From: Oryzomonas sp.
GTDB taxonomy: Bacteria > Desulfobacterota > Desulfuromonadia > Geobacterales > Pseudopelobacteraceae
DNA length: 64,000 bases
Direction: 5' to 3'
Assembly (NCBI GenBank): GCA_031292255.1
Contig: JARLHN010000040.1
Coordinates: 22,835-86,834, forward strand
Part shown: piece after piece, positions 1-64,000 of the stretch
Layout: every line of letters begins with the position of its first letter
Numbering within the stretch: the first letter of the stretch is position 1
The notes under the pieces: model-generated
What the model was told of the DNA's origin: nothing
The model's database searches: none
Seen by the model: only the letters and a program-made list of their open reading frames with translations
Program-made: the position numbers and the translations under genes

Positions 1-316
1 CCGCTTCGCAGAGCCGTTCGGGGCGGCCGGCCCGCAGCAGGGCGTCGGCGGCGGCCCGCGCCAGGGCCTTGCGCGGTTCCTCGCCCGTCACCATCCCGAA
101 GCCTTCGTTGCCGCCCACGCTCACCGTTGCTTCGGTCACCAGCACCTCGCCCAGATGAAAATCGGTGTCAAAGCTGTCCTTGACCGTCATCATGATCAGC
201 CCGGAACGGGGAGGCCGGGTGATGGTCATCTCCTCGGTCGCCAGCAGCTCGATCAGCTCGTTGATCTCACGGTCGTTCATGCCGATCACCGCGGCAGTCA
301 TATCGATGTTATCCAT
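1..316 (-). CDS. phnG: PhnG, C-P lyase subunit (partial, runs off left edge)
   Basis: About 105 N-terminal residues of a PhnG-like protein, a subunit of the carbon-phosphorus lyase core complex (PhnGHIJ) that attaches phosphonates to the ribose of ATP. I read the start at 316 because a GGAGG box lies just upstream and the only nearer ATG hits a stop at once. The segment RPPRSGLIMMTVKDSF followed by a glycine-rich stretch (GGNEGFGM) and an Ala/Arg-rich helix (EEPRKALARAAADALL) matches the PhnG layout. It follows phnC, phnD and phnE on the same strand, so the C-P lyase operon continues leftward. The identification rests on motif likeness plus operon context. Confidence 0.75.
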   Translation of the reverse strand, partial: MDNIDMTAAVIGMNDREINELIELLATEEMTITRPPRSGLIMMTVKDSFDTDFHLGEVLVTEATVSVGGNEGFGMVTGEEPRKALARAAADALLRAGRPERLCEA

Positions 317-433
317 ACATCCTCCAAAGGGTTTATTCGTAATTGATGTAATAAACTGCGCCCACGTCGCCTTCTCCTTGCCGCCTGCTCATCATTTTGA
401 TTGCAACCCGGCATGCGGCTTGGTTTTGTGGTG

Positions 434-1291
434 TCAGGTGTACTTCGCACGTATGACGGCGCTGGCCCGGTCTATCAGGGCCACGGTGACGACGATGATG
501 ATCAGGATGGTGGTCACATCGCGATTTTCATAACTCTTCAGCTTGTCGAACAGATAGACCCCGATGCCGCCGGCGCCGGTAAAGCCCAGGATGGTTGCGG
601 AACGCACATCCGATTCCAGGCGATACAGGGTCATGGAGACGAAGTAGGGCGTTATCTGGGGATAGACGCCATAGCGGATGACCTTGATGAAGCCGGCGCC
701 GGTGGCGGTCAGGGCATCGATCGGCTCCTGCTGGATCGCCTCGATCCCTTCGGAAAAGAGTTTGAGCAGGACGCCGGACGTATGCACGCCCAGGGCCAGG
801 ATTCCGGGCATTGGCCCCAGGCCCACGGCGGAGACGAACAGCAGGGCCCAGACGATCTCGTTGATGGAGCGGCTCAGGTTGGCGAAGAGCCGGACCATGG
901 TATATACGGTTCCCTTCAGCAGCATCGGCATGCGCCGTTTACCCGGTATGATGATCTCCAGGGTGTTCTTGGAGGCAAAAAACGAGAGCGGGAAGGCGAT
1001 CAACACCGAGAGGATCAATGCCAGAAAAGCCATCTGCACCGTTTCCAGCATGGAGAGCAGGTACTTGGTCAGCCCGCCGGTCGTCAGGTCCGGGGGGAAG
1101 AAGCCGCTGTCCTTGATCTCCGGATTGCCGGCAAGGTAGGTAAGCATGTTGCCCCATCCCTCATACAGCTTACCCAGGCTCATCTCGGTGGAGTGCCAGC
1201 ACCAGGCCACCACGATCAGGGAAACCGTCACAACCATGAGGTTGTAGGGATGAAAAGGGTTTGTCCGGCGTTTTATTTCATCAAGATTCAT
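434..1291 (-). CDS. phnE: Phosphonate ABC transporter permease PhnE
   Basis: Inner-membrane permease of the phosphonate uptake system, 285 residues, typical for PhnE. A membrane segment lies near residues 17-35. The binding-protein-dependent transport domain begins near residue 77, with a further hydrophobic run at 77-105. The EAA-like cytoplasmic loop (EGIEAIQQEPIDALTATGAG, about 177-196) is where the ATPase docks, and the protein ends with a hydrophobic helix and a basic tail. It sits 61 bp after phnD and 117 bp before phnG on the same strand. It should partner with the adjacent PhnC and PhnD. The Shine-Dalgarno before its ATG is weak. Confidence 0.9.
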   Translation of the reverse strand: MNLDEIKRRTNPFHPYNLMVVTVSLIVVAWCWHSTEMSLGKLYEGWGNMLTYLAGNPEIKDSGFFPPDLTTGGLTKYLLSMLETVQMAFLALILSVLIAFPLSFFASKNTLEIIIPGKRRMPMLLKGTVYTMVRLFANLSRSINEIVWALLFVSAVGLGPMPGILALGVHTSGVLLKLFSEGIEAIQQEPIDALTATGAGFIKVIRYGVYPQITPYFVSMTLYRLESDVRSATILGFTGAGGIGVYLFDKLKSYENRDVTTILIIIVVTVALIDRASAVIRAKYT

Positions 1292-1352
1292 GGTTAACGG
1301 TCTCGTCGTGCAGCTTTTCCGGCGTCAGGCAACGAGGAGTCGCGGCCTTCCA

Positions 1353-2222
1353 TTATTTTTTCGTCAACTGTTTCTTTACTTCGATTTGTTCGCGGATCGG
1401 GTCATAGACGTCGTCGGTGACCGACACGTATCCTTTCAGCTTGAGCTGCTTCAGACCTTCTTTGTCCCGGTAGGAGATGAAAGCTTCCTTGAGGGCCTTC
1501 TTCAGGGAATGGGGGAGATCCTTGCGGTAGGCCATGTTGGAACCAGGAATCAGCTTTGAGGTCCAGATGATGTTGAAGTCCTTATCCTTGTTCCAGAACT
1601 TGCCGTTGCCCCGGTCCATGTCCAGGTCGTTGGTGGAGGCGATATCGACCTTGCCGGCCTTGATCGCCAGTATCGACGCCTCATGGCTGCCGGAGTAGAT
1701 AACCTTGGAGAAGTACTTCTCGGGATCGAGCCTTAACTCCTTGATGAAATGTACGGTCGGTACGAGGGTGCCGCTGGTGGAGTTGGGGTCGGTAAACGCC
1801 CAGACCTTGCCTCTGGCATCCTTGATGCTGTTGATGCCGGAGCCCTTTTTGGTGATGATGATGCCGTGATACCCCTGGGTGCCGTCTTCCAGGACTTCCA
1901 TGGCAAAACATTCGGCATTGGCCCGTTGGGACGCCTCTGCATAGGATTTCGGCCCAAAGTAGGCCAGGTCTACGTGCTTGAACTGCATGGCGGCGATAAC
2001 CCCGGCATAGTCGGTCGATGTCTTCAGTTCAACCGGGATGCCGAGTTTTTTCTCCAGGTATTTGACCAGGTTTTCGTAACGGTCGGTGATGTGGGACGAG
2101 GATTCGGTGGGGATCAGTCCTACCGTCAGCTTTTGGGGCCATCCGGCCGGGGCGGCCAGGGCGGCGACGGGCAGACAGACGGCCAGGGCCAGGGCAACAA
2201 CCGACTTCAGTACGTTTTTCAT
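1353..2222 (-). CDS. phnD: Phosphonate ABC transporter substrate-binding protein PhnD
   Basis: Periplasmic binding protein that delivers phosphonate to PhnE, 289 residues. A clear signal peptide (basic MKNVLK, hydrophobic core, cleavage after AALA near residue 24) is followed by the family's KLTVGLIPTESSS strand. The ligand-pocket segment TDYAGVIAAMQFKHVDLAYFGP matches the phosphate/phosphonate-binding family. A good AAGGAGAT ribosome site precedes the ATG. The gene lies between phnC and phnE, so the three-part transporter is complete. The true ligand could also be phosphite or phosphate, but the adjacent phnG supports phosphonate. Confidence 0.92.
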   Translation of the reverse strand: MKNVLKSVVALALAVCLPVAALAAPAGWPQKLTVGLIPTESSSHITDRYENLVKYLEKKLGIPVELKTSTDYAGVIAAMQFKHVDLAYFGPKSYAEASQRANAECFAMEVLEDGTQGYHGIIITKKGSGINSIKDARGKVWAFTDPNSTSGTLVPTVHFIKELRLDPEKYFSKVIYSGSHEASILAIKAGKVDIASTNDLDMDRGNGKFWNKDKDFNIIWTSKLIPGSNMAYRKDLPHSLKKALKEAFISYRDKEGLKQLKLKGYVSVTDDVYDPIREQIEVKKQLTKK

Positions 2223-2347
2223 GGGCGCATCTCCTTTTGAATGGTGAGTCGAAATTCAGAGTTCAAGGTCTGGAGTCCAGTGTTCATGGCTTATGGGGGA
2301 TTCCGACGTGTCGCAAAATCCTAACCGGGCACTGTTGAGGTCGTTGC

Positions 2348-3157
2348 CTATACCGCCGAGGCTGCTGCCGGCGAAAAGGGGAAATGGTGCACCTTCCGTT
2401 CCTGCTGGGCCTTTGCGGTTGGACAAGCGTATATCTCAGCCACGGTTGACTGGCAGAGCTTTGATGGATGGCCATCGTAGACGATCCGGCCGGCGTTCAG
2501 GCCGACCACGCGGCTGCAGAATTCACGGGCATAGTCCAGTTGGTGCAGGTTGGCGATAACGGTGATGCCATATCTTTCATTGGCGTTTTTCAGGGTTTCC
2601 AGAACGGTCCGGGCGCTGACCGGATCCAGGGACGAGATCGGTTCGTCGGCCAGGATGACCTCGGGATGCTGGGCAATGGCCCGGGCAATGGCCACCCGCT
2701 GTTTCTGTCCGCCGGAGAGGCGGTCGCAGCGGCTCAGGGCCTCATTCTCGATACCGACCACCTTCATGTACTCGTAGAGTTCTTCGTACTGCAGGTGGGT
2801 ATAATGCTTGAAAAGCGCCGACAGGAGGGGTTTGCGGTGCAGCATGCCGCTGGCGATGTTGTCCAGCACGGAGAGCCGCGAAACCAGGTTGAATCCCTGG
2901 AAGATGACCCCGAGCCGTGCCCGGAGCGCTTTCAGGTCATTGTGCCGGATCGAACCCACGTCCTTGCCCAGCACCTTCAGGCTGCCGCCCATTATGGATG
3001 TGGTGGCGTTGATCCCCATCAGCAGTGTCGATTTGCCAACACCCGATGGTCCGATGATGCTCAGGAATTCACCTTTCCTTATGGTAAGGTCAACCCCCTT
3101 CACGACTTCCTTGCAGCCGTAGCCGAGCGTCAACCCCTCTGCGCGAATCTGTTCCAT
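2348..3157 (-). CDS. phnC: Phosphonate ABC transporter ATP-binding protein PhnC
   Basis: Cytoplasmic ATPase of the phosphonate importer, 269 residues. Walker A is GPSGVGKST at residues 36-44, the Q-loop glutamine is Q87, the signature is LSGGQ at 147-151 and Walker B ends in ADEP at 170-173, followed by SSLDP. The start is supported by a GGGAGG box about 8 bp upstream. The gene begins 28 bp after the GntR regulator stop, so regulator and transporter probably share one transcript. The C-terminal 40 residues beyond the usual ABC fold are not recognisable. Confidence 0.93.
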   Translation of the reverse strand: MEQIRAEGLTLGYGCKEVVKGVDLTIRKGEFLSIIGPSGVGKSTLLMGINATTSIMGGSLKVLGKDVGSIRHNDLKALRARLGVIFQGFNLVSRLSVLDNIASGMLHRKPLLSALFKHYTHLQYEELYEYMKVVGIENEALSRCDRLSGGQKQRVAIARAIAQHPEVILADEPISSLDPVSARTVLETLKNANERYGITVIANLHQLDYAREFCSRVVGLNAGRIVYDGHPSKLCQSTVAEIYACPTAKAQQERKVHHFPFSPAAASAV

Positions 3158-3185
3158 ATCCGTGCCTCCCCTGTGAAATCCGGGA

Positions 3186-3929
3186 TCATTCGAAATTTAC
3201 CAACATACTGCCGATATCCCCCCGCATGCGTGTCTCGCAAAATTCGACGATGTTGCCGTATTGGTCGTGAATTATGCTTCGCACCAGGAGAAGCGGCACG
3301 CCGGGTTCGATCCGGAGGAACTGCATGTCCCGATCCTCGGGCATGACTGCCTCGAATACCGATTCCGTCCGGTTCGGTTCGATGCCGAACTGCTTTCTGA
3401 GCACCTCGTAGAGCGACGACGAAGCGCTCATCTGCTCTCCAAGCCCAACGAAACGATTGGCCGGCAGGTAGGAGGTGGCAACCATGAAGGGGATTTCACT
3501 GGCCGAGCGAAGCAATTCCAGGGTAAGCACCGGTTCACCGGCATCCAGCCCAAGTTTCTCGGCCAAGTCGGCATCAGCGGCTTTCAGGCCGGTCCCGATC
3601 AACTGCGTGCCCGGTGTCAGGCCCGCTTCGAGGATGGAACTGGTAAAACGAGCCTTTTTCGATACCCGGTAGCGGATCTTGGTGTCGGCGACAAAGGTCC
3701 CTTTGCCCTGAAGACTGAAAACAATCCCGTCGTTTTTGAGTTTTTTCAATGCCTCGCGTGCCGTATGACGGTTGACCCCAAACCGTCTGCCCAGATCCGA
3801 TTCGGTCGGCAGGCGGCTGCCGGGCAGATATTCCCCCTCCTCGATTTTTTGCATGAGGATATCGGAGATTTGCCGGTAATAGGCAATTCCGGAGGGCTTC
3901 CGGAGTATGTCGGGCAGTTGTCTATACAT
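3186..3929 (-). CDS. GntR-family regulator, PhnF-like (HutC/UTRA subfamily)
   Basis: DNA-binding repressor of 247 residues. An N-terminal winged helix (about residues 15-80) contains SRLPTESDLGRRFGVNRHTAREALKKL, the canonical GntR helix-turn-helix. A UTRA effector domain fills residues 100-245, ending in the typical segment IVEFCETRMRGDIGSMLV. Regulators of this type next to phn genes are usually called PhnF and control phosphonate uptake. It is the first gene of the phn strand and is divergent from a HAD phosphatase. The intergenic gap carries inverted repeats that fit an autoregulatory operator. The effector molecule cannot be read from sequence. Confidence 0.88.
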   Translation of the reverse strand: MYRQLPDILRKPSGIAYYRQISDILMQKIEEGEYLPGSRLPTESDLGRRFGVNRHTAREALKKLKNDGIVFSLQGKGTFVADTKIRYRVSKKARFTSSILEAGLTPGTQLIGTGLKAADADLAEKLGLDAGEPVLTLELLRSASEIPFMVATSYLPANRFVGLGEQMSASSSLYEVLRKQFGIEPNRTESVFEAVMPEDRDMQFLRIEPGVPLLLVRSIIHDQYGNIVEFCETRMRGDIGSMLVNFE

Positions 3930-3954
3930 CTGTAGATATTTCTAGCACGGGATT

Positions 3955-4010
3955 GTTACAACAATTTGTAACCGGTGTGATAGTTGCGTGAATGGTGTGT
4001 TACAAATTGT
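3955..4010. promoter_or_regulatory. Operator-like dyads between gntR and the HAD phosphatase gene
   Basis: GTTACAA-caat-TTGTAAC (3955-3972) is a perfect 7-bp inverted repeat with a 4-bp centre. A further half-site, GTTACAAATTGT (3999-4010), is the exact 12-base reverse complement of ACAATTTGTAAC (3961-3972). The arrangement sits in the divergent promoter gap and fits a dimeric GntR-family repressor controlling both directions. Binding is inferred, not shown. Confidence 0.55.
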
Positions 4011-4069
4011 CCGGTTCGGCGGATTGTGGTAGCGTCGCCGGCAAGACCATGATTTTTTCGGGAGAGACA

Positions 4070-4711
4070 ATGACCGGTAACAGAGTGGTGGTGACGGATT
4101 TCGACGGAACGATGACTGGGCGGGATTTCTTCCGGATAGCACTGGATTTTTTGCCCGCATCCTTCGGCTCCTACTGGGAAGAGTACGAAAATGGGGAACT
4201 GAGCCATTTTGATGCGCTTGCCGCGATTTTTGCCGGATTGCGCTGCAGCGGGAATGCCGTGAGTGCGCTTCTTGAAGAAATGACGATGGATCAGGGGATT
4301 CCCGCTGCCTTCAAGCAGTTGAGGGAACACGGCTGGAGTGTGGTAGTTGCATCGGCCGGCTGTGAATGGTACATCCGGCGGCTTTTGGCGCCGCTCGGGG
4401 TTGCGCCGGTAATCCATGCCAACCCCGGAATATTTATCGAGGGGCAGGGACTCGTGATGCAGCCCCCTGTCGGGTCCCCCTATTTCAATAGCGAGACCGG
4501 GATTGACAAGGCCATGCTGGTCAGGGATTTATTGCCGCGGGGGACTGTCGTCTATGCCGGAGATGGCCGGCCGGACCTGGCTCCAAGCCTGCTTGTGCCC
4601 CCACCTCAACGTTTCGCCAAGGGATGGCTGGCAGATGAACTGGAGAGGCAGGGAGAGCCCTATGTCAGGTTTGAACATTGGGACGAGATTGCCCGTTCCC
4701 TTACGCAGTGA
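4070..4711 (+). CDS. HAD-superfamily phosphatase, MtnX-like
   Basis: Predicted phosphomonoesterase of 213 residues. Motif I is DFDGT with nucleophile D10 and acid D12. Motif II is VVVASAG (about 91-97), a motif III lysine is at about K147, and motif IV is GDGRPD (164-169). The sequence resembles the MtnX/PSP-like group that removes phosphate from phosphorylated sugars or serine. I chose the ATG at 4070 because GGAGAG lies just before it; an in-frame ATG at 4049 lacks a ribosome site. It is divergent from the phn operon and shares the operator region, so it may act on a phosphonate breakdown product, but the substrate is unknown. Confidence 0.75.
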   Translation: MTGNRVVVTDFDGTMTGRDFFRIALDFLPASFGSYWEEYENGELSHFDALAAIFAGLRCSGNAVSALLEEMTMDQGIPAAFKQLREHGWSVVVASAGCEWYIRRLLAPLGVAPVIHANPGIFIEGQGLVMQPPVGSPYFNSETGIDKAMLVRDLLPRGTVVYAGDGRPDLAPSLLVPPPQRFAKGWLADELERQGEPYVRFEHWDEIARSLTQ

Positions 4712-4742
4712 CCTGGTACTTTGGAAAATCTGAATATATTCC

Positions 4743-4760
4743 CTCCCCCCGCTGGGGGAG
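4743..4760. terminator. GC hairpin between convergent genes
   Basis: CTCCCCC-CGCT-GGGGGAG forms a perfect 7-bp stem in the 87-bp gap between the convergent stops of the HAD phosphatase and the M1-like peptidase. There is only a short CTTTTC after it, so termination efficiency is uncertain. Confidence 0.5.
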
Positions 4761-4798
4761 GAGCCTTTTCCGGATATATTAGTGTTGCAAGGTATAAG

Positions 4799-6901
4799 TC
4801 AAAATCGTCTGGAAATCTCCGGCGGCAGGGGTGGGGTGATTGTGCCCTTGTACCGGATTGCCCCGCCGGTAAAGACGAGTGAACCGTATTTGCCGTAATG
4901 GGTGATCTTGGAGGTGTACTGTTCAGCCGCCGCTTCCGACAGCGGCTGAAAGAGGGCCGTGACCCGGCCCGATGGAACGGGAAACGGCAGCACCAGAAAG
5001 AGCAGGCCGTCCGGAGCGCCCACCGCCTCCTTATCTACGGAAAACCCTGTGCCGTTAACGGCGATCCCGGCGGGGAGCGGAGGGAGCAAGGATCTCTGCT
5101 TCGGGATCCCGCAGAACAACACGTCGTGCCCGGATACTCGTTTCTCATCGAGCTCATCCTCCCTGATCACCGAGGCATCCCCATGCCCCAAAGACCCCAG
5201 CAGCCGCCTGAACGTTGCCTCCCCGGCACGGCACCCCTCGGTCATGACGGCGAGTAACTGCTTCGAGCCTTTAATGCTGTTGACGTTCACGGGAATCTCG
5301 CTCAATGCAAGGACACGGAACTCGTCTGCATCGGGATCGAGGAGCAGTTGCCGGGGTTCTGCGGGACTGGAGATACTGAATGGGGTCTCCCGTTGAGAGA
5401 TCGGCAGAAGCGCCTGGATCGGCGGACCGGTTGTCTCCAGCCGGAGCGGCAGATTCAGTTCATAGAATGGCGGGGACTGCACGATGGTACCGGAAACCTT
5501 CCAGCCCTGCCCCTCGCGGCGACTGGTCACGTTCGCGAGGGCCGGACGCGGCCCGTCCGGGCGGGTAAGCCACTGTCGCATGAAGGAGGACATGTCCCTG
5601 CCGGAACTGCGGGAGAAGGCGCGTTCGAAATCGCTCCAGGCGGCGGACCGGTAGAGCCGCTCGCGGCAGACCTCCCGCAGGGCGGCAAAGAAGGCGCGGT
5701 CGCCGATCTCCTTGCGGATCATGTGAAAAACCATGGCGCCCTTGCCGTAGCCGATGGCGCGGGATGTCGGATCGACGCGACTGGTGAAGCCGGCAAGCGG
5801 GAAGTCTTTATCCGGCGCCACGAGCGCGGCGTAATCGGCGAGGATCTGCATCCGGTAATCCCGGCCATCTGCGGCCGAATGCCTCTCTTTCAGCAGGTAG
5901 TCGGCCAGATAGGTGACAAGCCCTTCCGACCAGTTTCCCTCGCTCTGATCGACCTGGATTCCGTTACCCCACCAGGAATGGGCAATCTCGTGGGGAAAGC
6001 TGGTGTCGATGATGAACGGAAGCCGGATGATCGATCCGCCGAGCAGGGTGAATGAAGGAAGGCCGTATCCGGTCGGGAAAAAATTTTCCACTACGGCGAA
6101 CTTCTCGAAAGGATAGGGGCCGAAGAGGTCGCTATAGAAGCCCAGGTACTTTGCGGCCGCATCCAGATAGCGGGGCGCCAGGGAGGCATTATCCGGGTAG
6201 AAGTAGGTGTAGATGTCCAATCCTCCGGCCACCCGTCTCTCCTCGATCCGGTACGGCCCGGCGCACAGGGTAAGGCCGTCAACCGGCCGCTCCTCCTCCC
6301 AGGTGGAGCGGGAGACGGAGCCCTCCGTCCCCTTCGAAACCCTTCTTCCGGCCGTCACCGCCTCGGTCCCCGCCGGCGCGGAGACCCGGATGGAGCGTTT
6401 TTGCGGTAGTGCCGCCGGGGCCGGGTACCATCCGGCGCCATCGCCGAGAAACGTACCCTGGTCGGTGATCGCGCCGCTTACCCCGTATGTCGGATCCTCG
6501 CTGCTGCCTGGGTTCTGCGGCAGCGGGTCGTTGAAGACGGCCCGGTAGGCGACCGTTACCGGGACAGTCCCAGGTCCGGTTGAACCGGGGATATCCAGGG
6601 AAAGAACCTCCCCGCTAAAAGAGAAGGGAACCTGTGCCCCGGAAATCGAAACAGACTCTATTCGCGCCGCCGGGGTGAGTCTCAGGGAGACCCTGCGCGT
6701 ACCCGGGGCAAAGGTGATCGTGCTCTCGCCGACCAGAAGATGGTCCGACGGGATCAGGGTAACCGCTATTTCCTGCCGCTCAACCGCCGGCTCCTGCCCA
6801 TCGGCCGAGGCGGCATGGCCTTGGCATGCAACAGAGAAAACAAGCATCACCAACAGTAAGAAACGACTCACACAACACCTCCGCCCGCTGTTCGTATTCA
6901 T
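4799..6901 (-). CDS. M1-family (gluzincin) peptidase-like exported protein
   Basis: About 700 residues with an N-terminal signal sequence (hydrophobic FLLLVMLVFSVAC, about 13-27). The zinc-peptidase core carries HEIAHSWWGN (about residues 304-313) with the third ligand in NWSEGL some 18 residues later, as in M1 aminopeptidases. The GxMEN exopeptidase motif is not intact: the equivalent region reads VENFFPTGYGLPS, so classical aminopeptidase activity is doubtful. A C-terminal region of about 200 residues is not recognised. I prefer the start at 6901 because the signal peptide follows directly; an in-frame ATG at 6955 would add 18 residues. It probably acts in the periplasm. Confidence 0.8.
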   Translation of the reverse strand: MNTNSGRRCCVSRFLLLVMLVFSVACQGHAASADGQEPAVERQEIAVTLIPSDHLLVGESTITFAPGTRRVSLRLTPAARIESVSISGAQVPFSFSGEVLSLDIPGSTGPGTVPVTVAYRAVFNDPLPQNPGSSEDPTYGVSGAITDQGTFLGDGAGWYPAPAALPQKRSIRVSAPAGTEAVTAGRRVSKGTEGSVSRSTWEEERPVDGLTLCAGPYRIEERRVAGGLDIYTYFYPDNASLAPRYLDAAAKYLGFYSDLFGPYPFEKFAVVENFFPTGYGLPSFTLLGGSIIRLPFIIDTSFPHEIAHSWWGNGIQVDQSEGNWSEGLVTYLADYLLKERHSAADGRDYRMQILADYAALVAPDKDFPLAGFTSRVDPTSRAIGYGKGAMVFHMIRKEIGDRAFFAALREVCRERLYRSAAWSDFERAFSRSSGRDMSSFMRQWLTRPDGPRPALANVTSRREGQGWKVSGTIVQSPPFYELNLPLRLETTGPPIQALLPISQRETPFSISSPAEPRQLLLDPDADEFRVLALSEIPVNVNSIKGSKQLLAVMTEGCRAGEATFRRLLGSLGHGDASVIREDELDEKRVSGHDVLFCGIPKQRSLLPPLPAGIAVNGTGFSVDKEAVGAPDGLLFLVLPFPVPSGRVTALFQPLSEAAAEQYTSKITHYGKYGSLVFTGGAIRYKGTITPPLPPEISRRF

Positions 6902-7103
6902 TTCATTCTGTGATAAAATTATCCTGGAAACGGTTATTGGGTGCACGAGGGACACGAAATATCACAAAAAATTAAAACATAACAGCAAAACGGCAATTCT
7001 TTTGGCTGGGCTACAATCATGATGCTACCTGTTTTATTGTTTTTGTTCGTGTTTTTCGTGCTTTTCGTGGACAACTCCTGTTTCAAGGATTATACACTAT
7101 TTT

Positions 7104-7133
7104 GTTTCCGTCCGGAAACTCCGGATGAGAAAC
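7104..7133 (+). repeat. 30-bp dispersed repeat with GTTTCC dyad, copy 1
   Basis: The unit begins GTTTCC-GTCC-GGAAAC and continues TCCGGATGAGAAAC. The reverse complement of 30553-30582 matches 28 of its 30 bases. It lies in the 284-bp gap between the divergent peptidase and ChaN-like genes, which otherwise shows only AT-rich sequence and a TTCGTG-rich run near 7047-7070. Confidence 0.7.
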
Positions 7134-7185
7134 CATTATCCAGTATATGAGACGTATATTGAGACGCACCAGGGAGGCACTTCCC

Positions 7186-8031
7186 ATGCTCAAAACAATA
7201 CGACTGATCCTCATCCTCGCATACTGCGCCGCCTTGCCGCTCAAGGCCCTTGCCGGCGAGGTGATCACGCGATTGAGCGACCGGCAGACCGTCAGTTTTT
7301 CCCAGATGATGGCAGACGCCGGGGGCTCGGATGTCATTCTCGTCGCCGAGGCCCATGACAACGAAAAGAATCATGTTACGCAACTCGACGTTATCCGCTC
7401 ACTCCGGGCAAAAAAGGCGCCACTGGCAATAGGTCTGGAGATGTTTCAGTCGGATAACCAGAGGCAGCTCGATGCGTGGACTGAAGGCAGGATAACGGAA
7501 GAAAGCTTCAAATCGATCTATTTCAGGAATTGGTCGTACGATTGGTCCTTGTATCGGGATATCTTCATCTTCGCCCGGAACAATCATATTCCGATGATTG
7601 CCCTCAACGTCCCGAAAGAGATCGTCTCCAAGGTTGCCAGGCAGGGGTTTGCCTCGCTGACACCCGAAGAACGAAGGAATATTCCTGCCGGGGTCACCTG
7701 CGACCTCAACAACCCACAAACCGAATTCCTCAAGAGGTCATTCCAGGAGGTCTTCAGGCATGAGGCGCACGGCAAGGTATTCGCCTATTTCTGCGAGGCC
7801 CAGGCAGTGCGCAACAGCGGCATGGCCTTGCTCATCGCCGACGATCTGAAGAGGCATCCCGGCAGAAAGCTCGTGGTGCTGACCGGTATCTGGCATGCGG
7901 TCAAGTATGGCATACCGGATCGCTTAATAGGCATCAGCAACGTGAGCTACAAGGTGATCCTTCCTGAAATTGCCGAACTGGACGCGAGGAATGCCACGTC
8001 CGCCATAGCCGATTACCTGATCGGCCGGTAA
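7186..8031 (+). CDS. ChaN-family (DUF399) putative heme-binding exported protein
   Basis: 281 residues with a signal peptide (MLKTIRLILILAYCAALPLKALA, cleaved before GEV). The mature protein matches the ChaN/DUF399 family through VILVAEAHDN, IGLEMFQ, a FRNWSYDWSLYRDIF stretch, and a late LVVLTGIWHAVKYGIP motif. In Campylobacter, ChaN is an iron-regulated lipoprotein that stacks heme; here the lipobox is absent, so it would be soluble periplasmic. The start at 7186 has GGGAGG eight bases upstream; an in-frame ATG at 7147 would add 13 charged residues before the signal peptide. Function in this organism is inferred only from the family. Confidence 0.8.
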   Translation: MLKTIRLILILAYCAALPLKALAGEVITRLSDRQTVSFSQMMADAGGSDVILVAEAHDNEKNHVTQLDVIRSLRAKKAPLAIGLEMFQSDNQRQLDAWTEGRITEESFKSIYFRNWSYDWSLYRDIFIFARNNHIPMIALNVPKEIVSKVARQGFASLTPEERRNIPAGVTCDLNNPQTEFLKRSFQEVFRHEAHGKVFAYFCEAQAVRNSGMALLIADDLKRHPGRKLVVLTGIWHAVKYGIPDRLIGISNVSYKVILPEIAELDARNATSAIADYLIGR

Positions 8032-8114
8032 ACTCGATTTCCGGCGTTGATGACTCATGGCGACGCACAACATGCCAACCCGGATATGATATAATTGCGG
8101 CCAAGGAGATCTTT

Positions 8115-9863
8115 ATGGCACATGCGGCCGCAAAACAACGAAGTTGTCGCTTCCCCCTGTTTCAGGGGATCCTCCCCATTGACGGCACTCAGGTGCCGGC
8201 CGACATCATCGCCGGCATCACGCTGGCCGCCCTTGCCATCCCCGAAGTAATGGGCTACACGAAGATCTCCGGCACGCCGGTCATCACGGGCCTCTACACC
8301 ATCCTTATCCCCATGACCCTGTACGCGCTCTTCGGGTCGTCCCGCCACCTCGTAGTCGGAGCAGACTCCGCCACGGCCGCCATTCTCGCCTCCGGCATTG
8401 CTGGAATGGCCGAACCCGGGTCAGGCGAGTGGCTCGCCCTGGCAGGCCTGCTCGCCTTCATGGCTGCCGGGTTCCTGTTTATTGCCCGTATAGCCCGGCT
8501 CGGCTTCCTGTCCGACTTCCTGTCACGCACCGTGCTCGTCGGTTTCCTGTCCGGGGTCGGCATCCAGGTGGCAACCGGAGAGATCTCCGGGATGCTCGAT
8601 CTGCCCGGCGGGGGTCACGGCACGATCCACAAACTGGCCGCCACACTGCGGCAGATCGAACAGACGAATCTCACCTCCCTCACGGTGGCGGTTTCCGTCC
8701 TCGTGGTCATCATCGGGTCAAGGAAGATATCGAAGAAGATTCCTGGCGCCCTGATTGCCGTGATCTGCGCCATCACCGCCAGTTGGGCGCTCAACCTGGA
8801 ACGCTACGGTGTCCATGTCCTCGGCCATGTTCCGGGCGGCCTGCCGAAGACCGGCCTGCCCGAAGCGGCAATCGACATGGGCCTGATCGAAAGGTTGGTT
8901 CCCATTGCCTTCGCCATGTTCGTGGTGATCCTAGCCCAGAGTGCCGCCACCTCACAGGCCTATGCAGCCCGCTACAACGAGCGGTTCGACGCGAATATGG
9001 ACCTGATGGGCCTGTGTCTGGCCAACATCGGCGCCGGCCTGTCCGGCACCTTTGTGGTGAACGGCAGCCCGACCAAGACCCAGATGGTGGAAAGCGCGGG
9101 TGGACATAGCCAGCTCGCGCAGCTTACCACGAGCGTCATTGTTCTCATGGTGCTCCTCTTTTTCACCGCTCCCCTGGCCTACATGCCGGGTGCGGTCCTT
9201 TCGGCAGTGGTGTTCCTGATCGGGGTGGAACTGGTCGATATCAAGGGGTTGCTGAAGATCTACGCAGAGCGGCCGTGGGAATTCTGGGTGGCCCTGATCA
9301 CGGCTGCGGTGGTTGTCTTCGTGGGGGTCGAGCAGAGTATCCTCCTGGCCATCGTTCTTTCGCTCGTGGTCCATACGCGGCATGGTTATTTCGTAACCAA
9401 CATGCTGATCGGTCCGGATAAGACCCAGGGATGGCGGCAGCGACCGGTCGGCACCAGGGAACAGGCCCTGCCCGGCCTCATGATCTACCGCTTCATGCAC
9501 AGCATGTACTACGCCAACAGTCAGGTGCTCGGCAAAGAGATCGATGAACTTGCCAGGAGCGCGGACCCGCCCTTGTCATGGTTCTGTATCGATGCGGCCG
9601 CGGTCGACGATGTGGACTTCACGGCGGCCGAAACCCTGCGTGCGATCCACGGCACCCTGGCGGGTCTGGGCATCAGGCTCGTGCTGTGCGAGGTCATCGA
9701 CAATGTCCGCTGGGAGTTCGACCGGTCCCGGCTCACGGACCTCTTCGGTGAGGATGCCTTTTTCGAAACGCCTGTCGCCGTTGCGATCGCCTACGAACAA
9801 AGGAACGCCACCGGGACGGAGAGCCTCCTGGTAATTGGTTCGCAACAAGGAGGAATATCATGA
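8115..9863 (+). CDS. SulP-family anion transporter with STAS domain
   Basis: Inner-membrane carrier of 582 residues. The N-terminal signature PADIIAGITLAALAIPEVMG and the long multi-helix region to about residue 440 match the SulP (SLC26) fold. The C-terminal 110 residues form a STAS domain (LSWFCIDAAAVDDVDFTAAETL). Likely substrates are sulfate, bicarbonate or other oxyanions; sequence alone cannot decide. An AAGGAGAT box precedes the ATG. The stop overlaps the next start by four bases (ATGA), so it is translationally coupled to a PPK2-type polyphosphate kinase. Confidence 0.9.
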   Translation: MAHAAAKQRSCRFPLFQGILPIDGTQVPADIIAGITLAALAIPEVMGYTKISGTPVITGLYTILIPMTLYALFGSSRHLVVGADSATAAILASGIAGMAEPGSGEWLALAGLLAFMAAGFLFIARIARLGFLSDFLSRTVLVGFLSGVGIQVATGEISGMLDLPGGGHGTIHKLAATLRQIEQTNLTSLTVAVSVLVVIIGSRKISKKIPGALIAVICAITASWALNLERYGVHVLGHVPGGLPKTGLPEAAIDMGLIERLVPIAFAMFVVILAQSAATSQAYAARYNERFDANMDLMGLCLANIGAGLSGTFVVNGSPTKTQMVESAGGHSQLAQLTTSVIVLMVLLFFTAPLAYMPGAVLSAVVFLIGVELVDIKGLLKIYAERPWEFWVALITAAVVVFVGVEQSILLAIVLSLVVHTRHGYFVTNMLIGPDKTQGWRQRPVGTREQALPGLMIYRFMHSMYYANSQVLGKEIDELARSADPPLSWFCIDAAAVDDVDFTAAETLRAIHGTLAGLGIRLVLCEVIDNVRWEFDRSRLTDLFGEDAFFETPVAVAIAYEQRNATGTESLLVIGSQQGGIS

Positions 9864-10744
9864 AATACATCGACAGGTTCATGGTCAAACCGGGGAGCGC
9901 GGTCAGGCTGGACAGGGTCGATGCCGCCTTCAAGGATAAACACAAGGACCAGGCATCGGCACAGGATGAGATAGAGCGGTACACGAAACGGCTTCGCGAA
10001 CTCCAGTACCTGTTGTACGCCGAGGGCAAGCGGTCGCTTCTCATTATCCTTCAGGCCATGGACGCGGGCGGCAAGGACGGCACCATCAATCACGTCCTGG
10101 GCAATATGAACCCTCAAGGGGCAAGGGTGTACGGGTTCAAGGTCCCCTCAGCCGAGGAAGCGGCCCATGATTTCCTTTGGCGCATTCACCAGGCTACGCC
10201 ACAGCGCGGCCAAGTTGCAATTTTCAACCGCTCCCATTACGAGGATGTTCTGGTCAGCCGGGTGCACGGCTTTGTACCGAAGAAGGTCTGGTCAAAACGC
10301 TACGACCTCATCAATGATTTCGAGAAGAACCTTGTGGACAACAACACCCACATCCTCAAATTCTACCTGCACATCAGCGAAGACGAGCAGCTCCGGCGCT
10401 TCAAACAGCGGCTCGATGATCCCGCACGGCACTGGAAGATCAGTGAGTCGGACTACGAGGAACGTGAGTACTGGGATGATTACACCAAGGCTTTTCAAGA
10501 GGCCCTGGGCAGGTGCAGCACCGGGCACGCGCCCTGGTTCGTCATTCCAGCCAACCACAAGTGGTTCCGCAATCTCGTTGTGTCGCAGATCGTCGTCGAG
10601 ACCCTTGAGTCACTGAAGATGGAGTTTCCAAAACCGGCGGTGGATATCAAGGAGGTGAAGGAGAAGTACCACAAGGCGGAAGAAGAGGAAGCCGCAAAGA
10701 ACGGGAAAAAGGTAAGGGACAAGGGCCGAAAAAAGGACAAGTAA
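9860..10744 (+). CDS. Polyphosphate kinase 2 (PPK2) family protein
   Basis: 294 residues, single PPK2 domain. Walker A is AMDAGGKDG (66-74) and the Walker B/lid region is IFNRSHYEDVLV (121-132), both diagnostic. PPK2 enzymes transfer phosphate between inorganic polyphosphate and nucleotides (ADP/GDP or AMP). Length and single domain suggest a class I or III enzyme; the acceptor cannot be assigned safely. The C-terminal tail is a lysine/glutamate-rich charged segment. It overlaps the SulP gene by ATGA, and the ribosome site AAGGAGG sits inside the end of that gene. Confidence 0.92.
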   Translation: MKYIDRFMVKPGSAVRLDRVDAAFKDKHKDQASAQDEIERYTKRLRELQYLLYAEGKRSLLIILQAMDAGGKDGTINHVLGNMNPQGARVYGFKVPSAEEAAHDFLWRIHQATPQRGQVAIFNRSHYEDVLVSRVHGFVPKKVWSKRYDLINDFEKNLVDNNTHILKFYLHISEDEQLRRFKQRLDDPARHWKISESDYEEREYWDDYTKAFQEALGRCSTGHAPWFVIPANHKWFRNLVVSQIVVETLESLKMEFPKPAVDIKEVKEKYHKAEEEEAAKNGKKVRDKGRKKDK

Positions 10745-10785
10745 ATAGAGCCCAAGACAGTGAAGGCCGGGAAAGGAGAATAGAA

Positions 10786-11217
10786 ATGAAAATCAATCGA
10801 ATTGGGTCAGCTCAGTGGCAGGGGGGCATCAAGGACGGCAAGGGCGCGATCTCCACGGCGAGCGGCGCCTTGAAAGACTATCCCTACGGGTTTGCCAGCC
10901 GCTTCGAGGGGGTGCCGGGCACCAACCCGGAGGAGTTGCTCGCTGCTGCGCATGCCGGCTGCTTCACCATGGCCCTCTCGCTGATCCTTGGCGAGGCAAA
11001 GCTCATTGCCGAACGGATGGAAACCTCCGCCACGGTCACATTGGAACAGGTGGAGGAGGGCTACGCCATTACCGCCGTCCACCTGAAGCTGGAAGCCAGG
11101 ATTCCGGGCGCGGACCAGGCGACGTTTGAACGGCTCGCCGGCATGGCAAAGGCCGGATGCCCGGTTTCCAAGCTGTTCAGGGCCGAGATCACGCTGGAGG
11201 CAACGCTGCTCCACTAA
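10786..11217 (+). CDS. OsmC-family peroxiredoxin-like protein
   Basis: 143 residues with the complete OsmC fold signature: an N-terminal sheet (AQWQGG), the first catalytic cysteine C59 in AAAHAGCFTMAL, and the second at C125 in AKAGCPVSKLF. OsmC proteins reduce organic hydroperoxides through this cysteine pair. An AAAGGAG box precedes the ATG. It sits 42 bp after the PPK2 gene on the same strand, so co-transcription is possible. Length and motifs are normal for OsmC rather than Ohr, though I cannot separate the two fully. Confidence 0.9.
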   Translation: MKINRIGSAQWQGGIKDGKGAISTASGALKDYPYGFASRFEGVPGTNPEELLAAAHAGCFTMALSLILGEAKLIAERMETSATVTLEQVEEGYAITAVHLKLEARIPGADQATFERLAGMAKAGCPVSKLFRAEITLEATLLH

Positions 11218-11292
11218 TCGGGAATTTTTCCGACTGCCCCTCCTGGACAGGGACAGTAACAATTATGATGACATCGATATGAGGAACCTGAC

Positions 11293-11781
11293 ATGGAACA
11301 CGCTATCGAAGTACGCCACGTCTCCTTGGATCTATATGCCGACTTTGATGATTTCACCCAAGCACTCGAACAATCCCTCGGCCGGTTTGACGAAACCCTC
11401 CTCAAGGAGGTGGAGATCAATCCCCGTCTGGTGGAGGAACGTCTTGTGGCAGCGGCTGGAGAAGAAGGGTTGATGCTTTTTAATGTTCAAGACCATGGTA
11501 GACTATTGGGTATCTATGGGACTCCCAAAAAGGCCAAGCAGTATGTTCTGGGAAACCCGCTCATCGCGGTCACCATGACGCGCCATGATATCAGGGCAGG
11601 ACTCTATGCGCCTCTGAGGCTGTTGGTCTACGAAGCCGAAGACCGATCGACGCACATGGAATACGACCAGCCCTCTTCTCTCTTCGGGCAGTTCGATAAC
11701 CCGGAGGTCACGGCCGTGGCCCGGTCGCTCGATGCAAAACTGGACAGTTTGATCAACAAGGTTAAACGCCTGGTAACATAG
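11293..11781 (+). CDS. DUF302-family protein
   Basis: 162 residues resembling DUF302 proteins, a small cytoplasmic alpha/beta family of unknown function often found with redox or metal stress genes. Visible family features are the central MLFNVQDHGRLLGIYG strand-loop, KKAKQYVLGNPLIAVTM, and a C-terminal DNPEVTAVARSLDAKLDSLI helix. No signal peptide or membrane segment is seen. The ATG at 11293 follows a GAGGAACC stretch. The neighbours are OsmC and a pirin-like protein, which suggests stress-related expression but not a specific function. Confidence 0.7.
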   Translation: MEHAIEVRHVSLDLYADFDDFTQALEQSLGRFDETLLKEVEINPRLVEERLVAAAGEEGLMLFNVQDHGRLLGIYGTPKKAKQYVLGNPLIAVTMTRHDIRAGLYAPLRLLVYEAEDRSTHMEYDQPSSLFGQFDNPEVTAVARSLDAKLDSLINKVKRLVT

Positions 11782-11853
11782 CATCGAGCTGGCCAAATAT
11801 GTTCACTAGGAATCAAAAAATCGAATAATATATGACATCATGAAGGGGGAGCC

Positions 11854-12762
11854 ATGGAATCCATTCGCAAGATCGACAAGGTCTGGAAGAGCAAGCCGAC
11901 CATCGAAGGGGCCGGCGTCCACCTGAAACGGGCTTTCGGCAATAACCAGGTCCCCCTGTTCGACCCCTTTCTCCTGCTCGACGACTTCCATTCCAACTAC
12001 CCCCCCTATTACCTGAAGGGATTTCCCTGGCATCCGCACCGGGGGATCGAGACGATCACCTACGTGATCCACGGCCGGGTTGAGCACGGCGACAGCATGG
12101 GGAACAAGGGGGTCATAGAGTCGGGTGACGTTCAGTGGATGACCGCCGGCAGCGGCATCATCCACCAGGAGATGCCGCAGGGCGACAACGACGGCCTCAT
12201 GTGGGGGTTCCAGATCTGGGCGAACCTTCCCGCCTCCCGCAAGATGATGGACCCCCGCTACCGCGGCATCACGGCCACCGGGATCCCGGAGGTGACCATG
12301 GCGGGGAATGTCCGGGCGAAGGTCATCTGCGGCGATCTCGGCGGGGTGAAAGGGCCGGTGCGGGACGTGGTCATCGACCCCGCATACCTGGATGTGACGG
12401 TGCCGCCGGAGACGAATTTCACGCACCCCATCAGGCGCGGGCATAAGGCCTTTGCCTACGTGGTGGAAGGGGAGGGGTATTTCGATCCGGAACGGAACGC
12501 CTATGCCCACGAGGTGGTGGGGACCAGCTATTTCGACATGAAACGGCACTGCGTCTGCAGCTCGGAGGATCTCATCCTCTACGGCGACGGCGACGCGGTG
12601 GCCATCACTACCCAGGAGCGGCCGGTCCGTTTTTTACTCGTATCGGGCCAACCGATCGGCGAGCCGGTTGCCTGGTACGGGCCGATCGTCATGAACACAC
12701 AGGACGAGTTGCACATCGCCTTCGAGGAATACGAGAAAGGGACCTTCATCAAGCATAAATAA
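11854..12762 (+). CDS. Pirin-family cupin protein
   Basis: 302 residues with the bicupin pirin layout. The four metal ligands are visible: H60 and H62 in WHPHRGIETITYV, H104 and E106 in GSGIIHQEMP. The C-terminal cupin contains FAYVVEGEGYF and ends with GEPVAWYGPIVMN, both typical. Some bacterial pirins are quercetinases and others act as redox or regulatory proteins, so no reaction is assigned. AAGGGGGAG lies just before the ATG. Confidence 0.9.
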   Translation: MESIRKIDKVWKSKPTIEGAGVHLKRAFGNNQVPLFDPFLLLDDFHSNYPPYYLKGFPWHPHRGIETITYVIHGRVEHGDSMGNKGVIESGDVQWMTAGSGIIHQEMPQGDNDGLMWGFQIWANLPASRKMMDPRYRGITATGIPEVTMAGNVRAKVICGDLGGVKGPVRDVVIDPAYLDVTVPPETNFTHPIRRGHKAFAYVVEGEGYFDPERNAYAHEVVGTSYFDMKRHCVCSSEDLILYGDGDAVAITTQERPVRFLLVSGQPIGEPVAWYGPIVMNTQDELHIAFEEYEKGTFIKHK

Positions 12763-12915
12763 CTCAATTGTTTTACCTGTTTGGTTCGAGCCTTTATTTT
12801 TATAAGCATTTGTATTTCTTTGTGCCCTTTGCATCTTCGCGGTTACGTACCGCCGTTTTTGACACTGCCCCATCCTGCCGACGGGTACTGCCTTTGCCGA
12901 GAAAAAGGGATCATA

Positions 12916-13158
12916 ATGCGCATCGGTCTTGCCGCCGATACCTTGAGGCCCGACGGCGAGGAGATGAACGAGCGCCACCATCAGGTCTTTGATGCCTATG
13001 ATGAGAGGAAGCTTATTCTTGACGAGTACCTGGAGGGGTGGTATTTCATGAGCCGTGCCATTCCACCCGTAATGAATTCCGTGAGCGGCGTTGGGACTGA
13101 CCCTGCCGTCATGACCGGCAGGGAACCGAAGGAGGGGAAAAAATGCAACTGGGAATGA
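12916..13158 (+). CDS. Small hypothetical ORF before gnd
   Basis: Eighty codons beginning MRIGLAADTLRPDGEEM, with AAAGGGA five bases before the ATG. It overlaps the start of gnd by 16 bp in another frame, so it could be a short upstream cistron of the sugar-phosphate operon. I do not recognise any family and codon usage alone does not settle it. The 150 bp upstream (12763-12915) contain no other gene. Confidence 0.3.
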   Translation: MRIGLAADTLRPDGEEMNERHHQVFDAYDERKLILDEYLEGWYFMSRAIPPVMNSVSGVGTDPAVMTGREPKEGKKCNWE

Positions 13159-14168
13159 TCGGCCTGGGAAGGATGGGTGCGGACATGGTGCGGCGCCTGA
13201 TGCGGGGGGGGCATGATTGCGTGGTCTATAACCGCACTCCTGCCGCGGTGGCGGAGTTGGCGGGCGAAGGCGCCACCGGGTCGGCGTCGCTGACGGAGTT
13301 TGTCAGCCGGCTGGCCTCACCCCGCGCGGTCTGGCTGATGGTTCCGGCCGCAGCGGTGGATGCTGCCATCGCGGACATCGCGCCGCTCCTGGAGGCGGGC
13401 GACATCCTGATCGATGGCGGAAATTCCCACTATCATGACGATATCCGGCGGAGCGAGGAGTTGCGGGCATTGGGGATCAGTTACCTGGATGTGGGTACCA
13501 GCGGCGGGGTCTGGGGGCTTGAGCGGGGCTACTGTCTGATGATCGGCGGGCAGCGGGAGGCGGTGGCGAGGTTGGAACCGGTCTTTGCCACCCTGGCTCC
13601 CGGCAGCGTTGCAATAGCGCGCACCTCCGGCCGCGAGCGGCGTGGCGGCACGGCCGAGCAGGGGTACCTGCACTGTGGCCCGAGCGGCGCGGGGCACTTC
13701 GTCAAAATGGTCCACAACGGCATCGAGTACGGACTGATGGCGGCCTATGCCGAAGGGTTCAACATCCTGCGCCATGCCAATGCGGGCAAGGATGGGCAGG
13801 AGGTGGACGCGGAAACGACTCCGTTGCGCAATCCCGAGCTCTACCAGTATGACCTGGACCTTGCCGACATAGCCGAACTCTGGCGGCGGGGGAGCGTGGT
13901 CGCATCCTGGCTGCTGGATCTCTCCGCCCAGGCGCTCTTGGACAGCCCCGGACTGGACGGGTTCGCTGGCCGCGTCTCCGATTCCGGAGAGGGGCGCTGG
14001 ACCGTTTCGGCGGCCATCGACGAGGGGGTTCCCGCCCCGGTCCTTTCCGCGGCCCTCTTTGAGCGGTTCAGTTCCCGAGGTCAGGCCGATTTTGCCGACC
14101 GGCTGCTTTCCGCCATGCGCTACCAGTTCGGCGGCCACCGGGAGAAAAACACGGGAAAGGTGGGTTGA
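13143..14168 (+). CDS. gnd: 6-phosphogluconate dehydrogenase, short (YqeC-type) form
   Basis: Oxidises 6-phosphogluconate to ribulose 5-phosphate and CO2. It has 341 residues, the short monomer class rather than the 470-residue Gnd. The Rossmann motif GLGRMG is at 6-11, the substrate segment DGGNSHYHDD near 96-105, and VGTSGGVWGLERGYCLM and FVKMVHNGIEYGLM carry the conserved catalytic Lys and His-Asn. A GGAGGGG site precedes the ATG. Its stop is two bases from the zwf ATG. The short class often prefers NAD, but the NRT after the second beta strand leaves the cofactor open. Confidence 0.92.
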   Translation: MQLGMIGLGRMGADMVRRLMRGGHDCVVYNRTPAAVAELAGEGATGSASLTEFVSRLASPRAVWLMVPAAAVDAAIADIAPLLEAGDILIDGGNSHYHDDIRRSEELRALGISYLDVGTSGGVWGLERGYCLMIGGQREAVARLEPVFATLAPGSVAIARTSGRERRGGTAEQGYLHCGPSGAGHFVKMVHNGIEYGLMAAYAEGFNILRHANAGKDGQEVDAETTPLRNPELYQYDLDLADIAELWRRGSVVASWLLDLSAQALLDSPGLDGFAGRVSDSGEGRWTVSAAIDEGVPAPVLSAALFERFSSRGQADFADRLLSAMRYQFGGHREKNTGKVG

Positions 14169-14170
14169 CC

Positions 14171-15688
14171 ATGCAGTATGCCGTGCCGCTCGAACCGACC
14201 ATACTGGTGATCTTCGGCGCAGGGGGGGACTTGACTTGGCGCAAGCTGATCCCGGCGCTCTATAACCTTCATCTCGACAAGCTCCTGCCCGAGCGGTTCG
14301 CCATTATTGGGGTGGCCCGCAAGCAAGTGGACGACGAGGCATTTCGCCGGCGCCTCCGGGAAGGAGTGGACCTCTTCTCCCGGCGCAGGCCGGCGGAAGA
14401 GGAGTCATGGAATCGGTTCAGCACACATGTTTCCTACCTCTCCGAGGATTTCAGCGACCCGGCTTCCGGGCCGGCGCTCAGCCAGAAGCTGGAGGAACTG
14501 GAGCGGGCCTGGGGTGTCAGGGCGAACCGGGTGTTCTACCTTGCCATCCCTCCCGACATGATGGAAGCAGCCGCGGCGCACCTGCAGCGGCTCGGTGTCT
14601 GCCGTGACTGCCGACGGGACCGCCTTGTGGTGGAGAAGCCGTTCGGCCGGGACCTGGCGACCGCCGTGGCGTTGGACCGGCTCCTGAGCGGAATGTTCGC
14701 CGAGTCCCAGATGTACCGCATCGACCACTACCTGGGTAAGGAAACGGTGCAGAACATCCTCGCCTTCCGGTTTGCCAACTCGCTCTTCGAGCCTGTATGG
14801 AACCGGCGCTACATCGATCATGTGCAGATCACCGTCGCCGAAACGGTGGGGGTGGAGGAACGGGGAGGGTATTACGACAATTCCGGCGCGCTGCGCGACA
14901 TGGTGCAGAATCACCTGCTCCAGATTCTCTGCCTCATCGCCATGGAACCGCCGATCTCCTTCGATGCCGACGAGGTACGCAACAAAAAGGTGGACCTGCT
15001 GCACGCCATCCGGCCGATACGGCCCGAGGAGATACATCATTCCGCGGTGCGGGGACAGTATGGCAGGGGCACCGCCGACGGCAAGGCGGTGCCGGGATAC
15101 CTGGAGGAACCGGGGGTTGCCCCCGACTCCACCACCGAGACCTTTGCGGCGTTCAAGTTTTTTATCGACAACTGGCGCTGGCAGGGGGTGCCGTTCTACC
15201 TGCGCACCGGCAAGCGGATGCCCGCCAGGGTGTCGGAGGTCTCCATCCTCTTCCGGTCGGCTCCCCACCAGCCGTTCCCCTCGGCCGCGGTGGAGAATTG
15301 GCAGCCGAATCGACTGATCATCCGTATCCAGCCCGAGGAGGGGATCGTTACCCGCATCCAGGCCAAACAACCGGGCACCCGGCTCCTGCTCGGCCCGGTG
15401 GACATGCAGTTTCGCTACCGGGATGCCTTCAGTACCGCACCTCCCGAGGCATACGAGACGCTGCTGTTGGATGTGATCCGGGGCGATGCCACCCTGTTCA
15501 TGCGGGCCGACCAGGTGGAGTGCGCCTGGAGGATCGTCGCGCCGGTACTGGAGGCATGGGAGTCGGTGCCGCCGGGCGATTTTCCCGATTACCCGGCCGG
15601 GAGTTGGGGGCCGGAGTCCGCCAACCTCCTTATCGCCCGGGAGGGGCACAACTGGCTCCAGCCTACAATGCCCGAGGAGCGTAGATGA
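14171..15688 (+). CDS. zwf: Glucose-6-phosphate 1-dehydrogenase
   Basis: Catalyses the entry step of the oxidative pentose phosphate pathway, glucose 6-phosphate to 6-phosphogluconolactone. 505 residues, normal length. The dinucleotide motif is GAGGDLTWRKL near the N-terminus; the active-site segment RIDHYLGKETVQN holds the conserved His and Lys. I start at the ATG at 14171; a TTG at 14165 would add two residues and overlap the gnd stop. The stop overlaps pgl by ATGA. Confidence 0.95.
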   Translation: MQYAVPLEPTILVIFGAGGDLTWRKLIPALYNLHLDKLLPERFAIIGVARKQVDDEAFRRRLREGVDLFSRRRPAEEESWNRFSTHVSYLSEDFSDPASGPALSQKLEELERAWGVRANRVFYLAIPPDMMEAAAAHLQRLGVCRDCRRDRLVVEKPFGRDLATAVALDRLLSGMFAESQMYRIDHYLGKETVQNILAFRFANSLFEPVWNRRYIDHVQITVAETVGVEERGGYYDNSGALRDMVQNHLLQILCLIAMEPPISFDADEVRNKKVDLLHAIRPIRPEEIHHSAVRGQYGRGTADGKAVPGYLEEPGVAPDSTTETFAAFKFFIDNWRWQGVPFYLRTGKRMPARVSEVSILFRSAPHQPFPSAAVENWQPNRLIIRIQPEEGIVTRIQAKQPGTRLLLGPVDMQFRYRDAFSTAPPEAYETLLLDVIRGDATLFMRADQVECAWRIVAPVLEAWESVPPGDFPDYPAGSWGPESANLLIAREGHNWLQPTMPEERR

Positions 15689-16419
15689 TCTCGGTCTACC
15701 CTGATCTGGAGGCCTTGAGCCGGGCCGCTGCCGACCTGTTTGCCGAATGGGTGGCGCGCGCCGTTGCCGATCGCGGGCGCTGTGCCATCCTCCTGGCCGG
15801 CGGGACAACGCCGCGCAGCACCTATGAGCTTCTCGCCGAGAAGCCGCTGCGGGACCAAGTGCCGTGGGGGGGGCTGCACTTCTTCTGGGGCGACGAACGC
15901 TCCGTTCCGTCGGATGACCCCCGGAGCAACGCCCGGATGGTCCACCGGGCACTGCTCGACCTGGTGCCGGTCCCGGCGGGGCAGGTCCATCCCATCCCCG
16001 GTGACCGCGACCCCCGCCAAGCGGCGGATGAGTACGAGGAACTGCTGCGCCGCTTTTTCGCCGGAGCCGCGCCCCGGTTCGACCTGGTGCTGCTGGGGTT
16101 GGGGGATGACGGACACACCGCGTCCCTTTTTCCCGACTCGCCGGTCCTGGAAGAGCGGCAGCGTTGGGCATCGGCCACTCGACGGGCCGGCGAGGAGATT
16201 GTCAGGGTCACCCTGACGCCGACCCTCATCAATCAGGCTGATCTGGTCGTCTTCCTCGTGGCGGGCGACGACAAGGCCACGGTTCTCCGCGAGGTACTGG
16301 AAGATCATCCCGACCCACGCAGCCGGCCCGCCCGGATGATCATGCCGGAGCAGGGCGAATTGCGCTGGCTGGTGGACCAGTCGGCGGCCCGGCTGCTGCG
16401 CCGGACGAATGGCCGCTGA
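15685..16419 (+). CDS. pgl: 6-phosphogluconolactonase
   Basis: Hydrolyses 6-phosphoglucono-lactone to 6-phosphogluconate, linking zwf and gnd chemically. 244 residues, DevB/SOL type of the NagB fold. Recognisable segments are ILLAGGTTPRSTYELLA, FFWGDERSVPSDDPRSN and LVLLGLGDDGHTASLFP, all diagnostic for the family. It overlaps zwf by four bases, which implies translational coupling. Start codon and frame are unambiguous. Confidence 0.95.
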   Translation: MISVYPDLEALSRAAADLFAEWVARAVADRGRCAILLAGGTTPRSTYELLAEKPLRDQVPWGGLHFFWGDERSVPSDDPRSNARMVHRALLDLVPVPAGQVHPIPGDRDPRQAADEYEELLRRFFAGAAPRFDLVLLGLGDDGHTASLFPDSPVLEERQRWASATRRAGEEIVRVTLTPTLINQADLVVFLVAGDDKATVLREVLEDHPDPRSRPARMIMPEQGELRWLVDQSAARLLRRTNGR

Positions 16420-16455
16420 AAAAACAACCTGACAAACCACAAGGGAGACACACAG

Positions 16456-18090
16456 ATGACCGAATCAGCGCCCAAGACCACCCTTACCCGCTTGCCTGCC
16501 TGGCAGGCACTGCAGGCCCACCACGCCACCGTGAAGGATGTCCATCTCAGGCAACTCTTTGCCGATGACCCGGTCAGGGGAGAGCGGCTGGCACTGGAGG
16601 GAGTGGGGCTGTACCTCGATTTTTCAAAGCACAGGATCACCGGTGAGACGCTCCGGCTTCTGGTGAGGCTGGCCGACGAGTCCGGGCTGCGGTCGCGGAT
16701 CGATGCCATGTTCGCAGGCGAGCGCATCAACGTGACGGAAAATCGGGCCGTGCTCCACACGGCGCTGCGGGCGCCGCGGGATGCGACCGTCATGGTTGAC
16801 GGCGAGAACGTGGTGCCCCACGTTCACGAGGTGCTCGACCGGATGGCCGCGTTTGCCGACCGGGTCCGGGACGGCGTCTGGACCGGCCATACCGGCAAAC
16901 GGATCAAAAACGTCGTCAACATCGGCATCGGCGGTTCCGACCTCGGGCCGGTGATGGCCTACGAGGCGCTGCGGCACTTTAGCCGGCGGGAGATGACTTT
17001 CCGCTTTGTCTCCAACGTGGACGGCACCGACTTCGCCGAAGCGACCCTGGGCCTGGACCCGGCCGAGACTCTCTTCATCGTGTCGTCCAAGACCTTCACC
17101 ACCCTGGAGACCATGACCAATGCCCGTACCGCCCGCGCGTGGCTGGTGCAGGGGTTGGGGGACGAGGCTGCCGTTTCCCGGCACTTCGTGGCGGTATCCA
17201 CCAACGGGGCGGAGGTGACTGCGTTCGGCATCGACCCGGCCAACATGTTCGGCTTCTGGGACTGGGTCGGAGGCCGTTACTCCATGGATTCCGCCATCGG
17301 GCTCTCCACCATGCTCGCCGTGGGTCCGGACAACTTCCGGGAGCTTCTGGCCGGGTTCCACGCCATGGACGAACACTTCCGCACCGCACCCTTCGAGCGA
17401 AATCTGCCGGTGCTCATGGGGCTTTTGACGGTGTGGTACGTTGACTTTTTCGGAGCCCAAACCGTGGCGGTCCTCCCCTACGACCAGTACCTGAAGCGTT
17501 TTCCCGCCTACCTCCAGCAACTGACCATGGAGAGCAACGGCAAGGGGGTCACCCTGGCCGGAGCGCCGGTCGATTACGACACGAGTCCCGTCTTCTGGGG
17601 CGAGCCGGGGACCAACGGCCAGCACTCCTTCTACCAGTTGATCCACCAGGGGACCCGCCTCATCCCGTGCGATTTCATAGGGTTCTGCCGCTCCCTGAAC
17701 CCCTTGGGGAACCACCACGAAATCCTGATGTCCAACGTCTTTGCCCAGGGCGAGGCCCTGGCGTTCGGCAAGGATGCCGACCAGGTCAGGGGGGAGGGGA
17801 CCCCGGAATGGCTCGTACCGCACCGCACCTTTCCCGGAAACCGCCCATCAACCACCATCCTGGCGGAGCAGCTGACACCGAAGGTCCTCGGCTCGCTGGT
17901 GGCCCTCTACGAGCACAGCGTCTTCACCCAAGGGGCCATCTGGCAGATCGATCCCTTTGACCAGTGGGGAGTGGAGCTGGGAAAATCCCTGGCCCAGAAG
18001 ATCGTCCCCGAGTTGAGCCCGGATGAGCCGGAACTCGCCCATGACAGTTCCACCAACGCACTGATCCGCCGCTACCGGCGGCAGAGATAA
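16456..18090 (+). CDS. pgi: Glucose-6-phosphate isomerase
   Basis: Interconverts glucose 6-phosphate and fructose 6-phosphate. 544 residues, the full-length E. coli-like form. Landmarks are [41 protein letters not shown] (the PGI signature) and the late [22 protein letters not shown] in which the catalytic lysine follows. An AAGGGAGA box precedes the ATG and the gap to pgl is 36 bp, so it closes the operon gnd-zwf-pgl-pgi. Confidence 0.96.
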
Positions 18091-18106
18091 TCTTGCCGGA
18101 AGTTGC

Positions 18107-18259
18107 ATGTCAGGCCATGCCGCGGAAAGCGTGGATGATATCCATCGCATCCTTGCCGAATGGCGGATGGCTGAAGCAATGCCCATGGTGCTCATCAGGG
18201 GAAAGGAGCGGCTTAAGATGGAGATGGAGGTTATGCCTGCCGAGCCGTTGAGTAGGTGA
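18107..18259 (+). pseudogene. Possible remnant of a PDZ-domain protein C-terminus
   Basis: A 50-codon ORF reading SVDDIHRILAEW, then MPMVLIRGKERLKMEMEV and a stop. This resembles the last strand-helix-strand of a PDZ domain (the ligand-groove helix followed by an R-G-x-x strand) as found at the end of HtrA-type proteases. Nothing like the rest of such a protein lies upstream, where pgi ends 17 bp away, and there is no ribosome site. It may be a decay product or chance. Nothing else is visible up to 18321. Confidence 0.25.
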
Positions 18260-18321
18260 CTGCCTGACTTCAGCCGGGGCTGTGATGAATTGTGCGTAAA
18301 ACAACACAAATAGTGCGCATG

Positions 18322-18954
18322 TTATTCCAACGGCTCGAATGCCGCCATATCCGGGTTGTAACTGTACAGCACCCCGGAGTCGATATCAAAATACCAACCA
18401 TGCAGCAGCAGGATGCCGCGATCGACTCGTTCACTGATCCAGGAGAACGTTAAAAGGTTTTCCAGGGAAATCAAGATGGCAGCCTGTTCACAGGCCCGAT
18501 TTTGCATATCCGGTGATTTGCCGCCCAGTTCGGCTTTTACCCGATCACGGGCACGCTCAACAATTTTAACCCATGGGCCAATAAACTCTGCCGTTCTACC
18601 GTTGGTAATGCCGTGCATCAAAGCATTAATGCCGCCACATCCCGAATGGCCTAATACGATAATGTGTTCAACGTCCAAATGGCAAACGGCATACTCAAGC
18701 GCCGCACTGACTCCATGCCGACCGCTGTCGTTTTCGCAGGGGGGGACCAAGTTCGCGACATTTCTAACGACGAACAGTTCACCAGGACCACAGCCGGTAA
18801 GAAGAGCCGGGTCAACACGTGAATCACTACAGCCAATGAGCAACACTTTAGGATGCTGCTCTTTTTTCAGGTGAGCAAACCGCTGCTCTTTCGGATCGAA
18901 GTACTGCTGCCGGAAATTTTTGAAACCGGCAATGAAATCTGCAATGTCTTTCAT
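18322..18954 (-). CDS. Beta-class carbonic anhydrase
   Basis: Zinc enzyme interconverting CO2 and bicarbonate, 210 residues. Zinc ligands are C42 in LIGCSDSRVDP, H103 and C106 in LGHSGCGGINAL; the catalytic dyad is D44 and R46. Length and motifs are those of the Can/CynT group. It is convergent with the pgi operon. The 230 bp between them hold only the possible PDZ remnant. No signal peptide, so it acts in the cytoplasm. Confidence 0.94.
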   Translation of the reverse strand: MKDIADFIAGFKNFRQQYFDPKEQRFAHLKKEQHPKVLLIGCSDSRVDPALLTGCGPGELFVVRNVANLVPPCENDSGRHGVSAALEYAVCHLDVEHIIVLGHSGCGGINALMHGITNGRTAEFIGPWVKIVERARDRVKAELGGKSPDMQNRACEQAAILISLENLLTFSWISERVDRGILLLHGWYFDIDSGVLYSYNPDMAAFEPLE

Positions 18955-19460
18955 TTAGAACTCTTTAATTAGTATTTGATCGAAAATATAAAATATCACC
19001 CATTAAGAGGCTGCTGTCAACGGCACAAACTTCCTCTTTGCGATAAACGGGGTTTTTCTAAAAAGTGCAGGGCCATCCGGACCTGTTTTCGGGCTGCATG
19101 TTTTTGCCGTAACGTAATCACCTTTCGACTCTTTTTTCCGCGTTCCCGCCGATCCCGTTCCCGCACTATTCAGAGAAAATACCACACCTGCTGTGGAATA
19201 GTCTCTAACAACACATCTTCATAAAATGATAAAGCGCACAATATCAATATATTATGTTTTGGCATGATGAATGCTTTAAAACTAAATAACGAAGATAAAG
19301 AATTAGCACTATCAATGGTATTCAACTTTCAAATGAAGAATGGAGGTGAGATACGGGAATATTTGCTGCCTGTAAGTAGTAGTAAATGTTATGTAATGAT
19401 TTGCAGTAACGTCAAACAGTGTCTACTATGCGTGAATACATTTAAAAAAAGGACAAAACA
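18955..19460. other. 506-bp region without a supported gene
   Basis: AT content rises towards the right end. A 66-codon ORF (19264-19464) overlaps the next start by ATGA but has no ribosome site and no recognisable family, so I leave it uncalled. No convincing terminator, riboswitch or repeat is seen. It should contain the promoters of the divergent carbonic anhydrase and the small exported protein. Confidence 0.5.
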
Positions 19461-19820
19461 ATGAAAAGAATAATAAACATCCTCACTCTCCTTAGTCTCT
19501 CGGCCATTTTAGCGCTACCTGTCGTAAGCCAGGCCGCCGAGAAGAAAGCCAATAACGAAATCGTCATGAAGATGGGCAGTAAAGTCCACCTGTTCCACAG
19601 CAGCAATATAGAGGCTCAGAAAGAAATCGCGGTAAACGACGTACTTCCGGTATACCGTACAAACGGCAAGACGCATCAGGAAACAGAGGTCGGGGCCGTG
19701 AAGGTGCTCTCGTTCATGGGAAAGCATTATTTTGAGGCGCAGATCGTCAAGGGTGAGGTCAAGATCGGTGACATCGCCAAGAAGGCCGATGCGTCATTGC
19801 TTGTTCAGCCGGCAAAATAG
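19461..19820 (+). CDS. Small exported protein of unknown function
   Basis: 119 residues with a clear Sec signal peptide: MKRIINILTLLSL, a hydrophobic core, and a likely cleavage after VSQAA near residue 26. The mature part is basic and beta-rich (IVMKMGSKVHLFHSS, DVLPVYRTNGK, GAVKVLSFMGKHYFEAQIVKGEVKIGDIAKK), which could form a small OB- or SH3-like barrel, but I recognise no family. AAAGGAC lies about seven bases before the ATG. A periplasmic location is inferred. Confidence 0.7.
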   Translation: MKRIINILTLLSLSAILALPVVSQAAEKKANNEIVMKMGSKVHLFHSSNIEAQKEIAVNDVLPVYRTNGKTHQETEVGAVKVLSFMGKHYFEAQIVKGEVKIGDIAKKADASLLVQPAK

Positions 19821-20018
19821 AAACGGTACAATAAAGCTGCGGGCCAACGACGTCCCGACGCTTTATTTTTCGCTAAATTATACTTCACGTGCCCAATCGA
19901 TGCAGGGGCGCTGCTTGCCGCGCCCCGATCGGGCGGAGCAAGCGCCGCCCCCACTATTGATATGTTTCAGCAATGTCCGGTTAGAAAATTGCATTGACTG
20001 AAACATGCTATAAGAGTT

Positions 20019-20043
20019 CTCCCTCCCCCTGCGGGAGGGGGAG
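20019..20043. terminator. GC hairpin resembling the one at 4743
   Basis: CCCTCCC-CCTGC-GGGAGGG forms a perfect 7-bp stem, extendable by two weaker pairs. No T tract follows. It sits 200 bp after the exported-protein stop in a 554-bp gap (19821-20374), which otherwise holds the dispersed repeat at 20207. Confidence 0.35.
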
Positions 20044-20206
20044 CTAACTGTAAAAACCAAACCGGACAACGCTGGATATGTTTAATTTTTTCCGTAATAT
20101 AAAATCGGAGGGCCTCCCTAAGGTCTCCCGTGGCAAGCTGAATAAGGTCTACAATATTGACATTTGAGCCGCATTGTGCCAAGCCTAATACCGATTTCAA
20201 ATTATG

Positions 20207-20300
20207 GCGCTATCTTCGTTGGCTCGTCTTCGGCTGCTCAACGTACTACCTGTACGCCTTCGCCGCCTCAATCCTCGCCGCCTTGATTTCATCCTTGATT
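20207..20300 (+). repeat. Dispersed ~95-bp repeat, copy A
   Basis: The element starts GGCGCTATCTTCGTTGGCTC and ends CGCCTTGATTTCATCC. Diverged copies occur at 31995-32094 (same orientation) and 21344-21415 (inverted, shortened). All three end in the block GATTTCATCC or its complement. It is non-coding and intergenic; the family resembles miniature dispersed elements, but its origin is unknown. Confidence 0.75.
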
Positions 20301-20374
20301 TGGAACCGATCTACGACAGCGGTCGAACCATGACCTGCTGACGTTCAGAAAACGACAATGAGGACATAGGAACC

Positions 20375-21295
20375 ATGAAGATTGGGGTTATTGGCGCCGG
20401 GGCGGTCGGCCTCTATTACGGAAGCCTCTTGCAGAGGGCCGGCCATGATGTGCGTTTTTTGCTGCGGCGGGATTATGACGTCATTACCGGGTCCGGCCTG
20501 ACCGTCAACTCCCCGCGCGGCGGTTTCCATCTTGAGAAGATCCTGGGATTCCGTGATTCCAACGACATGGGCACAGTCGATCTGGTACTGGTGGCGCTCA
20601 AGGCCTTTGCCAACCACCTCCTGGCGGAGATGGTACGCCCGCTCGTGGCGGACCATACCGCGCTGCTCACCATCCAAAACGGCCTGGGCAACGAGGAGTT
20701 GCTGGCGGAAGCCTTCGGCGGCGACCGCGTTCTGGGCGGGGTGGCCATGATCGGCGTTAACCGTGGCGAGCCGGGCGTGGTGAACCACATGGCGCTCGGC
20801 TCCATCCGGCTGGGGGAATTCAACGGTGGGCTTTCCCCGCGCAGCGATCAACTGGCGGCCATGTTCAATGCCGCCGGCGTTACCTGCGAGGCGGTAGCCG
20901 ACCTCAGGAAAGTCCGGTGGGAAAAGCTGGTGTGGAATATCCCCTTCAACGGCCTGTGCGCCCTGACCAACCAGATGCCCGGCAGGCTGCTGGCCAATCC
21001 TGCCACGCGCTCCCTGGTCGCGGAAATCATGGATGAGGTCATCGCCGGGGGCAACGCCCAGGGACTGTCCGAACCGATCTCCGGGGAATACAGGGAAGAG
21101 ATGCTGGCCAGTACGGCCCGGCATACCAGCGATTACCGGCCCAGCATGATGCTGGACCGGCTTGAGGGACGCCCCCTGGAGTTGGAGGCGATCTACCGGA
21201 TTCCGTTGCGTTATGCGGCACGGCAGGGGGCGGCAATGGTCCGGGTGGGGATGCTCCATGCCTTGCTGGATTTGGGGGAGCCGGCCTCAAAGTAG
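20375..21295 (+). CDS. panE: 2-dehydropantoate 2-reductase-like protein (PanE/ApbA family)
   Basis: 306 residues. The NADPH-binding motif GAGAVGLYYG is at 7-16. The catalytic-lysine region KVRWEKLVWNIPFNGLCALTN and late SSM-like segment DYRPSMMLDRLEGRPLELE match ketopantoate reductase, which makes pantoate for coenzyme A. Related family members act on other 2-oxo acids, so the symbol is provisional. The preceding sequence ATGAGGACATAGGAACC has a usable AGGA ribosome site. It is flanked on both sides by copies of the dispersed repeat. Confidence 0.85.
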   Translation: MKIGVIGAGAVGLYYGSLLQRAGHDVRFLLRRDYDVITGSGLTVNSPRGGFHLEKILGFRDSNDMGTVDLVLVALKAFANHLLAEMVRPLVADHTALLTIQNGLGNEELLAEAFGGDRVLGGVAMIGVNRGEPGVVNHMALGSIRLGEFNGGLSPRSDQLAAMFNAAGVTCEAVADLRKVRWEKLVWNIPFNGLCALTNQMPGRLLANPATRSLVAEIMDEVIAGGNAQGLSEPISGEYREEMLASTARHTSDYRPSMMLDRLEGRPLELEAIYRIPLRYAARQGAAMVRVGMLHALLDLGEPASK

Positions 21296-21343
21296 CCCAT
21301 TTCCCCGATGCTTTCACTTTTTTCCCGACACCAATCAGTTGCA

Positions 21344-21415
21344 AGGATGAAATCAAGGCGGCGAGGGTTGGGGCGGCGAGTGATACGACGAGGAGCCGAA
21401 GACGAACCGTGGCGC
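21344..21415 (-). repeat. Dispersed repeat, copy B (inverted, shortened)
   Basis: GGATGAAATCAAGGCGGCGA at its left end is the exact reverse complement of the right end of copy A (20207-20300). The middle is shorter than in copy A and the end reads GAGCCGAAGACGAACC. It lies 48 bp after the panE stop. Confidence 0.7.
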
Positions 21416-21454
21416 TCAACAAGGTGCGGGTTGCGGATCGAAATACCGGCATTT

Positions 21455-21612
21455 TTTCCAACAGGTTGTTGGAAATCTATTGCGGGGCTGTTCTGCGGCG
21501 TTGCTCTCGTTCAAAAGCTCAACGTACCAAGGGGTAAGGGGTACGCCTTGCTTCCTCACTCCCTTGCGTCTTGCGTGCCAGCCCCCTCATGACGTTTTTC
21601 AACAACCTGCTA
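21455..21612. repeat. 158-bp segment with inverted ends (MITE-like)
   Basis: The left end is itself a hairpin, TTTCCAACA-ggt-TGTTGGAAA (21455-21475). The right end TTTTTCAACAACCTGCT (21596-21612) is the reverse complement of AACAGGTTGTTGGAAA with two mismatches. The interior has no gene. The right end overlaps the last codon of the marR gene. Whether this is a mobile remnant or a terminator pair is unclear. Confidence 0.4.
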
Positions 21613-22113
21613 AGGCTTTTTAGCGGGCTCCAACGGCAGGTTCACTTCTTGCGAGAACAGCAACTGGGGCGGGAAATCCTCGGCTCCAAGTATCCTTACA
21701 ATATCCCTCATACTTTCTGAGACATGGGAAAGTTTTTTGGGGGAAAGGGATTCGAGACCCTTGACCAGCATGCCCTGGGCAACTTCGGGCGCTTGGCTGA
21801 CAACAACCCGTCCTTGCGCCGTAAGGTCGATTTCCACGACCCTCCGGTCTTCCGTTGATCTCGTTCGTTGCACCAAACCCTTTGATTCGAGTCGATCCAG
21901 TATTCCCACAACCGTTGCCGGATGCAGGTACATCCGGCGCGCCAGGTCGGATACCTTTATGGGCGCACTGCCGGCAACCAGCTTGATTGCCCAGAGCTGA
22001 GGTCCTGTTAGCCCGGTTTCCTTCTCCGCGGTTTTCGAATACTCATTTATTGCCTTCATGGAGCGCCTCAAATTGTCGATTACCTCGGATATTTCATCTG
22101 AGTTGTTTCCCAT
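21610..22113 (-). CDS. MarR-family transcriptional regulator
   Basis: 167 residues with the winged-helix MarR core: TGLTGPQLWAIKLVAGS, IKVSDLARRMYLHPATVVGILDRLESKGLV and RSTEDRRVVEIDLTAQG. Proteins of this class bind small phenolic or oxidant ligands and repress nearby genes. The start at 22113 is chosen because GAGGGGGAGG immediately precedes it; an in-frame ATG further up would add 16 residues with no ribosome site. It is divergent from the Pal-like gene; the 233-bp gap holds no visible dyad I can defend. Its target is unknown. Confidence 0.88.
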   Translation of the reverse strand: MGNNSDEISEVIDNLRRSMKAINEYSKTAEKETGLTGPQLWAIKLVAGSAPIKVSDLARRMYLHPATVVGILDRLESKGLVQRTRSTEDRRVVEIDLTAQGRVVVSQAPEVAQGMLVKGLESLSPKKLSHVSESMRDIVRILGAEDFPPQLLFSQEVNLPLEPAKKP

Positions 22114-22346
22114 GCCTCCCCCTCGAAAAATAGGTATTGACAAAACATATTTGCAATGCAAATAATTTATTTAAGAATGAATGGTATCACAAACATCCTG
22201 GGCAGTGAAATCTATATTGTCAGCATACCTGAACAAACAGGTCCCGGCAAGATTACCACGACAAAAAGCCAGGGTGGCCGAGAACTGTGTGTTTGCGGAA
22301 CATGAGGTGTAGTAGCGGTAACATACCTGAAACAAAGGAGAAGATC

Positions 22347-22949
22347 ATGAAGGGGTTTAGGGGATTTTGTGTGGTTGGAGCTTTAGGAGCATTGGTTGTC
22401 AGTGGCTGCGCCAAGGAGGATGTGGTCAAAAAAGATGAGACGATTGCCCCCTCCGCAACCGTTCAGGCAAAACAGACGGACGTTAAAGCTGCGAAGAATG
22501 GTCTCGCAGGAACCTCCGCACAGGCGAAACCGGCTATGGAAAGCGCCGGGAAGGAGGCGGCGACGAAAGCCGCGGCGACGAATGCAGCGCCCCAATCAAA
22601 GGAGCAATTGACATCGGCGCTTGAAAAGATTTATTTTGCTTTCGATTCCTTCGGGCTTTCCGATGATGCGCGCAAGACATTGACGGAAAATGCCGGCTAC
22701 CTGCGCAAGAGCGTCGCCGCCAAGCTGCGTATCGAGGGGAATTGCGACGAGCGCGGCTCTGCCGAATACAATATCGCCCTCGGTGAAAAGCGTGCCGAAG
22801 CAGCCGAGAAATATCTCGTTACCATGGGTATCCCGGCGGATCGTCTGGCAACCGTCAGCTATGGCAAGGAGAAGCCGGCGGATCCGGGCCATGATGAATC
22901 CGCCTGGGCAAAAAACCGTCGCGACGACTTTACTATCCTGACGAAATAA
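22347..22949 (+). CDS. Peptidoglycan-associated lipoprotein (Pal/OmpA-like)
   Basis: 200 residues. Lipobox LVVSGC puts the lipidated cysteine at C21. An Ala/Lys-rich linker follows (22-85). The OmpA-like peptidoglycan-binding domain starts near residue 90 (IYFAFDSFGLSDDARKTL) and contains RIEGNCDERGSAEYNIALGEKRA and a C-terminal NRRDDF, the diaminopimelate-binding core. It would tether the outer membrane to the wall. No tolB, tolQ or tolR gene is adjacent, so it may be a second copy rather than the main Pal. AAAGGAG lies before the ATG. Confidence 0.88.
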   Translation: MKGFRGFCVVGALGALVVSGCAKEDVVKKDETIAPSATVQAKQTDVKAAKNGLAGTSAQAKPAMESAGKEAATKAAATNAAPQSKEQLTSALEKIYFAFDSFGLSDDARKTLTENAGYLRKSVAAKLRIEGNCDERGSAEYNIALGEKRAEAAEKYLVTMGIPADRLATVSYGKEKPADPGHDESAWAKNRRDDFTILTK

Positions 22950-22960
22950 GCACAGTAGAG

Positions 22961-23003
22961 GCCCCTCCCTCCCGGCTTGAAGGCAAGCCGGAGGAGGGGC
23001 TTT
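22961..23003 (+). terminator. Hairpin terminator after the Pal-like gene
   Basis: GCCCCTCC and CCGGCTT pair with AAGCCGG and GGAGGGGC across a short loop, followed by TTT. The stem of about 15 bp, starting 11 bp after the stop, fits a rho-independent terminator with a weak T tract. Confidence 0.6.
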
Positions 23004-23126
23004 CCGTATCTTTACCGGGAAACCGGCAAACCGCTCGCCGATTTCAGTCATGCTGCGGTCGATTACAGGACCGCAGCAGTTATGGGCTTTATTGAAAAAA
23101 GCGTGAAGTATAGAAAAGGGGCATAT

Positions 23127-24488
23127 ATGGTTTCGAGAAAAAGGGTATTGTCACTGGTTGCGCCGTTATTGCTCGCACTCACCCTGAGCTCTTGTGCCGG
23201 CGTCAAGCCGCTCACCGCCGAGCGACCACGGGATGAAGCCTTTCGCACCGTGCTGAAAAAGGAGACCTCGACCCTCAACATACCGATCGAGGCGTCAACG
23301 GACGAACTCGCAAAGGTCCTGAACCAGGCGGTGCGCAAAGAGCTCTACAAGGGTTCGACCAAGACCCGCGGGTTGACCGCGAAAGTGATGCGCAATGGCC
23401 CGATCGTTGTCAGCGCCGCCGATAACTACCTGTATGTAACCCTGCCGATCTCCATGTCGCTCAGCTACGGCATATTCGAAATCCCGGCCATCCCCCTCAC
23501 CTTGAAATTCAAGGCCACTGCCGGCATCACCCCTGACTGGCGGCTTCATGCGGAGATCTATTACCAGGGGTTGAACGATCTGTTGGCCGAGGAGGTCGGA
23601 ATCGGCCCCCTGTCGCTCAAGCCGCGCAGCATTGTTGAGGGGATCACCCAACCGGTGCAGAGGGCCTTGTCAGATCTGATTGCGCAAAAGATCAATGACC
23701 TGATTCCTTTGAAGGCCCAGGTCGCCAAGGTCTGGAATATGGCCCAGAAACCGGTCCTGCTGGATAAAAACTATAATGCCTGGCTGAAGCTGACCCCCCG
23801 TGAGGTCGTTCTGTACCCGCTGTCCGCCCAGAACAACCGGGTACGTTTGAGTGTGGGCATCAGCACGTTTGCCGAGTTGGTGGTGGGCCCTGAACCGGCG
23901 GCCCAACCGTTGCTCCCCTTGCCCAACCTCAGGCTGGCCACCACGTTCGACAAGACCTTTCGCATTGCCCTGAATGCCGATCTCTTCTACAAGGATCTGC
24001 GTGCCATTGCCGAGCCCCTGCTGCTCAACAAGCATTTCGATTCCGACGGTAAAAGCATCGTCATCAGGAATTTCGACCTATACGGCAATGGGGACAAGAT
24101 CGTCGTCAAACTGGAGACCCAGGGCTCGCTGGACGGGGTCTTCTATCTGACGGCCAAGCCGGTATACAACCCAAAGACCAACATCTTTTCCGTGGAGGAT
24201 GTGGACTTTGACATGCAAACCAAAAGCCTGCTGTTGACATCGGCCGATTGGTTTCTGCATGGCGCCGTCAGGGGGGTAATCCAGGATAAGCTCAACGTGA
24301 ATATGAACCGGCAACTGGAACAATCCCGTCAGGTTGCCGGGAAGGCGCTTGCCCGGGTGCCGCTGGTGGAACATGTGTTTTTGAAGGGCGATATAAAGGA
24401 CCTGAAGTTTAACGATGCCATCGTGCAACAGGATAGAATATCCATTCAGGTTTACACCGAGGGGGAATCGGCCATCATCTTTCAATAG
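23127..24488 (+). CDS. DUF4403-family lipoprotein
   Basis: 453 residues. A signal peptide ends in the lipobox TLSSC (C23). The rest is beta-rich and matches the DUF4403 family, whose members contain tandem tubular lipid-binding-like (TULIP/BPI) folds: IPIEASTDELAKVLNQAVRKELY near the start, an internal second unit, and LTSADWFLHGAVRGVIQDKLN near the end. Function is unknown, probably envelope lipid handling. I start at 23127 because the lipoprotein signal follows and AAAGGGG precedes; the frame stays open upstream to 22977 without a signal peptide. Confidence 0.8.
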   Translation: MVSRKRVLSLVAPLLLALTLSSCAGVKPLTAERPRDEAFRTVLKKETSTLNIPIEASTDELAKVLNQAVRKELYKGSTKTRGLTAKVMRNGPIVVSAADNYLYVTLPISMSLSYGIFEIPAIPLTLKFKATAGITPDWRLHAEIYYQGLNDLLAEEVGIGPLSLKPRSIVEGITQPVQRALSDLIAQKINDLIPLKAQVAKVWNMAQKPVLLDKNYNAWLKLTPREVVLYPLSAQNNRVRLSVGISTFAELVVGPEPAAQPLLPLPNLRLATTFDKTFRIALNADLFYKDLRAIAEPLLLNKHFDSDGKSIVIRNFDLYGNGDKIVVKLETQGSLDGVFYLTAKPVYNPKTNIFSVEDVDFDMQTKSLLLTSADWFLHGAVRGVIQDKLNVNMNRQLEQSRQVAGKALARVPLVEHVFLKGDIKDLKFNDAIVQQDRISIQVYTEGESAIIFQ

Positions 24489-24594
24489 GTCTGCCATCCC
24501 GGAACACAATAGAATCCGTTGTCGCCGTTCATGCGGTCGATGGGGGCATCGAAGTCGAATCGGGGGCAGCCGTCATGGGCCGGGCCTGTGTGAT

Positions 24595-25485
24595 CTACCG
24601 GAGGCCGCCTGCCAGGGCGGACACCCCCGCCGTCACTTCCAGCACGGTATCGGCCCGGTTGAGGGTGTACAGGTGCACGCCAGGTGCGCCGCCCGCCAGC
24701 AACGCCTCCGTCTGGCTGCGGGCATGGGCAACTCCCAGTTTTTGCACCTCTGCCGCCCCACCGTGACGGTCCGCCTCTTCCAACTGCGCCATGAAATCCT
24801 GCGGGATAACGGTGCCACACAACGACACGATACGCTTGACCACCTTCAGGCTGACTACCGGCAGGATGCCGGGAATGATCGGTTTGATGATGCCGTTATT
24901 GCGGGCATTCCGGACAAAATCGAAGTAGAGGCGGTTGTCGAAGAAGAGCTGGGTGATGGCAAAGTCGGCACCATGGTTCAGCTTGAGCATGAGATGGGCC
25001 AGGTCTGCCTCGGGGGTCTCTGCTTCGGGGTGGACTTCCGGATACGCGGCCACGCCCAGGCCGATGTGGGGGTGGGTGCGGCGGATGAGGGCCACCAGCT
25101 CCGAGGCGTACCGCAGGGGCCGATGGAGCGATGATTCGGGCGAGGTGTCCTGGGGCAGATCGCCGCGCAGGGCCAGGACGTTGTCCACACCCGCTCGCGT
25201 CAGCTCGTCCAGAAATGCATGCACATCGCTGCACTGGGTTCCGATGCAGGTCAAATGGGCCATGGTTTCCAGCCCGTGGTCCCGCTTGAGCCGGCTGACG
25301 ATCTCCAGGCTGTCCCCGTGGGTGCTCCCTCCCGCACCGTAGGTTACCGAGGCAAAAAGCGGATTCAGCTCCCTCAGACGTTCGACGGTATGGAAGAAGG
25401 CAGGCCATTCTGAGCGCTCTTTTGGGGGAAAAAATTCCAGCGAGAGAAACGGCTTGCCCGGTGTCATGGTATCGATGATCTTCAT
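24595..25485 (-). CDS. metF: 5,10-methylenetetrahydrofolate reductase
   Basis: Flavoprotein that makes 5-methyl-tetrahydrofolate for methionine synthesis, or works in the Wood-Ljungdahl direction. 296 residues, the bacterial MetF length. Landmarks are SLEFFPPKERSEW, FASVTYGAGGST, MAHLTCIGTQ, VLALRGDLPQ and ADFAITQLFFDN. No MetV-like zinc protein is adjacent, so the NADH-using single-subunit form is likely. A 24-base stretch including AGGAG lies upstream of the ATG. No SAM riboswitch is visible in the leader. Confidence 0.95.
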   Translation of the reverse strand: MKIIDTMTPGKPFLSLEFFPPKERSEWPAFFHTVERLRELNPLFASVTYGAGGSTHGDSLEIVSRLKRDHGLETMAHLTCIGTQCSDVHAFLDELTRAGVDNVLALRGDLPQDTSPESSLHRPLRYASELVALIRRTHPHIGLGVAAYPEVHPEAETPEADLAHLMLKLNHGADFAITQLFFDNRLYFDFVRNARNNGIIKPIIPGILPVVSLKVVKRIVSLCGTVIPQDFMAQLEEADRHGGAAEVQKLGVAHARSQTEALLAGGAPGVHLYTLNRADTVLEVTAGVSALAGGLR

Positions 25486-25560
25486 GTGGCTGTTATTGGC
25501 TCCTGTATTAAATGTCGTACCAAAGAGTGTCCTGTACGGCGAACTAACCGCACCTAATTA

Positions 25561-26355
25561 TCATGATTCGTCCCAGCGGCGCAACTGCTGCGCCGGAGTG
25601 AAGTAACGCCGGTATCCCTGCATCAGGAGCAGGAAGGCGGTGACCGCCACTCCGCCGGACACGGCGCACATGATGGCAATCTGATAGCGGACCGCAACCA
25701 CAGGTTCCGTGCCGGACAGTATCTGGCCGGTCATCATGCCGGGCAGAGAGACGATGCCCATGGCCGCCATGGTGTTGAGTGTCGGGATCAATGCCGCGGA
25801 AAAGGCGTTTCGTAGCGCCGCTTCAACCGCCTGTCGGGGGGTGGCTCCCAGGCAGAGCGCCGTTTCGATCTCATCGCGCCGCTCTCCGATCTCCGCCTCC
25901 AGCCGTTCGGCCGCCAGGCTGGCTCCCTGCATGGAGTTGCCGAGGATCATGCCGAACAGGGGGATCAGGTATCGGGGCTCATACCAGGGCGAGTACCCCA
26001 CCACCAGCGCGCAAAAGAAGAAGGTCACCCCCCCGCAGCCTGCCAGGATTGAGCTTCCCATCACCCGGTAGAATCCGGGCATTCTCCGTTTTGCCTGCGA
26101 ACCTGCCACCTGCAGGGAGAACCCGGCCATAACGACCAGGATGGACGCCACCAGCAGCGGGGTCTTCACGGAGAATACCACGTGGAGAAGATAGCCGACA
26201 GCCAGAAGTTGCACGACCATTCTCGTGGCGGCCCAGCCAATTTTCCGTGCCTGTCCCAGCCTCTGGAAACGGGATAGGGCCATGGCGAGCAGGATCAAGG
26301 CGAATGCCAGCAAGAGGTTGGAAAGCTCCAGATTCACAAGTCCGCGGTTATCCAT
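25561..26355 (-). CDS. fetB: FetB-like ABC transporter permease (UPF0014)
   Basis: 264 residues, about seven hydrophobic segments, matching the YbbM/FetB family (LLAVGYLLHVVF, IPLFGMILGNSMQGASLAAERL, SLPGMMTGQILSGTEP). In E. coli FetAB is thought to export iron under oxidative stress. It starts 3 bp after fetA, so the two are certainly co-expressed. The conserved LETALCLGATPRQAV-like loop (here IETALCLGATPRQAVEAALR) is the probable ATPase contact. Confidence 0.9.
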   Translation of the reverse strand: MDNRGLVNLELSNLLLAFALILLAMALSRFQRLGQARKIGWAATRMVVQLLAVGYLLHVVFSVKTPLLVASILVVMAGFSLQVAGSQAKRRMPGFYRVMGSSILAGCGGVTFFFCALVVGYSPWYEPRYLIPLFGMILGNSMQGASLAAERLEAEIGERRDEIETALCLGATPRQAVEAALRNAFSAALIPTLNTMAAMGIVSLPGMMTGQILSGTEPVVAVRYQIAIMCAVSGGVAVTAFLLLMQGYRRYFTPAQQLRRWDES

Positions 26356-26358
26356 GGG

Positions 26359-27135
26359 TTACTCTTTTTCCTCCGGCTCCGCCAAAAACCGCTTGAATTC
26401 GGCGCTTGCCGGCTCCGCCAGTACTTCCGCCGCCGGTCCTGCCTCCCTGATCCGTCCGGCTTCCAGGTATATCAGGTCATCGGCGATCCTGCCGGCCAGC
26501 CGCAGGTCGTGGGTCACCAGGATGACCGCCATTTCCTGCTGCCGGCAAATATCCTGGAGGGCAGCGGCCAACTGGTCGCCGGTTGGTCGGTCCAGGGCGC
26601 TGGTTGGTTCGTCCAGCAGCAGGATCGGGGGAGAGGTTATCACGGCCCGGGCCAGGCTGGCCCGTTGTTGCTGGCCAACGGAGAGGCTCCGGGCATCCCG
26701 TTCCAGCAGGTCGGGAGTCAGGCGGGCCAGTTCCAGGGTGCGCCTGACTACCGGGCTTTCGGCGGTCGGCACGGGCTCCTTGCGGTAGACCAGCGGGCGT
26801 TGCAGGTTATGGAGCAGCGTGCCGGGAAACATGAACGGCCGTTGCAGCACCATGGCGACCTTTCGCCGCAGCAGCAGCGGGTCCAGGCCAGCGATATCCA
26901 CGCCATCCAGCAGGATACGTCCCGCAGTCGGGTCGTCGAGGCGGTTGATCAGCCGGATCAGGGAACTTTTGCCGCCCCCGGAAGGTCCCACGATGGCGGT
27001 GATCCGTCCTTTGGCGGCCGAGAACGATACCTTGTCCAGGATGACGGCCTCCAGCCCCTGCCGGTCCGGCCGTGTCAGTCCGATCCCCTCCACCTGCACC
27101 GTCGGCCGGTCGTCATGAGATGTTTTTTCTGCCAT
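26359..27135 (-). CDS. fetA: FetA-like ABC transporter ATP-binding protein
   Basis: 258 residues. Walker A GPSGGGKSS (50-58), signature LSVGQ (151-155), Walker B ILLLDEP (171-177). It is paired with FetB three bases downstream, and together they form a putative iron exporter. I use the ATG at 27135; a GTG three codons upstream has a closer GGAAAGG box, and an ATG at 27165 is also in frame, so the exact start is uncertain. Confidence 0.9.
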   Translation of the reverse strand: MAEKTSHDDRPTVQVEGIGLTRPDRQGLEAVILDKVSFSAAKGRITAIVGPSGGGKSSLIRLINRLDDPTAGRILLDGVDIAGLDPLLLRRKVAMVLQRPFMFPGTLLHNLQRPLVYRKEPVPTAESPVVRRTLELARLTPDLLERDARSLSVGQQQRASLARAVITSPPILLLDEPTSALDRPTGDQLAAALQDICRQQEMAVILVTHDLRLAGRIADDLIYLEAGRIREAGPAAEVLAEPASAEFKRFLAEPEEKE

Positions 27136-27383
27136 CGCGTACACCGCGCCTTTCCGCGTCCGCACTCGGGCCGGCGGTGGAGGCCCTCAAAATTCAACTG
27201 TAAAACCGGTATGCCGATCAACCAAAAAACGATACAGAAATCGAAACCTCTTTTCTCACATCTTCATGCAAAATACAAATACTGACGCCGACCCCGGCGG
27301 TTCCGGAAGCATCGAAACAGTGAAACCGCCTTTGACCATGCTCTAAAATCATGATATTCTCCCTCTTTTCCGCGTCGTCCCTT

Positions 27384-27411
27384 GAGCCTTCACCGTGGTA
27401 CGGTCAGGCTC
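27384..27411. other. Strong two-step hairpin in the gap before the beta-barrel gene
   Basis: GAGCCT pairs with AGGCTC, and inside it ACCGT pairs with ACGGT around a GGT loop. A T-rich run begins about 30 bases later (near 27440-27460). The 414-bp gap (27136-27549) contains no gene. The hairpin could be a terminator relic, a leader structure or an operator. Confidence 0.4.
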
Positions 27412-27549
27412 TGCTCGAACGCACCTGGGCAGGGCTGCTTTTTGTTTTGTTTTTTTGTGCGTTTATGGCTATATTTACTCTGCTGAATACACATTCCCGG
27501 TATGCAAAAACACGTTGAAATGATAGTAGGACGGAAGAGGAGGTGTCTT

Positions 27550-29133
27550 TTGAAAAGAGTGTGTGCGTGTGCAGCCGTATCCCTGGTACTGGCATTTTGC
27601 GGCACGGTGTTCGGAGCCGTATCGGAGGGGCAATTCTCGGTCTCCCCGATGATCGGCGGATACACTTACTATGGTAGCGGCCAGCATCTCGAAACAGCCC
27701 CCATGTATTCCCTCAAAGGGGGGTACAGTTTCACGGACAACATCGGGGTGGAAGCCGGCCTGGACTATTCGATCACAAATTCCACGCTGGTGACGGACAA
27801 GAAAGTTGCCATCTTCAAGTATGGGGTCGAGGGATTGTACCACTTCATGCCGGACGGAAATTTCGTGCCGTTTCTGGCGGTAGGTCTCGGGGGGTACAAC
27901 CTGTCCGGCCCTTCGGCCCTTGTTTCGCGAAAAGAAATGGGCTTCATGGACTATGGCGGCGGCGTGAAATATTTCATTAACGACAGCCTTGCGCTGCGGG
28001 CGGATGTCCGTCACATCCTGGCCAATGCCGGCGCCTTTGAGTACACCCTGGGCGTGACCATCCCCTTTGGCGGCGCCAAAGGCGTTGCCAAGCCGGTGTC
28101 CGCGCCTGCCGCTCCCAAGCCCGGCACCGGAAAGCCGCAGGAAAAAGTCGCCCAGGAAGTCCCCGTTAAGAAGCCGGCTGAAGAACAACCCGTGCAGAAA
28201 ACGGCACCCCCCTCCGCAATTCCGGCAATTCCGGAAGAAACGCCCGCACCGCCGCAATCTGCGGCCAAGGCGGCAGAAGTACCGGCTGTCAAGGCCATGC
28301 CGGCGCCGGCCGTCGTGACCCCCACGGAGGTTGTGGACAGCATCTCCAACATGCAGCTTGTCTCCATCCCCAGCGCCTGTTACACGATGGGTGACCCGTC
28401 CGACAAGACTCTGGCGGCCCACGAAGTCTGCCTCGGCGCCTTCAGCATCTCCAAGTTCGAGATAACCCGCGAGCAGTTCCAGCGGTTTGTCGAGAGCAGC
28501 AATTACGTCACCGATGCGGAAAAACACGGCGGATGTTACACGATCACCGCGGGCAAGGAAGTTTTGAATCCGGCCGCCACCTGGAAAAACCCCGACTTTT
28601 ATCAGAGCAGGAAGGACCCGGTGGTCTGCGTTTCCTGGAATGATGCCCAGGCATACACGGCGTGGCTTTCCAGCAGCAGCGAGAAAAAATACCGGCTTCC
28701 CACTGAGGCGGAATGGGAATTCGCGGCGCGGAGCGGGGGCAAGCAGGAGAAATATGCCGGCACGAACAATGACGCCGATCTCTATCGCTTTGCAAATTTC
28801 TGCGACATGAAATGTATCTATGAATGGAAAGACCCGTCCCAGAACGACGGTTACTGGAGTACCGCACCGGTTGGGAAATACATCCCCAATGGATTCGGCC
28901 TCTACGATATGTCCGGAAACGTGGCTGAATGGATGCAGGATTATTTTGCCGACGACTACTATGCCAACAGCCCGAAAATGAACCCCAAGGGTCCGAGTGC
29001 CGGAACCGGCCATTCCGTGCGTGGCGGGTCATGGCGCAGCCAGAAAAACGCGCTGTCCACCACGAACAGGTCTTCCGCGGAAACAAGCAACGCCTTCGAC
29101 AATATCGGCTTCCGGGTCTGCCGGGAACCTTGA
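27550..29133 (+). CDS. Outer-membrane beta-barrel / FGE-sulfatase-like domain fusion
   Basis: About 527 residues. A signal peptide (KRVCACAAVSLVLAF, cleaved near TVFGA) is followed by an OmpA/OprF-like 8-strand barrel (about 25-175: FSVSPMIGGYTYYGS, NIGVEAGLDYSI, GGGVKYFINDSLALRADVRH). Then comes a Pro/Ala/Lys linker (175-255) and a formylglycine-generating-enzyme-like (SUMF1) domain (about 265-525: FSISKFEITREQFQRFV, YRLPTEAEWEFAARSGG, NVAEWMQDYF, VRGGSWRSQ). The copper-binding cysteine pair of true FGE is absent after RGGSW, so the domain is probably a binding module. I start at TTG 27550, which has GAGGAGG upstream; ATG 27502 lacks one. Confidence 0.8.
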   Translation: MKRVCACAAVSLVLAFCGTVFGAVSEGQFSVSPMIGGYTYYGSGQHLETAPMYSLKGGYSFTDNIGVEAGLDYSITNSTLVTDKKVAIFKYGVEGLYHFMPDGNFVPFLAVGLGGYNLSGPSALVSRKEMGFMDYGGGVKYFINDSLALRADVRHILANAGAFEYTLGVTIPFGGAKGVAKPVSAPAAPKPGTGKPQEKVAQEVPVKKPAEEQPVQKTAPPSAIPAIPEETPAPPQSAAKAAEVPAVKAMPAPAVVTPTEVVDSISNMQLVSIPSACYTMGDPSDKTLAAHEVCLGAFSISKFEITREQFQRFVESSNYVTDAEKHGGCYTITAGKEVLNPAATWKNPDFYQSRKDPVVCVSWNDAQAYTAWLSSSSEKKYRLPTEAEWEFAARSGGKQEKYAGTNNDADLYRFANFCDMKCIYEWKDPSQNDGYWSTAPVGKYIPNGFGLYDMSGNVAEWMQDYFADDYYANSPKMNPKGPSAGTGHSVRGGSWRSQKNALSTTNRSSAETSNAFDNIGFRVCREP

Positions 29134-29160
29134 CGCCAGCCGTTTACCTGTTGGACGCAC

Positions 29161-29193
29161 AAAGAGGCGCATCGTTTGATGCGCCTCTTTTGT
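29161..29193 (+). terminator. Rho-independent terminator
   Basis: AAAGAGGCGCATC pairs perfectly with GATGCGCCTCTTT around a GTTT loop, followed by TGT. It begins 27 bp after the beta-barrel/FGE-like gene stop and may serve the convergent NRDE gene as well. Confidence 0.85.
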
Positions 29194-29250
29194 ATGCGAT
29201 GCCGTCAAAGCTTTAACGTCTTATGGCTTGTGTCCCAAGAGACAAGGACG

Positions 29251-30042
29251 CTAAGCCCCGATTCGGCCTGTATCCCGAGCTGGCAGGTTGAACTCGATGG
29301 TTTGGATAACCCTGCGGTCTGCGGCATAGCTGCGTTCCATGAAGTAAATGCCGCCTTCCGGCTCCACGAGGATGACGGTGGAACTGCGGGTTCCGTAGGT
29401 GTCGCCGCTTATGAACCGTGGCGAAAGCATGCGTTCGCGCTCTCTTCCAACACCGGTGTCGGGAAGCAGGTGCTCGGGGAAGGGGGTCGTATCTGAGAGG
29501 AGTTCCAGCACCTCCTCCGGGGAAACCCGATCTTCCCGAAGGAGGTGCTCCAAACTGTCTTTCGAGGTCGTCACCTTGGGCCAAGGGGTGTCGAGAAGGT
29601 GATTGCTCAAGCCGTGAATGCCGGGCGCAACGCGCATCGGGCCGGCATTGCCCCTGTTCGAATAGTACCAGAGCTCCTCCCTGTCGGACACGATAAGGTT
29701 GAAGCCGTTGTAGTCGCCCGGCTTCGTGGGCAGTGTCTCCAGGTATGCCTGCGGAGGGACCATCTTTGTCAGGTAGCCGGAGGGCAGGTCGCCCCGCGAG
29801 AAACGGGGCGTGTCGATATCCCGGGCCGGGTCCCGGAAATTGGTGACCGCTGCCAAGCGTCCGTTGGTGGTGACGCCGAGCCACGTGCCGCCGCAAAGCA
29901 GGTCGCGGCCTGCCAGCACGTGGGGGAAATCACTCCAATATGCTGCGGCCAGGGTGGGGCGGACATGAAACTCGTCCCGGTTTGCCGCCATGATGAGGCG
30001 GTAGCGGGGATGGATATCCAGGGCAAAAACGATCAGGCACAC
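29251..30042 (-). CDS. NRDE-family protein (TANGO2 homologue)
   Basis: 263 residues of the NRDE/DUF833 family. The N-terminal MCLIVFA exposes Cys2 as the likely Ntn-type nucleophile, and the family name motif is N21-R22-D23-E24. Further landmarks are GGTWLGVTTNGRLAAVTNFRDP and YGTRSSTVILVEPEG. Function is not settled; the eukaryotic TANGO2 has been linked to heme or lipid handling. No informative neighbour. Confidence 0.88.
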   Translation of the reverse strand: MCLIVFALDIHPRYRLIMAANRDEFHVRPTLAAAYWSDFPHVLAGRDLLCGGTWLGVTTNGRLAAVTNFRDPARDIDTPRFSRGDLPSGYLTKMVPPQAYLETLPTKPGDYNGFNLIVSDREELWYYSNRGNAGPMRVAPGIHGLSNHLLDTPWPKVTTSKDSLEHLLREDRVSPEEVLELLSDTTPFPEHLLPDTGVGRERERMLSPRFISGDTYGTRSSTVILVEPEGGIYFMERSYAADRRVIQTIEFNLPARDTGRIGA

Positions 30043-30232
30043 GGGAATTCTCCCAGAGGGATCGATAGTTGGTTTACCCCAACATTTGTTCAGAATTATT
30101 TTTTTCAGCTTATCAGAGTGACACGTGCCCGTCCAGCACCATGGATGGGGACCGGATAGTGGCGGATCAGATGGCCTGGGTGTCGCTAAATGGTTGACAC
30201 TCCGCCATTGTCTGGTCTACCCTCCCTCTGCC

Positions 30233-30553
30233 ATGACTGACGCTTTCGACGACGATAACCACTGGGACGGCCTCTGCAAGCAGTGCGGCCTCTGCTGCTT
30301 TGAAAAACTGGAGGATGAGCGGGGCACCATCTTCTACACCCAAACCCCCTGCCGCTACCTGGACGTGACAACCCGGCGCTGCAAGGTTTTCGAACGACGC
30401 TTCGAGATCAATCCGAGCTGCATGAAGCTGACGCCGGAACTGGTTTCGACACTGCGCTGGCTCCCCGGCGATTGCGGCTACCGCCAAGCTGCCGCCCAGC
30501 TGCCGGTGGAACCGCGCCGTATCGGAAGGAGGCGGAGAAAAGGCCGTAAATAG
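30233..30553 (+). CDS. YcgN/YkgJ-type cysteine-cluster protein
   Basis: 106 residues with the CxxCGxCC cluster (LCKQCGLCCFEK) and a second pair (PCRYLD, RRCKVF), then CMKLTPELVSTLRWLPGDCGYR, the UPF0260 (YcgN) pattern. These proteins bind a metal or Fe-S cluster, probably; function unknown. The C-terminus is strongly basic (RRIGRRRRKGRK). The ATG at 30233 has no clear ribosome site, so the start may be wrong; the frame is open upstream to 30125. Confidence 0.75.
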   Translation: MTDAFDDDNHWDGLCKQCGLCCFEKLEDERGTIFYTQTPCRYLDVTTRRCKVFERRFEINPSCMKLTPELVSTLRWLPGDCGYRQAAAQLPVEPRRIGRRRRKGRK

Positions 30554-30582
30554 TTTCGCATCCGGAGTTTCCGGATGGAAAC
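30553..30582 (-). repeat. 30-bp dispersed repeat with GTTTCC dyad, copy 2
   Basis: GTTTCGCATCCGGA followed by GTTTCCGGATGGAAAC. Its reverse complement matches 28 of 30 bases at 7104-7133. It begins at the last base of the YcgN-type gene and lies beside the terminator at 30588. Confidence 0.7.
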
Positions 30583-30587
30583 TAAAT

Positions 30588-30622
30588 AACAAAAAAGCCC
30601 GCGGCGAACGGGCTTTTTTGTT
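30588..30622. terminator. Bidirectional rho-independent terminator
   Basis: AACAAAAAAGCCCG pairs with CGGGCTTTTTTGTT across a 7-base loop, giving A and T tracts on both sides. It serves both convergent genes (Cys-cluster protein and dctA). Confidence 0.9.
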
Positions 30623-30642
30623 ATGTTGGGTGCGGCTTGCCG

Positions 30643-31965
30643 CTACTGTGGGATCATCTCGGATTCGGCTTTTGAAAGGGTAAATTCCTGTAGTTCTTCG
30701 ACGCCGGTCAGATTGTTGTTGAGCACGTGCTGCATCCGCTTGACGTCAAGCTCGTTTTCCCAGCGGGAGACAACGATCGTCGCCACGCCATTGCCGACGA
30801 AGTTGGTCAGCGCGCGGGCCTCCGACATGAAACGGTCGATGCCGAGGATCAGGGCCAGGCCGGCCAGGGGGATGGTGGGTATGGCTGCGAAGGTGGCGGC
30901 GAGGGTGACAAAACCGCTTCCCGTAACACCGGCCGCGCCTTTGGAGGTCAGCAGCAGAACCGCAAGGATGGTGATGGTTTGGGTCCAGGTAAGGGGGGTA
31001 TTGGTGGCCTGGGCGACAAACAGTGCTGCCATGGTGAGGTAGATCGAGGTGCCGTCCAGGTTGAAGGAGTAGCCGGTGGGAACGACGAGACCGACCACCG
31101 ATTTCCTGCAGCCCAGGTTTTCAAGCTTGACCATCAGCCGGGGCAGGGCCGATTCGGAGGACGAGGTCCCCAGAACGATCAGGAGTTCCTCGCGGATGTA
31201 GCGGATAAACTTGAAGACGTTGAAACCGCAGAGCTTGCCTACCGGTCCGAGGACCAGCAGGACAAAGAGCGTGCAGGTAAGGTAGAAACTTACCATCAGC
31301 ATGCCCAGCTTTGAAAGGGATCCAACCCCGAATTTGCCGATGGTGAAGGCCATGGCGCCGAAGGCCCCGATAGGGGCGAACTTCATGATGATGTTGACGA
31401 TCCCGAAGAGGGCCTGTGATAACTGGTCGATCAGCCGGTGAATCGCTTTCCCCTTTTCGCCGAGGGCCGACAGGGCAAAACCGAACAGGATGGCAAAGAC
31501 GAGTACCTGCAGGATGTCGCCTTTGGCAAAGGCGTCAACCACGCTCGACGGGATTATGTTGAGCAGAAAATCGACCGTGGAATGAGATTTCGCCTGGGTG
31601 GTAAAGGCGACGAGGGCCTTGGTGTCGAGCTTGGTCACGTCGGCGTTGAAGCCGTCGCCCGGCCGGATGACATTAACCACGATAAGGCCGATGGCGAGTG
31701 CCAGCGAGGTGATCGCCTCGAAGTAGAGCAGCGCCTTGGCCCCGACGCGTCCGACCTTCTTCATGTCCTCCATGCCGGCAATGCCGGTTACGACCGTACA
31801 GAAGATTACGGGGGTGATGATCATCTTGATCAGTTTGATGAAGCCATCCCCGAACGGTTTCATGGCAACGCCGGTTTCCGGGAAAAAGTTCCCGAGGGCA
31901 ACGCCGATGATAATCGCCGTAACCACTTGAAAGTACAGATGTTGGTAAAACTTCTTTGTTTTCAT
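30643..31965 (-). CDS. dctA: DctA-type dicarboxylate:cation symporter
   Basis: 440 residues of the DAACS (SLC1) family, importing C4-dicarboxylates such as succinate, fumarate or malate with protons or sodium. Landmarks are [43 protein letters not shown], the serine-rich hairpin [15 protein letters not shown], and [19 protein letters not shown] with the conserved NLDGT. The ATG at 31965 follows AAGGGGAAGG; an ATG at 31980 would add five residues. A sigma-54 promoter and adjacent two-component genes point to inducible control. The hydrophilic tail is short. Confidence 0.92.
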
Positions 31966-31994
31966 GCCTTCCCCTTTCATCTGTTCAGATTAAG

Positions 31995-32094
31995 TCGCTA
32001 TTCTTTGTCGGCTCGCCTTCGGCTCCTCAACGTACCGAGCTGCACGCCTTCGTCGCCTCAATCCTCGCCGTCTTGATTTCATCCCTGATGTGAG
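31995..32094 (+). repeat. Dispersed repeat, copy C, in the dctA leader
   Basis: It matches copy A (20207-20300) over its whole length with scattered changes: CGCTATTCTTTGTCGGCTCG at the left, TTGATTTCATCC at the right. It lies between the predicted -24/-12 promoter of dctA and the dctA start codon, so it would be transcribed as part of the leader. Confidence 0.7.
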
Positions 32095-32171
32095 ATCGGA
32101 TTCACCCCGCTTGATTTGAATCGGATCGCCTGTGCGCCCGAAACGTAGACGCTGAAATATAAAACCATATC

Positions 32172-32186
32172 GCAAGTTGAATACCA
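32172..32186 (-). promoter_or_regulatory. Predicted sigma-54 (-24/-12) promoter of dctA
   Basis: On the minus strand the sequence reads TGGTATTCAACTTGC. The invariant GG and GC are separated by exactly ten bases, and the -12 box TTGC is perfect; the -24 box TGGTAT departs from TGGCAC. It directs transcription into dctA with a leader of roughly 195 bases. An NtrC-type activator gene lies next door. Confidence 0.6.
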
Positions 32187-32260
32187 AGTCGGCGCTTGAA
32201 TCCAACTAACCGATATAAAACAATAAACATTGTTACGACCATGGTAATGACCTTTAAATG

Positions 32261-32373
32261 GGTATAACTTTGGTTATATCTTTGGAGGGAGTTAAGACGG
32301 AACTGCTTGGTACTACGGAAAATTTAGGTGATATAACCAGAGTTATGGGAATAACCTTGGTTATATCCTTTGG
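32261..32373. promoter_or_regulatory. Three upstream dyads (candidate activator sites for dctA)
   Basis: The decamer TGGTTATATC occurs at 32271-32280 and 32358-32367, and inverted as GATATAACCA at 32330-32339. Each is half of a dyad of the form ATAAC-N(2-4)-GTTAT, for example ATAACC-TT-GGTTAT at 32351-32364. They lie about 75-190 bp upstream of the -24/-12 box, the usual place for NtrC/DctD-type enhancer sites. Confidence 0.5.
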
Positions 32374-32427
32374 CAGGCTGTGGAAAACGTGGTGCGGTAC
32401 TCGCAATCTCGTCGTTTCTTCTCCGAT

Positions 32428-32443
32428 GTTTCAGGATGGAAAC
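32428..32443. repeat. GTTTCC dyad repeat, copy 4 (one mismatch)
   Basis: GTTTCAGGATGGAAAC matches the 16-bp core GTTTCCGGATGGAAAC at 15 positions. It lies between the dctA upstream dyads and the 3' end of the response-regulator gene. Confidence 0.5.
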
Positions 32444-32509
32444 TCACCCTCTGTTATTCCTCTTCCGGTCGCCCGGCATCCGGCCTTCCTCGAGACGTTT
32501 TCAACAGCC

Positions 32510-33949
32510 TCACGGGATTGTCACTGTCGGCAGTACCTCTTCATGTCCGCGCGCCAGCTTCAGGCGCTTGCTCAGCGCGGGTTGGGAGATGCCGAGCAGG
32601 TGCGCGGCGATGGTCTGGTTGCCCCTGGCGCGGGTTATGGCTTCGGAAACGAGCAATCCCGCAGCCTCGGTAAAGGTGGGGAGCCGGTCAAGGTGGGAAA
32701 AGGGATTTCCTTCGGGATCAGTGGCGACAGGCGGGGAATCGGGCCGGCCGATGCCACGCAGAAAGGTATCCATGGAGAGGATATGGTCGCGATGGACGCT
32801 TACCGCGTCGTAGATCATGGCCTTTAACTCGCGTACGTTGCCGGGGAAGGAGTAAGTGGCAAGGAGTTGGGCCAATTCACGGGGAGGGGTCGGCCTTTTT
32901 TTCCCCAGGGAATGCGCAACCCGGCCGAGGAAATAGTCGAGCAGCAACGGAATATCCTCTTTCCGCTCCCGAAGGGGGGGGACATGGACGTGGTGGGTCC
33001 GCAGGCGGTAGAAGAGGTCGCGGCGAAACCTTCTGTCCGCCTCTTTCTGCACAAGGTCTTGGTGGGTGGCTACGATGATGCGTGCCTTGAGGCGCTTCGG
33101 GCGGTCGCTCCCCAACGGGAAATATTCGCCTTCCTGGAGGAGCCTCAGGAGCTTGACCTGGGAAGGGATGCTGAGATCACCGATTTCGTCGAGGAAAAGG
33201 GTGCCGTTGGCCGCCTCCTCGATCATGCCCCGTCGTTGCTGGTCGGCGCCGGTGAAGGCCCCTTTGATATGGCCGAAAAGTGTGTCGGAAAAGACCGTGT
33301 CATCGAGGCCGGCCACATTTACCGCCACAAGCGGACCCGCGCATCCGCTCAGAAAATGGGTTGCACGGGCGAGGAGTTCCTTGCCGACGCCGCTTTCGCC
33401 GGTGATGAGGAGCGGCTGAGGACTGACCGCAACCGCCTCCACATAGGAAAAAATGGCGTGCATTGCCTGGTTGGCCGTGATGATGGCGGCAAAGGCTTCG
33501 GGATGCCGAAGCTCCCCGGTGAGAACACGGCTGGACATCTCGAGATTCTCGCGCTGGAGTTCAAGCATCCGGATGGCGCGCAGCACCCCGCCCACAAGCC
33601 GGTCTTCCTCCACGGTCTTGACGAAGTAGTCAAAAGCCCCGAGCCTCATGCAGCGCACGGCGGTCTCAATTTGGTTCATACCGCTGATCACGATGGTGGC
33701 GGTCTCCGGATGATGTTCCGCGATCATGGCCAGGAGGTCTTCGCCCGAGATATGGGGCATGGTGAGGTCCAGCAGGATCAGGCCCACCTTTTGGCTGGCG
33801 AGGAGGCCCTCGACCTTCCTGCTGTCCTGGCAGGTCAGGATATTGGTTATGCCGGTGGAACGCTCCAGGGTAAGGGAAAGGGAGCGGAGCCAGGCCGGCT
33901 CGTCATCCACGAGGAGGATGGAAAAGGGTGGGTAGAGGTTTTGGCTCAT
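32510..33949 (-). CDS. Sigma-54-dependent response regulator, NtrC/DctD type
   Basis: 479 residues: receiver domain (1-125; acidic pocket near D15/D16, phosphoacceptor D61 in LILLDLTMP, conserved K111), AAA+ domain (about 155-390; Walker A GESGVGKE 184-191, GAFTGA sigma-54 contact loop 230-235, LFLDEIGD Walker B), and a Fis-type helix-turn-helix at the end (NQTIAAHLLGISQPALSKRLK). It lies 2 bp after the kinase stop, so they form one operon. With dctA and a -24/-12 promoter adjacent, dctA is the obvious target, inferred from layout. Confidence 0.93.
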   Translation of the reverse strand: MSQNLYPPFSILLVDDEPAWLRSLSLTLERSTGITNILTCQDSRKVEGLLASQKVGLILLDLTMPHISGEDLLAMIAEHHPETATIVISGMNQIETAVRCMRLGAFDYFVKTVEEDRLVGGVLRAIRMLELQRENLEMSSRVLTGELRHPEAFAAIITANQAMHAIFSYVEAVAVSPQPLLITGESGVGKELLARATHFLSGCAGPLVAVNVAGLDDTVFSDTLFGHIKGAFTGADQQRRGMIEEAANGTLFLDEIGDLSIPSQVKLLRLLQEGEYFPLGSDRPKRLKARIIVATHQDLVQKEADRRFRRDLFYRLRTHHVHVPPLRERKEDIPLLLDYFLGRVAHSLGKKRPTPPRELAQLLATYSFPGNVRELKAMIYDAVSVHRDHILSMDTFLRGIGRPDSPPVATDPEGNPFSHLDRLPTFTEAAGLLVSEAITRARGNQTIAAHLLGISQPALSKRLKLARGHEEVLPTVTIP

Positions 33950-33951
33950 TA

Positions 33952-35757
33952 TCAGGTCTCCTCAGCTGCCGGAAGGGTCAGGATGACGGTCGTTCCCGCA
34001 CCGGGTGTCGAGTTGAATTTAAGCGTCCCGCCGTGCTCGTTGACGATCCCCGCCGATACAGAAAGACCGAGGCCGGTCCCTCCTGTTTCCCGTTTGGTGG
34101 TAAAGAACGGATCGGTAAGGCGCGGGATATGCTCGGAGGCGATCCCGATCCCTTCATCCGTTACGGTGAGCACCACGATCTTGGCATTACTGACGCGGAA
34201 GGTGGCCAATGCAATCCTGCACTCCGTATTGGGCAGCGCTTGGCAGGCGTTGAGCAGAAGGTTTACGACCACCTGCTCAATGCGCTGGGTGTTCCCGCGA
34301 ACCAGGGGGATGTCGGCGGCGTACTCCGCCGAAAAATTGACCGTTGCCTTGCGGATCGAACTTTCAACCAGGCGTACGGCCGTCTGGGCAACCTGGTTCA
34401 GATCGAAAAGGTCGCTGCCGGAGTTGTCGTCCTTGCGGGCGAAGTCCTTGAGTTCTTCGACGATGCGTTTGATACGCTTGGATCCCTCCAGCATCTCGTC
34501 CAGCATGTGGGGTACTTCGTTGCGCATCCGGGAGTAGGGCAGCCCGCCGAGCGGGAAATCCCCCGACACTTGGAAACGGGACTCAAGCACCTCCACCGCG
34601 TCCTGATAGACCTCCTTGAGGATCGGCATGTTGAGCAGGATCAGGCCGTTGGGGTTATTGATTTCATGGGCCACGCCGGAGACGAGGATGCCCAGGGAGG
34701 CCATCTTGTCGGCCTGGATGAGCTTGTCCTGGTGACGGCGGAGTTCTTCCAGGGCACGTTTACGCTCCGCAGCCTCGCGGGCCAGTTCCTGGGTCCGTAG
34801 CGCCACGCGCTTTTGGAGGGTCCTGGACCAGACGACCGTGGCAGCCAGTATGAGCAGGAGCAGGACCAGGGCCAGGGCGCCGTAGCGTACGGCCCGTTCC
34901 CAGGAAACCGGCGGCGGTTCCAGAGCCCCGAGCCATTTGTCGTAGATCTCCTGGTATTGGCCGGTCTTGTGAACGATGGCGAGCCCCTCACTGATGCGGG
35001 TCATCAACTCGTCATTCCCCTTTTTGACGCCATAGCAGTATTTCTGGGCTGCAATGCTGGTCGCCACCGGGGCGACATTCGTCAGGTGCAGTTCCCGGAT
35101 GAGATACATGCCGGGGAGAATGGCGACGACAGCGTAGTCGTGGGCGCCCGAAGCGAGAAGGCGCAGGGCGTCGGCCGGGGTGTCGGTAAAGTGCAGATCG
35201 CCGCTGAAACCGAGACTCTTCAGGGTGTCGTGCATGATCCCGTCGCGAAAGACGATGATCTCCCTGCCGCGCAATTCATCGATTGAACTGACCGGCGGGG
35301 TATCCTTGCGGGCAAAGATGGCGTGGTGAACAATGGTATGGGGAGGCGAGAAAGTGATGGACTGTAGACGCTCTTCAGAAAACGATATCCCTTGGAGAAC
35401 GTCGATCTCGCCATTCATGAGGGCCGTGCGCATCTCGGACCACGCACCGAAGCGGAACTCCACCTTCATGCCCATGACCTTGGCAATGGCCCGGGTGAGG
35501 TCAACGTTATACCCGGCCGGTTGGCCGTCCTTGTCAAGATACTCGTAGGGAGGGTAGGCGCGGTTGCCGCCGACGATGATGACCTTGTCACCGTGGTTCT
35601 TGCCTTGGTTGTTCGTGGCGCCGAAGGCAGGCAGCACCAGCAGGCACAGGCTAAGAGCGGCAAAGAGCGCCTGCCGGAGGCGGCCATGGGCAAGGCGGCG
35701 GTTGTTGTTCTGGCTGCCGTGTGGTTTCGTTGTCGGTTGTCCGTGCGTCGTGGTCAC
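33952..35757 (-). CDS. Sensor histidine kinase with periplasmic SBP_bac_3 domain
   Basis: 601 residues. An N-terminal membrane segment (about 28-46) is followed by a periplasmic solute-binding domain of type 3 (about 58-278: VIIVGGNRAYPPYEYLDKDGQPAGYNVDL in pieces, EIDVLQGISFSEER). A second membrane helix is at 291-311. The cytoplasmic kinase has H364 in the H-box HEINNP, N-box NACQAL and G boxes DEGIGIA and GGTGLGLS. DctB kinases normally carry PDC folds, so this sensor differs and may bind an amino acid or other small ligand. It starts at GTG with GGAG five bases upstream. Confidence 0.92.
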   Translation of the reverse strand: MTTTHGQPTTKPHGSQNNNRRLAHGRLRQALFAALSLCLLVLPAFGATNNQGKNHGDKVIIVGGNRAYPPYEYLDKDGQPAGYNVDLTRAIAKVMGMKVEFRFGAWSEMRTALMNGEIDVLQGISFSEERLQSITFSPPHTIVHHAIFARKDTPPVSSIDELRGREIIVFRDGIMHDTLKSLGFSGDLHFTDTPADALRLLASGAHDYAVVAILPGMYLIRELHLTNVAPVATSIAAQKYCYGVKKGNDELMTRISEGLAIVHKTGQYQEIYDKWLGALEPPPVSWERAVRYGALALVLLLLILAATVVWSRTLQKRVALRTQELAREAAERKRALEELRRHQDKLIQADKMASLGILVSGVAHEINNPNGLILLNMPILKEVYQDAVEVLESRFQVSGDFPLGGLPYSRMRNEVPHMLDEMLEGSKRIKRIVEELKDFARKDDNSGSDLFDLNQVAQTAVRLVESSIRKATVNFSAEYAADIPLVRGNTQRIEQVVVNLLLNACQALPNTECRIALATFRVSNAKIVVLTVTDEGIGIASEHIPRLTDPFFTTKRETGGTGLGLSVSAGIVNEHGGTLKFNSTPGAGTTVILTLPAAEET

Positions 35758-35924
35758 TAAGCTCCAATCCCTTGGTCAGCGGTAGAGCACCGCCGATCAG
35801 CGCTCCGCCCCTCAACATCGAATTTACAGCTTAGCAGAATACCACAGCAGCGTGACGGAAAGAAAGGGGGCAGATGTTACGCGTACTTACTCACCACATG
35901 AAGGCTTCGGATGAGAACCTGTTG

Positions 35925-35940
35925 GTTTCCGGATGGAAAC
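35925..35940. repeat. GTTTCC dyad repeat, copy 3
   Basis: GTTTCCGGATGGAAAC is identical to the core of the copy at 30567-30582. It ends four bases before the MFS gene stop, in the 186-bp gap between that gene and the kinase start. Confidence 0.6.
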
Positions 35941-35943
35941 GGC

Positions 35944-37152
35944 TTAACCTGCCTGGAGCCGTTCGCGTTGCGCCAGCTCGGGAAAAAAGCGCCTCCAGAG
36001 CAGGACGACCAGCAAGGTGCCGATACCGCCGATCAGTGCGGCCGGTACGGTCCCGAACCAGGCGGCGGTCACCCCCGACTCGAATTCTCCCAGCTCGTTG
36101 GAGGTGCCGATGAAAATGGCATTGACGGCGCTGACCCGCCCGCGCATTTCATCGGGGGTCTCCAACTGCACAAGCGTCGAGCGGATGACCACGCTCAACA
36201 TGTCGGACCAGCCGAGCACCACCAGCGCCGCGAACGACAGGGCAATCGACGTGGAAAGTGCAAAGGCGATGGTGGCAATGCCGAACCATGTTACCGCGGC
36301 GAACATGACCTTACCCACCCTGCGCTGCAAAGGCCGACGCGCCAGGTAGATGGATGCGGCAAACGCGCCGACCGCCGGCGCGGAACGCAGGAAGCCGAGC
36401 CCCCAGGGACCGGCGGAAAGGATATCCCGGGCATAGATCGGCAGCAAGGCGGTCGCGCCTCCGAGCAGCACCGCGAACAGGTCGAGGGATATTGCCCCCA
36501 GTACGACCCGGCGGCTGCGGATATAGGAGATGCCTGCAAAAACGAAGCCGAGGGAGACCGGTTCGCGGTTTCGGGAGATCGGCCGCTCGATCCTGACTGC
36601 CGCTATGGCGGCGGCCGACAGGAAAAAGAGCGAGCCGCTGACGGCGTATACCACTGCGGGGCCAGCAATGTAGAGGAAGCCGCCCATCATCGGGCCGATG
36701 ATGACGGCCGCCTGCCTGACCGATGCGTTCAGCGCCATTGCCCGGGGCAGGGTTTCCTGGTCCACCAGAGAGGGGACCAGGGTCTGGAGGGTGGTGAATT
36801 CAAAGGCGCGGGCAATGCCGATCAGGAAGATGAACGCCAGGATGGTCTCTTTGCCGGCCCATTGGGCGTGACTCCCCAGGCACAGGCCGAACAGCGCCGT
36901 TGCCTCGACGAATTGCGACAGGGATACGATCCTGCGACGGTCATGGCGGTCGGCAACGTGTCCCACCAGCAGCACCAGAGCCGCCGAGGGGATGAACTGC
37001 ACGAGTCCGACCAGGCCTAGGTCGAATGCGCGGTGTGTCAGGGAATATATCTGCCACCCCACGGCGACACCGGTTATCTGGTACGCGATGGTGGCTGCGG
37101 CGCGCGCCATCAGGAACAGGAGGAACGGTTTGTGGTGCAAGGGGGATGTCAT
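35944..37152 (-). CDS. MFS exporter, EntS-like (MFS_3 group)
   Basis: 402 residues with about ten to twelve membrane helices. The N-terminal ATIAYQITGVAVGWQIY and the motif-A loop GHVADRHDRRRIV, plus FTTLQTLVPSLV and VVIRSTLVQLETPDEMRGRVSAVNAIF, place it with EntS-like exporters. EntS exports enterobactin; no siderophore genes are nearby, so the substrate is unknown. It is on the same strand as the two-component genes but 186 bp upstream of them. Confidence 0.85.
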   Translation of the reverse strand: MTSPLHHKPFLLFLMARAAATIAYQITGVAVGWQIYSLTHRAFDLGLVGLVQFIPSAALVLLVGHVADRHDRRRIVSLSQFVEATALFGLCLGSHAQWAGKETILAFIFLIGIARAFEFTTLQTLVPSLVDQETLPRAMALNASVRQAAVIIGPMMGGFLYIAGPAVVYAVSGSLFFLSAAAIAAVRIERPISRNREPVSLGFVFAGISYIRSRRVVLGAISLDLFAVLLGGATALLPIYARDILSAGPWGLGFLRSAPAVGAFAASIYLARRPLQRRVGKVMFAAVTWFGIATIAFALSTSIALSFAALVVLGWSDMLSVVIRSTLVQLETPDEMRGRVSAVNAIFIGTSNELGEFESGVTAAWFGTVPAALIGGIGTLLVVLLWRRFFPELAQRERLQAG

Positions 37153-37345
37153 TTCAATGGCCTCGGCAGGGCTCGCGCGGGAGCTTTGCTCCGCCTGTGG
37201 AATATCCGGGTTAACGATTCAGGTGCTGTCGGCGTTTATCCGGGTCACTATAGTTGCGATGCGCCGCCGGGTCAAGCGGGGCAAGGGTCTCATGTCGTCA
37301 TGTTACCGAGCGGAGGTCAGGATTCGGTGCAGATGGACAAGCCGT

Positions 37346-37374
37346 TTGACACGCAATACGGAAAAAGTTTAAAC
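37346..37374 (+). promoter_or_regulatory. Sigma-70-like promoter before the VKOR-DsbA gene
   Basis: TTGACA, 17 bases, TTAAAC. It lies 118 bp upstream of the ATG at 37492 in the 339-bp gap to the divergent MFS gene. Confidence 0.4.
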
Positions 37375-37491
37375 TCACATTTTAACATCCCCGTGCTATA
37401 GTACGATCAGCGGCCCATGGTACGTGAATCGATCCGTTTCGATAGCGAACTGCGATTTCATGAACATCTTTCAGATAACAAAGGTTGCGTG

Positions 37492-38520
37492 ATGTCATCA
37501 ACACCCCGCTGTACAGGCAAGGCGATAGCCGGTGTCGTGCTCTGGCTGGCGCTTCTGGCAGGCCTGACCCTTTCCGTTCTTTCCGGCCTCAAGATATGCA
37601 CGTCCCTGTGCAGCGAAACCGCTAAATATTCGATCTTTGGCATGGATTTCGGCTGGTTCGGCTGCGCCTTCTTCGGACTGCTGATCCTGGTGTCGGTTGT
37701 GCGCGAACGCGTCCCGTGTGCCGGAGCCCTGTTGCTCTATGGGGTCAGCGCGGCGCTCGGCGCCGAGTTGCGGCTGATATGGATCCAGAAGTATGTTATC
37801 GGCAGTTGGTGCCCGGTCTGCCTCGGCATCGCGGCAGTGGTGGCCACGGCATTTCTTGCTCTCTTATACCAATTAACGGCTACACGAACGGCATCAGGAG
37901 GAACCATGAAAACAAGATTCGCCCATATCGCGGTAATGATCCTCGCACTTCTGGTCGGCCTCGGGGCTGCCCTGGCAGGCGTTCAGAAGGAGGCAGAGGC
38001 GGCCGGACCCGATATCTACCTCGGCAAGCGTCAAAGCGACACTACGGTGTACTTTGTCAGCGATTGGTTCTGTCCCGTCTGCCGCAAGGTGGAACCTGAT
38101 TTAGAGAAGGTTTTTCCGGAGCTCTCCGCAACGGCGCGAGTAGCATTCGTCGATATGCCGATTCATGCGGACACCTCCAACATTACCCCCTACAACCTGC
38201 AATTCATGATCTATGACAAGGATAAATACATGCGCCTGCGCCATGTGCTGGACGAACTTTCCCGCACCACGAACAACCCGACCCCGGAGCAGGTCAAGGC
38301 GGCAGTGGCTCCCCTGGGTATTGCCCTTCGGCCGCTTAACTTCGTGGAACTGATGAACGGCGTCAAGCTCTTTGAAACCCTTTTTCGGGGTTTTGGTGTC
38401 AAAGCTACCCCCACGGTGGTGATTGACAACCCCAGAACCAAAAAGCGGAAGCTTTTGGTCGGCAGCCACGAGATAAACAGAAACGCCATTAAAGAGGCTA
38501 TTGCAGAGGTTGGTAGATAG
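37492..38520 (+). CDS. VKOR-thioredoxin (DsbA-like) fusion for disulfide formation
   Basis: 342 residues. The N-terminal membrane domain (1-135, four helices) is a vitamin K epoxide reductase homologue: loop cysteines C36 and C40 and the quinone-side pair C107-P-V-C110. A further signal-like helix (143-163) leads to a periplasmic thioredoxin-fold domain with C194-P-V-C197 in DWFCPVCRK. VKOR homologues re-oxidise DsbA-like partners, replacing DsbB. The ATG at 37492 follows AAAGG. A perfect AGGAGG (37896-37901) precedes the in-frame internal Met codon at 37906, so a free DsbA-like protein of 204 residues may also be made. Confidence 0.88.
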   Translation: MSSTPRCTGKAIAGVVLWLALLAGLTLSVLSGLKICTSLCSETAKYSIFGMDFGWFGCAFFGLLILVSVVRERVPCAGALLLYGVSAALGAELRLIWIQKYVIGSWCPVCLGIAAVVATAFLALLYQLTATRTASGGTMKTRFAHIAVMILALLVGLGAALAGVQKEAEAAGPDIYLGKRQSDTTVYFVSDWFCPVCRKVEPDLEKVFPELSATARVAFVDMPIHADTSNITPYNLQFMIYDKDKYMRLRHVLDELSRTTNNPTPEQVKAAVAPLGIALRPLNFVELMNGVKLFETLFRGFGVKATPTVVIDNPRTKKRKLLVGSHEINRNAIKEAIAEVGR

Positions 38521-38568
38521 GCTGCCGAGGCGGCATCCGTATGAATTCTGTTCAAACCAACCTTTCAC

Positions 38569-38603
38569 CGCCGGATTCCATGATGTTGTCCGGCGTTTTT
38601 TTT
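38569..38603 (+). terminator. Rho-independent terminator
   Basis: CGCCGGA pairs with TCCGGCG across a 13-base loop, followed by eight T residues. It lies 48 bp after the VKOR-DsbA stop. Confidence 0.85.
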
Positions 38604-38696
38604 GCCGCGGTTGACATTGATTCCAATAGATGCTTATCGATATGTTTGAAGGCGATGAGGCTGCCCGCTTTGCGCAGATGTGGATAGAGGTGGCGG

Positions 38697-39530
38697 ATGA
38701 ACTATCGAATCACGGTCCTGTGTGAAAATTCAGTCGGCCCCATCTCCGGCACCTTGGGAGAACACGGATTTGCCGCCCTGATCGAACCGTCCGAAGGGGA
38801 TGCCATCCTGTTCGATACCGGGCAGGGGCTTACCTTGCTGCATAATGCCCGCCGGATGAATAAAAACCTCTCCGCGGTCGGTGCCGTCGCTATCTCCCAC
38901 GGTCACTTCGACCACGCAGGCGGCCTGCTGCCCTACCTGCAGGAGTACGGCTCCCGCCGGGTGTACGGACACCCCGGCATCTTCAGCCACCGCTACCGGG
39001 TAAAAGACACCGGGGAGTGCTTCTCCATCGGCATACCCCATGCCAGGGAGACGCTGGAAAGCGCCGGCGCGGTATTCGATCTCTCGCCGGCATTCCGGCA
39101 ACTGGCGCCCGGCGTCTACCTGTCCGGCGAGGTTCCGCGTGCCACCGCGTTCGAGAACGGTGACCAGGGATTATACCGTGATTGCACCGGGCAGGAGTTG
39201 GACCCCACGGTGGACGATCAGTCGCTGGTGCTGGAAACCGACAAGGGGCTGGTGATCCTCTTGGGATGCTGCCATGCCGGATTGATCAACACGCTGGAGC
39301 ATATCGCCTGCACGACGGGCCGCCGTGACGTGTGCGCCCTGATCGGCGGGACCCACCTGGCCTTTTGCAGCCAGGAGCAAATGGAAAAGACGATTCAGGC
39401 GATCAAGGGCTGGGGGGTCAGCAAGATAGCTGCCGGACATTGCACCGGATTTGCCGCCTCGGCACGCCTGTTCCGTGAGTTGCCGCGTGAATTCCAGGTT
39501 GCATCGGTAGGGTATACGCTTGAGGTGTGA
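38697..39530 (+). CDS. Metallo-beta-lactamase-fold hydrolase
   Basis: 277 residues. The zinc motif HxHxDH is ISHGHFDHAGG with H68, H70, D72 and H73; further ligands are likely in LLGCCHAGLINTL and IGGTHLAF. The arrangement resembles the group annotated as 7,8-dihydropterin-6-methyl-4-aminobenzene-5'-phosphate synthase-like, common in anaerobes, but no reaction can be assigned. GAGGTGG lies close before the ATG. The next gene is a methyltransferase 53 bp downstream. Confidence 0.85.
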   Translation: MNYRITVLCENSVGPISGTLGEHGFAALIEPSEGDAILFDTGQGLTLLHNARRMNKNLSAVGAVAISHGHFDHAGGLLPYLQEYGSRRVYGHPGIFSHRYRVKDTGECFSIGIPHARETLESAGAVFDLSPAFRQLAPGVYLSGEVPRATAFENGDQGLYRDCTGQELDPTVDDQSLVLETDKGLVILLGCCHAGLINTLEHIACTTGRRDVCALIGGTHLAFCSQEQMEKTIQAIKGWGVSKIAAGHCTGFAASARLFRELPREFQVASVGYTLEV

Positions 39531-39583
39531 ACATTGGAAGGCACCGTTATGCAGGCCATATCAACCAATGAGGGGAGAGTCGG

Positions 39584-40195
39584 ATGGAACGGAAGGATTT
39601 TGATGCCGCTGCCTTGACGTGGGATGAAGAACCGCGGCGGGTTCAACTGGCAGCCGACATTGCGGCAGCCATAAAAGAATCGGTCCCGCTTTCAGCGGAC
39701 TGGGACGGCATGGACTACGGTTGCGGCACCGGGCTGCTGACCCTGGATCTGGCGCCTGCCCTGCGAAGCATCGTCGGCATGGACAGTTCCCAGGGAATGG
39801 TGGACCGTCTGAACGCCAAATGCGCCGCATCGGGCATCCACAACACGCGCGCTGTGCGCTGCGACCTGGAACAGGGGGGGATGTCGGCAGGGCCTTTTCA
39901 CCTTGTTGCCAGCGCCATGACCCTGCACCATATCCAGGAGACCGTCCCGTTCCTGACCTCGCTGCGCGGGCTGCTGCACCCCGGCGGCTGGATTGCCCTT
40001 GCCGACCTGGAAAACGAGGACGGCAGTTTTCACGATGATCAGACCGGCGTATTCCATCATGGTTTCAGCCGGGAAGAGCTGGAGATGTTTTTCGCCCGCG
40101 CAGGCTTCAGCTCCATCGCCGTCCGGAACGTGACCGCCGTGCGCAAGCACGATCAGCTCTACCCGATTCTGCTTGCCGTGGCCGTGCGTCCCTGA
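39584..40195 (+). CDS. Class I SAM-dependent methyltransferase
   Basis: 203 residues. Motif I is MDYGCGTGLLTLDLA (about 45-59) and the acidic end of strand 2 is VGMDSSQGMVDRL; FHLVASAMTLHHIQETVPFL is motif IV. The pattern is that of the UbiE/Methyltransf_11 group. The substrate is unknown. GGGGAGAG precedes the ATG. It probably forms an operon with the MBL-fold gene. Confidence 0.85.
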   Translation: MERKDFDAAALTWDEEPRRVQLAADIAAAIKESVPLSADWDGMDYGCGTGLLTLDLAPALRSIVGMDSSQGMVDRLNAKCAASGIHNTRAVRCDLEQGGMSAGPFHLVASAMTLHHIQETVPFLTSLRGLLHPGGWIALADLENEDGSFHDDQTGVFHHGFSREELEMFFARAGFSSIAVRNVTAVRKHDQLYPILLAVAVRP

Positions 40196-40316
40196 GCCAT
40201 TTCCGCCGTGTCTCCGCCGTAGCGGAGGATGCACGGCAATGCCGATATGATCCTGCATGGGCGGCGTTGGACTCCGGCCGCTCCGCCGTACAGGCGTCGC
40301 GGATTCAGACAGTGCT

Positions 40317-41876
40317 CTATTGAGTGCGTTCGGCAAGCGCCTTTTCGACGAACTGCTTCACGTCCCGGTTCAACTCCCCGCGTGAGGTACTGTCCAGATA
40401 GACCATATGCCCGGCGCGGTAGCGGCGGATGGAGATGCTTTTCTGAAGCGCCGGCGTCAAGCCGAGGTGGTTGAGCGTGTAGATGCTGGAGAAGTGGGGG
40501 GTGGCCAGGTCGAAGAGCCCCATGGCCACGAAGAGCTTCATGTAGGGGTTCTTGGCAAAACTGTTGCGCAGGTTATCACTTGTGTCGGCGTAGCTGTTCT
40601 TCGCCTCCCAGTCCCAGTGACCGATGCCGCCGCCCAGGACAAAATATTCCAGGTCGGATTTGTAGCCGAGTTCCGTGCGGATGTAATGGTTGAAAGCGTC
40701 GGTATAGGGCGGCCGGATAGTGGTGACGGTGGGATCGAACCCGTGATGGTTTGACGGCTCCAGGTCCGGGGCCGTGAAGCGGCTGTCCATGAAGCCGACC
40801 ATCTGCTGCCGGTCGCGGAGAAGCTCCCTGACAAAGCTCCTGCTGTCGATACGCAGGTTGTTGTTGGCGATGAAGGCTGCATCCAGACCGGTGAATTCAG
40901 CCAGTTTGCCGGCAACCTCCCGGCGTTTCGCGGCCGGCAGGCTATCGCCCTGGACAAGGGCAGCCGTGTATTCCGTTGCAGCCCACGACTCCGCCTGGGC
41001 CAGCGTCTTGTCAAGGTCGGCCTGGAACTGGGGCGCCAGTTTGCCGTGATACCAGGCGGTTGCGGTATAACTGGGGAGGAACAGGGCGTAGGGCAGGTCA
41101 TTGCCATTGTCGAAGCCAAGGGTCTGCAAGTTCATGACGGAGGAGATCAGTACGATGCCGTTGAGCGCTATGCCGTGCTCAAGCAGGTATTCGGACAGAC
41201 CAGCGGCGCGAAAGGCGCCGTAGCTCTCGCCCGCCAGAAACAGCGGTCCGCCCCAGCGTTCGTAACGTCCCAGATAGAGCCTGATAAACCGGCCCATCGA
41301 GTCCACATCACCATCGACAGCGGTGAATTTTTTCGTCAGATCCGCCTTGGTTGCCCGGCTGTAGCCGGTGCCGACAGGATCGATGAACACCAGGTCGGCC
41401 CACTCCAGCCAGGTTGTGTCGTTATCCTCAAGGCTAAAGGGGGGCGGGGGCATCCTGCCGTCGGGCAGCATGCGCACGATGCGGGGGCCGACGGCGCCGA
41501 GGTGCAGCCAGACCGCCGCCGCGCCGGGACCGCCGTTGAAGATGAACAGGAGAGGCCGTTTCACATCGCGGGAGGGGTTGGAAGCGGTGTAGGCGACAAA
41601 AAAGACCTGGGCCTCGGTTTCGCCGGCATCGTTTTGTATCGGCAGTTTTCCTGCGGTTACCGTATAGGCCAGTTCCTTCCCCTTGATGGCGATGGCGTGG
41701 CGGGTCACGACCGGTGTTTCCACGGCCGCGGCCGAATCCTTTTTATCCTTCTCCGCACTTTTCTCGTCGTCACGGGGGGGGTGGGCGATGTTTGTCGTGG
41801 TTTCCGCCCTGGACAGGCATGGGTGATGGAATTCACCCGCCAGCAAGAGAACCGTCAACAGCAGGGATATGAACAA
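40317..41876 (-). CDS. S10-family serine carboxypeptidase-like exported protein
   Basis: 519 residues with a signal peptide (FISLLLTVLLLAGEF). The alpha/beta-hydrolase core carries the oxyanion segment FIFNGGPGAAAVWLHLGAVGPR, nucleophile S218 in LAGESYGAF, and later the acid and base in GLFDLATPHF and GHMVYLD. These fit the S10 triad Ser-Asp-His. S10 enzymes remove C-terminal residues, best at low pH; bacterial members are less studied. It is divergent from the selenoprotein gene. Confidence 0.88.
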   Translation of the reverse strand: MFISLLLTVLLLAGEFHHPCLSRAETTTNIAHPPRDDEKSAEKDKKDSAAAVETPVVTRHAIAIKGKELAYTVTAGKLPIQNDAGETEAQVFFVAYTASNPSRDVKRPLLFIFNGGPGAAAVWLHLGAVGPRIVRMLPDGRMPPPPFSLEDNDTTWLEWADLVFIDPVGTGYSRATKADLTKKFTAVDGDVDSMGRFIRLYLGRYERWGGPLFLAGESYGAFRAAGLSEYLLEHGIALNGIVLISSVMNLQTLGFDNGNDLPYALFLPSYTATAWYHGKLAPQFQADLDKTLAQAESWAATEYTAALVQGDSLPAAKRREVAGKLAEFTGLDAAFIANNNLRIDSRSFVRELLRDRQQMVGFMDSRFTAPDLEPSNHHGFDPTVTTIRPPYTDAFNHYIRTELGYKSDLEYFVLGGGIGHWDWEAKNSYADTSDNLRNSFAKNPYMKLFVAMGLFDLATPHFSSIYTLNHLGLTPALQKSISIRRYRAGHMVYLDSTSRGELNRDVKQFVEKALAERTQ

Positions 41877-42143
41877 GGGATGTCACCTCCGGAGTCAGGC
41901 GCTTGGACTGCAATTCATGAAGAGATTATACTTTAATCCCCTATGCTGTCCACAACCATCACATCGGTTCGTGGCGAAGAACAGGGCCGACCGGGCGTCC
42001 GGCCGGTGATGATGTGGTCTATTTGGCGCTGTTGGAAGTTTGCAAGATGCATATGAACTTGAATATATGAGGTGGGGGCGGATGATGCCGGTTCGGCATT
42101 ATCCCGAACGTCCAATCACGAGATTGCAGCACAGGGGATCGGG

Positions 42144-42686
42144 ATGAAAGATCTGACAGGCAAACCGGCGCTTCCTTTTGACCTTCATGAAAGCAGGGGG
42201 CGGCGTTACCGCCTTATGGACTTCGCGGGAAGCTGGCTCTTGTTGGTTTTCCACCGCCATCTCGGCTGACTGCCGTGTCGCGCTCACATCACGCAGTTGC
42301 GTGATCATGCAGATGAGTTGAAAGACAGAGGTGTGGCCGTTGTGGTGGTCACCTTCGAGAATGATTTTTTCGCCCGCTCCTATGTGGAGGAAACCTCCTT
42401 GGCCTGGCCGCTTCTCGTAGATGTGACCCGTGAAACCTATAAGAGCTATGGCATGCTCTCGGCGTCCTTCTGGGATGTTTGGGGGCCGAAGACGTGGTGG
42501 GCCTATCTGAAATACCTGGCCAAAGGGTACAAGCTCAAGAAATCAGGGGGCGATATATTCCAGCGTGGCGGTGATGTGTTGATAGACCCGGAGGGGATTG
42601 TCCGCCTGCATCATGTCGGGACCGGGCCGGCCGATCGTCCTGCTATTGAAGTTATTTTGCATAAGATCAGCGACGCCAAGGGCTAA
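42144..42686 (+). CDS. Peroxiredoxin-like selenoprotein with in-frame UGA (Sec42)
   Basis: The frame from ATG 42144 meets TGA at 42267-42269 and then stays open to 42686, giving 180 residues if UGA is read as selenocysteine. The product is a thioredoxin-fold AhpC/TSA-like protein: GKPALPFDLHESRG, then LLLVFHRHLG-U-LPC with Sec42 and Cys45 in a UxxC redox motif exactly where the peroxidatic residue belongs, then ITQLRDHADELKDRGVAVVVVTFE and VLIDPEGIVRLHHVG. A SECIS-like hairpin follows the UGA. GGGGATCGGG precedes the ATG. The alternative, a nonsense mutation, is less likely because both sides are intact. Standard gene callers would split or truncate it. Confidence 0.85.
42288..42305 (+). promoter_or_regulatory. 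Bacterial SECIS-like hairpin for the UGA codon
   Basis: ATCACGC-AGTT-GCGTGAT forms a perfect 7-bp stem with a 4-base loop holding G at its second position. The stem begins 18 nt and the loop 25 nt after the UGA. Known bacterial SECIS elements have a small G-containing apical loop about 16-37 nt after the UGA, which SelB binds. It lies inside the coding sequence. Confidence 0.75.
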
Positions 42687-42764
42687 CCGCCCTATGGCGC
42701 CGCTTTCAAAATTGGATAGCCATCCTCCGTGACAGCGCAGGGGGCGGCTGAGGCGAAATGTGCC

Positions 42765-42932
42765 TCAGGCGGCGGAGTTGAGCAGGGAACACCCCTCGTT
42801 CAGGTAGTCGGACGCATGGACCTGATCGACAACCCAATAGAGGTTATCCCGTCCCAACAAGATGGCAACCGGCTCTTTAAGGCCGATGGCATACATCTGT
42901 GCCACGGAATAAAATGAGAATTTGGCGTACAC
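42765..42932 (-). CDS. Small protein of 55 residues, unknown family
   Basis: GTG-initiated ORF with GGGGAGAAAACC directly before the start, encoding MYAKFSFYSVAQMYAIGLKE in its first 20 residues, then an LLGRDNLYWVVDQ segment and ending LNSAA. Composition is protein-like (aromatic and hydrophobic residues well spread). It lies antisense to nothing annotated, in the 423-bp gap between the selenoprotein and the HD gene. An inverted repeat CTGAGGC/GCCTCAG (about 42748-42768) at its end may act as a weak terminator. I recognise no family. Confidence 0.5.
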   Translation of the reverse strand: MYAKFSFYSVAQMYAIGLKEPVAILLGRDNLYWVVDQVHASDYLNEGCSLLNSAA

Positions 42933-43046
42933 GGTTTTCTCCCCTTGTCTGTTTCGGGTCTTGTTTTGGATGCTGCTAGGATAGCATAAGACGTGCCAGA
43001 AGTTTGCCGTTATAAAAACAGTACGTTACGGCTTTGTGACGAAATA

Positions 43047-43076
43047 TTGACTTTGTGTGGCTGTTGTTGTTATAAA
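43047..43076 (+). promoter_or_regulatory. Sigma-70-like promoter before the HD-domain gene
   Basis: TTGACT followed after 17-18 bases by TTATAA/TATAAA. The -10 ends 33 bp before the ATG at 43110. Confidence 0.6.
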
Positions 43077-43109
43077 CTGCTGTCTAAAATTTGACTTTAT
43101 GAGGATACC

Positions 43110-43679
43110 ATGCTGGATATGATTGGGATTTTGGGCAGGTACTTTGAGGGGGAGGCGCTGACGAACGTGGCCACCCACGGACGTGTAGTGGCGGACCTTG
43201 CCCTGGCTGTCGGCCGTGAGGCATCACTGCCCGGCGAGGAGTGCGCCTTTATAGAGGAAGCGGCGATACTGCACGATATTGGCGTATGCAGGGTTGCCGC
43301 ACCGGAAATCGGGGCGCTGGGGCCCCATCCCTACATCATGCACGGCATCCTGGGGCGTGAGATCCTCGAACACGAAGGCCTGCCGCGGCACGCCATGGTG
43401 TGCGAACGCCACATCGGCGTTGGCCTGACGGTCACCGATATCGTTGATCGGCAGCTCCCGCTCCCTTGCCGGGATATGGCGCCCCGGACGACCGCAGAAG
43501 AGATCATCTGCTTTGCCGACCTGTTTTTTTCCAAGAAGCCGGGCCGGCTGAAGCATAGAAAGCCGGCGGAACAGGTCCGCGAAAAACTTTCCCATTTTGG
43601 ACAGGATAAAGTTCAAATTTTTGACACGTGGATGGTGCGTTTCGGAGCGGCTCTCCGTGTGGTCCCGACAATCTGCTAA
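43110..43679 (+). CDS. HD-domain phosphohydrolase-like protein
   Basis: 189 residues. The HD motif is complete: H23, H55-D56 in AAILHDIGVCR, further His ligands in MHGILG and CERHIGVGL. The layout resembles stand-alone HDIG proteins that hydrolyse nucleotides or phosphate esters. No signal peptide. ATGAGGATACC with GAGGA before the ATG is the ribosome site. The substrate is unknown and no neighbour suggests one. Confidence 0.85.
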   Translation: MLDMIGILGRYFEGEALTNVATHGRVVADLALAVGREASLPGEECAFIEEAAILHDIGVCRVAAPEIGALGPHPYIMHGILGREILEHEGLPRHAMVCERHIGVGLTVTDIVDRQLPLPCRDMAPRTTAEEIICFADLFFSKKPGRLKHRKPAEQVREKLSHFGQDKVQIFDTWMVRFGAALRVVPTIC

Positions 43680-43821
43680 ACGCGGCCTGAATCCTCGTTA
43701 GGATGCCGCCTAGCAGCAGGGGCTGTTTTGTATACGTAATTATGATTGCATTTGATCCGGCTATGCAGTAAATTGACACTCCTTTTTGCAGGCACTCTCG
43801 CAGCATTTCCAGGTGGTTTCA

Positions 43822-44901
43822 TTGCAGCAGGATACCCTCACAATCGAACAACTCCGCGCCAGCATCGACGACATCGACAACCGGATCGTCGAGCTTCTCA
43901 ACGAACGTGCCCGGGTAGTGATCGAAGTCGGCAAGCTCAAGTCCGGCAGCAATATGGAGTTTCATGTCCCCAGCCGTGAGCGCAGGATTTACGAACGCCT
44001 GCTCAGCCTCAATTCCGGCCCGTTCCCCAATGACGCCCTGCGCAGTATCTACCGCGAGATCATTTCCGCCAGTCTTGCCCTGGAATCGCCCATGAAAGTG
44101 GCCTTCCTGGGACCCAGGGCCACCTTCAGCCACTTGGCGACCATGCAGCAGTTCGGCCTGTCCGCGGAACTGGTGCCGCTCAAGTCGATCCCGTCGGTCT
44201 TCGAGGAGGTGGAGAAAGGCAAGGCGCTGTACGGCGTGGTGCCGGTGGAAAATTCCACGGAAGGGGTCGTTTCCCATACCCTCGACATGTTCGTGGAGAG
44301 CAGTTTGAAGGTAACCGCCGAGATCCTGCTGGAAGTCCATCACGATCTGTTGTCCCGTACCGGGCGGCTTGAAGACATCAAGAAGGTTTATTCCCATTCT
44401 CAGCCCATCGCCCAGTGCCGCCAATGGCTTGATGAAAACCTGCCCGGCGTGCCGTTGGTGGACGTGGCCTCCACCGCCGTGGCGGCCCAGATCGTCAGCG
44501 AAGACTATACCGCCGCCGCCATTGCCAGCGAGCTGGCCGGTTCGCTCTATGATCTCAAGGTGATCAGGAGCAGGATCGAGGACCAGGTCAACAACTTTAC
44601 CCGGTTCCTGGTGATTGCCCGCAAGGGTGGCGAGCGCTCGGGCAACGACAAGACCTCGATACTGTTTTCCGTCAAGGATGAACCGGGGATTCTGTGCCGT
44701 ATGCTGGAACCTTTCGCCAATCGCGGCATCAACCTCTCCAAGATCGAATCGCGGCCATACAAGAAAAAAGCCTGGGAATATATCTTTTTCCTCGACCTGT
44801 TCGGCCACGCCTCGGAACCGGAAGTGGCCGCGGCCCTGGATGAGCTCAAACAGTGCTGTCAATTTCTCAAGATCCTCGGGTCCTATCCGCGGTCGATGTA
44901 A
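43822..44901 (+). CDS. pheA: Bifunctional chorismate mutase / prephenate dehydratase
   Basis: P-protein making phenylpyruvate from chorismate. About 359 residues: AroQ-type chorismate mutase (about 5-85, LRASIDDIDNRIVELLNERARVVIEVGKLK in part), prephenate dehydratase (about 92-272, VAFLGPRATFSHLA, PVENSTEGVV, and the TRFLVIAR end), and an ACT domain (about 280-355, DEPGILCRMLEPFANRGINLSKIESRP), which senses phenylalanine. I start at TTG 43822, with AGGTGG five bases upstream; an upstream TTG at 43786 is in frame but has no ribosome site. It heads the operon of aromatic genes. Confidence 0.93.
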   Translation: MQQDTLTIEQLRASIDDIDNRIVELLNERARVVIEVGKLKSGSNMEFHVPSRERRIYERLLSLNSGPFPNDALRSIYREIISASLALESPMKVAFLGPRATFSHLATMQQFGLSAELVPLKSIPSVFEEVEKGKALYGVVPVENSTEGVVSHTLDMFVESSLKVTAEILLEVHHDLLSRTGRLEDIKKVYSHSQPIAQCRQWLDENLPGVPLVDVASTAVAAQIVSEDYTAAAIASELAGSLYDLKVIRSRIEDQVNNFTRFLVIARKGGERSGNDKTSILFSVKDEPGILCRMLEPFANRGINLSKIESRPYKKKAWEYIFFLDLFGHASEPEVAAALDELKQCCQFLKILGSYPRSM

Positions 44902-44913
44902 GGGTGAGACGGC

Positions 44914-45777
44914 ATGTCCATGATCATTGAGCGTCTGGCCGTTATCGGCGTCGGCCTGATCGGCGGTTCTTTTGCACGGGCACTGCGTGAAGCAGGCACT
45001 GTCGGCACCATCATCGGCATCGACACCGACCGGGACAACCTTAGCCAGGCCCTGACCCTTGGGATTGTCGATGAGGTCGCCCACGATGCCGCCGAAGGCG
45101 TGCGGGATGCCCAGGCAGTATTCATTTCGGTTCCCGTCTGTTCCATTCCGATGGTGGTCAGGGCGATTGCCCCCTTTCTCCCCAGCGGCTGCATAGTCAG
45201 CGACGGCGGCAGCGTCAAGTCCGCCATCGTGCATGAGTGCGAGACGCTCATGCCGCCCGGATGCTTTTTCATCGGCGGACATCCAATTGCCGGCACCGAG
45301 CACTCGGGGGCAACGGCGGCCTTTGCTACCCTCTTTACCGGCAAGCGCTGCATCCTGACCCCGACCCCGGCCACCGATGCCGGGGCGTACGATACCATGG
45401 CACGGCTCTGGCAGTCTGCCGGAGCCAATGTCTGCTCCATGGAGCCGGAGCACCACGACCGGATCTTCGCTGAAATATCCCACCTGCCGCATGTCGTGGC
45501 GTACTCCCTGGTGCATGCCGTGGGAACAGCCGATGTGGAAGGGGAGAACGTCCTTTCCTACACCGCCGGAGGTTTCAGGGATTTTACCCGTATCGCCTCT
45601 TCCGACCCTATCATGTGGCGCGACATAGCCCTGATGAACAGGGGAGCCCTTCTGGCAAGCATCGACGGATTTTCGGCGAGCCTGGCGGAGCTGCGTCAGC
45701 GCATCGACCATAGTGATTCTGCGGCGTTGGCCGAGTTTTTTACCATTGCCAAACAATTCCGCGATGGTATTCTCTGA
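44914..45777 (+). CDS. tyrA: Prephenate dehydrogenase
   Basis: Oxidative decarboxylation of prephenate to 4-hydroxyphenylpyruvate for tyrosine. 287 residues. NAD-binding motif GVGLIGGSFARAL (about 12-24), substrate region GGHPIAGTEHSGATAAFATLF and HDRIFAEISHLPHVVAYSL with the catalytic His. No C-terminal ACT domain is present. It begins 12 bp after pheA. Confidence 0.94.
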   Translation: MSMIIERLAVIGVGLIGGSFARALREAGTVGTIIGIDTDRDNLSQALTLGIVDEVAHDAAEGVRDAQAVFISVPVCSIPMVVRAIAPFLPSGCIVSDGGSVKSAIVHECETLMPPGCFFIGGHPIAGTEHSGATAAFATLFTGKRCILTPTPATDAGAYDTMARLWQSAGANVCSMEPEHHDRIFAEISHLPHVVAYSLVHAVGTADVEGENVLSYTAGGFRDFTRIASSDPIMWRDIALMNRGALLASIDGFSASLAELRQRIDHSDSAALAEFFTIAKQFRDGIL

Positions 45778-45814
45778 ACGAGAAAAATCAATTATGTCAC
45801 AAACGGAGTCCTGC

Positions 45815-47104
45815 GTGAAATCCATCACCATACATCCTGCATCGTCCGCCACGGGGGAGATCGTTGTCCCCGGCGACAAGTCCATCTCACATCGCTCCGT
45901 CATGTTGGGCGCCATCGCCAATGGCATCACCACGGTCAGGGGCTTCCTGCGCGGCGAGGACAACATGGCAACCATGGGGGCCTTTCGTGCCATGGGGGTG
46001 CGGATCGAGGACGACGGCGAAACCGTGGTCATACACGGCCAGGGGCTGCATGGCCTCAAGGAGCCGACGGACATCATCGATTGCGGTAATTCCGGCACCA
46101 GCATCCGGCTTTTGACCGGTCTTTTGGCCGGACAATCCTTTTTCACGGTGGTAACCGGCGACCAGTATCTGCGCAAGCGCCCCATGAAGCGGGTGGTGGA
46201 GCCGCTTGCCCGCATGGGCGCCCGCATAATGGGGCGTGACAAGGCTACGCTGGCGCCGCTTGCCATCAGCGGTGGCTCCCTGAATGCAATCGGCTATGAA
46301 TCGCCGGTTTCCAGCGCCCAGGTGAAATCCGCCATCATGCTGGCCGGCCTGTATGCCGACGGAGAGACCTCCGTCCGCGAGCCGACCCTTTCCCGCGACC
46401 ATTCCGAGCGCATGTTCCGGCTGTTCGGCGCATCGCTCGGGGTGTTTAAAAACGGGGTCACGGTGCGAGGCGGCACGGAGCTTACCGGCCAGGAAATCAA
46501 CGTGCCGGGCGATATTTCCTCGGCAGCCTTCTTTATGGTCGCGGCCCTGATCACGGCCGGGTCCGAACTGCTTATCCGCAACGTGGGCGTCAATCCGACC
46601 CGTACGGGCATCATCGACATCCTCAGATCCATGGGGGGGCGAATCGAACTGATCGACGAACGCGAAGTCTCCGGCGAGCCGGTGGCCGACATCCTGGTGC
46701 GTTCGTCGCAGTTGAAGGCCATCGATATCGCAGGCCCCGTCGTGCCGCGGGCCATCGACGAGTTCCCGGCCATCTGCGTGGCGGCGGCTTGCGCGGAAGG
46801 GCGCACCACGGTCAGGGACGCTCGCGAATTGCGGGTCAAGGAGACCGACCGGATCGCAGCCATGGCAACAAACCTGCGTGTCCTCGGCGTTACGGTGGAG
46901 GAATGCGACGACGGCATGGACATCGTCGGGGCGGAGAGCCTCGGAGGTGGCGCCGTGGAGAGCTTTGGAGATCATCGCATCGCCATGTCACTGTCGGTTG
47001 CGGCCCTGGTGTCGCAAGGCGGCATCACCATCGGCGACGTGGATTGCGTGGCAACGTCGTTTCCCTCCTTTTTCCCGCTGCTGGAACAGGTCGCCGGCAG
47101 GTGA
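45815..47104 (+). CDS. aroA: 3-phosphoshikimate 1-carboxyvinyltransferase (EPSP synthase)
   Basis: Joins shikimate 3-phosphate and PEP in the shikimate pathway. About 429 residues. Landmarks are GEIVVPGDKSISHRSVMLGAI, LDCGNSGTS-like IDCGNSGTSIRLLTGLLAG, RPMKRVVEPL, and late RVKETDRIAAMATNL and FGDHRIAMSLSVA. I chose GTG 45815 because GGAG lies six bases before it and the family begins with this strand; ATG 45794 would add seven residues and lacks a good site. It follows tyrA by 37 bp. Confidence 0.95.
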   Translation: MKSITIHPASSATGEIVVPGDKSISHRSVMLGAIANGITTVRGFLRGEDNMATMGAFRAMGVRIEDDGETVVIHGQGLHGLKEPTDIIDCGNSGTSIRLLTGLLAGQSFFTVVTGDQYLRKRPMKRVVEPLARMGARIMGRDKATLAPLAISGGSLNAIGYESPVSSAQVKSAIMLAGLYADGETSVREPTLSRDHSERMFRLFGASLGVFKNGVTVRGGTELTGQEINVPGDISSAAFFMVAALITAGSELLIRNVGVNPTRTGIIDILRSMGGRIELIDEREVSGEPVADILVRSSQLKAIDIAGPVVPRAIDEFPAICVAAACAEGRTTVRDARELRVKETDRIAAMATNLRVLGVTVEECDDGMDIVGAESLGGGAVESFGDHRIAMSLSVAALVSQGGITIGDVDCVATSFPSFFPLLEQVAGR

Positions 47105-47109
47105 CGCCG

Positions 47110-47811
47110 ATGAACGCACGTCCCAATGGTCTGATCATCGCCATTGATGGCCCATCCGGTGCAGGAAAGAGCACCATTGCACGTTTGCTGGCCAAGAGGC
47201 TCGGCTACCTTCAGATCGACACCGGCGCCATGTACCGGGCGGTCGCCTTTCTGGTCAGCCAGGCAGGGATCGATCCCGGCGACTCCGCTGCCGTCGAACG
47301 GCTTTGCAACAGTGCGGATATCCGTCTCGACAGTTCCAACTGCCCCCATAGGGTGTTTGCCAATGGCCGGGATGTGACCGAACTGATCCGTACGCCGGAG
47401 ATGTCGCTGATGACCTCGCGCATTTCGGCGCTCAGGCCGGTGCGTGAATCGATGATGATGCTCCAGCGCCGAATGGGGCGGGATGGCGGCGTGGTCCTGG
47501 AGGGGCGGGACATCGGCACGGCCGTCTTTCCCGATGCCGAACTTAAATTTTTTCTTTTCGCCTCTCCGGAGGAACGCGGGAAGCGCCGCTTCGCGGAACT
47601 TGTCGGCAACGGGGAGCGGGTCACCCTGGAAGAGACCATTGAAGCGGTTACCCGGAGGGATCGCCAGGATTCCCAACGCGATCTTGCCCCCCTCAGGCAG
47701 GCCGAAGACGCCATCCCCGTCGATTCCTCCCTGATCGGCATCGACGAGGTGGTGAAGGAAATGGAAGAGATTGCCAGGGAAAAAATCCATCAGACCGGAA
47801 TAACGAAATGA
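47110..47811 (+). CDS. cmk: Cytidylate kinase
   Basis: Phosphorylates CMP and dCMP. 233 residues. P-loop GPSGAGKST (14-22), then LGYLQIDTGAMYRAVAF and GGVVLEGRDIGTAVFPDAELKFF, both diagnostic; TRRDRQDSQRDLAPL holds the lid arginines. It starts 5 bp after aroA and overlaps ispH by ATGA. Confidence 0.95.
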   Translation: MNARPNGLIIAIDGPSGAGKSTIARLLAKRLGYLQIDTGAMYRAVAFLVSQAGIDPGDSAAVERLCNSADIRLDSSNCPHRVFANGRDVTELIRTPEMSLMTSRISALRPVRESMMMLQRRMGRDGGVVLEGRDIGTAVFPDAELKFFLFASPEERGKRRFAELVGNGERVTLEETIEAVTRRDRQDSQRDLAPLRQAEDAIPVDSSLIGIDEVVKEMEEIAREKIHQTGITK

Positions 47812-48650
47812 AAGTACTTCTCGCAAAACGCGCAGGTTTCTGCTTCGGCGTCAAGCGGGCCACCCAGATGGCCTTTGAGGCGGCTGGCATAGACAACAAA
47901 ACCTATACCCTCGGACCGATCATCCACTCCCCGCAGGTCGTCAACAAGCTGGAGGAGATGGGGGTCAAGGTGCTTAAAAATCTGGACACCATGGATAGCG
48001 GCACCATCATCATCCGGTCCCATGGAGTCGCTTCCCACGAGATAGATGAGGCGGTACAAAAACAATTGGATATCGTCGACGCCACCTGTCCCTTCGTAAA
48101 GAAGGCCCAGGAACACGTCAAGAGTCTTTCCGAGACGGGTTATGGCGTCGTTGTGGTTGGTGACGCCGATCATCCCGAGGTTCAGGGGATCGTCTCCTAT
48201 GGCGGCGACAAGGTGTTCGTCGTCGGTTCCGGCGAAGAGGTCAGCAAGCTCCCCAAGATGAACAAGATCGGCGTTGTCGCCCAGACAACCCAGTCATTCG
48301 AAAACCTCAAAAATGTCGTGTCGGAATGCCTCCTGAGGGGCGGCGAGATCCGGGTCTTCAACACGATCTGCGACGCCACGGCGGTGCGCCAGGAGGAGGC
48401 CAAGGAACTGGCGTGCCAGGTTGACTGCATGTTGGTGGTGGGCGGCTTCAACAGCGCCAACACGCGCCGGCTGGCCGAGGTTTGCGCCGAAATTCAGCCG
48501 CGCACCCATCATATTGAAACGGCCGCCGAGATCGTTCCCGGCTGGTTCGATGGGGTGGAGCGAGTCGGTGTGACGGCCGGGGCTTCCACTCCCAAATGGA
48601 TTATCGACGAAGTGGTGAGCCTGATCGAAGATATTAATAAAAGCAATTGA
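47808..48650 (+). CDS. ispH: 4-hydroxy-3-methylbut-2-enyl diphosphate reductase
   Basis: Last enzyme of the MEP isoprenoid pathway, an Fe-S protein. 280 residues. The cluster cysteines are C12 (FCFGVKRA), C94 (DATCPFV) and C188 (NTICDAT); conserved His are H40 (HSPQV) and H122 (DHPEV). It overlaps cmk by four bases. The pairing cmk-ispH-rpsA is common in Geobacter relatives and in some Firmicutes, where ispH is fused to S1. Confidence 0.96.
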   Translation: MKVLLAKRAGFCFGVKRATQMAFEAAGIDNKTYTLGPIIHSPQVVNKLEEMGVKVLKNLDTMDSGTIIIRSHGVASHEIDEAVQKQLDIVDATCPFVKKAQEHVKSLSETGYGVVVVGDADHPEVQGIVSYGGDKVFVVGSGEEVSKLPKMNKIGVVAQTTQSFENLKNVVSECLLRGGEIRVFNTICDATAVRQEEAKELACQVDCMLVVGGFNSANTRRLAEVCAEIQPRTHHIETAAEIVPGWFDGVERVGVTAGASTPKWIIDEVVSLIEDINKSN

Positions 48651-48740
48651 ATTTTTTTGAACACATTGCTATATTATCATGCTTACAAATAACATTTAAA
48701 AAACAGAGAATGATAGAAAACGTCCAGGGGGTAAGTTGTA

Positions 48741-50474
48741 ATGGTTGATTTCAAAAAGCTCGACACTTCAGACACCGGTGAGCAAGACGACGAGGTTGAA
48801 CAGCAAAGCAATGAATTTGCCGCGCTCTACAATGAGAGCCTCAAAGAAAGGCCTGAACGGGATAAAATTATAGAAGGTACGGTCGTCCGCATTGACCAGG
48901 ATACCGTGCTTGTGGATATCGGCCTTAAGTCGGAAGGTTTTGTGTCGGCCAACGAGTTTCGGGATGCCAACGGCGAGATTACGGTTCAGGTCGGTGAGCG
49001 CATAAAGGTGCTCATGACGCGCGAAGATGGGAAAAAAGGGTACATCCTCTCAAAAAGAAAGGCCGACTACCTGGCCGCCTGGGAAAAGATCGGCGGTTTG
49101 GGACAGGAGGGTGGCATCATCGAGGGGACCATTACGGCACGGGTCAACGGCGGTTTCACCGTGGATATCGGCGTTCCGGCCTTCCTTCCCACGTCACAGG
49201 TGGATATCAGGCCGTCGTCCGATGCCGACAGCTATATCGGCCTCAAGTCCAAGTTCAAGATCATCAAGCTCAACCAGAAACGTGACAACATCGTCCTTTC
49301 CCGCCGTGCCATCCTTGAGGATGAACGCGCTTCCGTCCGTGATGTAACCCTCGCCAAGCTCGAAGAAGGGCAGATCGTGGAAGGCGTCGTCAAAAATGTT
49401 ACCGATTACGGGGCGTTTGTCGATCTGGGCGGCGTGGATGGTCTGTTGCACGTCTCCGACCTCTCCTGGGGCCGGGTGGGCAAACCTTCCGATATTCTCA
49501 AGCCGGGTCAGCAGGTGACCGCCAAAGTGCTCAAGTTTGACCGCACCAAGGGGAAGATCTCCCTCGGCATCAAGCAGACCCTTTCCGATCCGTGGCTGGA
49601 CGTGCCTTCCAGGTATCCGTTGGAAACGCGGATCAGGGGCCGGGTTGTCAGCCTGATGGAATACGGCGCCTTCGTGGAATTGGAGCCGGGCGTCGAAGGG
49701 CTGATCCATGTCTCCGAAATGTCATGGACCAAGCGTGTCCGTCGCGCCGCCGATGTGCTCTCCGTCGGCGACGAGGTCGAAGCGATCGTTCTGGGCATTG
49801 ACATGGACAACCGCAAGATATCCCTGGGGCTTAAGCAGGTGTCGGAAAACCCCTGGAAAACTATCGCTGAAAAGTATCCCGTCGGCACCAAGATCGAAGG
49901 ACAGATCAAGAACATGACCGATTTCGGTATGTTCATCGGCATAGAGGACGGCATCGACGGCCTCGTCCATGTCTCGGATATCTCGTGGACCAAGCGGGTC
50001 AAGCACCCCGGCGACGTCTATGAAAAGGGACAACTCGTCATGGCCGTGGTGCTCAAGGTCGATGTTGACAACGAGCGCCTGTCCCTCGGCATCAAACAAC
50101 TCGAACCGGACCCCTGGACCCTTGCTCCCGATAAGTACCGGGCAGGCGCCAAGGTGACCGGCAAAGTGACATCCCTGACCGACTTCGGCGTGTTTGTCGA
50201 ACTGGAAGAGGGGATTGAAGGTCTGATTCACGTATCCGAGCTTTCCCGCGAAAAGGTGCCGTCTGCCAAGGAATTTGCCGCGGTCGGCGATATCCTTGAG
50301 GCGGTTGTTTTGAGCTGTGATTCGCGTGAACGGCGCATTTCGCTCTCCATCAAGTCGATGCACGCCGCAGCCGAAAAGGCCGAGTTTGCCCAGTACTTAA
50401 GTTCCCAAGGAGAGGCGACCTCCAACCTGGGCGAGCTTTTACAGCAGGAAATCAACAATAAAAACAATCAGTGA
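48741..50474 (+). CDS. rpsA: 30S ribosomal protein S1
   Basis: 577 residues with six S1 RNA-binding repeats, each with a G-x-V-x-x-(I/L)-x-D-(F/Y)-G-x-F-V pattern, for example KNVTDYGAFVDLGGVDGLLH, SLMEYGAFVELEPGVEGLIH and SLTDFGVFVELEEGIEGLIH. The first two repeats bind the ribosome; the later four bind mRNA. The 90-bp gap after ispH is AT-rich and may hold an extra promoter. A GGGGGTAAG site precedes the ATG. Confidence 0.97.
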   Translation: MVDFKKLDTSDTGEQDDEVEQQSNEFAALYNESLKERPERDKIIEGTVVRIDQDTVLVDIGLKSEGFVSANEFRDANGEITVQVGERIKVLMTREDGKKGYILSKRKADYLAAWEKIGGLGQEGGIIEGTITARVNGGFTVDIGVPAFLPTSQVDIRPSSDADSYIGLKSKFKIIKLNQKRDNIVLSRRAILEDERASVRDVTLAKLEEGQIVEGVVKNVTDYGAFVDLGGVDGLLHVSDLSWGRVGKPSDILKPGQQVTAKVLKFDRTKGKISLGIKQTLSDPWLDVPSRYPLETRIRGRVVSLMEYGAFVELEPGVEGLIHVSEMSWTKRVRRAADVLSVGDEVEAIVLGIDMDNRKISLGLKQVSENPWKTIAEKYPVGTKIEGQIKNMTDFGMFIGIEDGIDGLVHVSDISWTKRVKHPGDVYEKGQLVMAVVLKVDVDNERLSLGIKQLEPDPWTLAPDKYRAGAKVTGKVTSLTDFGVFVELEEGIEGLIHVSELSREKVPSAKEFAAVGDILEAVVLSCDSRERRISLSIKSMHAAAEKAEFAQYLSSQGEATSNLGELLQQEINNKNNQ

Positions 50475-50498
50475 ATTTATAAAGCGGGAGATGATACC

Positions 50499-50777
50499 AT
50501 GACCAAAAGTGAATTGATCGAAAAAGTCGTCCAGACACACGGGATGTTGAATATGAAGGTTTCCGAAGCCCTTGTGAACACGGTTTTCGATTCCATCGAA
50601 GAGGCCCTGAAGACCGGTGACAAGGTGGAAATTCGCGGGTTTGGCAGCTTTACGATACGCGAGCGCTCGGGTCGTGAGGCCCGCAATCCCAAGAGCGGAG
50701 AAATCGTTCGCATCCCGGCGAAAAAGACACCGTTCTTCAAGACCGGCAAGGAACTGAAGGAACGGGTAAACTGCTGA
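50499..50777 (+). CDS. ihfB: Integration host factor, beta-type subunit (HU/IHF family)
   Basis: DNA-bending protein of 92 residues. Family motif GFGSFTIRERSGREARNPKSGE with the intercalating proline in ARNPKSGEIVRIPAKKTPFFKTGKELK. Location after rpsA matches ihfB in many proteobacteria. It also supplies a host factor for sigma-54 promoters and integrases, both present in this window. GGGAGA precedes the ATG. Confidence 0.92.
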   Translation: MTKSELIEKVVQTHGMLNMKVSEALVNTVFDSIEEALKTGDKVEIRGFGSFTIRERSGREARNPKSGEIVRIPAKKTPFFKTGKELKERVNC

Positions 50778-50811
50778 GCAGTCTGGAGCGTTTTTAAAAG
50801 GATGCACCGCC

Positions 50812-50898
50812 GCCCGGATGGCGGAACTGGTAGACGCAAGAGACTTAAAATCTCTCGACTCTCGGGTCGTGCCGGTTCGATTCCGGCTCCGGGCACCA
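50812..50898 (+). tRNA. tRNA-Leu (anticodon TAA)
   Basis: Acceptor GCCCGGA pairs with TCCGGGC, followed by A and an encoded CCA. The anticodon stem AGAGA/TCTCT encloses the loop CTTAAAA with anticodon TAA. A long variable arm (CGACTCTCGGGTCG region) and the T arm GCCGG-TTCGATT-CCGGC complete a class II tRNA of 87 nt. It is the probable attachment site of the island to its right. Confidence 0.96.
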
Positions 50899-50933
50899 AG
50901 ACATAATCCAAGGAAGATCGAAGAAGTATTAAA

Positions 50934-50957
50934 GCCCCTGATAAATCAGGGGTTTTT
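50934..50957 (+). terminator. Rho-independent terminator after tRNA-Leu
   Basis: CCCCTGAT-AA-ATCAGGGG followed by five T residues. Confidence 0.88.
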
Positions 50958-51078
50958 GTTTTTGTGTTGTCCGATATTGTTTGGTTTGGTATGCTGCAAT
51001 CCATAAGTTTTGGGGGCTGATTTTGAGGTGTAAAGCCCCCAAGGTAAAATGGAAGCCCCCAAAAAGGAGGTAAGCCCC

Positions 51079-52296
51079 ATGCCAAAACGGATTGTACCGT
51101 TATCAGACCTTCAGGTGAACAAGGCCAAGGCGGCAGAAAAAGACTACAAGATTTTTGATGGCGGCGGTCTTTATCTCTTGGTCACACCTTCCGGCGGCAA
51201 GCTATGGCATTTCAAATATCGATTTGCCGATAAAGAGAAAAAGCTCACTTTCGGCAACTACCCGGAAATTTCCCTCTCGGATGCACGCCAACGCCGTGAC
51301 AATGCCCGGAAGCTTGTCGCAAATGGTGTTGACCCAGGCGAAGTAAAGAAGGCTCAAAAGGCTACACAGACAGAAACAATAGAGAATAGTTTTGAGGTTA
51401 TCGCCCGTGAATGGCATGCCAAGTTTGCGCACACATGGGTTGCAAGCCATGCCAAGCACAAGCTTGAACGCATGGAAAAGAATGTCTTTCCTTGGATAGG
51501 CGCAAAGCCAATTTCCGAGATCACCGCGCCGGACGCTCTAAAAGTTTTACGGCTGCTCGAATCTCGCAATCTGTTGGATACGGCACATAGGGTAAGGTTT
51601 GATTGCGGACAGGTTTTTCGCTATGCAATAGCAACTGGCCGGGCGGATCGTGACCCCACTGCGGACTTGCGGGGGGCATTGCCGCCAGTGAAGGGCGGTC
51701 ATCATGCTGCGCCGACAGACCCTAGAGAGGTTGCGCCGCTTCTTAGAGCCATTGACGGCTTTACCGGCTCTTTTGTAGTCAAGTGTGCCATGCAGCTTGC
51801 GCCGCTCCTGTTCGTCCGTCCTGGTGAACTCCGGGCCGCCGAATGGTCTGAAATCGATCTTGAAAATGCTGAATGGAACATCCCGCCAGCTCGTATGAAG
51901 ATGAAGATATCCCACCTCGTACCATTGTCCCGTCAAGCCGTGGAAATCCTGAAAGAGTTGCAGCCTCTTACCGGTCATAGTCGCTATGTGTTTCCCTGTC
52001 ACAGATCGCCGTTACGCTGCATGTCGGATAATGCCGTCAATGCGGGATTGCGGCGCATGGGATTTGAAAAGTCCGAAATAACCGGCCATGGTTTCCGGGC
52101 CATGGCACGGACGATCCTTGATGAGGTCCTGGAGGTCCGCACGGACTTCATTGAGCACCAGCTTGCCCATGTCGTCAAGGATCCTAACGGGACCGCTTAC
52201 AACCGCACTAAGTATCTGCCGCAACGCCGGCAGATGATGCAGCAATGGGCGGATTATCTGGATACGCTCAAGAGTGGTGAGGAGAAAATCAGATAG
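51079..52296 (+). CDS. P4-type tyrosine integrase
   Basis: 405 residues. N-terminal DUF4102 arm-binding domain (about 8-95: KDYKIFDGGGLYLLVTPSGGKLWHFKYRF in part, LTFGNYPEISLSDAR). Catalytic domain residues are R247 (RPGELR), H337 and R340 (HGFR), H364 and the nucleophile Y374 (TAYNRTKYL). Integrases of this class insert islands at tRNA 3' ends, and tRNA-Leu ends 180 bp upstream. The ATG at 51079 has GGAGG eight bases upstream. The last codons lie inside the left copy of the 65-bp repeat. Confidence 0.93.
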   Translation: MPKRIVPLSDLQVNKAKAAEKDYKIFDGGGLYLLVTPSGGKLWHFKYRFADKEKKLTFGNYPEISLSDARQRRDNARKLVANGVDPGEVKKAQKATQTETIENSFEVIAREWHAKFAHTWVASHAKHKLERMEKNVFPWIGAKPISEITAPDALKVLRLLESRNLLDTAHRVRFDCGQVFRYAIATGRADRDPTADLRGALPPVKGGHHAAPTDPREVAPLLRAIDGFTGSFVVKCAMQLAPLLFVRPGELRAAEWSEIDLENAEWNIPPARMKMKISHLVPLSRQAVEILKELQPLTGHSRYVFPCHRSPLRCMSDNAVNAGLRRMGFEKSEITGHGFRAMARTILDEVLEVRTDFIEHQLAHVVKDPNGTAYNRTKYLPQRRQMMQQWADYLDTLKSGEEKIR

Positions 52297-52353
52297 GTCC
52301 GCGTCTCCATCAATCATAAATAAATGCAAAATGAAAATGTGGCACTTCAGCAG
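52289..52353 (+). repeat. 65-bp cargo-flanking repeat, left copy
   Basis: It begins TCAGATAGG, contains CCGCGTCTCCAT, and ends in CTTCAGCAG. It matches 63594-63658 without gaps at 52 of 65 positions, same orientation. It covers the integrase stop codon. The two copies bracket the restriction and defence genes. Confidence 0.75.
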
Positions 52354-52405
52354 TTTTTTCTGGTTCAGGAGTGGTTAGGATTGGTCGCCGGTACTTCCAA
52401 GTGAT

Positions 52406-52578
52406 GTGTACAGTTTCTGGACACTTTTAAAATCGATGTTATTTTTTTGTGTTATATCTGGTAGTTACAAAGATTGCGACGAGTGTCCAGTTTCTGAACA
52501 CTTTCAGAAAAGTATTTATTTTGTTGCGTGATAACGGCTGGTTAGACGGTTTCGCTGAAGTTTTCATTTTCTGGACAC
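52406..52578. promoter_or_regulatory. Three dyads at exact 77-bp spacing before hsdM
   Basis: GTGTACAGTTTCTGGACAC at 52406, GTGTCCAGTTTCTGAACAC at 52483 and a weaker GTTTTCATTTTCTGGACAC at 52560. The first two are near-perfect 8-3-8 inverted repeats. The starts are exactly 77 bp apart. The 509-bp gap between the integrase and hsdM (52297-52805) holds no gene I can support. The sites could be operators or the multi-repeat end of a lost insertion sequence. Confidence 0.6.
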
Positions 52579-52805
52579 TTTTTTTGCGTTTTATGAATAT
52601 ATTTAACATGCTGATTTTGTGGTTGAATATTGAGTATACAGAGAGTAGAAGGGGTTTGTGGATTTTAATTGGAGGGTGAAGGCGGAAGGGTGGTTTTGAG
52701 ATAGCTCAATTCCGTGGTTGGCAATTAAGTAAACTTTTCCCCGAATTCGTCGAATCCTTTTTTCAATTTAGTTCAATGAACCGCATATTTTAGGAGGCTT
52801 TTCCG

Positions 52806-55142
52806 TTGGATCAATCCGTTCACAATAAAATCGTTTCTTTCATCTGGTCTATCGCCGACGACTGTCTGCGTGACGTCTATGTGCGCGGCAAGTACCGTGA
52901 TGTTATTCTTCCCATGATCGTGCTGCGCCGACTTGATTGTCTGCTGGAACCGAGCAAGAATGCTGTCATGGAGGAGGTCAAGTTTCAGCGTGATGATGCA
53001 GGATTCACGGATCTTGACCCGGAGGGTCTCAAGGAGGCTTCCGGTTACGTCTTCTACAACACTTCACCCTGGACGCTGAAAAAGCTGGTCGATACCGCCG
53101 CCAACAACCGCCAGATATTGGAGGCCAACTTCAAGGCCTATCTGGATGGTTTCAGCGAAAACGTCAAGGAGATCGTCAACAAGTTCAATCTGCGCTCCCA
53201 GGTCAGCCACATGGCCGAAAAGGACGTGCTGCTGGAGGTTTTGGAGAAGTTCACATCTCCCAATATCAACCTTACCCCCAATGAAGTGCGTGATCCGGAC
53301 GGGCGCAAGCTGCCTGAGTTGACCAACCTGGGCATGGGGTATGTCTTTGAAGAGTTGATCCGCAAATTTAACGAGGAAAACAACGAAGAGGCTGGCGAAC
53401 ACTTCACTCCCCGTGAGGTGATTGACCTGATGACCCATATCCTTTTTGAGCCAGTGAAAAGCCAATTGCCACCGGTCATCACGGTTTATGACCCGGCTTG
53501 CGGATCAGGTGGCATGCTCACCGAAGCCCAGGATTTCATTATCGACCCCGACGGGCAGATTCGGGCCAAAGCTGACGTCTACCTCTATGGCAAGGAGATC
53601 AACGACGAGACCTACGCCATCTGCAAGTCGGACATGATGATCAAAGGTAACAACCCGGAGAACATCAAGTGCGGCTCAACTCTGGAGCAAGATGAGTTCG
53701 CCGGCTTGCGGTTCGACTTCATGCTCTCCAACCCGCCCTATGGCAAGTCCTGGGTAGGTGACCAGAAGCATATCATTGATGGCAAGCAGGTGCTGGACCG
53801 CCGCTTTGAAGTGCCGCTGAAGGATTTTCGCGGCAAGGAAGAAACGGTTGCCGCCACGCCACGCTCCTCGGATGGCCAGCTCCTTTTTCTGATGGAGATG
53901 GTCAATAAGATGAAGGATCTGGACAAGGGACCCAGCGGGTCGCGCATCGCCTCGGTACACAACGGCTCATCACTTTTTACCGGCGACGCTGGCGGTGGAG
54001 AGAGCAACATCCGCCGTCATATCATCGAAAACGATTACCTTGAGGCGATCATCCAATTGCCGAACAACCTCTTCTACAACACTGGCATCACCACCTACAT
54101 CTGGGTGTTATCCAACAAAAAGGCGGAATGTCGGCGCGGGAAGGTGCAGTTGATCGACGCCAGCCAGATGTTCCGCAAGCTGCGCAAAAATCTGGGTGCC
54201 AAGAACTGTGAATTCGCTCCCGAACATATCCGGGAAATCACACAGCTTTATCTCGACATGCCGCATGACGGCATCTCCAAGGTATTCGACAACAGTGACT
54301 TCGGCTATTACAAGGTAACTGTCGAGCGCCCCAGTCACAAGGCCGCCCAGTTTACCCCTGAAAGGATCGCCACCCTCCGCTTTGTACCAGCGTTAGCCGA
54401 GGTCATGGAATGGGCCTATGAAAAATGGGGGGATGAGATTTACACCAAGCTGGCGGACCACCGCAAGTTGATAGAGGCGCATCTGGAGAAAGAAGACATC
54501 AACCTGACAGCGAAGAACAGCAAGGTTCTGCTCAACCCGCAAACATGGGAGAGCCAGCGATCCTTGATGGGTGTGGCCCAGCAGTTGATGGAGGTTATCG
54601 GGCAAGAGCTGTTCATGGATTTCAACATCTTCACGGAAAAGGTCGATGCCTGCCTCAAAACTGCGAAAATACAGCTTTCCGCCAGTGAGAAGAATCAGAT
54701 CCTCAACGCCGTGAGCTGGCGTGATGAGAAGGCTGAACGGGTGATCAAGAAGATTCACAAAATCAGCGGCAAGAAGCTGGATGAACTGCTGGCCGATCTC
54801 TCGTGCAACCGGGAGCAGTTGCACGATTTCGGATACTGGCAGACAGACACCAAAGGCGAGTATGTCGAGTACGAGAGCGATTCAGACCTGCGCGACACCG
54901 AGAATGTGCCGCTGAAAGACAATATCCACGACTATTTTCGGCGTGAAGTGCGCCCCCATGTTAAAGAAGCCTGGATCAATCTGGATCAAACAAAGATCGG
55001 CTATGAAGTCAGCTTCAACAAGTATTTCTATCAGCATAAACCGTTGCGCTCGCTGGAAGAGGTGACGCGGGATATTCTGGCACTGGAGAAGGAAACAGAT
55101 GGGCTTCTGAAGAAACTGGTGAGTTTTGGGGAAACCAACTGA
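52806..55142 (+). CDS. hsdM: Type I restriction-modification DNA methyltransferase subunit HsdM
   Basis: N6-adenine methyltransferase subunit, 778 residues, longer than the common 500-residue form because of a C-terminal extension. N-terminal HsdM_N helical domain (about 8-140), SAM motif I DPACGSGGMLTEA (229-241), catalytic motif IV NPPYGKSW (309-316). The C-terminal 250 residues are helical and probably contact HsdS or HsdR. It begins with TTG, AGGAGG eight bases upstream. Its stop overlaps the hsdS ATG by one base. Confidence 0.95.
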   Translation: MDQSVHNKIVSFIWSIADDCLRDVYVRGKYRDVILPMIVLRRLDCLLEPSKNAVMEEVKFQRDDAGFTDLDPEGLKEASGYVFYNTSPWTLKKLVDTAANNRQILEANFKAYLDGFSENVKEIVNKFNLRSQVSHMAEKDVLLEVLEKFTSPNINLTPNEVRDPDGRKLPELTNLGMGYVFEELIRKFNEENNEEAGEHFTPREVIDLMTHILFEPVKSQLPPVITVYDPACGSGGMLTEAQDFIIDPDGQIRAKADVYLYGKEINDETYAICKSDMMIKGNNPENIKCGSTLEQDEFAGLRFDFMLSNPPYGKSWVGDQKHIIDGKQVLDRRFEVPLKDFRGKEETVAATPRSSDGQLLFLMEMVNKMKDLDKGPSGSRIASVHNGSSLFTGDAGGGESNIRRHIIENDYLEAIIQLPNNLFYNTGITTYIWVLSNKKAECRRGKVQLIDASQMFRKLRKNLGAKNCEFAPEHIREITQLYLDMPHDGISKVFDNSDFGYYKVTVERPSHKAAQFTPERIATLRFVPALAEVMEWAYEKWGDEIYTKLADHRKLIEAHLEKEDINLTAKNSKVLLNPQTWESQRSLMGVAQQLMEVIGQELFMDFNIFTEKVDACLKTAKIQLSASEKNQILNAVSWRDEKAERVIKKIHKISGKKLDELLADLSCNREQLHDFGYWQTDTKGEYVEYESDSDLRDTENVPLKDNIHDYFRREVRPHVKEAWINLDQTKIGYEVSFNKYFYQHKPLRSLEEVTRDILALEKETDGLLKKLVSFGETN

Positions 55143-56437
55143 TGGATAAGGCAACGGTTTTTCCAAAATACGAATCTTACCGAGATAGCGGTTTTGACTG
55201 GCTAGGAGATATCCCGTCAGACTGGAAGCTACAAAGGCTAGCGACTGTCTTTGAAGAAAGAAAAGAAAAGGTTTCAGACAAAGACTTTCCCCCATTGTCG
55301 GTCACAAAGAACGGCGTAGTTCCGCAATTAGAATCCGCTGCCAAGTCGGACGACGGTGACAATCGTAAAGGTGTAAGGGAAGGTGACTTTGTTATCAACA
55401 GTCGATCAGATCGCAAAGGCTCAAGCGGTATAGCGAAGCAAGACGGATCGGTATCGTTAATCAATATCGTACTTAAACCAAAAGGTATAGTCCACCGATA
55501 CTCCGAGCACTTGCTGAAGAGCAACGGATTTATCGAAGAATTTTACCGGAACGGTCATGGAATCGTTGCCGATCTTTGGACAACACGATATTGGGATATG
55601 AAGTCTATTCACATTCCACTACCTGATATGGCCACACAAGACCGCATCGCTAATTTCCTCAACCAAAAAACTGTTGAAATCGACGAAGCCATAGTTAAGA
55701 AGCAACGCTTGATCGAATTGCTCAATGAACAAAAAAACATTCTGATTAATCAGGCCGTGACCAAGGGTCTGAACCCAAATGCGCCTTTGCGCGATAGTGG
55801 CTTTGAGTGGATTGGGAAGGTGCCTTCGCATTGGAATGTCAAGCGTTTACGTTTTGTCGGAACTACACAGAATGGAATAAGTGCTGGAGCTGAATATTTC
55901 GGTTCCGGATTCCCATTCGTCAGTTATAGTGACGTTTATAATAACCGGGAATTACCAAAGGAAGTCAAGGGATTAGCAAAGTCATCCGAACATGATAGAG
56001 TTCAATACTCTATTGAGAATGGAGATGTCCTTTTTACCCGTACATCTGAAACTGTAGAAGAGATTGGTTTCGCTTCCACTTGTATGGAGACTATCAAGAA
56101 TTCTACATTTGCTGGGTTTTTGATTAGATTTAGACCTCTAAATGGTTACCTAATTCCAGGGTACTCCAAATATTACTTCAGTGCTCAGGTGCATCGTTCA
56201 TATTTCGTTGGCAAAATGAATTTGGTTATAAGAGCCTCACTCAGCCAAGAGTTGCTAAAAAATCTTCCCGTTCTAATCCCGCCAAAAGTTGAGCAAAAAT
56301 TGATCTTCGAACACATAGAAACTGAATCAGTCAAATATGACAAGTCCATTGCTTTGCAGCAACAACAAATCGATACGTTAAAGGAATTCAAAGCAACTTT
56401 AATATCCGAAGCTGTCACTGGGAAAATTAAATTATAA
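55142..56437 (+). CDS. hsdS: Type I restriction-modification specificity subunit HsdS
   Basis: 431 residues with two target-recognition domains, each beginning with a related segment: YRDSGFDWLGDIPSDWKLQ (about 11-29) and LRDSGFEWIGKVPSHWNVK (about 218-236). Each ends in a coiled-coil spacer (QDRIANFLNQKTVEIDEAI near 160; FEHIETESVKYDKSIALQQQQIDTL near 390). Base composition is more AT-rich than hsdM and hsdR, especially in the second half, as expected for exchangeable recognition domains. The recognised DNA sequence cannot be predicted. Confidence 0.94.
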   Translation: MDKATVFPKYESYRDSGFDWLGDIPSDWKLQRLATVFEERKEKVSDKDFPPLSVTKNGVVPQLESAAKSDDGDNRKGVREGDFVINSRSDRKGSSGIAKQDGSVSLINIVLKPKGIVHRYSEHLLKSNGFIEEFYRNGHGIVADLWTTRYWDMKSIHIPLPDMATQDRIANFLNQKTVEIDEAIVKKQRLIELLNEQKNILINQAVTKGLNPNAPLRDSGFEWIGKVPSHWNVKRLRFVGTTQNGISAGAEYFGSGFPFVSYSDVYNNRELPKEVKGLAKSSEHDRVQYSIENGDVLFTRTSETVEEIGFASTCMETIKNSTFAGFLIRFRPLNGYLIPGYSKYYFSAQVHRSYFVGKMNLVIRASLSQELLKNLPVLIPPKVEQKLIFEHIETESVKYDKSIALQQQQIDTLKEFKATLISEAVTGKIKL

Positions 56438-56448
56438 GGACATAAGCC

Positions 56449-59400
56449 GTGGTCACCAAAACCAACGAACAAGCACTGGAAGCCTGCATAGAGAAAGCCT
56501 TGACGGGAACGTGCCGCGAACAGTTAAAACTCGATGGTGTTGGTTTCGCCGAAGCCAATGAGCAGTATCGCAGCGGTCATCTCTACTGCCTGGGTGAATC
56601 AATTGATTTTGATCGTGAATTCGCCGTTGACCGGCGGCACTTCTGGAATTTTCTTGAAGCAACCCAGCCGGAGGAACTTGCCAAAATCAAGGACAGGCCC
56701 AACTGGCAGCGGCTGATCCTGGAACGCCTGAACCGGAAAATCCAGAAAGAAGGCATACTCAAGGTGCTGAAAGGCGGCCTGCGCATCGATGACGCCAACC
56801 TCACCCTTCTCTACAGCCAACCTTATAACTCAATCAACCCCGAAGTCGCCAAACGCTTTGAACAGAATGTCTTCTCGGTAACAAGGCAGCTCTACTACTC
56901 GCAGGGCGATCCACTCAAATCAATCGACATGGTGCTCTTCATCAACGGCATTGCCGTCATCACCATTGAGCTGAAAAACGCCTGGACAGGTCAAACCAGC
57001 TATCATGCCATGAAGCAGTACCGGAAAGACCGCGACCCCAGCGAGCCGCTGTTGCAGTTTGGCCGTTGCCTGGTTCACTTTGCCGTCGATACCGATGACG
57101 TCTACATGACGACCCGCCTGGATGGGGAGAAAACCAACTTTCTGCCGTTCAACAAGGGATATAATCACGGCAAGGGAAATCCGCCAAACTCAGCAGGACA
57201 TAAAACCAACTACCTCTGGCAGGATATCCTCACCCGGCAGAGCTTGACCGCGATCATTGAACACTTTGCCAAGCTGGTCGGGGAGAAGGAAAGCGATCCG
57301 ATCAAAAAAAAGACCCTGATCTTCCCCCGCTACCATCAGCTTGAAGTCGTGCGCGAGCTGCTTAAGGATGTCCGGGATAAGGGTGTTGGACAGACCTACC
57401 TGATCCAGCATTCCGCAGGCTCGGGCAAATCAAACTCCATCACCTGGACAGCCTACCAGTTGATCGAGGTCTATACCAAGGAAGGCAACCATCCGGTTTT
57501 CGATTCGGTGATTGTGGTCACGGATCGCCGGGTGCTTGATAAACAACTGCGGAACACCATCAAGCAATTCTCCGAGGTCAAGAACATCGTCGCACCGGCC
57601 ATGAGTTCCCAGGAGTTGAAACAGGCACTGGAGAGCGGCAAGAAGATCATCATCACCACCATCCAGAAGTTTCCCTTCATCGTTGACGGCATCGAGGATC
57701 TTTCCGATAAACGGTTTGCGGTCATCATCGACGAGGCGCACAGCTCGCAGAGCGGCTCCGCAGCCGACAATCTCAACAGGACTCTGGGCTCCGACGAGGA
57801 TGAGGTGCAGGACGCTATTCTGGAGATTATGAAGAAGCGGAAAATGCGGGACAACGCTTCATACTTCGCTTTCACCGCTACCCCCAAGAACGCCACCCTG
57901 GAGCGCTTCGGCGTCAAGACGGCAGAAGGAAAGTTTATACCATTCCACCTGTATTCCATGAAACAGGCCATTGAGGAGGGTTTCATCCTCGATATTCTGG
58001 CCAACTACACCACCTATAAAAGCTACTATCAGATTGAAAAATCGATCCTGGATAATCCTCTCTTTAACAGCGCCAAGGCACAGAAGAAACTCCGTGCCTA
58101 TGTGGAGGGTCACAAGGAAACCATCGCCGTCAAGGCCGATATCATGGTCAGCCACTTCCTGGAGCAGGTGGTGGGGGCGAAGAAGCTCAAAGGGCAGGCC
58201 AAAGGGATGGTTGTAACGCGCAATATCGAAACGGCGATCCACTATTTCAACGCTGTGCGCGACGCCCTCAAGGGTCAGCCCTTCAAGGCGATGATAGCGT
58301 TTTCAGGTAAAAAGAAGGTTGACGGCATTGAGCATACAGAGGATTCCATCAACGGATTCCCATCCAAGGATATCGAGGAGAAATTTGATTCCGATGAATA
58401 CCGCCTGCTGGTTGTAGCCAACAAGTATCTGACCGGCTTTGACCAGCCCAAACTGTCCACCATGTATGTGGATAAAAAACTGCAAGGGGTGCTGGCTGTG
58501 CAGGCGCTCTCACGCTTGAACCGGTGCTCGCATGCACTTAATAAGCGCAAAGAAGACACTTTCGTCCTCGACTTTTTCAATTCAACCGACGATATCAAAA
58601 AGGCCTTCGATCCTTTCTATACGTCTACCTCGCTCTCCAAGGCGACCGACGTCAATGTTCTGCATGACACCAAAGAGAAGCTGGACGTGGTCGGTGTCTA
58701 TGAATGGAAGGACGTTGAAGTCTTCTGTACCCTTTATTTCTCCGATGCCGAGGCGGAATATCTCAGCCCGATCATAGATGTCTGCGTTGCTCGTTTTGAT
58801 CAGGAACTGGAACTGGAAGATGATGAAAAGGCTGACTTCAAGATCAAGGCAAAGCAGTTTGTGAAAATCTATGCCCAGCTTGCCTGTATCATGCCGTTTG
58901 ACAATATTGAATGGGAGAAGTTGCACTGGTTCCTCAAGTTCCTGATACCGAAGCTGAAGATCAAGGATAAGGACAAGGATACCCTGGATGAGCTGCTGGA
59001 AAGTGTTGACCTTTCAACCTATGGGTTGGAGCGGGTCAAGCTGAAGCAGAGTATCGGCCTGGATGATAGCGATTCCGAGCTTGACCCCCAGAATCCGAAC
59101 GTGCGTGGGATCCATGGTGACGAAGAACCGAAAGATCCTCTTGATGAAATCATCCAAGCATTCAATCAGCGATGGTTTGCGGGATGGGAAGCAACTCCCG
59201 CTGAGCAGCGGGTAAAGTTCATCAATATCGCCGAGCATGTCTTTAGAAACCCCAACTATCAGACGCAGGTTATCGATAATCAGGATGAGCAAAACAGCCG
59301 CATCGCCCTGGAAAAGCTGATTAGCCAGGCGGTAGGCCAGGAACGCAAAAAAGAATTAGACCTCTACAAACGCTACGCGCAAGACCCGGAGTTTAAACGG

Positions 59401-59478
59401 GCCTTTGATTCGAGCATTATGCGGATGTTGGCCAGCAAGGAAATCTCGAAGGTTGTTTTTGAAACAGCTTCTTCATAG
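56449..59478 (+). CDS. hsdR: Type I restriction enzyme endonuclease subunit HsdR
   Basis: 1009 residues. N-terminal PD-(D/E)xK nuclease with D160, E174 and K176 (SIDMVLF then ITIELKN). SF2 helicase motor: Walker A HSAGSGKSNS (321-330), DEAH-box IIDEAHSSQSG (about 426), TATP-like FAFTATPKNATL, and motif VI region QALSRLNRC. The C-terminal part is helical. With HsdM and HsdS it forms a complete type I system that translocates and cuts unmodified DNA. It starts at GTG, 11 bp after hsdS. Confidence 0.95.
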   Translation: MVTKTNEQALEACIEKALTGTCREQLKLDGVGFAEANEQYRSGHLYCLGESIDFDREFAVDRRHFWNFLEATQPEELAKIKDRPNWQRLILERLNRKIQKEGILKVLKGGLRIDDANLTLLYSQPYNSINPEVAKRFEQNVFSVTRQLYYSQGDPLKSIDMVLFINGIAVITIELKNAWTGQTSYHAMKQYRKDRDPSEPLLQFGRCLVHFAVDTDDVYMTTRLDGEKTNFLPFNKGYNHGKGNPPNSAGHKTNYLWQDILTRQSLTAIIEHFAKLVGEKESDPIKKKTLIFPRYHQLEVVRELLKDVRDKGVGQTYLIQHSAGSGKSNSITWTAYQLIEVYTKEGNHPVFDSVIVVTDRRVLDKQLRNTIKQFSEVKNIVAPAMSSQELKQALESGKKIIITTIQKFPFIVDGIEDLSDKRFAVIIDEAHSSQSGSAADNLNRTLGSDEDEVQDAILEIMKKRKMRDNASYFAFTATPKNATLERFGVKTAEGKFIPFHLYSMKQAIEEGFILDILANYTTYKSYYQIEKSILDNPLFNSAKAQKKLRAYVEGHKETIAVKADIMVSHFLEQVVGAKKLKGQAKGMVVTRNIETAIHYFNAVRDALKGQPFKAMIAFSGKKKVDGIEHTEDSINGFPSKDIEEKFDSDEYRLLVVANKYLTGFDQPKLSTMYVDKKLQGVLAVQALSRLNRCSHALNKRKEDTFVLDFFNSTDDIKKAFDPFYTSTSLSKATDVNVLHDTKEKLDVVGVYEWKDVEVFCTLYFSDAEAEYLSPIIDVCVARFDQELELEDDEKADFKIKAKQFVKIYAQLACIMPFDNIEWEKLHWFLKFLIPKLKIKDKDKDTLDELLESVDLSTYGLERVKLKQSIGLDDSDSELDPQNPNVRGIHGDEEPKDPLDEIIQAFNQRWFAGWEATPAEQRVKFINIAEHVFRNPNYQTQVIDNQDEQNSRIALEKLISQAVGQERKKELDLYKRYAQDPEFKRAFDSSIMRMLASKEISKVVFETASS

Positions 59479-59506
59479 CACGATATCCAGCCAAAGGAGA
59501 ATTTGA

Positions 59507-59698
59507 ATGGCTAATCTACCCGGTCCACAACCCGACATCAAATTTTGCCCCAAGTGTAAGGGTGACGTTGAGATTGTGCCACGCAGCAAGATGAGATCAA
59601 GAGGCTATACAAGAAGAGATGGCACGGTTTCCGAGCATACGCATACCTACGATTGCAACTCGTGCGGTACAAGATTTGAGATAAACCAAGATCGATGA
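59507..59698 (+). CDS. Small zinc-ribbon protein
   Basis: 63 residues with two CxxC knuckles, FCPKCKG near residue 14 and DCNSCGTRFE near residue 49, typical of a zinc ribbon. The middle is basic (RSKMRSRGYTRRDG), which may contact nucleic acid. AAAGGAG lies before the ATG. It is 28 bp after hsdR and may be an accessory gene of the restriction operon. No family name is certain. Confidence 0.7.
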   Translation: MANLPGPQPDIKFCPKCKGDVEIVPRSKMRSRGYTRRDGTVSEHTHTYDCNSCGTRFEINQDR

Positions 59699-59799
59699 GA
59701 CAACCAAGAGCCTTAAAGGGTCTTGATAAATTGATTGATCTGCACCGGTTTCCACCTGATGCTTTTAGATGAATGCAACTTTAGCGGAGGAAACAACAC

Positions 59800-60993
59800 A
59801 TGTTCCTGATCGATAGAACAACGAACCGAATAAAGAGACTGGAAAAGAAAAAGTTCAGCGAGTTCGGTTTTTCCGAGCGATGCCATCTCCAGGAGTGGCT
59901 TGCCAATGAGCCCATGGCATTCGGGGAAGATCTCCTCATCATACAGAAGGAATTTGACGGCTTTAGCGACACCAACGAGCGCCTTGACCTTTTAGCCTTG
60001 GATAAGAATGGCGGTCTTGTCGTAATCGAAAATAAACTCGACGATTCTGGGCGCGATGTGGTCTGGCAAGCACTGAAATATGCCTCCTACTGCTCCACGT
60101 TGAAGAAAGAGCAAATTGTCGGCATATTCCAATCCTATCTCGATAAGTGCTGCGGCGGAGGGGATGCACAGAAAAATCTTTGCGATTTCCTGGAGGTTTC
60201 AGAGCTTACGGAAGTTGTGATGAACAGCGGCAACAACCAACGATTGATCCTCGTTGCCGCACAATTTCGAAAAGAAGTCACCTCCACCGTTCTTTGGCTT
60301 TTAAGCCACAGCATCAAGCTTCAGTGCTTTAAAGCGACACCTTATGCTTTGGGAGACGAACTTTTCCTCCAGATTGAGCAGATAATCCCGACTCCTGAGG
60401 CAGCGGAATTCATGATAGGAATCAATGAAAAAGAAGCCGCCGAGAAGGCTACCGAAAGCGAGTTAAAAACAAGGCACCGTATTAGACTGGATTTTTGGAC
60501 TAAGGCTTTAGAATCGCTCAGAGCGAGTAAGACAGATCTTTACAATAACATAAGTCCATCAAAGGACCATTGGCTTTCGGCCGGTTCTGGGGTTAGCCGT
60601 TGCCCATACAATCTCATATTTGGAAACAGTATGATTCGGGTCGAGCTGCAAATCGATTGGGGGACCAAGACTGAAAATAAATATATGTTTGACAACCTTT
60701 TGGACCATAAAGGTAGTATCGAGGCGATCTTCGGTCATGAATTGACTTGGGACAGGCTGGAAGATCGTGTTTCTTGTTACATTAGATATGGAAAAACTGT
60801 CGAAGGTGACAACAAGGAAAATTGGCCGGAAATGATCGACTGGTTAGTGAGCCATATCATTAAGCTTGAAGCCGCATTTAAAAAACCCTTGGCAGAGGCG
60901 TACTCAGCGATGAAAAAGGCAGGGCTGGAGTTTTCTACAAGTAAGTTTAGCGAGGAACCGGATGGTCATGAAATGTTCTCAGTGCCTGTGTAA
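59800..60993 (+). CDS. DUF4268-domain protein with PD-(D/E)xK-like nuclease fold
   Basis: 397 residues. The N-terminal part (about 30-130) carries a nuclease-like core: E60-R-L-D63-L, then VVIENKLDDSG with E77 and K79 and a following helix WQALKYASYCS, as in PD-(D/E)xK enzymes. The C-terminal part (about 240-390: RHRIRLDFWTKALESL, MIRVELQIDWGTKTENKYMFDNLL) matches DUF4268. Such proteins occur in defence islands. It follows the zinc-ribbon gene by 101 bp; GGAGGAAAC precedes the ATG. The 225 bp after it hold no gene. Confidence 0.75.
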   Translation: MFLIDRTTNRIKRLEKKKFSEFGFSERCHLQEWLANEPMAFGEDLLIIQKEFDGFSDTNERLDLLALDKNGGLVVIENKLDDSGRDVVWQALKYASYCSTLKKEQIVGIFQSYLDKCCGGGDAQKNLCDFLEVSELTEVVMNSGNNQRLILVAAQFRKEVTSTVLWLLSHSIKLQCFKATPYALGDELFLQIEQIIPTPEAAEFMIGINEKEAAEKATESELKTRHRIRLDFWTKALESLRASKTDLYNNISPSKDHWLSAGSGVSRCPYNLIFGNSMIRVELQIDWGTKTENKYMFDNLLDHKGSIEAIFGHELTWDRLEDRVSCYIRYGKTVEGDNKENWPEMIDWLVSHIIKLEAAFKKPLAEAYSAMKKAGLEFSTSKFSEEPDGHEMFSVPV

Positions 60994-61218
60994 GTATCGT
61001 CACTCAGAAGGATGTGGGACCGCGTATTTAGATATTTAGAAGAAGCGTCGGGGCAGTTTTCCAAGTTGACAAAGCAGACTAAGCATCTGTGGAAGCCTGC
61101 CCCCAAGGGATTTCACGATTGGTAAAATGTTGAGAATTCTACTAAGATGAGATTTGACTCCGCAAAAACACATATAGGTTGACGTTTTCAAATAATTCCC
61201 ATATTTCATGAGGCAAAA

Positions 61219-62712
61219 ATGATATTTTATGTCATGCAACACACCGACCCACCACGCCAATTTAACAATCTTCCTGCATGCGTTTTGATTATGAATAGTT
61301 GGGATGATTATTCCACAAAAAGCAAATTTTACCTTCGATTTCATGGTGTAGATGGTAGAGCGAGAGATATTGGTTTTGTCAAAATATTAAAGTTGAACAC
61401 GAACACAACAATAAGCATGATCGATAATAGAAGTATGGAGACAATACTACATGATCATTTTGATGCATTAGAAGATGACTGCATTTCACTTGGGCAAGAT
61501 ATGCCATTTTATGAAAATTTGCTGAGTGAATGTGGCGAAGTTGTTGCCATGGAAATCTTAACAGCACTCCGTGACATCTCTTGGCAGCCACCTTTAGCAA
61601 CACCTTTTGAGCCTACAGGCCCTTTTAGGAACTCTATGTTGAGAGCTAATTCTGCGATAAAGGCAAGAAGATTTGGCCAAGCGATAATCCGAAGACAACC
61701 AATAGTTGAGACTTTTTCATTTTCATATTCAACAACAATCCCAGGAGCAGAAGAGCCAACTGATACATATATAAATTTTGACGAATCTGATCTAGTACCA
61801 GGGAGGATGTTTGGTATTATTGGCCACAATGCAGTCGGCAAAACTAGGTATCTTTCAAACCTTGCTAAAGATCTTGTACAAATTGGTAAAATATCAATAG
61901 ATAAAATTGCAGAAAAAAATATGAAATTTAAAGATCAACGGCCAATATTTAATAGAGTAATTGCTATTTCATATAGCGCTTTTGATAAGTTTACTCGACC
62001 AACTTCTGAACAAGTCAGTTACGTATATTGTGGAATAAGGGATGAAAATGGAAGAGTCTCTGAACGCGGTTTGAATGAATCTTATAATATCAACTTGCAA
62101 CGAATTCGAGATTGTGGCAGACAGCAAGAATGGATGGAGTTCATGCAAGAAGTTTTAGGGGCTCAAATCCCTGATTTAAATGACCACATGGAGAGCGAAC
62201 TATCTCCTCATGCTTTAATAAGTGAATCATTGTCTTCGCTTAGCTCAGGTCAAGCCTTTCTTGTAAATTTTATTACTTCCTTGATTGCTTGGTTAGAATT
62301 AAATTCTCTCGTTCTTTTTGATGAACCGGAGACACATCTTCATCCAAATGCAGTAGCTAATCTCTTTAATGCATTTAATCGTGCCTTGAAAAAATATGAA
62401 TCATTTGCAATTATTGCAACACATTCACCAGTAGTAATTCAAGAAATACCAAGCAAAAGAGTCCTTTTATTTGAGAGAAATGGAAATGTTACAACCGCTG
62501 ATAAATTGCCCATTGAAACATTCGGCCAGAATATTTCAGAACTTACACGCCATGTTTTTGAAACCAGTGAAATTTCACATTATTACAAGCACGTTTTTGA
62601 TCAGTTGTCTCGCCGAAAAACATTTGATGAGGTTATGGAGCTATTTGAAGACAACCTTAGTTTAAATGCCCAGTCTTATTTGATGACACGTTATATGGAT
62701 ACCCAGATATGA
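61219..62712 (+). CDS. AAA/ABC-type ATPase, PtuA-like (Septu-like module)
   Basis: 497 residues, AT-rich. The ATPase core has Walker A GIIGHNAVGKT (199-209), signature LSSLSSGQA (338-346), Walker B LVLFDEPETHLHP (364-376) and switch His in IIATHSPVV (398-406), the OLD/RecF-like ABC arrangement. Before Walker A there is an unusual N-terminal region of about 195 residues. It overlaps the HNH gene by ATGA, and ATPase plus HNH nuclease is the layout of Septu PtuAB. GAGG sits five bases before the ATG. Assignment to Septu is by architecture; other ATPase-nuclease pairs are possible. Confidence 0.75.
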   Translation: MIFYVMQHTDPPRQFNNLPACVLIMNSWDDYSTKSKFYLRFHGVDGRARDIGFVKILKLNTNTTISMIDNRSMETILHDHFDALEDDCISLGQDMPFYENLLSECGEVVAMEILTALRDISWQPPLATPFEPTGPFRNSMLRANSAIKARRFGQAIIRRQPIVETFSFSYSTTIPGAEEPTDTYINFDESDLVPGRMFGIIGHNAVGKTRYLSNLAKDLVQIGKISIDKIAEKNMKFKDQRPIFNRVIAISYSAFDKFTRPTSEQVSYVYCGIRDENGRVSERGLNESYNINLQRIRDCGRQQEWMEFMQEVLGAQIPDLNDHMESELSPHALISESLSSLSSGQAFLVNFITSLIAWLELNSLVLFDEPETHLHPNAVANLFNAFNRALKKYESFAIIATHSPVVIQEIPSKRVLLFERNGNVTTADKLPIETFGQNISELTRHVFETSEISHYYKHVFDQLSRRKTFDEVMELFEDNLSLNAQSYLMTRYMDTQI

Positions 62713-63563
62713 AGCGAATCAGAAAAGTTGCCACGCCGCCAACTTATATTGATAGACATAAAGCAATTGTCTCTGCAAAAAATACAGGTGTTGTTAAAGA
62801 AAGCTTGGAAACTCTTGAAGCTAATGTAGCCTTAAGATTTGCAACATACAATGATGCCTTTAATAATAATGAGTTACATGAAATTACAGAATCTCTTCAT
62901 ATGCAGGCATACATGGATGATTTACAAAGCTGTTATAAGAAAAGTACTAAGCCACTTAGAGATATTTTCAAAGCAATAAAAGAAGCTCAACTTACAAGAT
63001 CACTACTTTATTGCCCTTATTGCGGAATCGCTTTGCCGAAAACCCACGATCATTACCTTCCGGAAGGCCGTTTCCCCGAATTTTCTGCGCACGCATTAAA
63101 TTTAATTCCATGCTGCAGTAGCTGTAATTCGATAAAAACCGACCGCTGGCTAGCAGGAAATAATAGAATATTTATAAATTACTATTTAGATCCACTTCCA
63201 GATGATCAATATTTACATATCCGCATACAATCTAATCCTGGATCTATGGCATTTGGAGCTGTTTTTTCAATAGTTAGGCCGCATATGATAGTTGACGATC
63301 AGCTTTGGGGACTCATTGAATCGCATTATCGGGAGTTACATCTTCTTGACCGATATAAGGAAGATGTAAACGAGGAAGTCTCTGCGGTTTATGATATATG
63401 CTGTACACATCTCCAAAATGGTGGACACAATATAGAAAATTTCCTCCGTGATTTGTCTGATCGAAATGCTACCGTTTTTGGGCAAAATAACTGGAGAGTC
63501 GTTTTATGGAAGGCATTAGCTTTAGACCAGAATTTTATAAATTTGGTAAATCGAGCAGCGTAA
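62709..63563 (+). CDS. HNH endonuclease, PtuB-like (Septu-like module)
   Basis: 284 residues, AT-rich. The zinc HNH core is C102-P-Y-C105, then H113-D-H115, N131, and a second pair near C136 and C139 in IPCCSSCNSIKTDRW. H115 or H113 is the likely general base. The N-terminal 95 residues are helical and charged; the C-terminal part (145-284) is not recognised. Coupled to the ATPase by a four-base overlap. In Septu, PtuB is the nuclease licensed by PtuA; here the same role is inferred. Confidence 0.75.
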   Translation: MKRIRKVATPPTYIDRHKAIVSAKNTGVVKESLETLEANVALRFATYNDAFNNNELHEITESLHMQAYMDDLQSCYKKSTKPLRDIFKAIKEAQLTRSLLYCPYCGIALPKTHDHYLPEGRFPEFSAHALNLIPCCSSCNSIKTDRWLAGNNRIFINYYLDPLPDDQYLHIRIQSNPGSMAFGAVFSIVRPHMIVDDQLWGLIESHYRELHLLDRYKEDVNEEVSAVYDICCTHLQNGGHNIENFLRDLSDRNATVFGQNNWRVVLWKALALDQNFINLVNRAA

Positions 63564-63593
63564 CAACCTAAATCATTTTAAAGGACACGAGAT

Positions 63594-63658
63594 TCAGATA
63601 GGGCCGCGTCTCCATTCTTCATAAAAAAATGAATAATAAAGATGCGGCCCTTCAACCG
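63594..63658 (+). repeat. 65-bp cargo-flanking repeat, right copy (hairpin)
   Basis: It matches 52289-52353 at 52 of 65 positions without gaps. This copy is also an imperfect palindrome: GGGCCGC-TCT-ATTCAT type arms (63601-63622 and 63629-63650) around an A-rich loop, which could act as a terminator. It starts 31 bp after the HNH stop. Confidence 0.75.
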
Positions 63659-63695
63659 TTCCTATCATATTTTTGTGGAAAAATGGAGGAAGTGC

Positions 63696-63899
63696 ATGGG
63701 CGCCCCAAAAAGATGGCCTGGTATAGTTAGAGAATTTGAAAAATGTAGTGGCGAACTGAAAGTATATTTCGAACATTTACCCAGTCTTTCTAAAAGTTAC
63801 CCTTGGGATGTTGTTATAGCATATCTTTTTAGCAGGGTTGAGCTTGCCCACAATATGACTATGAGGTGGCCGGGGTTTGTGAGACAGCCTGAGCGGTAA
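63696..63899 (+). CDS. Small hypothetical protein, perhaps truncated
   Basis: 67 residues from an ATG with GGAGG six bases upstream. It starts MGAPKRWPGIVREFEKCSGE and includes KVYFEHLPSLSK and PWDVVIAYLFSRVELAHNM. I recognise no family. The last dozen residues (MRWPGFVRQPER) look unlike the helical rest, and a probable transposase end lies 37 bp away, so an insertion may have cut off a longer gene. Confidence 0.5.
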   Translation: MGAPKRWPGIVREFEKCSGELKVYFEHLPSLSKSYPWDVVIAYLFSRVELAHNMTMRWPGFVRQPER

Positions 63900-63936
63900 A
63901 ATAAGCAATGCCCCGAAGTTGTTGTGGTTTCTGGCT

Positions 63937-64000
63937 TCAGGCTGCCAGTTTCAGTTGTTCGAGTCCTCGGTAATACGCCTCATCCGGTGTTAGTTTGTCA
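63937..64000 (-). mobile_element. C-terminal end of a probable transposase (partial, runs off right edge)
   Basis: The minus strand reads DKLTPDEAYYRGLEQLKLAA and a stop. TPDEAYY-type endings are common in IS3-family (DDE, rve-type) transposases (compare the frequent TPxExY motif near their C-termini). Only 20 residues are in the window, so family assignment is tentative. Confidence 0.45.

Follow-up and report, generated by a model that had tools for sequence, protein, structure and literature searches.

Positions 42144-42686 of the window (the whole stretch of 64,000 nucleotides of Oryzomonas sp. DNA that was analyzed) are very probably a working selenoprotein gene, in which SelB and a hairpin would drive selenocysteine (Sec) insertion at an in-frame UGA. 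Translation would start at ATG 42144; at UGA 42267-42269, the hairpin at 42288-42305 would recruit SelB with its Sec-tRNA-Sec, and selenocysteine would be inserted. The predicted product has 180 residues and a thioredoxin fold, and belongs to the SelL-related family. The analysis shows the frame, the conserved UGA, the covarying hairpin, the insertion genes, the family assignment and the predicted fold; the actual insertion of Sec, the chemistry and the substrate are inferred. The features are as follows:

42144-42686, + strand: selenoprotein gene, SelL-related redox protein (NF040769), 180 residues plus a TAA stop
42133-42137, + strand: AGGGG, a possible ribosome-binding site by its sequence, 6 nt before ATG 42144
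42267-42269, + strand: in-frame TGA at the codon for Sec42 in UxxC, conserved in all 29 distinct close members counting the window's
42276-42278, + strand: TGT codon, Cys45, putative redox partner of Sec42 in UxxC, Cys in all 29 rows of the close-member alignment
42288-42305, + strand: SECIS-like hairpin with a 7-bp stem and loop AGTT that starts 18 nt past the TGA, conserved and covarying

TGA 42267-42269 was the sole interruption of the frame 42144-42686 (+), which is open on both sides of it, as the first-pass annotation had claimed. Upon read-through, U42 lies in the context VFHRHLG-U-LPCRAH and Cys45 follows three residues after it. This agrees with the earlier placement of the UGA at the redox position of HRHLG-U-LPC, with Cys three residues later. 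The program-made ORF list splits the gene into 42072-42269 and 42297-42686, bearing out the expectation that an ordinary gene caller would report two short ORFs; the gene is a clean case of one split in two by ordinary annotation. PF00578 matched over the whole read-through protein (E 3.1e-20, 72.8 bits, cut-off 26). The piece before the TGA matched PF00578 positions 2-34 and was under the domain cut-off alone (E 0.0041). The piece after it matched positions 40-122 (E 3.6e-11), adjoining the part matched by the first piece. The NF040769 match reached 198.2 bits (cut-off 120), with protein residues 8-173 on model positions 2-171 of 173.

We searched for close relatives with the motif F[HL]RHLG?LPC, in which any residue was allowed at "?" and which forms with other flanks would escape. 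The motif occurred at 33 loci; these encode 29 distinct proteins, one of which is the window's. We observed that the residue at "?" was U (TGA) in 29/29 distinct members, and that none of them was a Cys form. Scanning genome contigs turned up 13 loci, namely one distant locus and 12 close ones at 57-74% identity. NF040769 was over its cut-off in 10 of 57 genomes (own included), with one internal TGA each, and matched in 13 of the 76 genomes of the family, again with one TGA in each. Across the phylum, 22 of 395 genomes had matches at E 1e-20 or better: eight close forms with ULPC (own included), seven distant forms with U and seven distant forms with Cys. The first-pass annotation had asked whether homologues carry U or C at position 42. 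Close members uniformly had TGA, and distant ones had either U or Cys. All matches above 50% identity to the window protein carried U; the Cys forms were at about 20-26% identity. Because one distant Cys form (G141) passes the NF040769 cut-off (120.7 bits vs 120), the family as a whole is not Sec-only. Among viral contigs, 13 stretches matched a pattern and none encoded a relative of the window protein. Four plasmid records were found, none above 60% identity (best 25.6% over 94% of the query).

The seven distant U forms in the phylum comprised UxxA (n = 5), UxxS (n = 1) and UxxC (n = 1). Six distant NF040769 relatives (L068, L069, L071, L072, L073 and L080) carry RHFG-U without Cys three residues on; five are UxxA and one is UxxS, and their host genomes carry selB. 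The redox partner of Sec in these UxxA and UxxS relatives is not obvious. A UxxS form of the peroxiredoxin-like family already appears in Table 1 of PMC13188914.

Translation table 11 closes the frame at the TGA, and the locus would then be a broken gene or two short ORFs. We consider a true stop very improbable, since the TGA is kept at exactly the same codon in 29/29 members with both halves conserved, one domain runs across it, the hairpin covaries and the Sec machinery is complete (below). A broken gene or a base-call error was ruled out by the TGA kept in all 29 distinct close members. The sequencing error at 42267-42269 that had been raised as a concern is excluded because independent genomes carry the same TGA. 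We regard as negligible the possibility that the TGA encodes a different amino acid or is suppressed by chance; no evidence for it emerged, though the frame by itself does not specify the residue. Cys stands at the TGA site in distant relatives (7 of the 22 phylum matches), which fits Sec, and the hairpin and the Sec machinery also argue against it. As to a reassigned TGA, some relatives' frames end at TGA (read from trimmed frames), so that TGA is still a stop there.

The hairpin also supports selenocysteine at the UGA. Its arms are ATCACGC (42288-42294) and GCGTGAT (42299-42305) around the loop AGTT (42295-42298); the perfect 7-bp stem that had been noted 18 nt after the UGA was thus confirmed. 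Among the 29 distinct members (window included), the stem was 6 to 8 bp long and the loop was AGTT in 28 and GGTT in one. The fourth pair from the loop was AU in 20 members, GC in three, UG in three, GU in two and UA in one. Pairs were counted after reducing 28 loci to 24 distinct stretches, with L087-L091 left out. Across these stretches, 96.4% of 168 cells were paired, three of the seven stem pairs had changed on both sides (13 cells) and three pairs were invariant. Pairing fell to at most 57% when the partner was shifted by 1 to 3 columns. The covariation score was 0.258, compared to 0.072 in shuffles, and 0 of 500 shuffles, which ignore relatedness, scored as high.

We also compared the hairpin with what synonymous codon choice yields. 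When the codons of the window gene were redrawn, a stem of at least 7 bp arose at the hairpin site in 18 of 2000 trials. Stems averaged 6.79 bp over the 24 distinct stretches, of which the window's is one, whereas the null averaged 0.94 bp (sd 0.26) and reached at most 2.42 in 2000 trials. Conservation of the hairpin is far beyond what codon choice yields. Stems of at least 6 bp with a 4-nt loop occurred at 90 of 18285 places in close-member genes, the real hairpins counted. The 29-member set with its covarying hairpin could serve for testing SECIS models.

Thermodynamic folding of the window sequence was less favorable. The 71-nt stretch folded no more stably than its shuffled versions (z −0.89; 33 of 200 shuffles did as well), and in folds starting at 42260 or 42270 the hairpin had a pair probability of only 0.04-0.06, other pairs winning. 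When folding started at 42276, omitting the first 6 nt after the UGA, the pair probability rose to 0.84-0.99. In the other 23 of the 24 stretches, the hairpin was part of the lowest-energy fold when the 52 nt that follow the UGA were folded, the window being the exception. We give the window's unfavorable fold little weight because a ribosome waiting at the UGA would stop the first following nucleotides from pairing. An Rfam scan of 42100-42750 gave no match to a SECIS family; one sRNA match on the other strand was at chance level (19.8 bits, gathering 50; E 0.64) and was rejected. PMC1088965 describes bacterial SECIS elements as stem-loops that closely follow the UGA and have G in a small apical loop. 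The window hairpin, with 7 bp, loop AGTT and a distance of 18 nt past the UGA, agrees with this description.

Genes for Sec insertion were present in the same genome. We found selB (375 bits), selA (603.2 bits) and selD (364.2 bits), the last carrying an in-frame TGA itself. Three genes for tRNA-Sec with anticodon tca also exceeded the cut-off. All the machinery that the first-pass annotation had proposed to look for was therefore found. Together with the conserved TGA and the covarying hairpin, these genes support its call of a probable selenoprotein. Sixteen genomes that carry a close member, this one among them, were screened for selB, and 15 scored above the cut-off. The remaining carrier, G393 (260 contigs, 92% complete), had no selB at E 1e-40. 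In four of five further carriers (G445, G446, G447, G460 and G473), a tRNA-Sec gene was found under stricter filters. selB was also present in 7/7 genomes with distant U forms and in 5/7 with Cys forms.

Two of the tRNA-Sec genes of this genome sit within the copies of a 227-nt direct repeat (96% alike; spacing 2491 nt) at positions 932-3649 of L085 (G000:C43), just before selB, with one 635-aa ORF between them that by eye resembles a sensor kinase. The third, at positions 478-570 of L086 (G000:C30), is clearly different (55.2 bits, anticodon tca). Gene numbers in genus-mates were three in G005, two each in G002 and G003, and one each in G001 and G004.

We then assessed the fold and the likely function. 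An AlphaFold2 model built from 11 sequences (the window and 10 relatives) had a mean pLDDT of 82.6 and a pTM of 0.78, and was uncertain at about residues 107-140. In Foldseek, the leading matches were peroxiredoxins of the Bcp and AhpC types (3hjp_A, E 8.2e-12, TM 0.74). By sequence, the best solved structures were ResA oxidoreductases (4nmu_A, E 4.2e-06), whose CxxC aligns with U42/C45. Compared to ResA-type oxidoreductases, with which it shares the thioredoxin fold, the window protein has Sec for the first Cys and the model-uncertain stretch. The peroxiredoxin active site is PxxxTxxC. This site is absent from the window protein, where Arg38 and Sec42 replace Pro and Thr. Three relatives with PxxxTxxC (L032, L034 and L042), presumably Bcp-like from their motif, have Pro at Arg38, Thr at U42 and Cys at C45. 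The earlier description as AhpC/TSA-like held for the fold, by PF00578, the model and Foldseek; it did not hold for the peroxiredoxin site.

A peroxiredoxin-type peroxidase, with Cys45 or Sec42 attacking peroxide, is the alternative on function and concerns function only. The Bcp and AhpC peroxiredoxins at the head of the fold search (3hjp_A) speak for it, as does the alignment of Cys with Cys45 and Thr with Sec42 in the Bcp-like relatives. Against it stand the substituted Pro and Thr positions, the thioredoxin-type UxxC motif and the closeness to ResA by sequence. The Prx-like family is also set apart by UXXC where Sec peroxiredoxin has TXXU (PMC1088965). We regard peroxidase activity as the main role as unlikely, and assignment as a peroxiredoxin was dropped on account of the PxxxTxxC site not being conserved. 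Because that site is not conserved, we prefer to read the motif as a thioredoxin-like UxxC pair, and a thiol:disulfide oxidoreductase fits the protein better than a peroxidase. The likely job of the protein is thiol/selenol redox chemistry via the U42-C45 pair. Sec42 and Cys45 would cycle through a selenenylsulfide, which would make reduction or exchange of disulfides (or of selenium- or arsenic-bound thiols) the most likely activity, with peroxide reduction possible.

Selenoproteins of this kind are known already, and the window gene is a further example. Knowledge of selenocysteine coding is unchanged by it. The window protein passes the cut-off of NF040769, SelL-related redox protein, and by model name and scores no feature sets it apart from that family. 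NF040769 is named after SelL, whose motif is UxxU, whereas the window protein has UxxC, with Cys45 in all 29 rows. SelL has been described as a Prx-like selenoprotein (PMC2398784). Prx-like thiol:disulfide oxidoreductase selenoproteins were listed in 2006 in Table 3 of PMC1794560. The hosts listed are Geobacter sulfurreducens, G. metallireducens, Syntrophus aciditrophicus and Desulfotalea psychrophila (PMC1794560, PMC13188914). Table 1 of PMC13188914 gives PF00578 with UxxC or UxxU, represented by WP_010940744.1, as "predicted with high confidence". The window protein shares PF00578 and the UxxC motif with these oxidoreductases. A literature search under the narrower family names and the HLGULPC motif found no related paper among those listed, judged by title. 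The connection to published work is therefore made through the broader Prx-like UxxC entries.

The selenoprotein gene stands alone in the window, and its neighbors give no hint of function. An S10-type peptidase gene lies upstream on the other strand, and a 189-aa gene without a Pfam match at 1e-10 lies downstream. None of the neighbors recurs beside the gene in relatives (ORFs of at least 100 aa in the flanks fetched). The downstream gene was present in 5/5 genus-mates; in tblastn of 4.7-kb stretches, the selenoprotein and the S10-type peptidase (window 40317-42770) were not beside it in any of the five. NF040769 at E 1e-20 had no match anywhere in these five genomes. DNA similarity to the genus-mates ended at 42764-42780 in four and at 43010 in one. 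In the four, similarity begins about 80-95 nt past the selenoprotein stop codon. The absence in genus-mates fits gain in the window lineage or loss in the others. A tree of the 29 members needed four changes of family label, of which starred branches force two; only 9 of 26 inner branches were starred, and the tree does not decide on lateral transfer. The tree's phylum labels for some deltaproteobacterial contigs were disregarded because the genome search places the genome of one of these (L048) in the same phylum.

A recurrent neighborhood was observed at six other loci (L026 and L087-L091). Here, genes for a VTT-domain membrane protein and an FAD oxidoreductase, identified on L087 and at the other loci by similarity, lie just upstream of the close member. 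The radical-SAM gene arsS then follows in five of the six, directly after the close member in three and about 0.9 kb on in two, with an EamA-type transporter gene between. In the family, 12 of 13 carriers had arsS, compared to 34 of 63 non-carriers (P = 0.012, Fisher, kinship ignored), a weak association. The arsS neighborhood in some relatives is a first, weak hint of a pathway for a family whose substrate we nowhere found stated. A further proposal, prompted by the lack of Cys forms among the 29 members and by the gene's place in an arsS operon in some carriers, is of a close subfamily that is Sec-only, is spread patchily over several families of the phylum and acts on arsenic- or selenium-bound thiols handled with ArsS and not on peroxides; in our view it is improbable. 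The window's own genome carries an arsS homologue (TIGR04167, 364.3 bits; G000:C8:20907-21803) on another contig than the selenoprotein gene. It contains one in-frame TGA, and is for that reason probably another selenoprotein.
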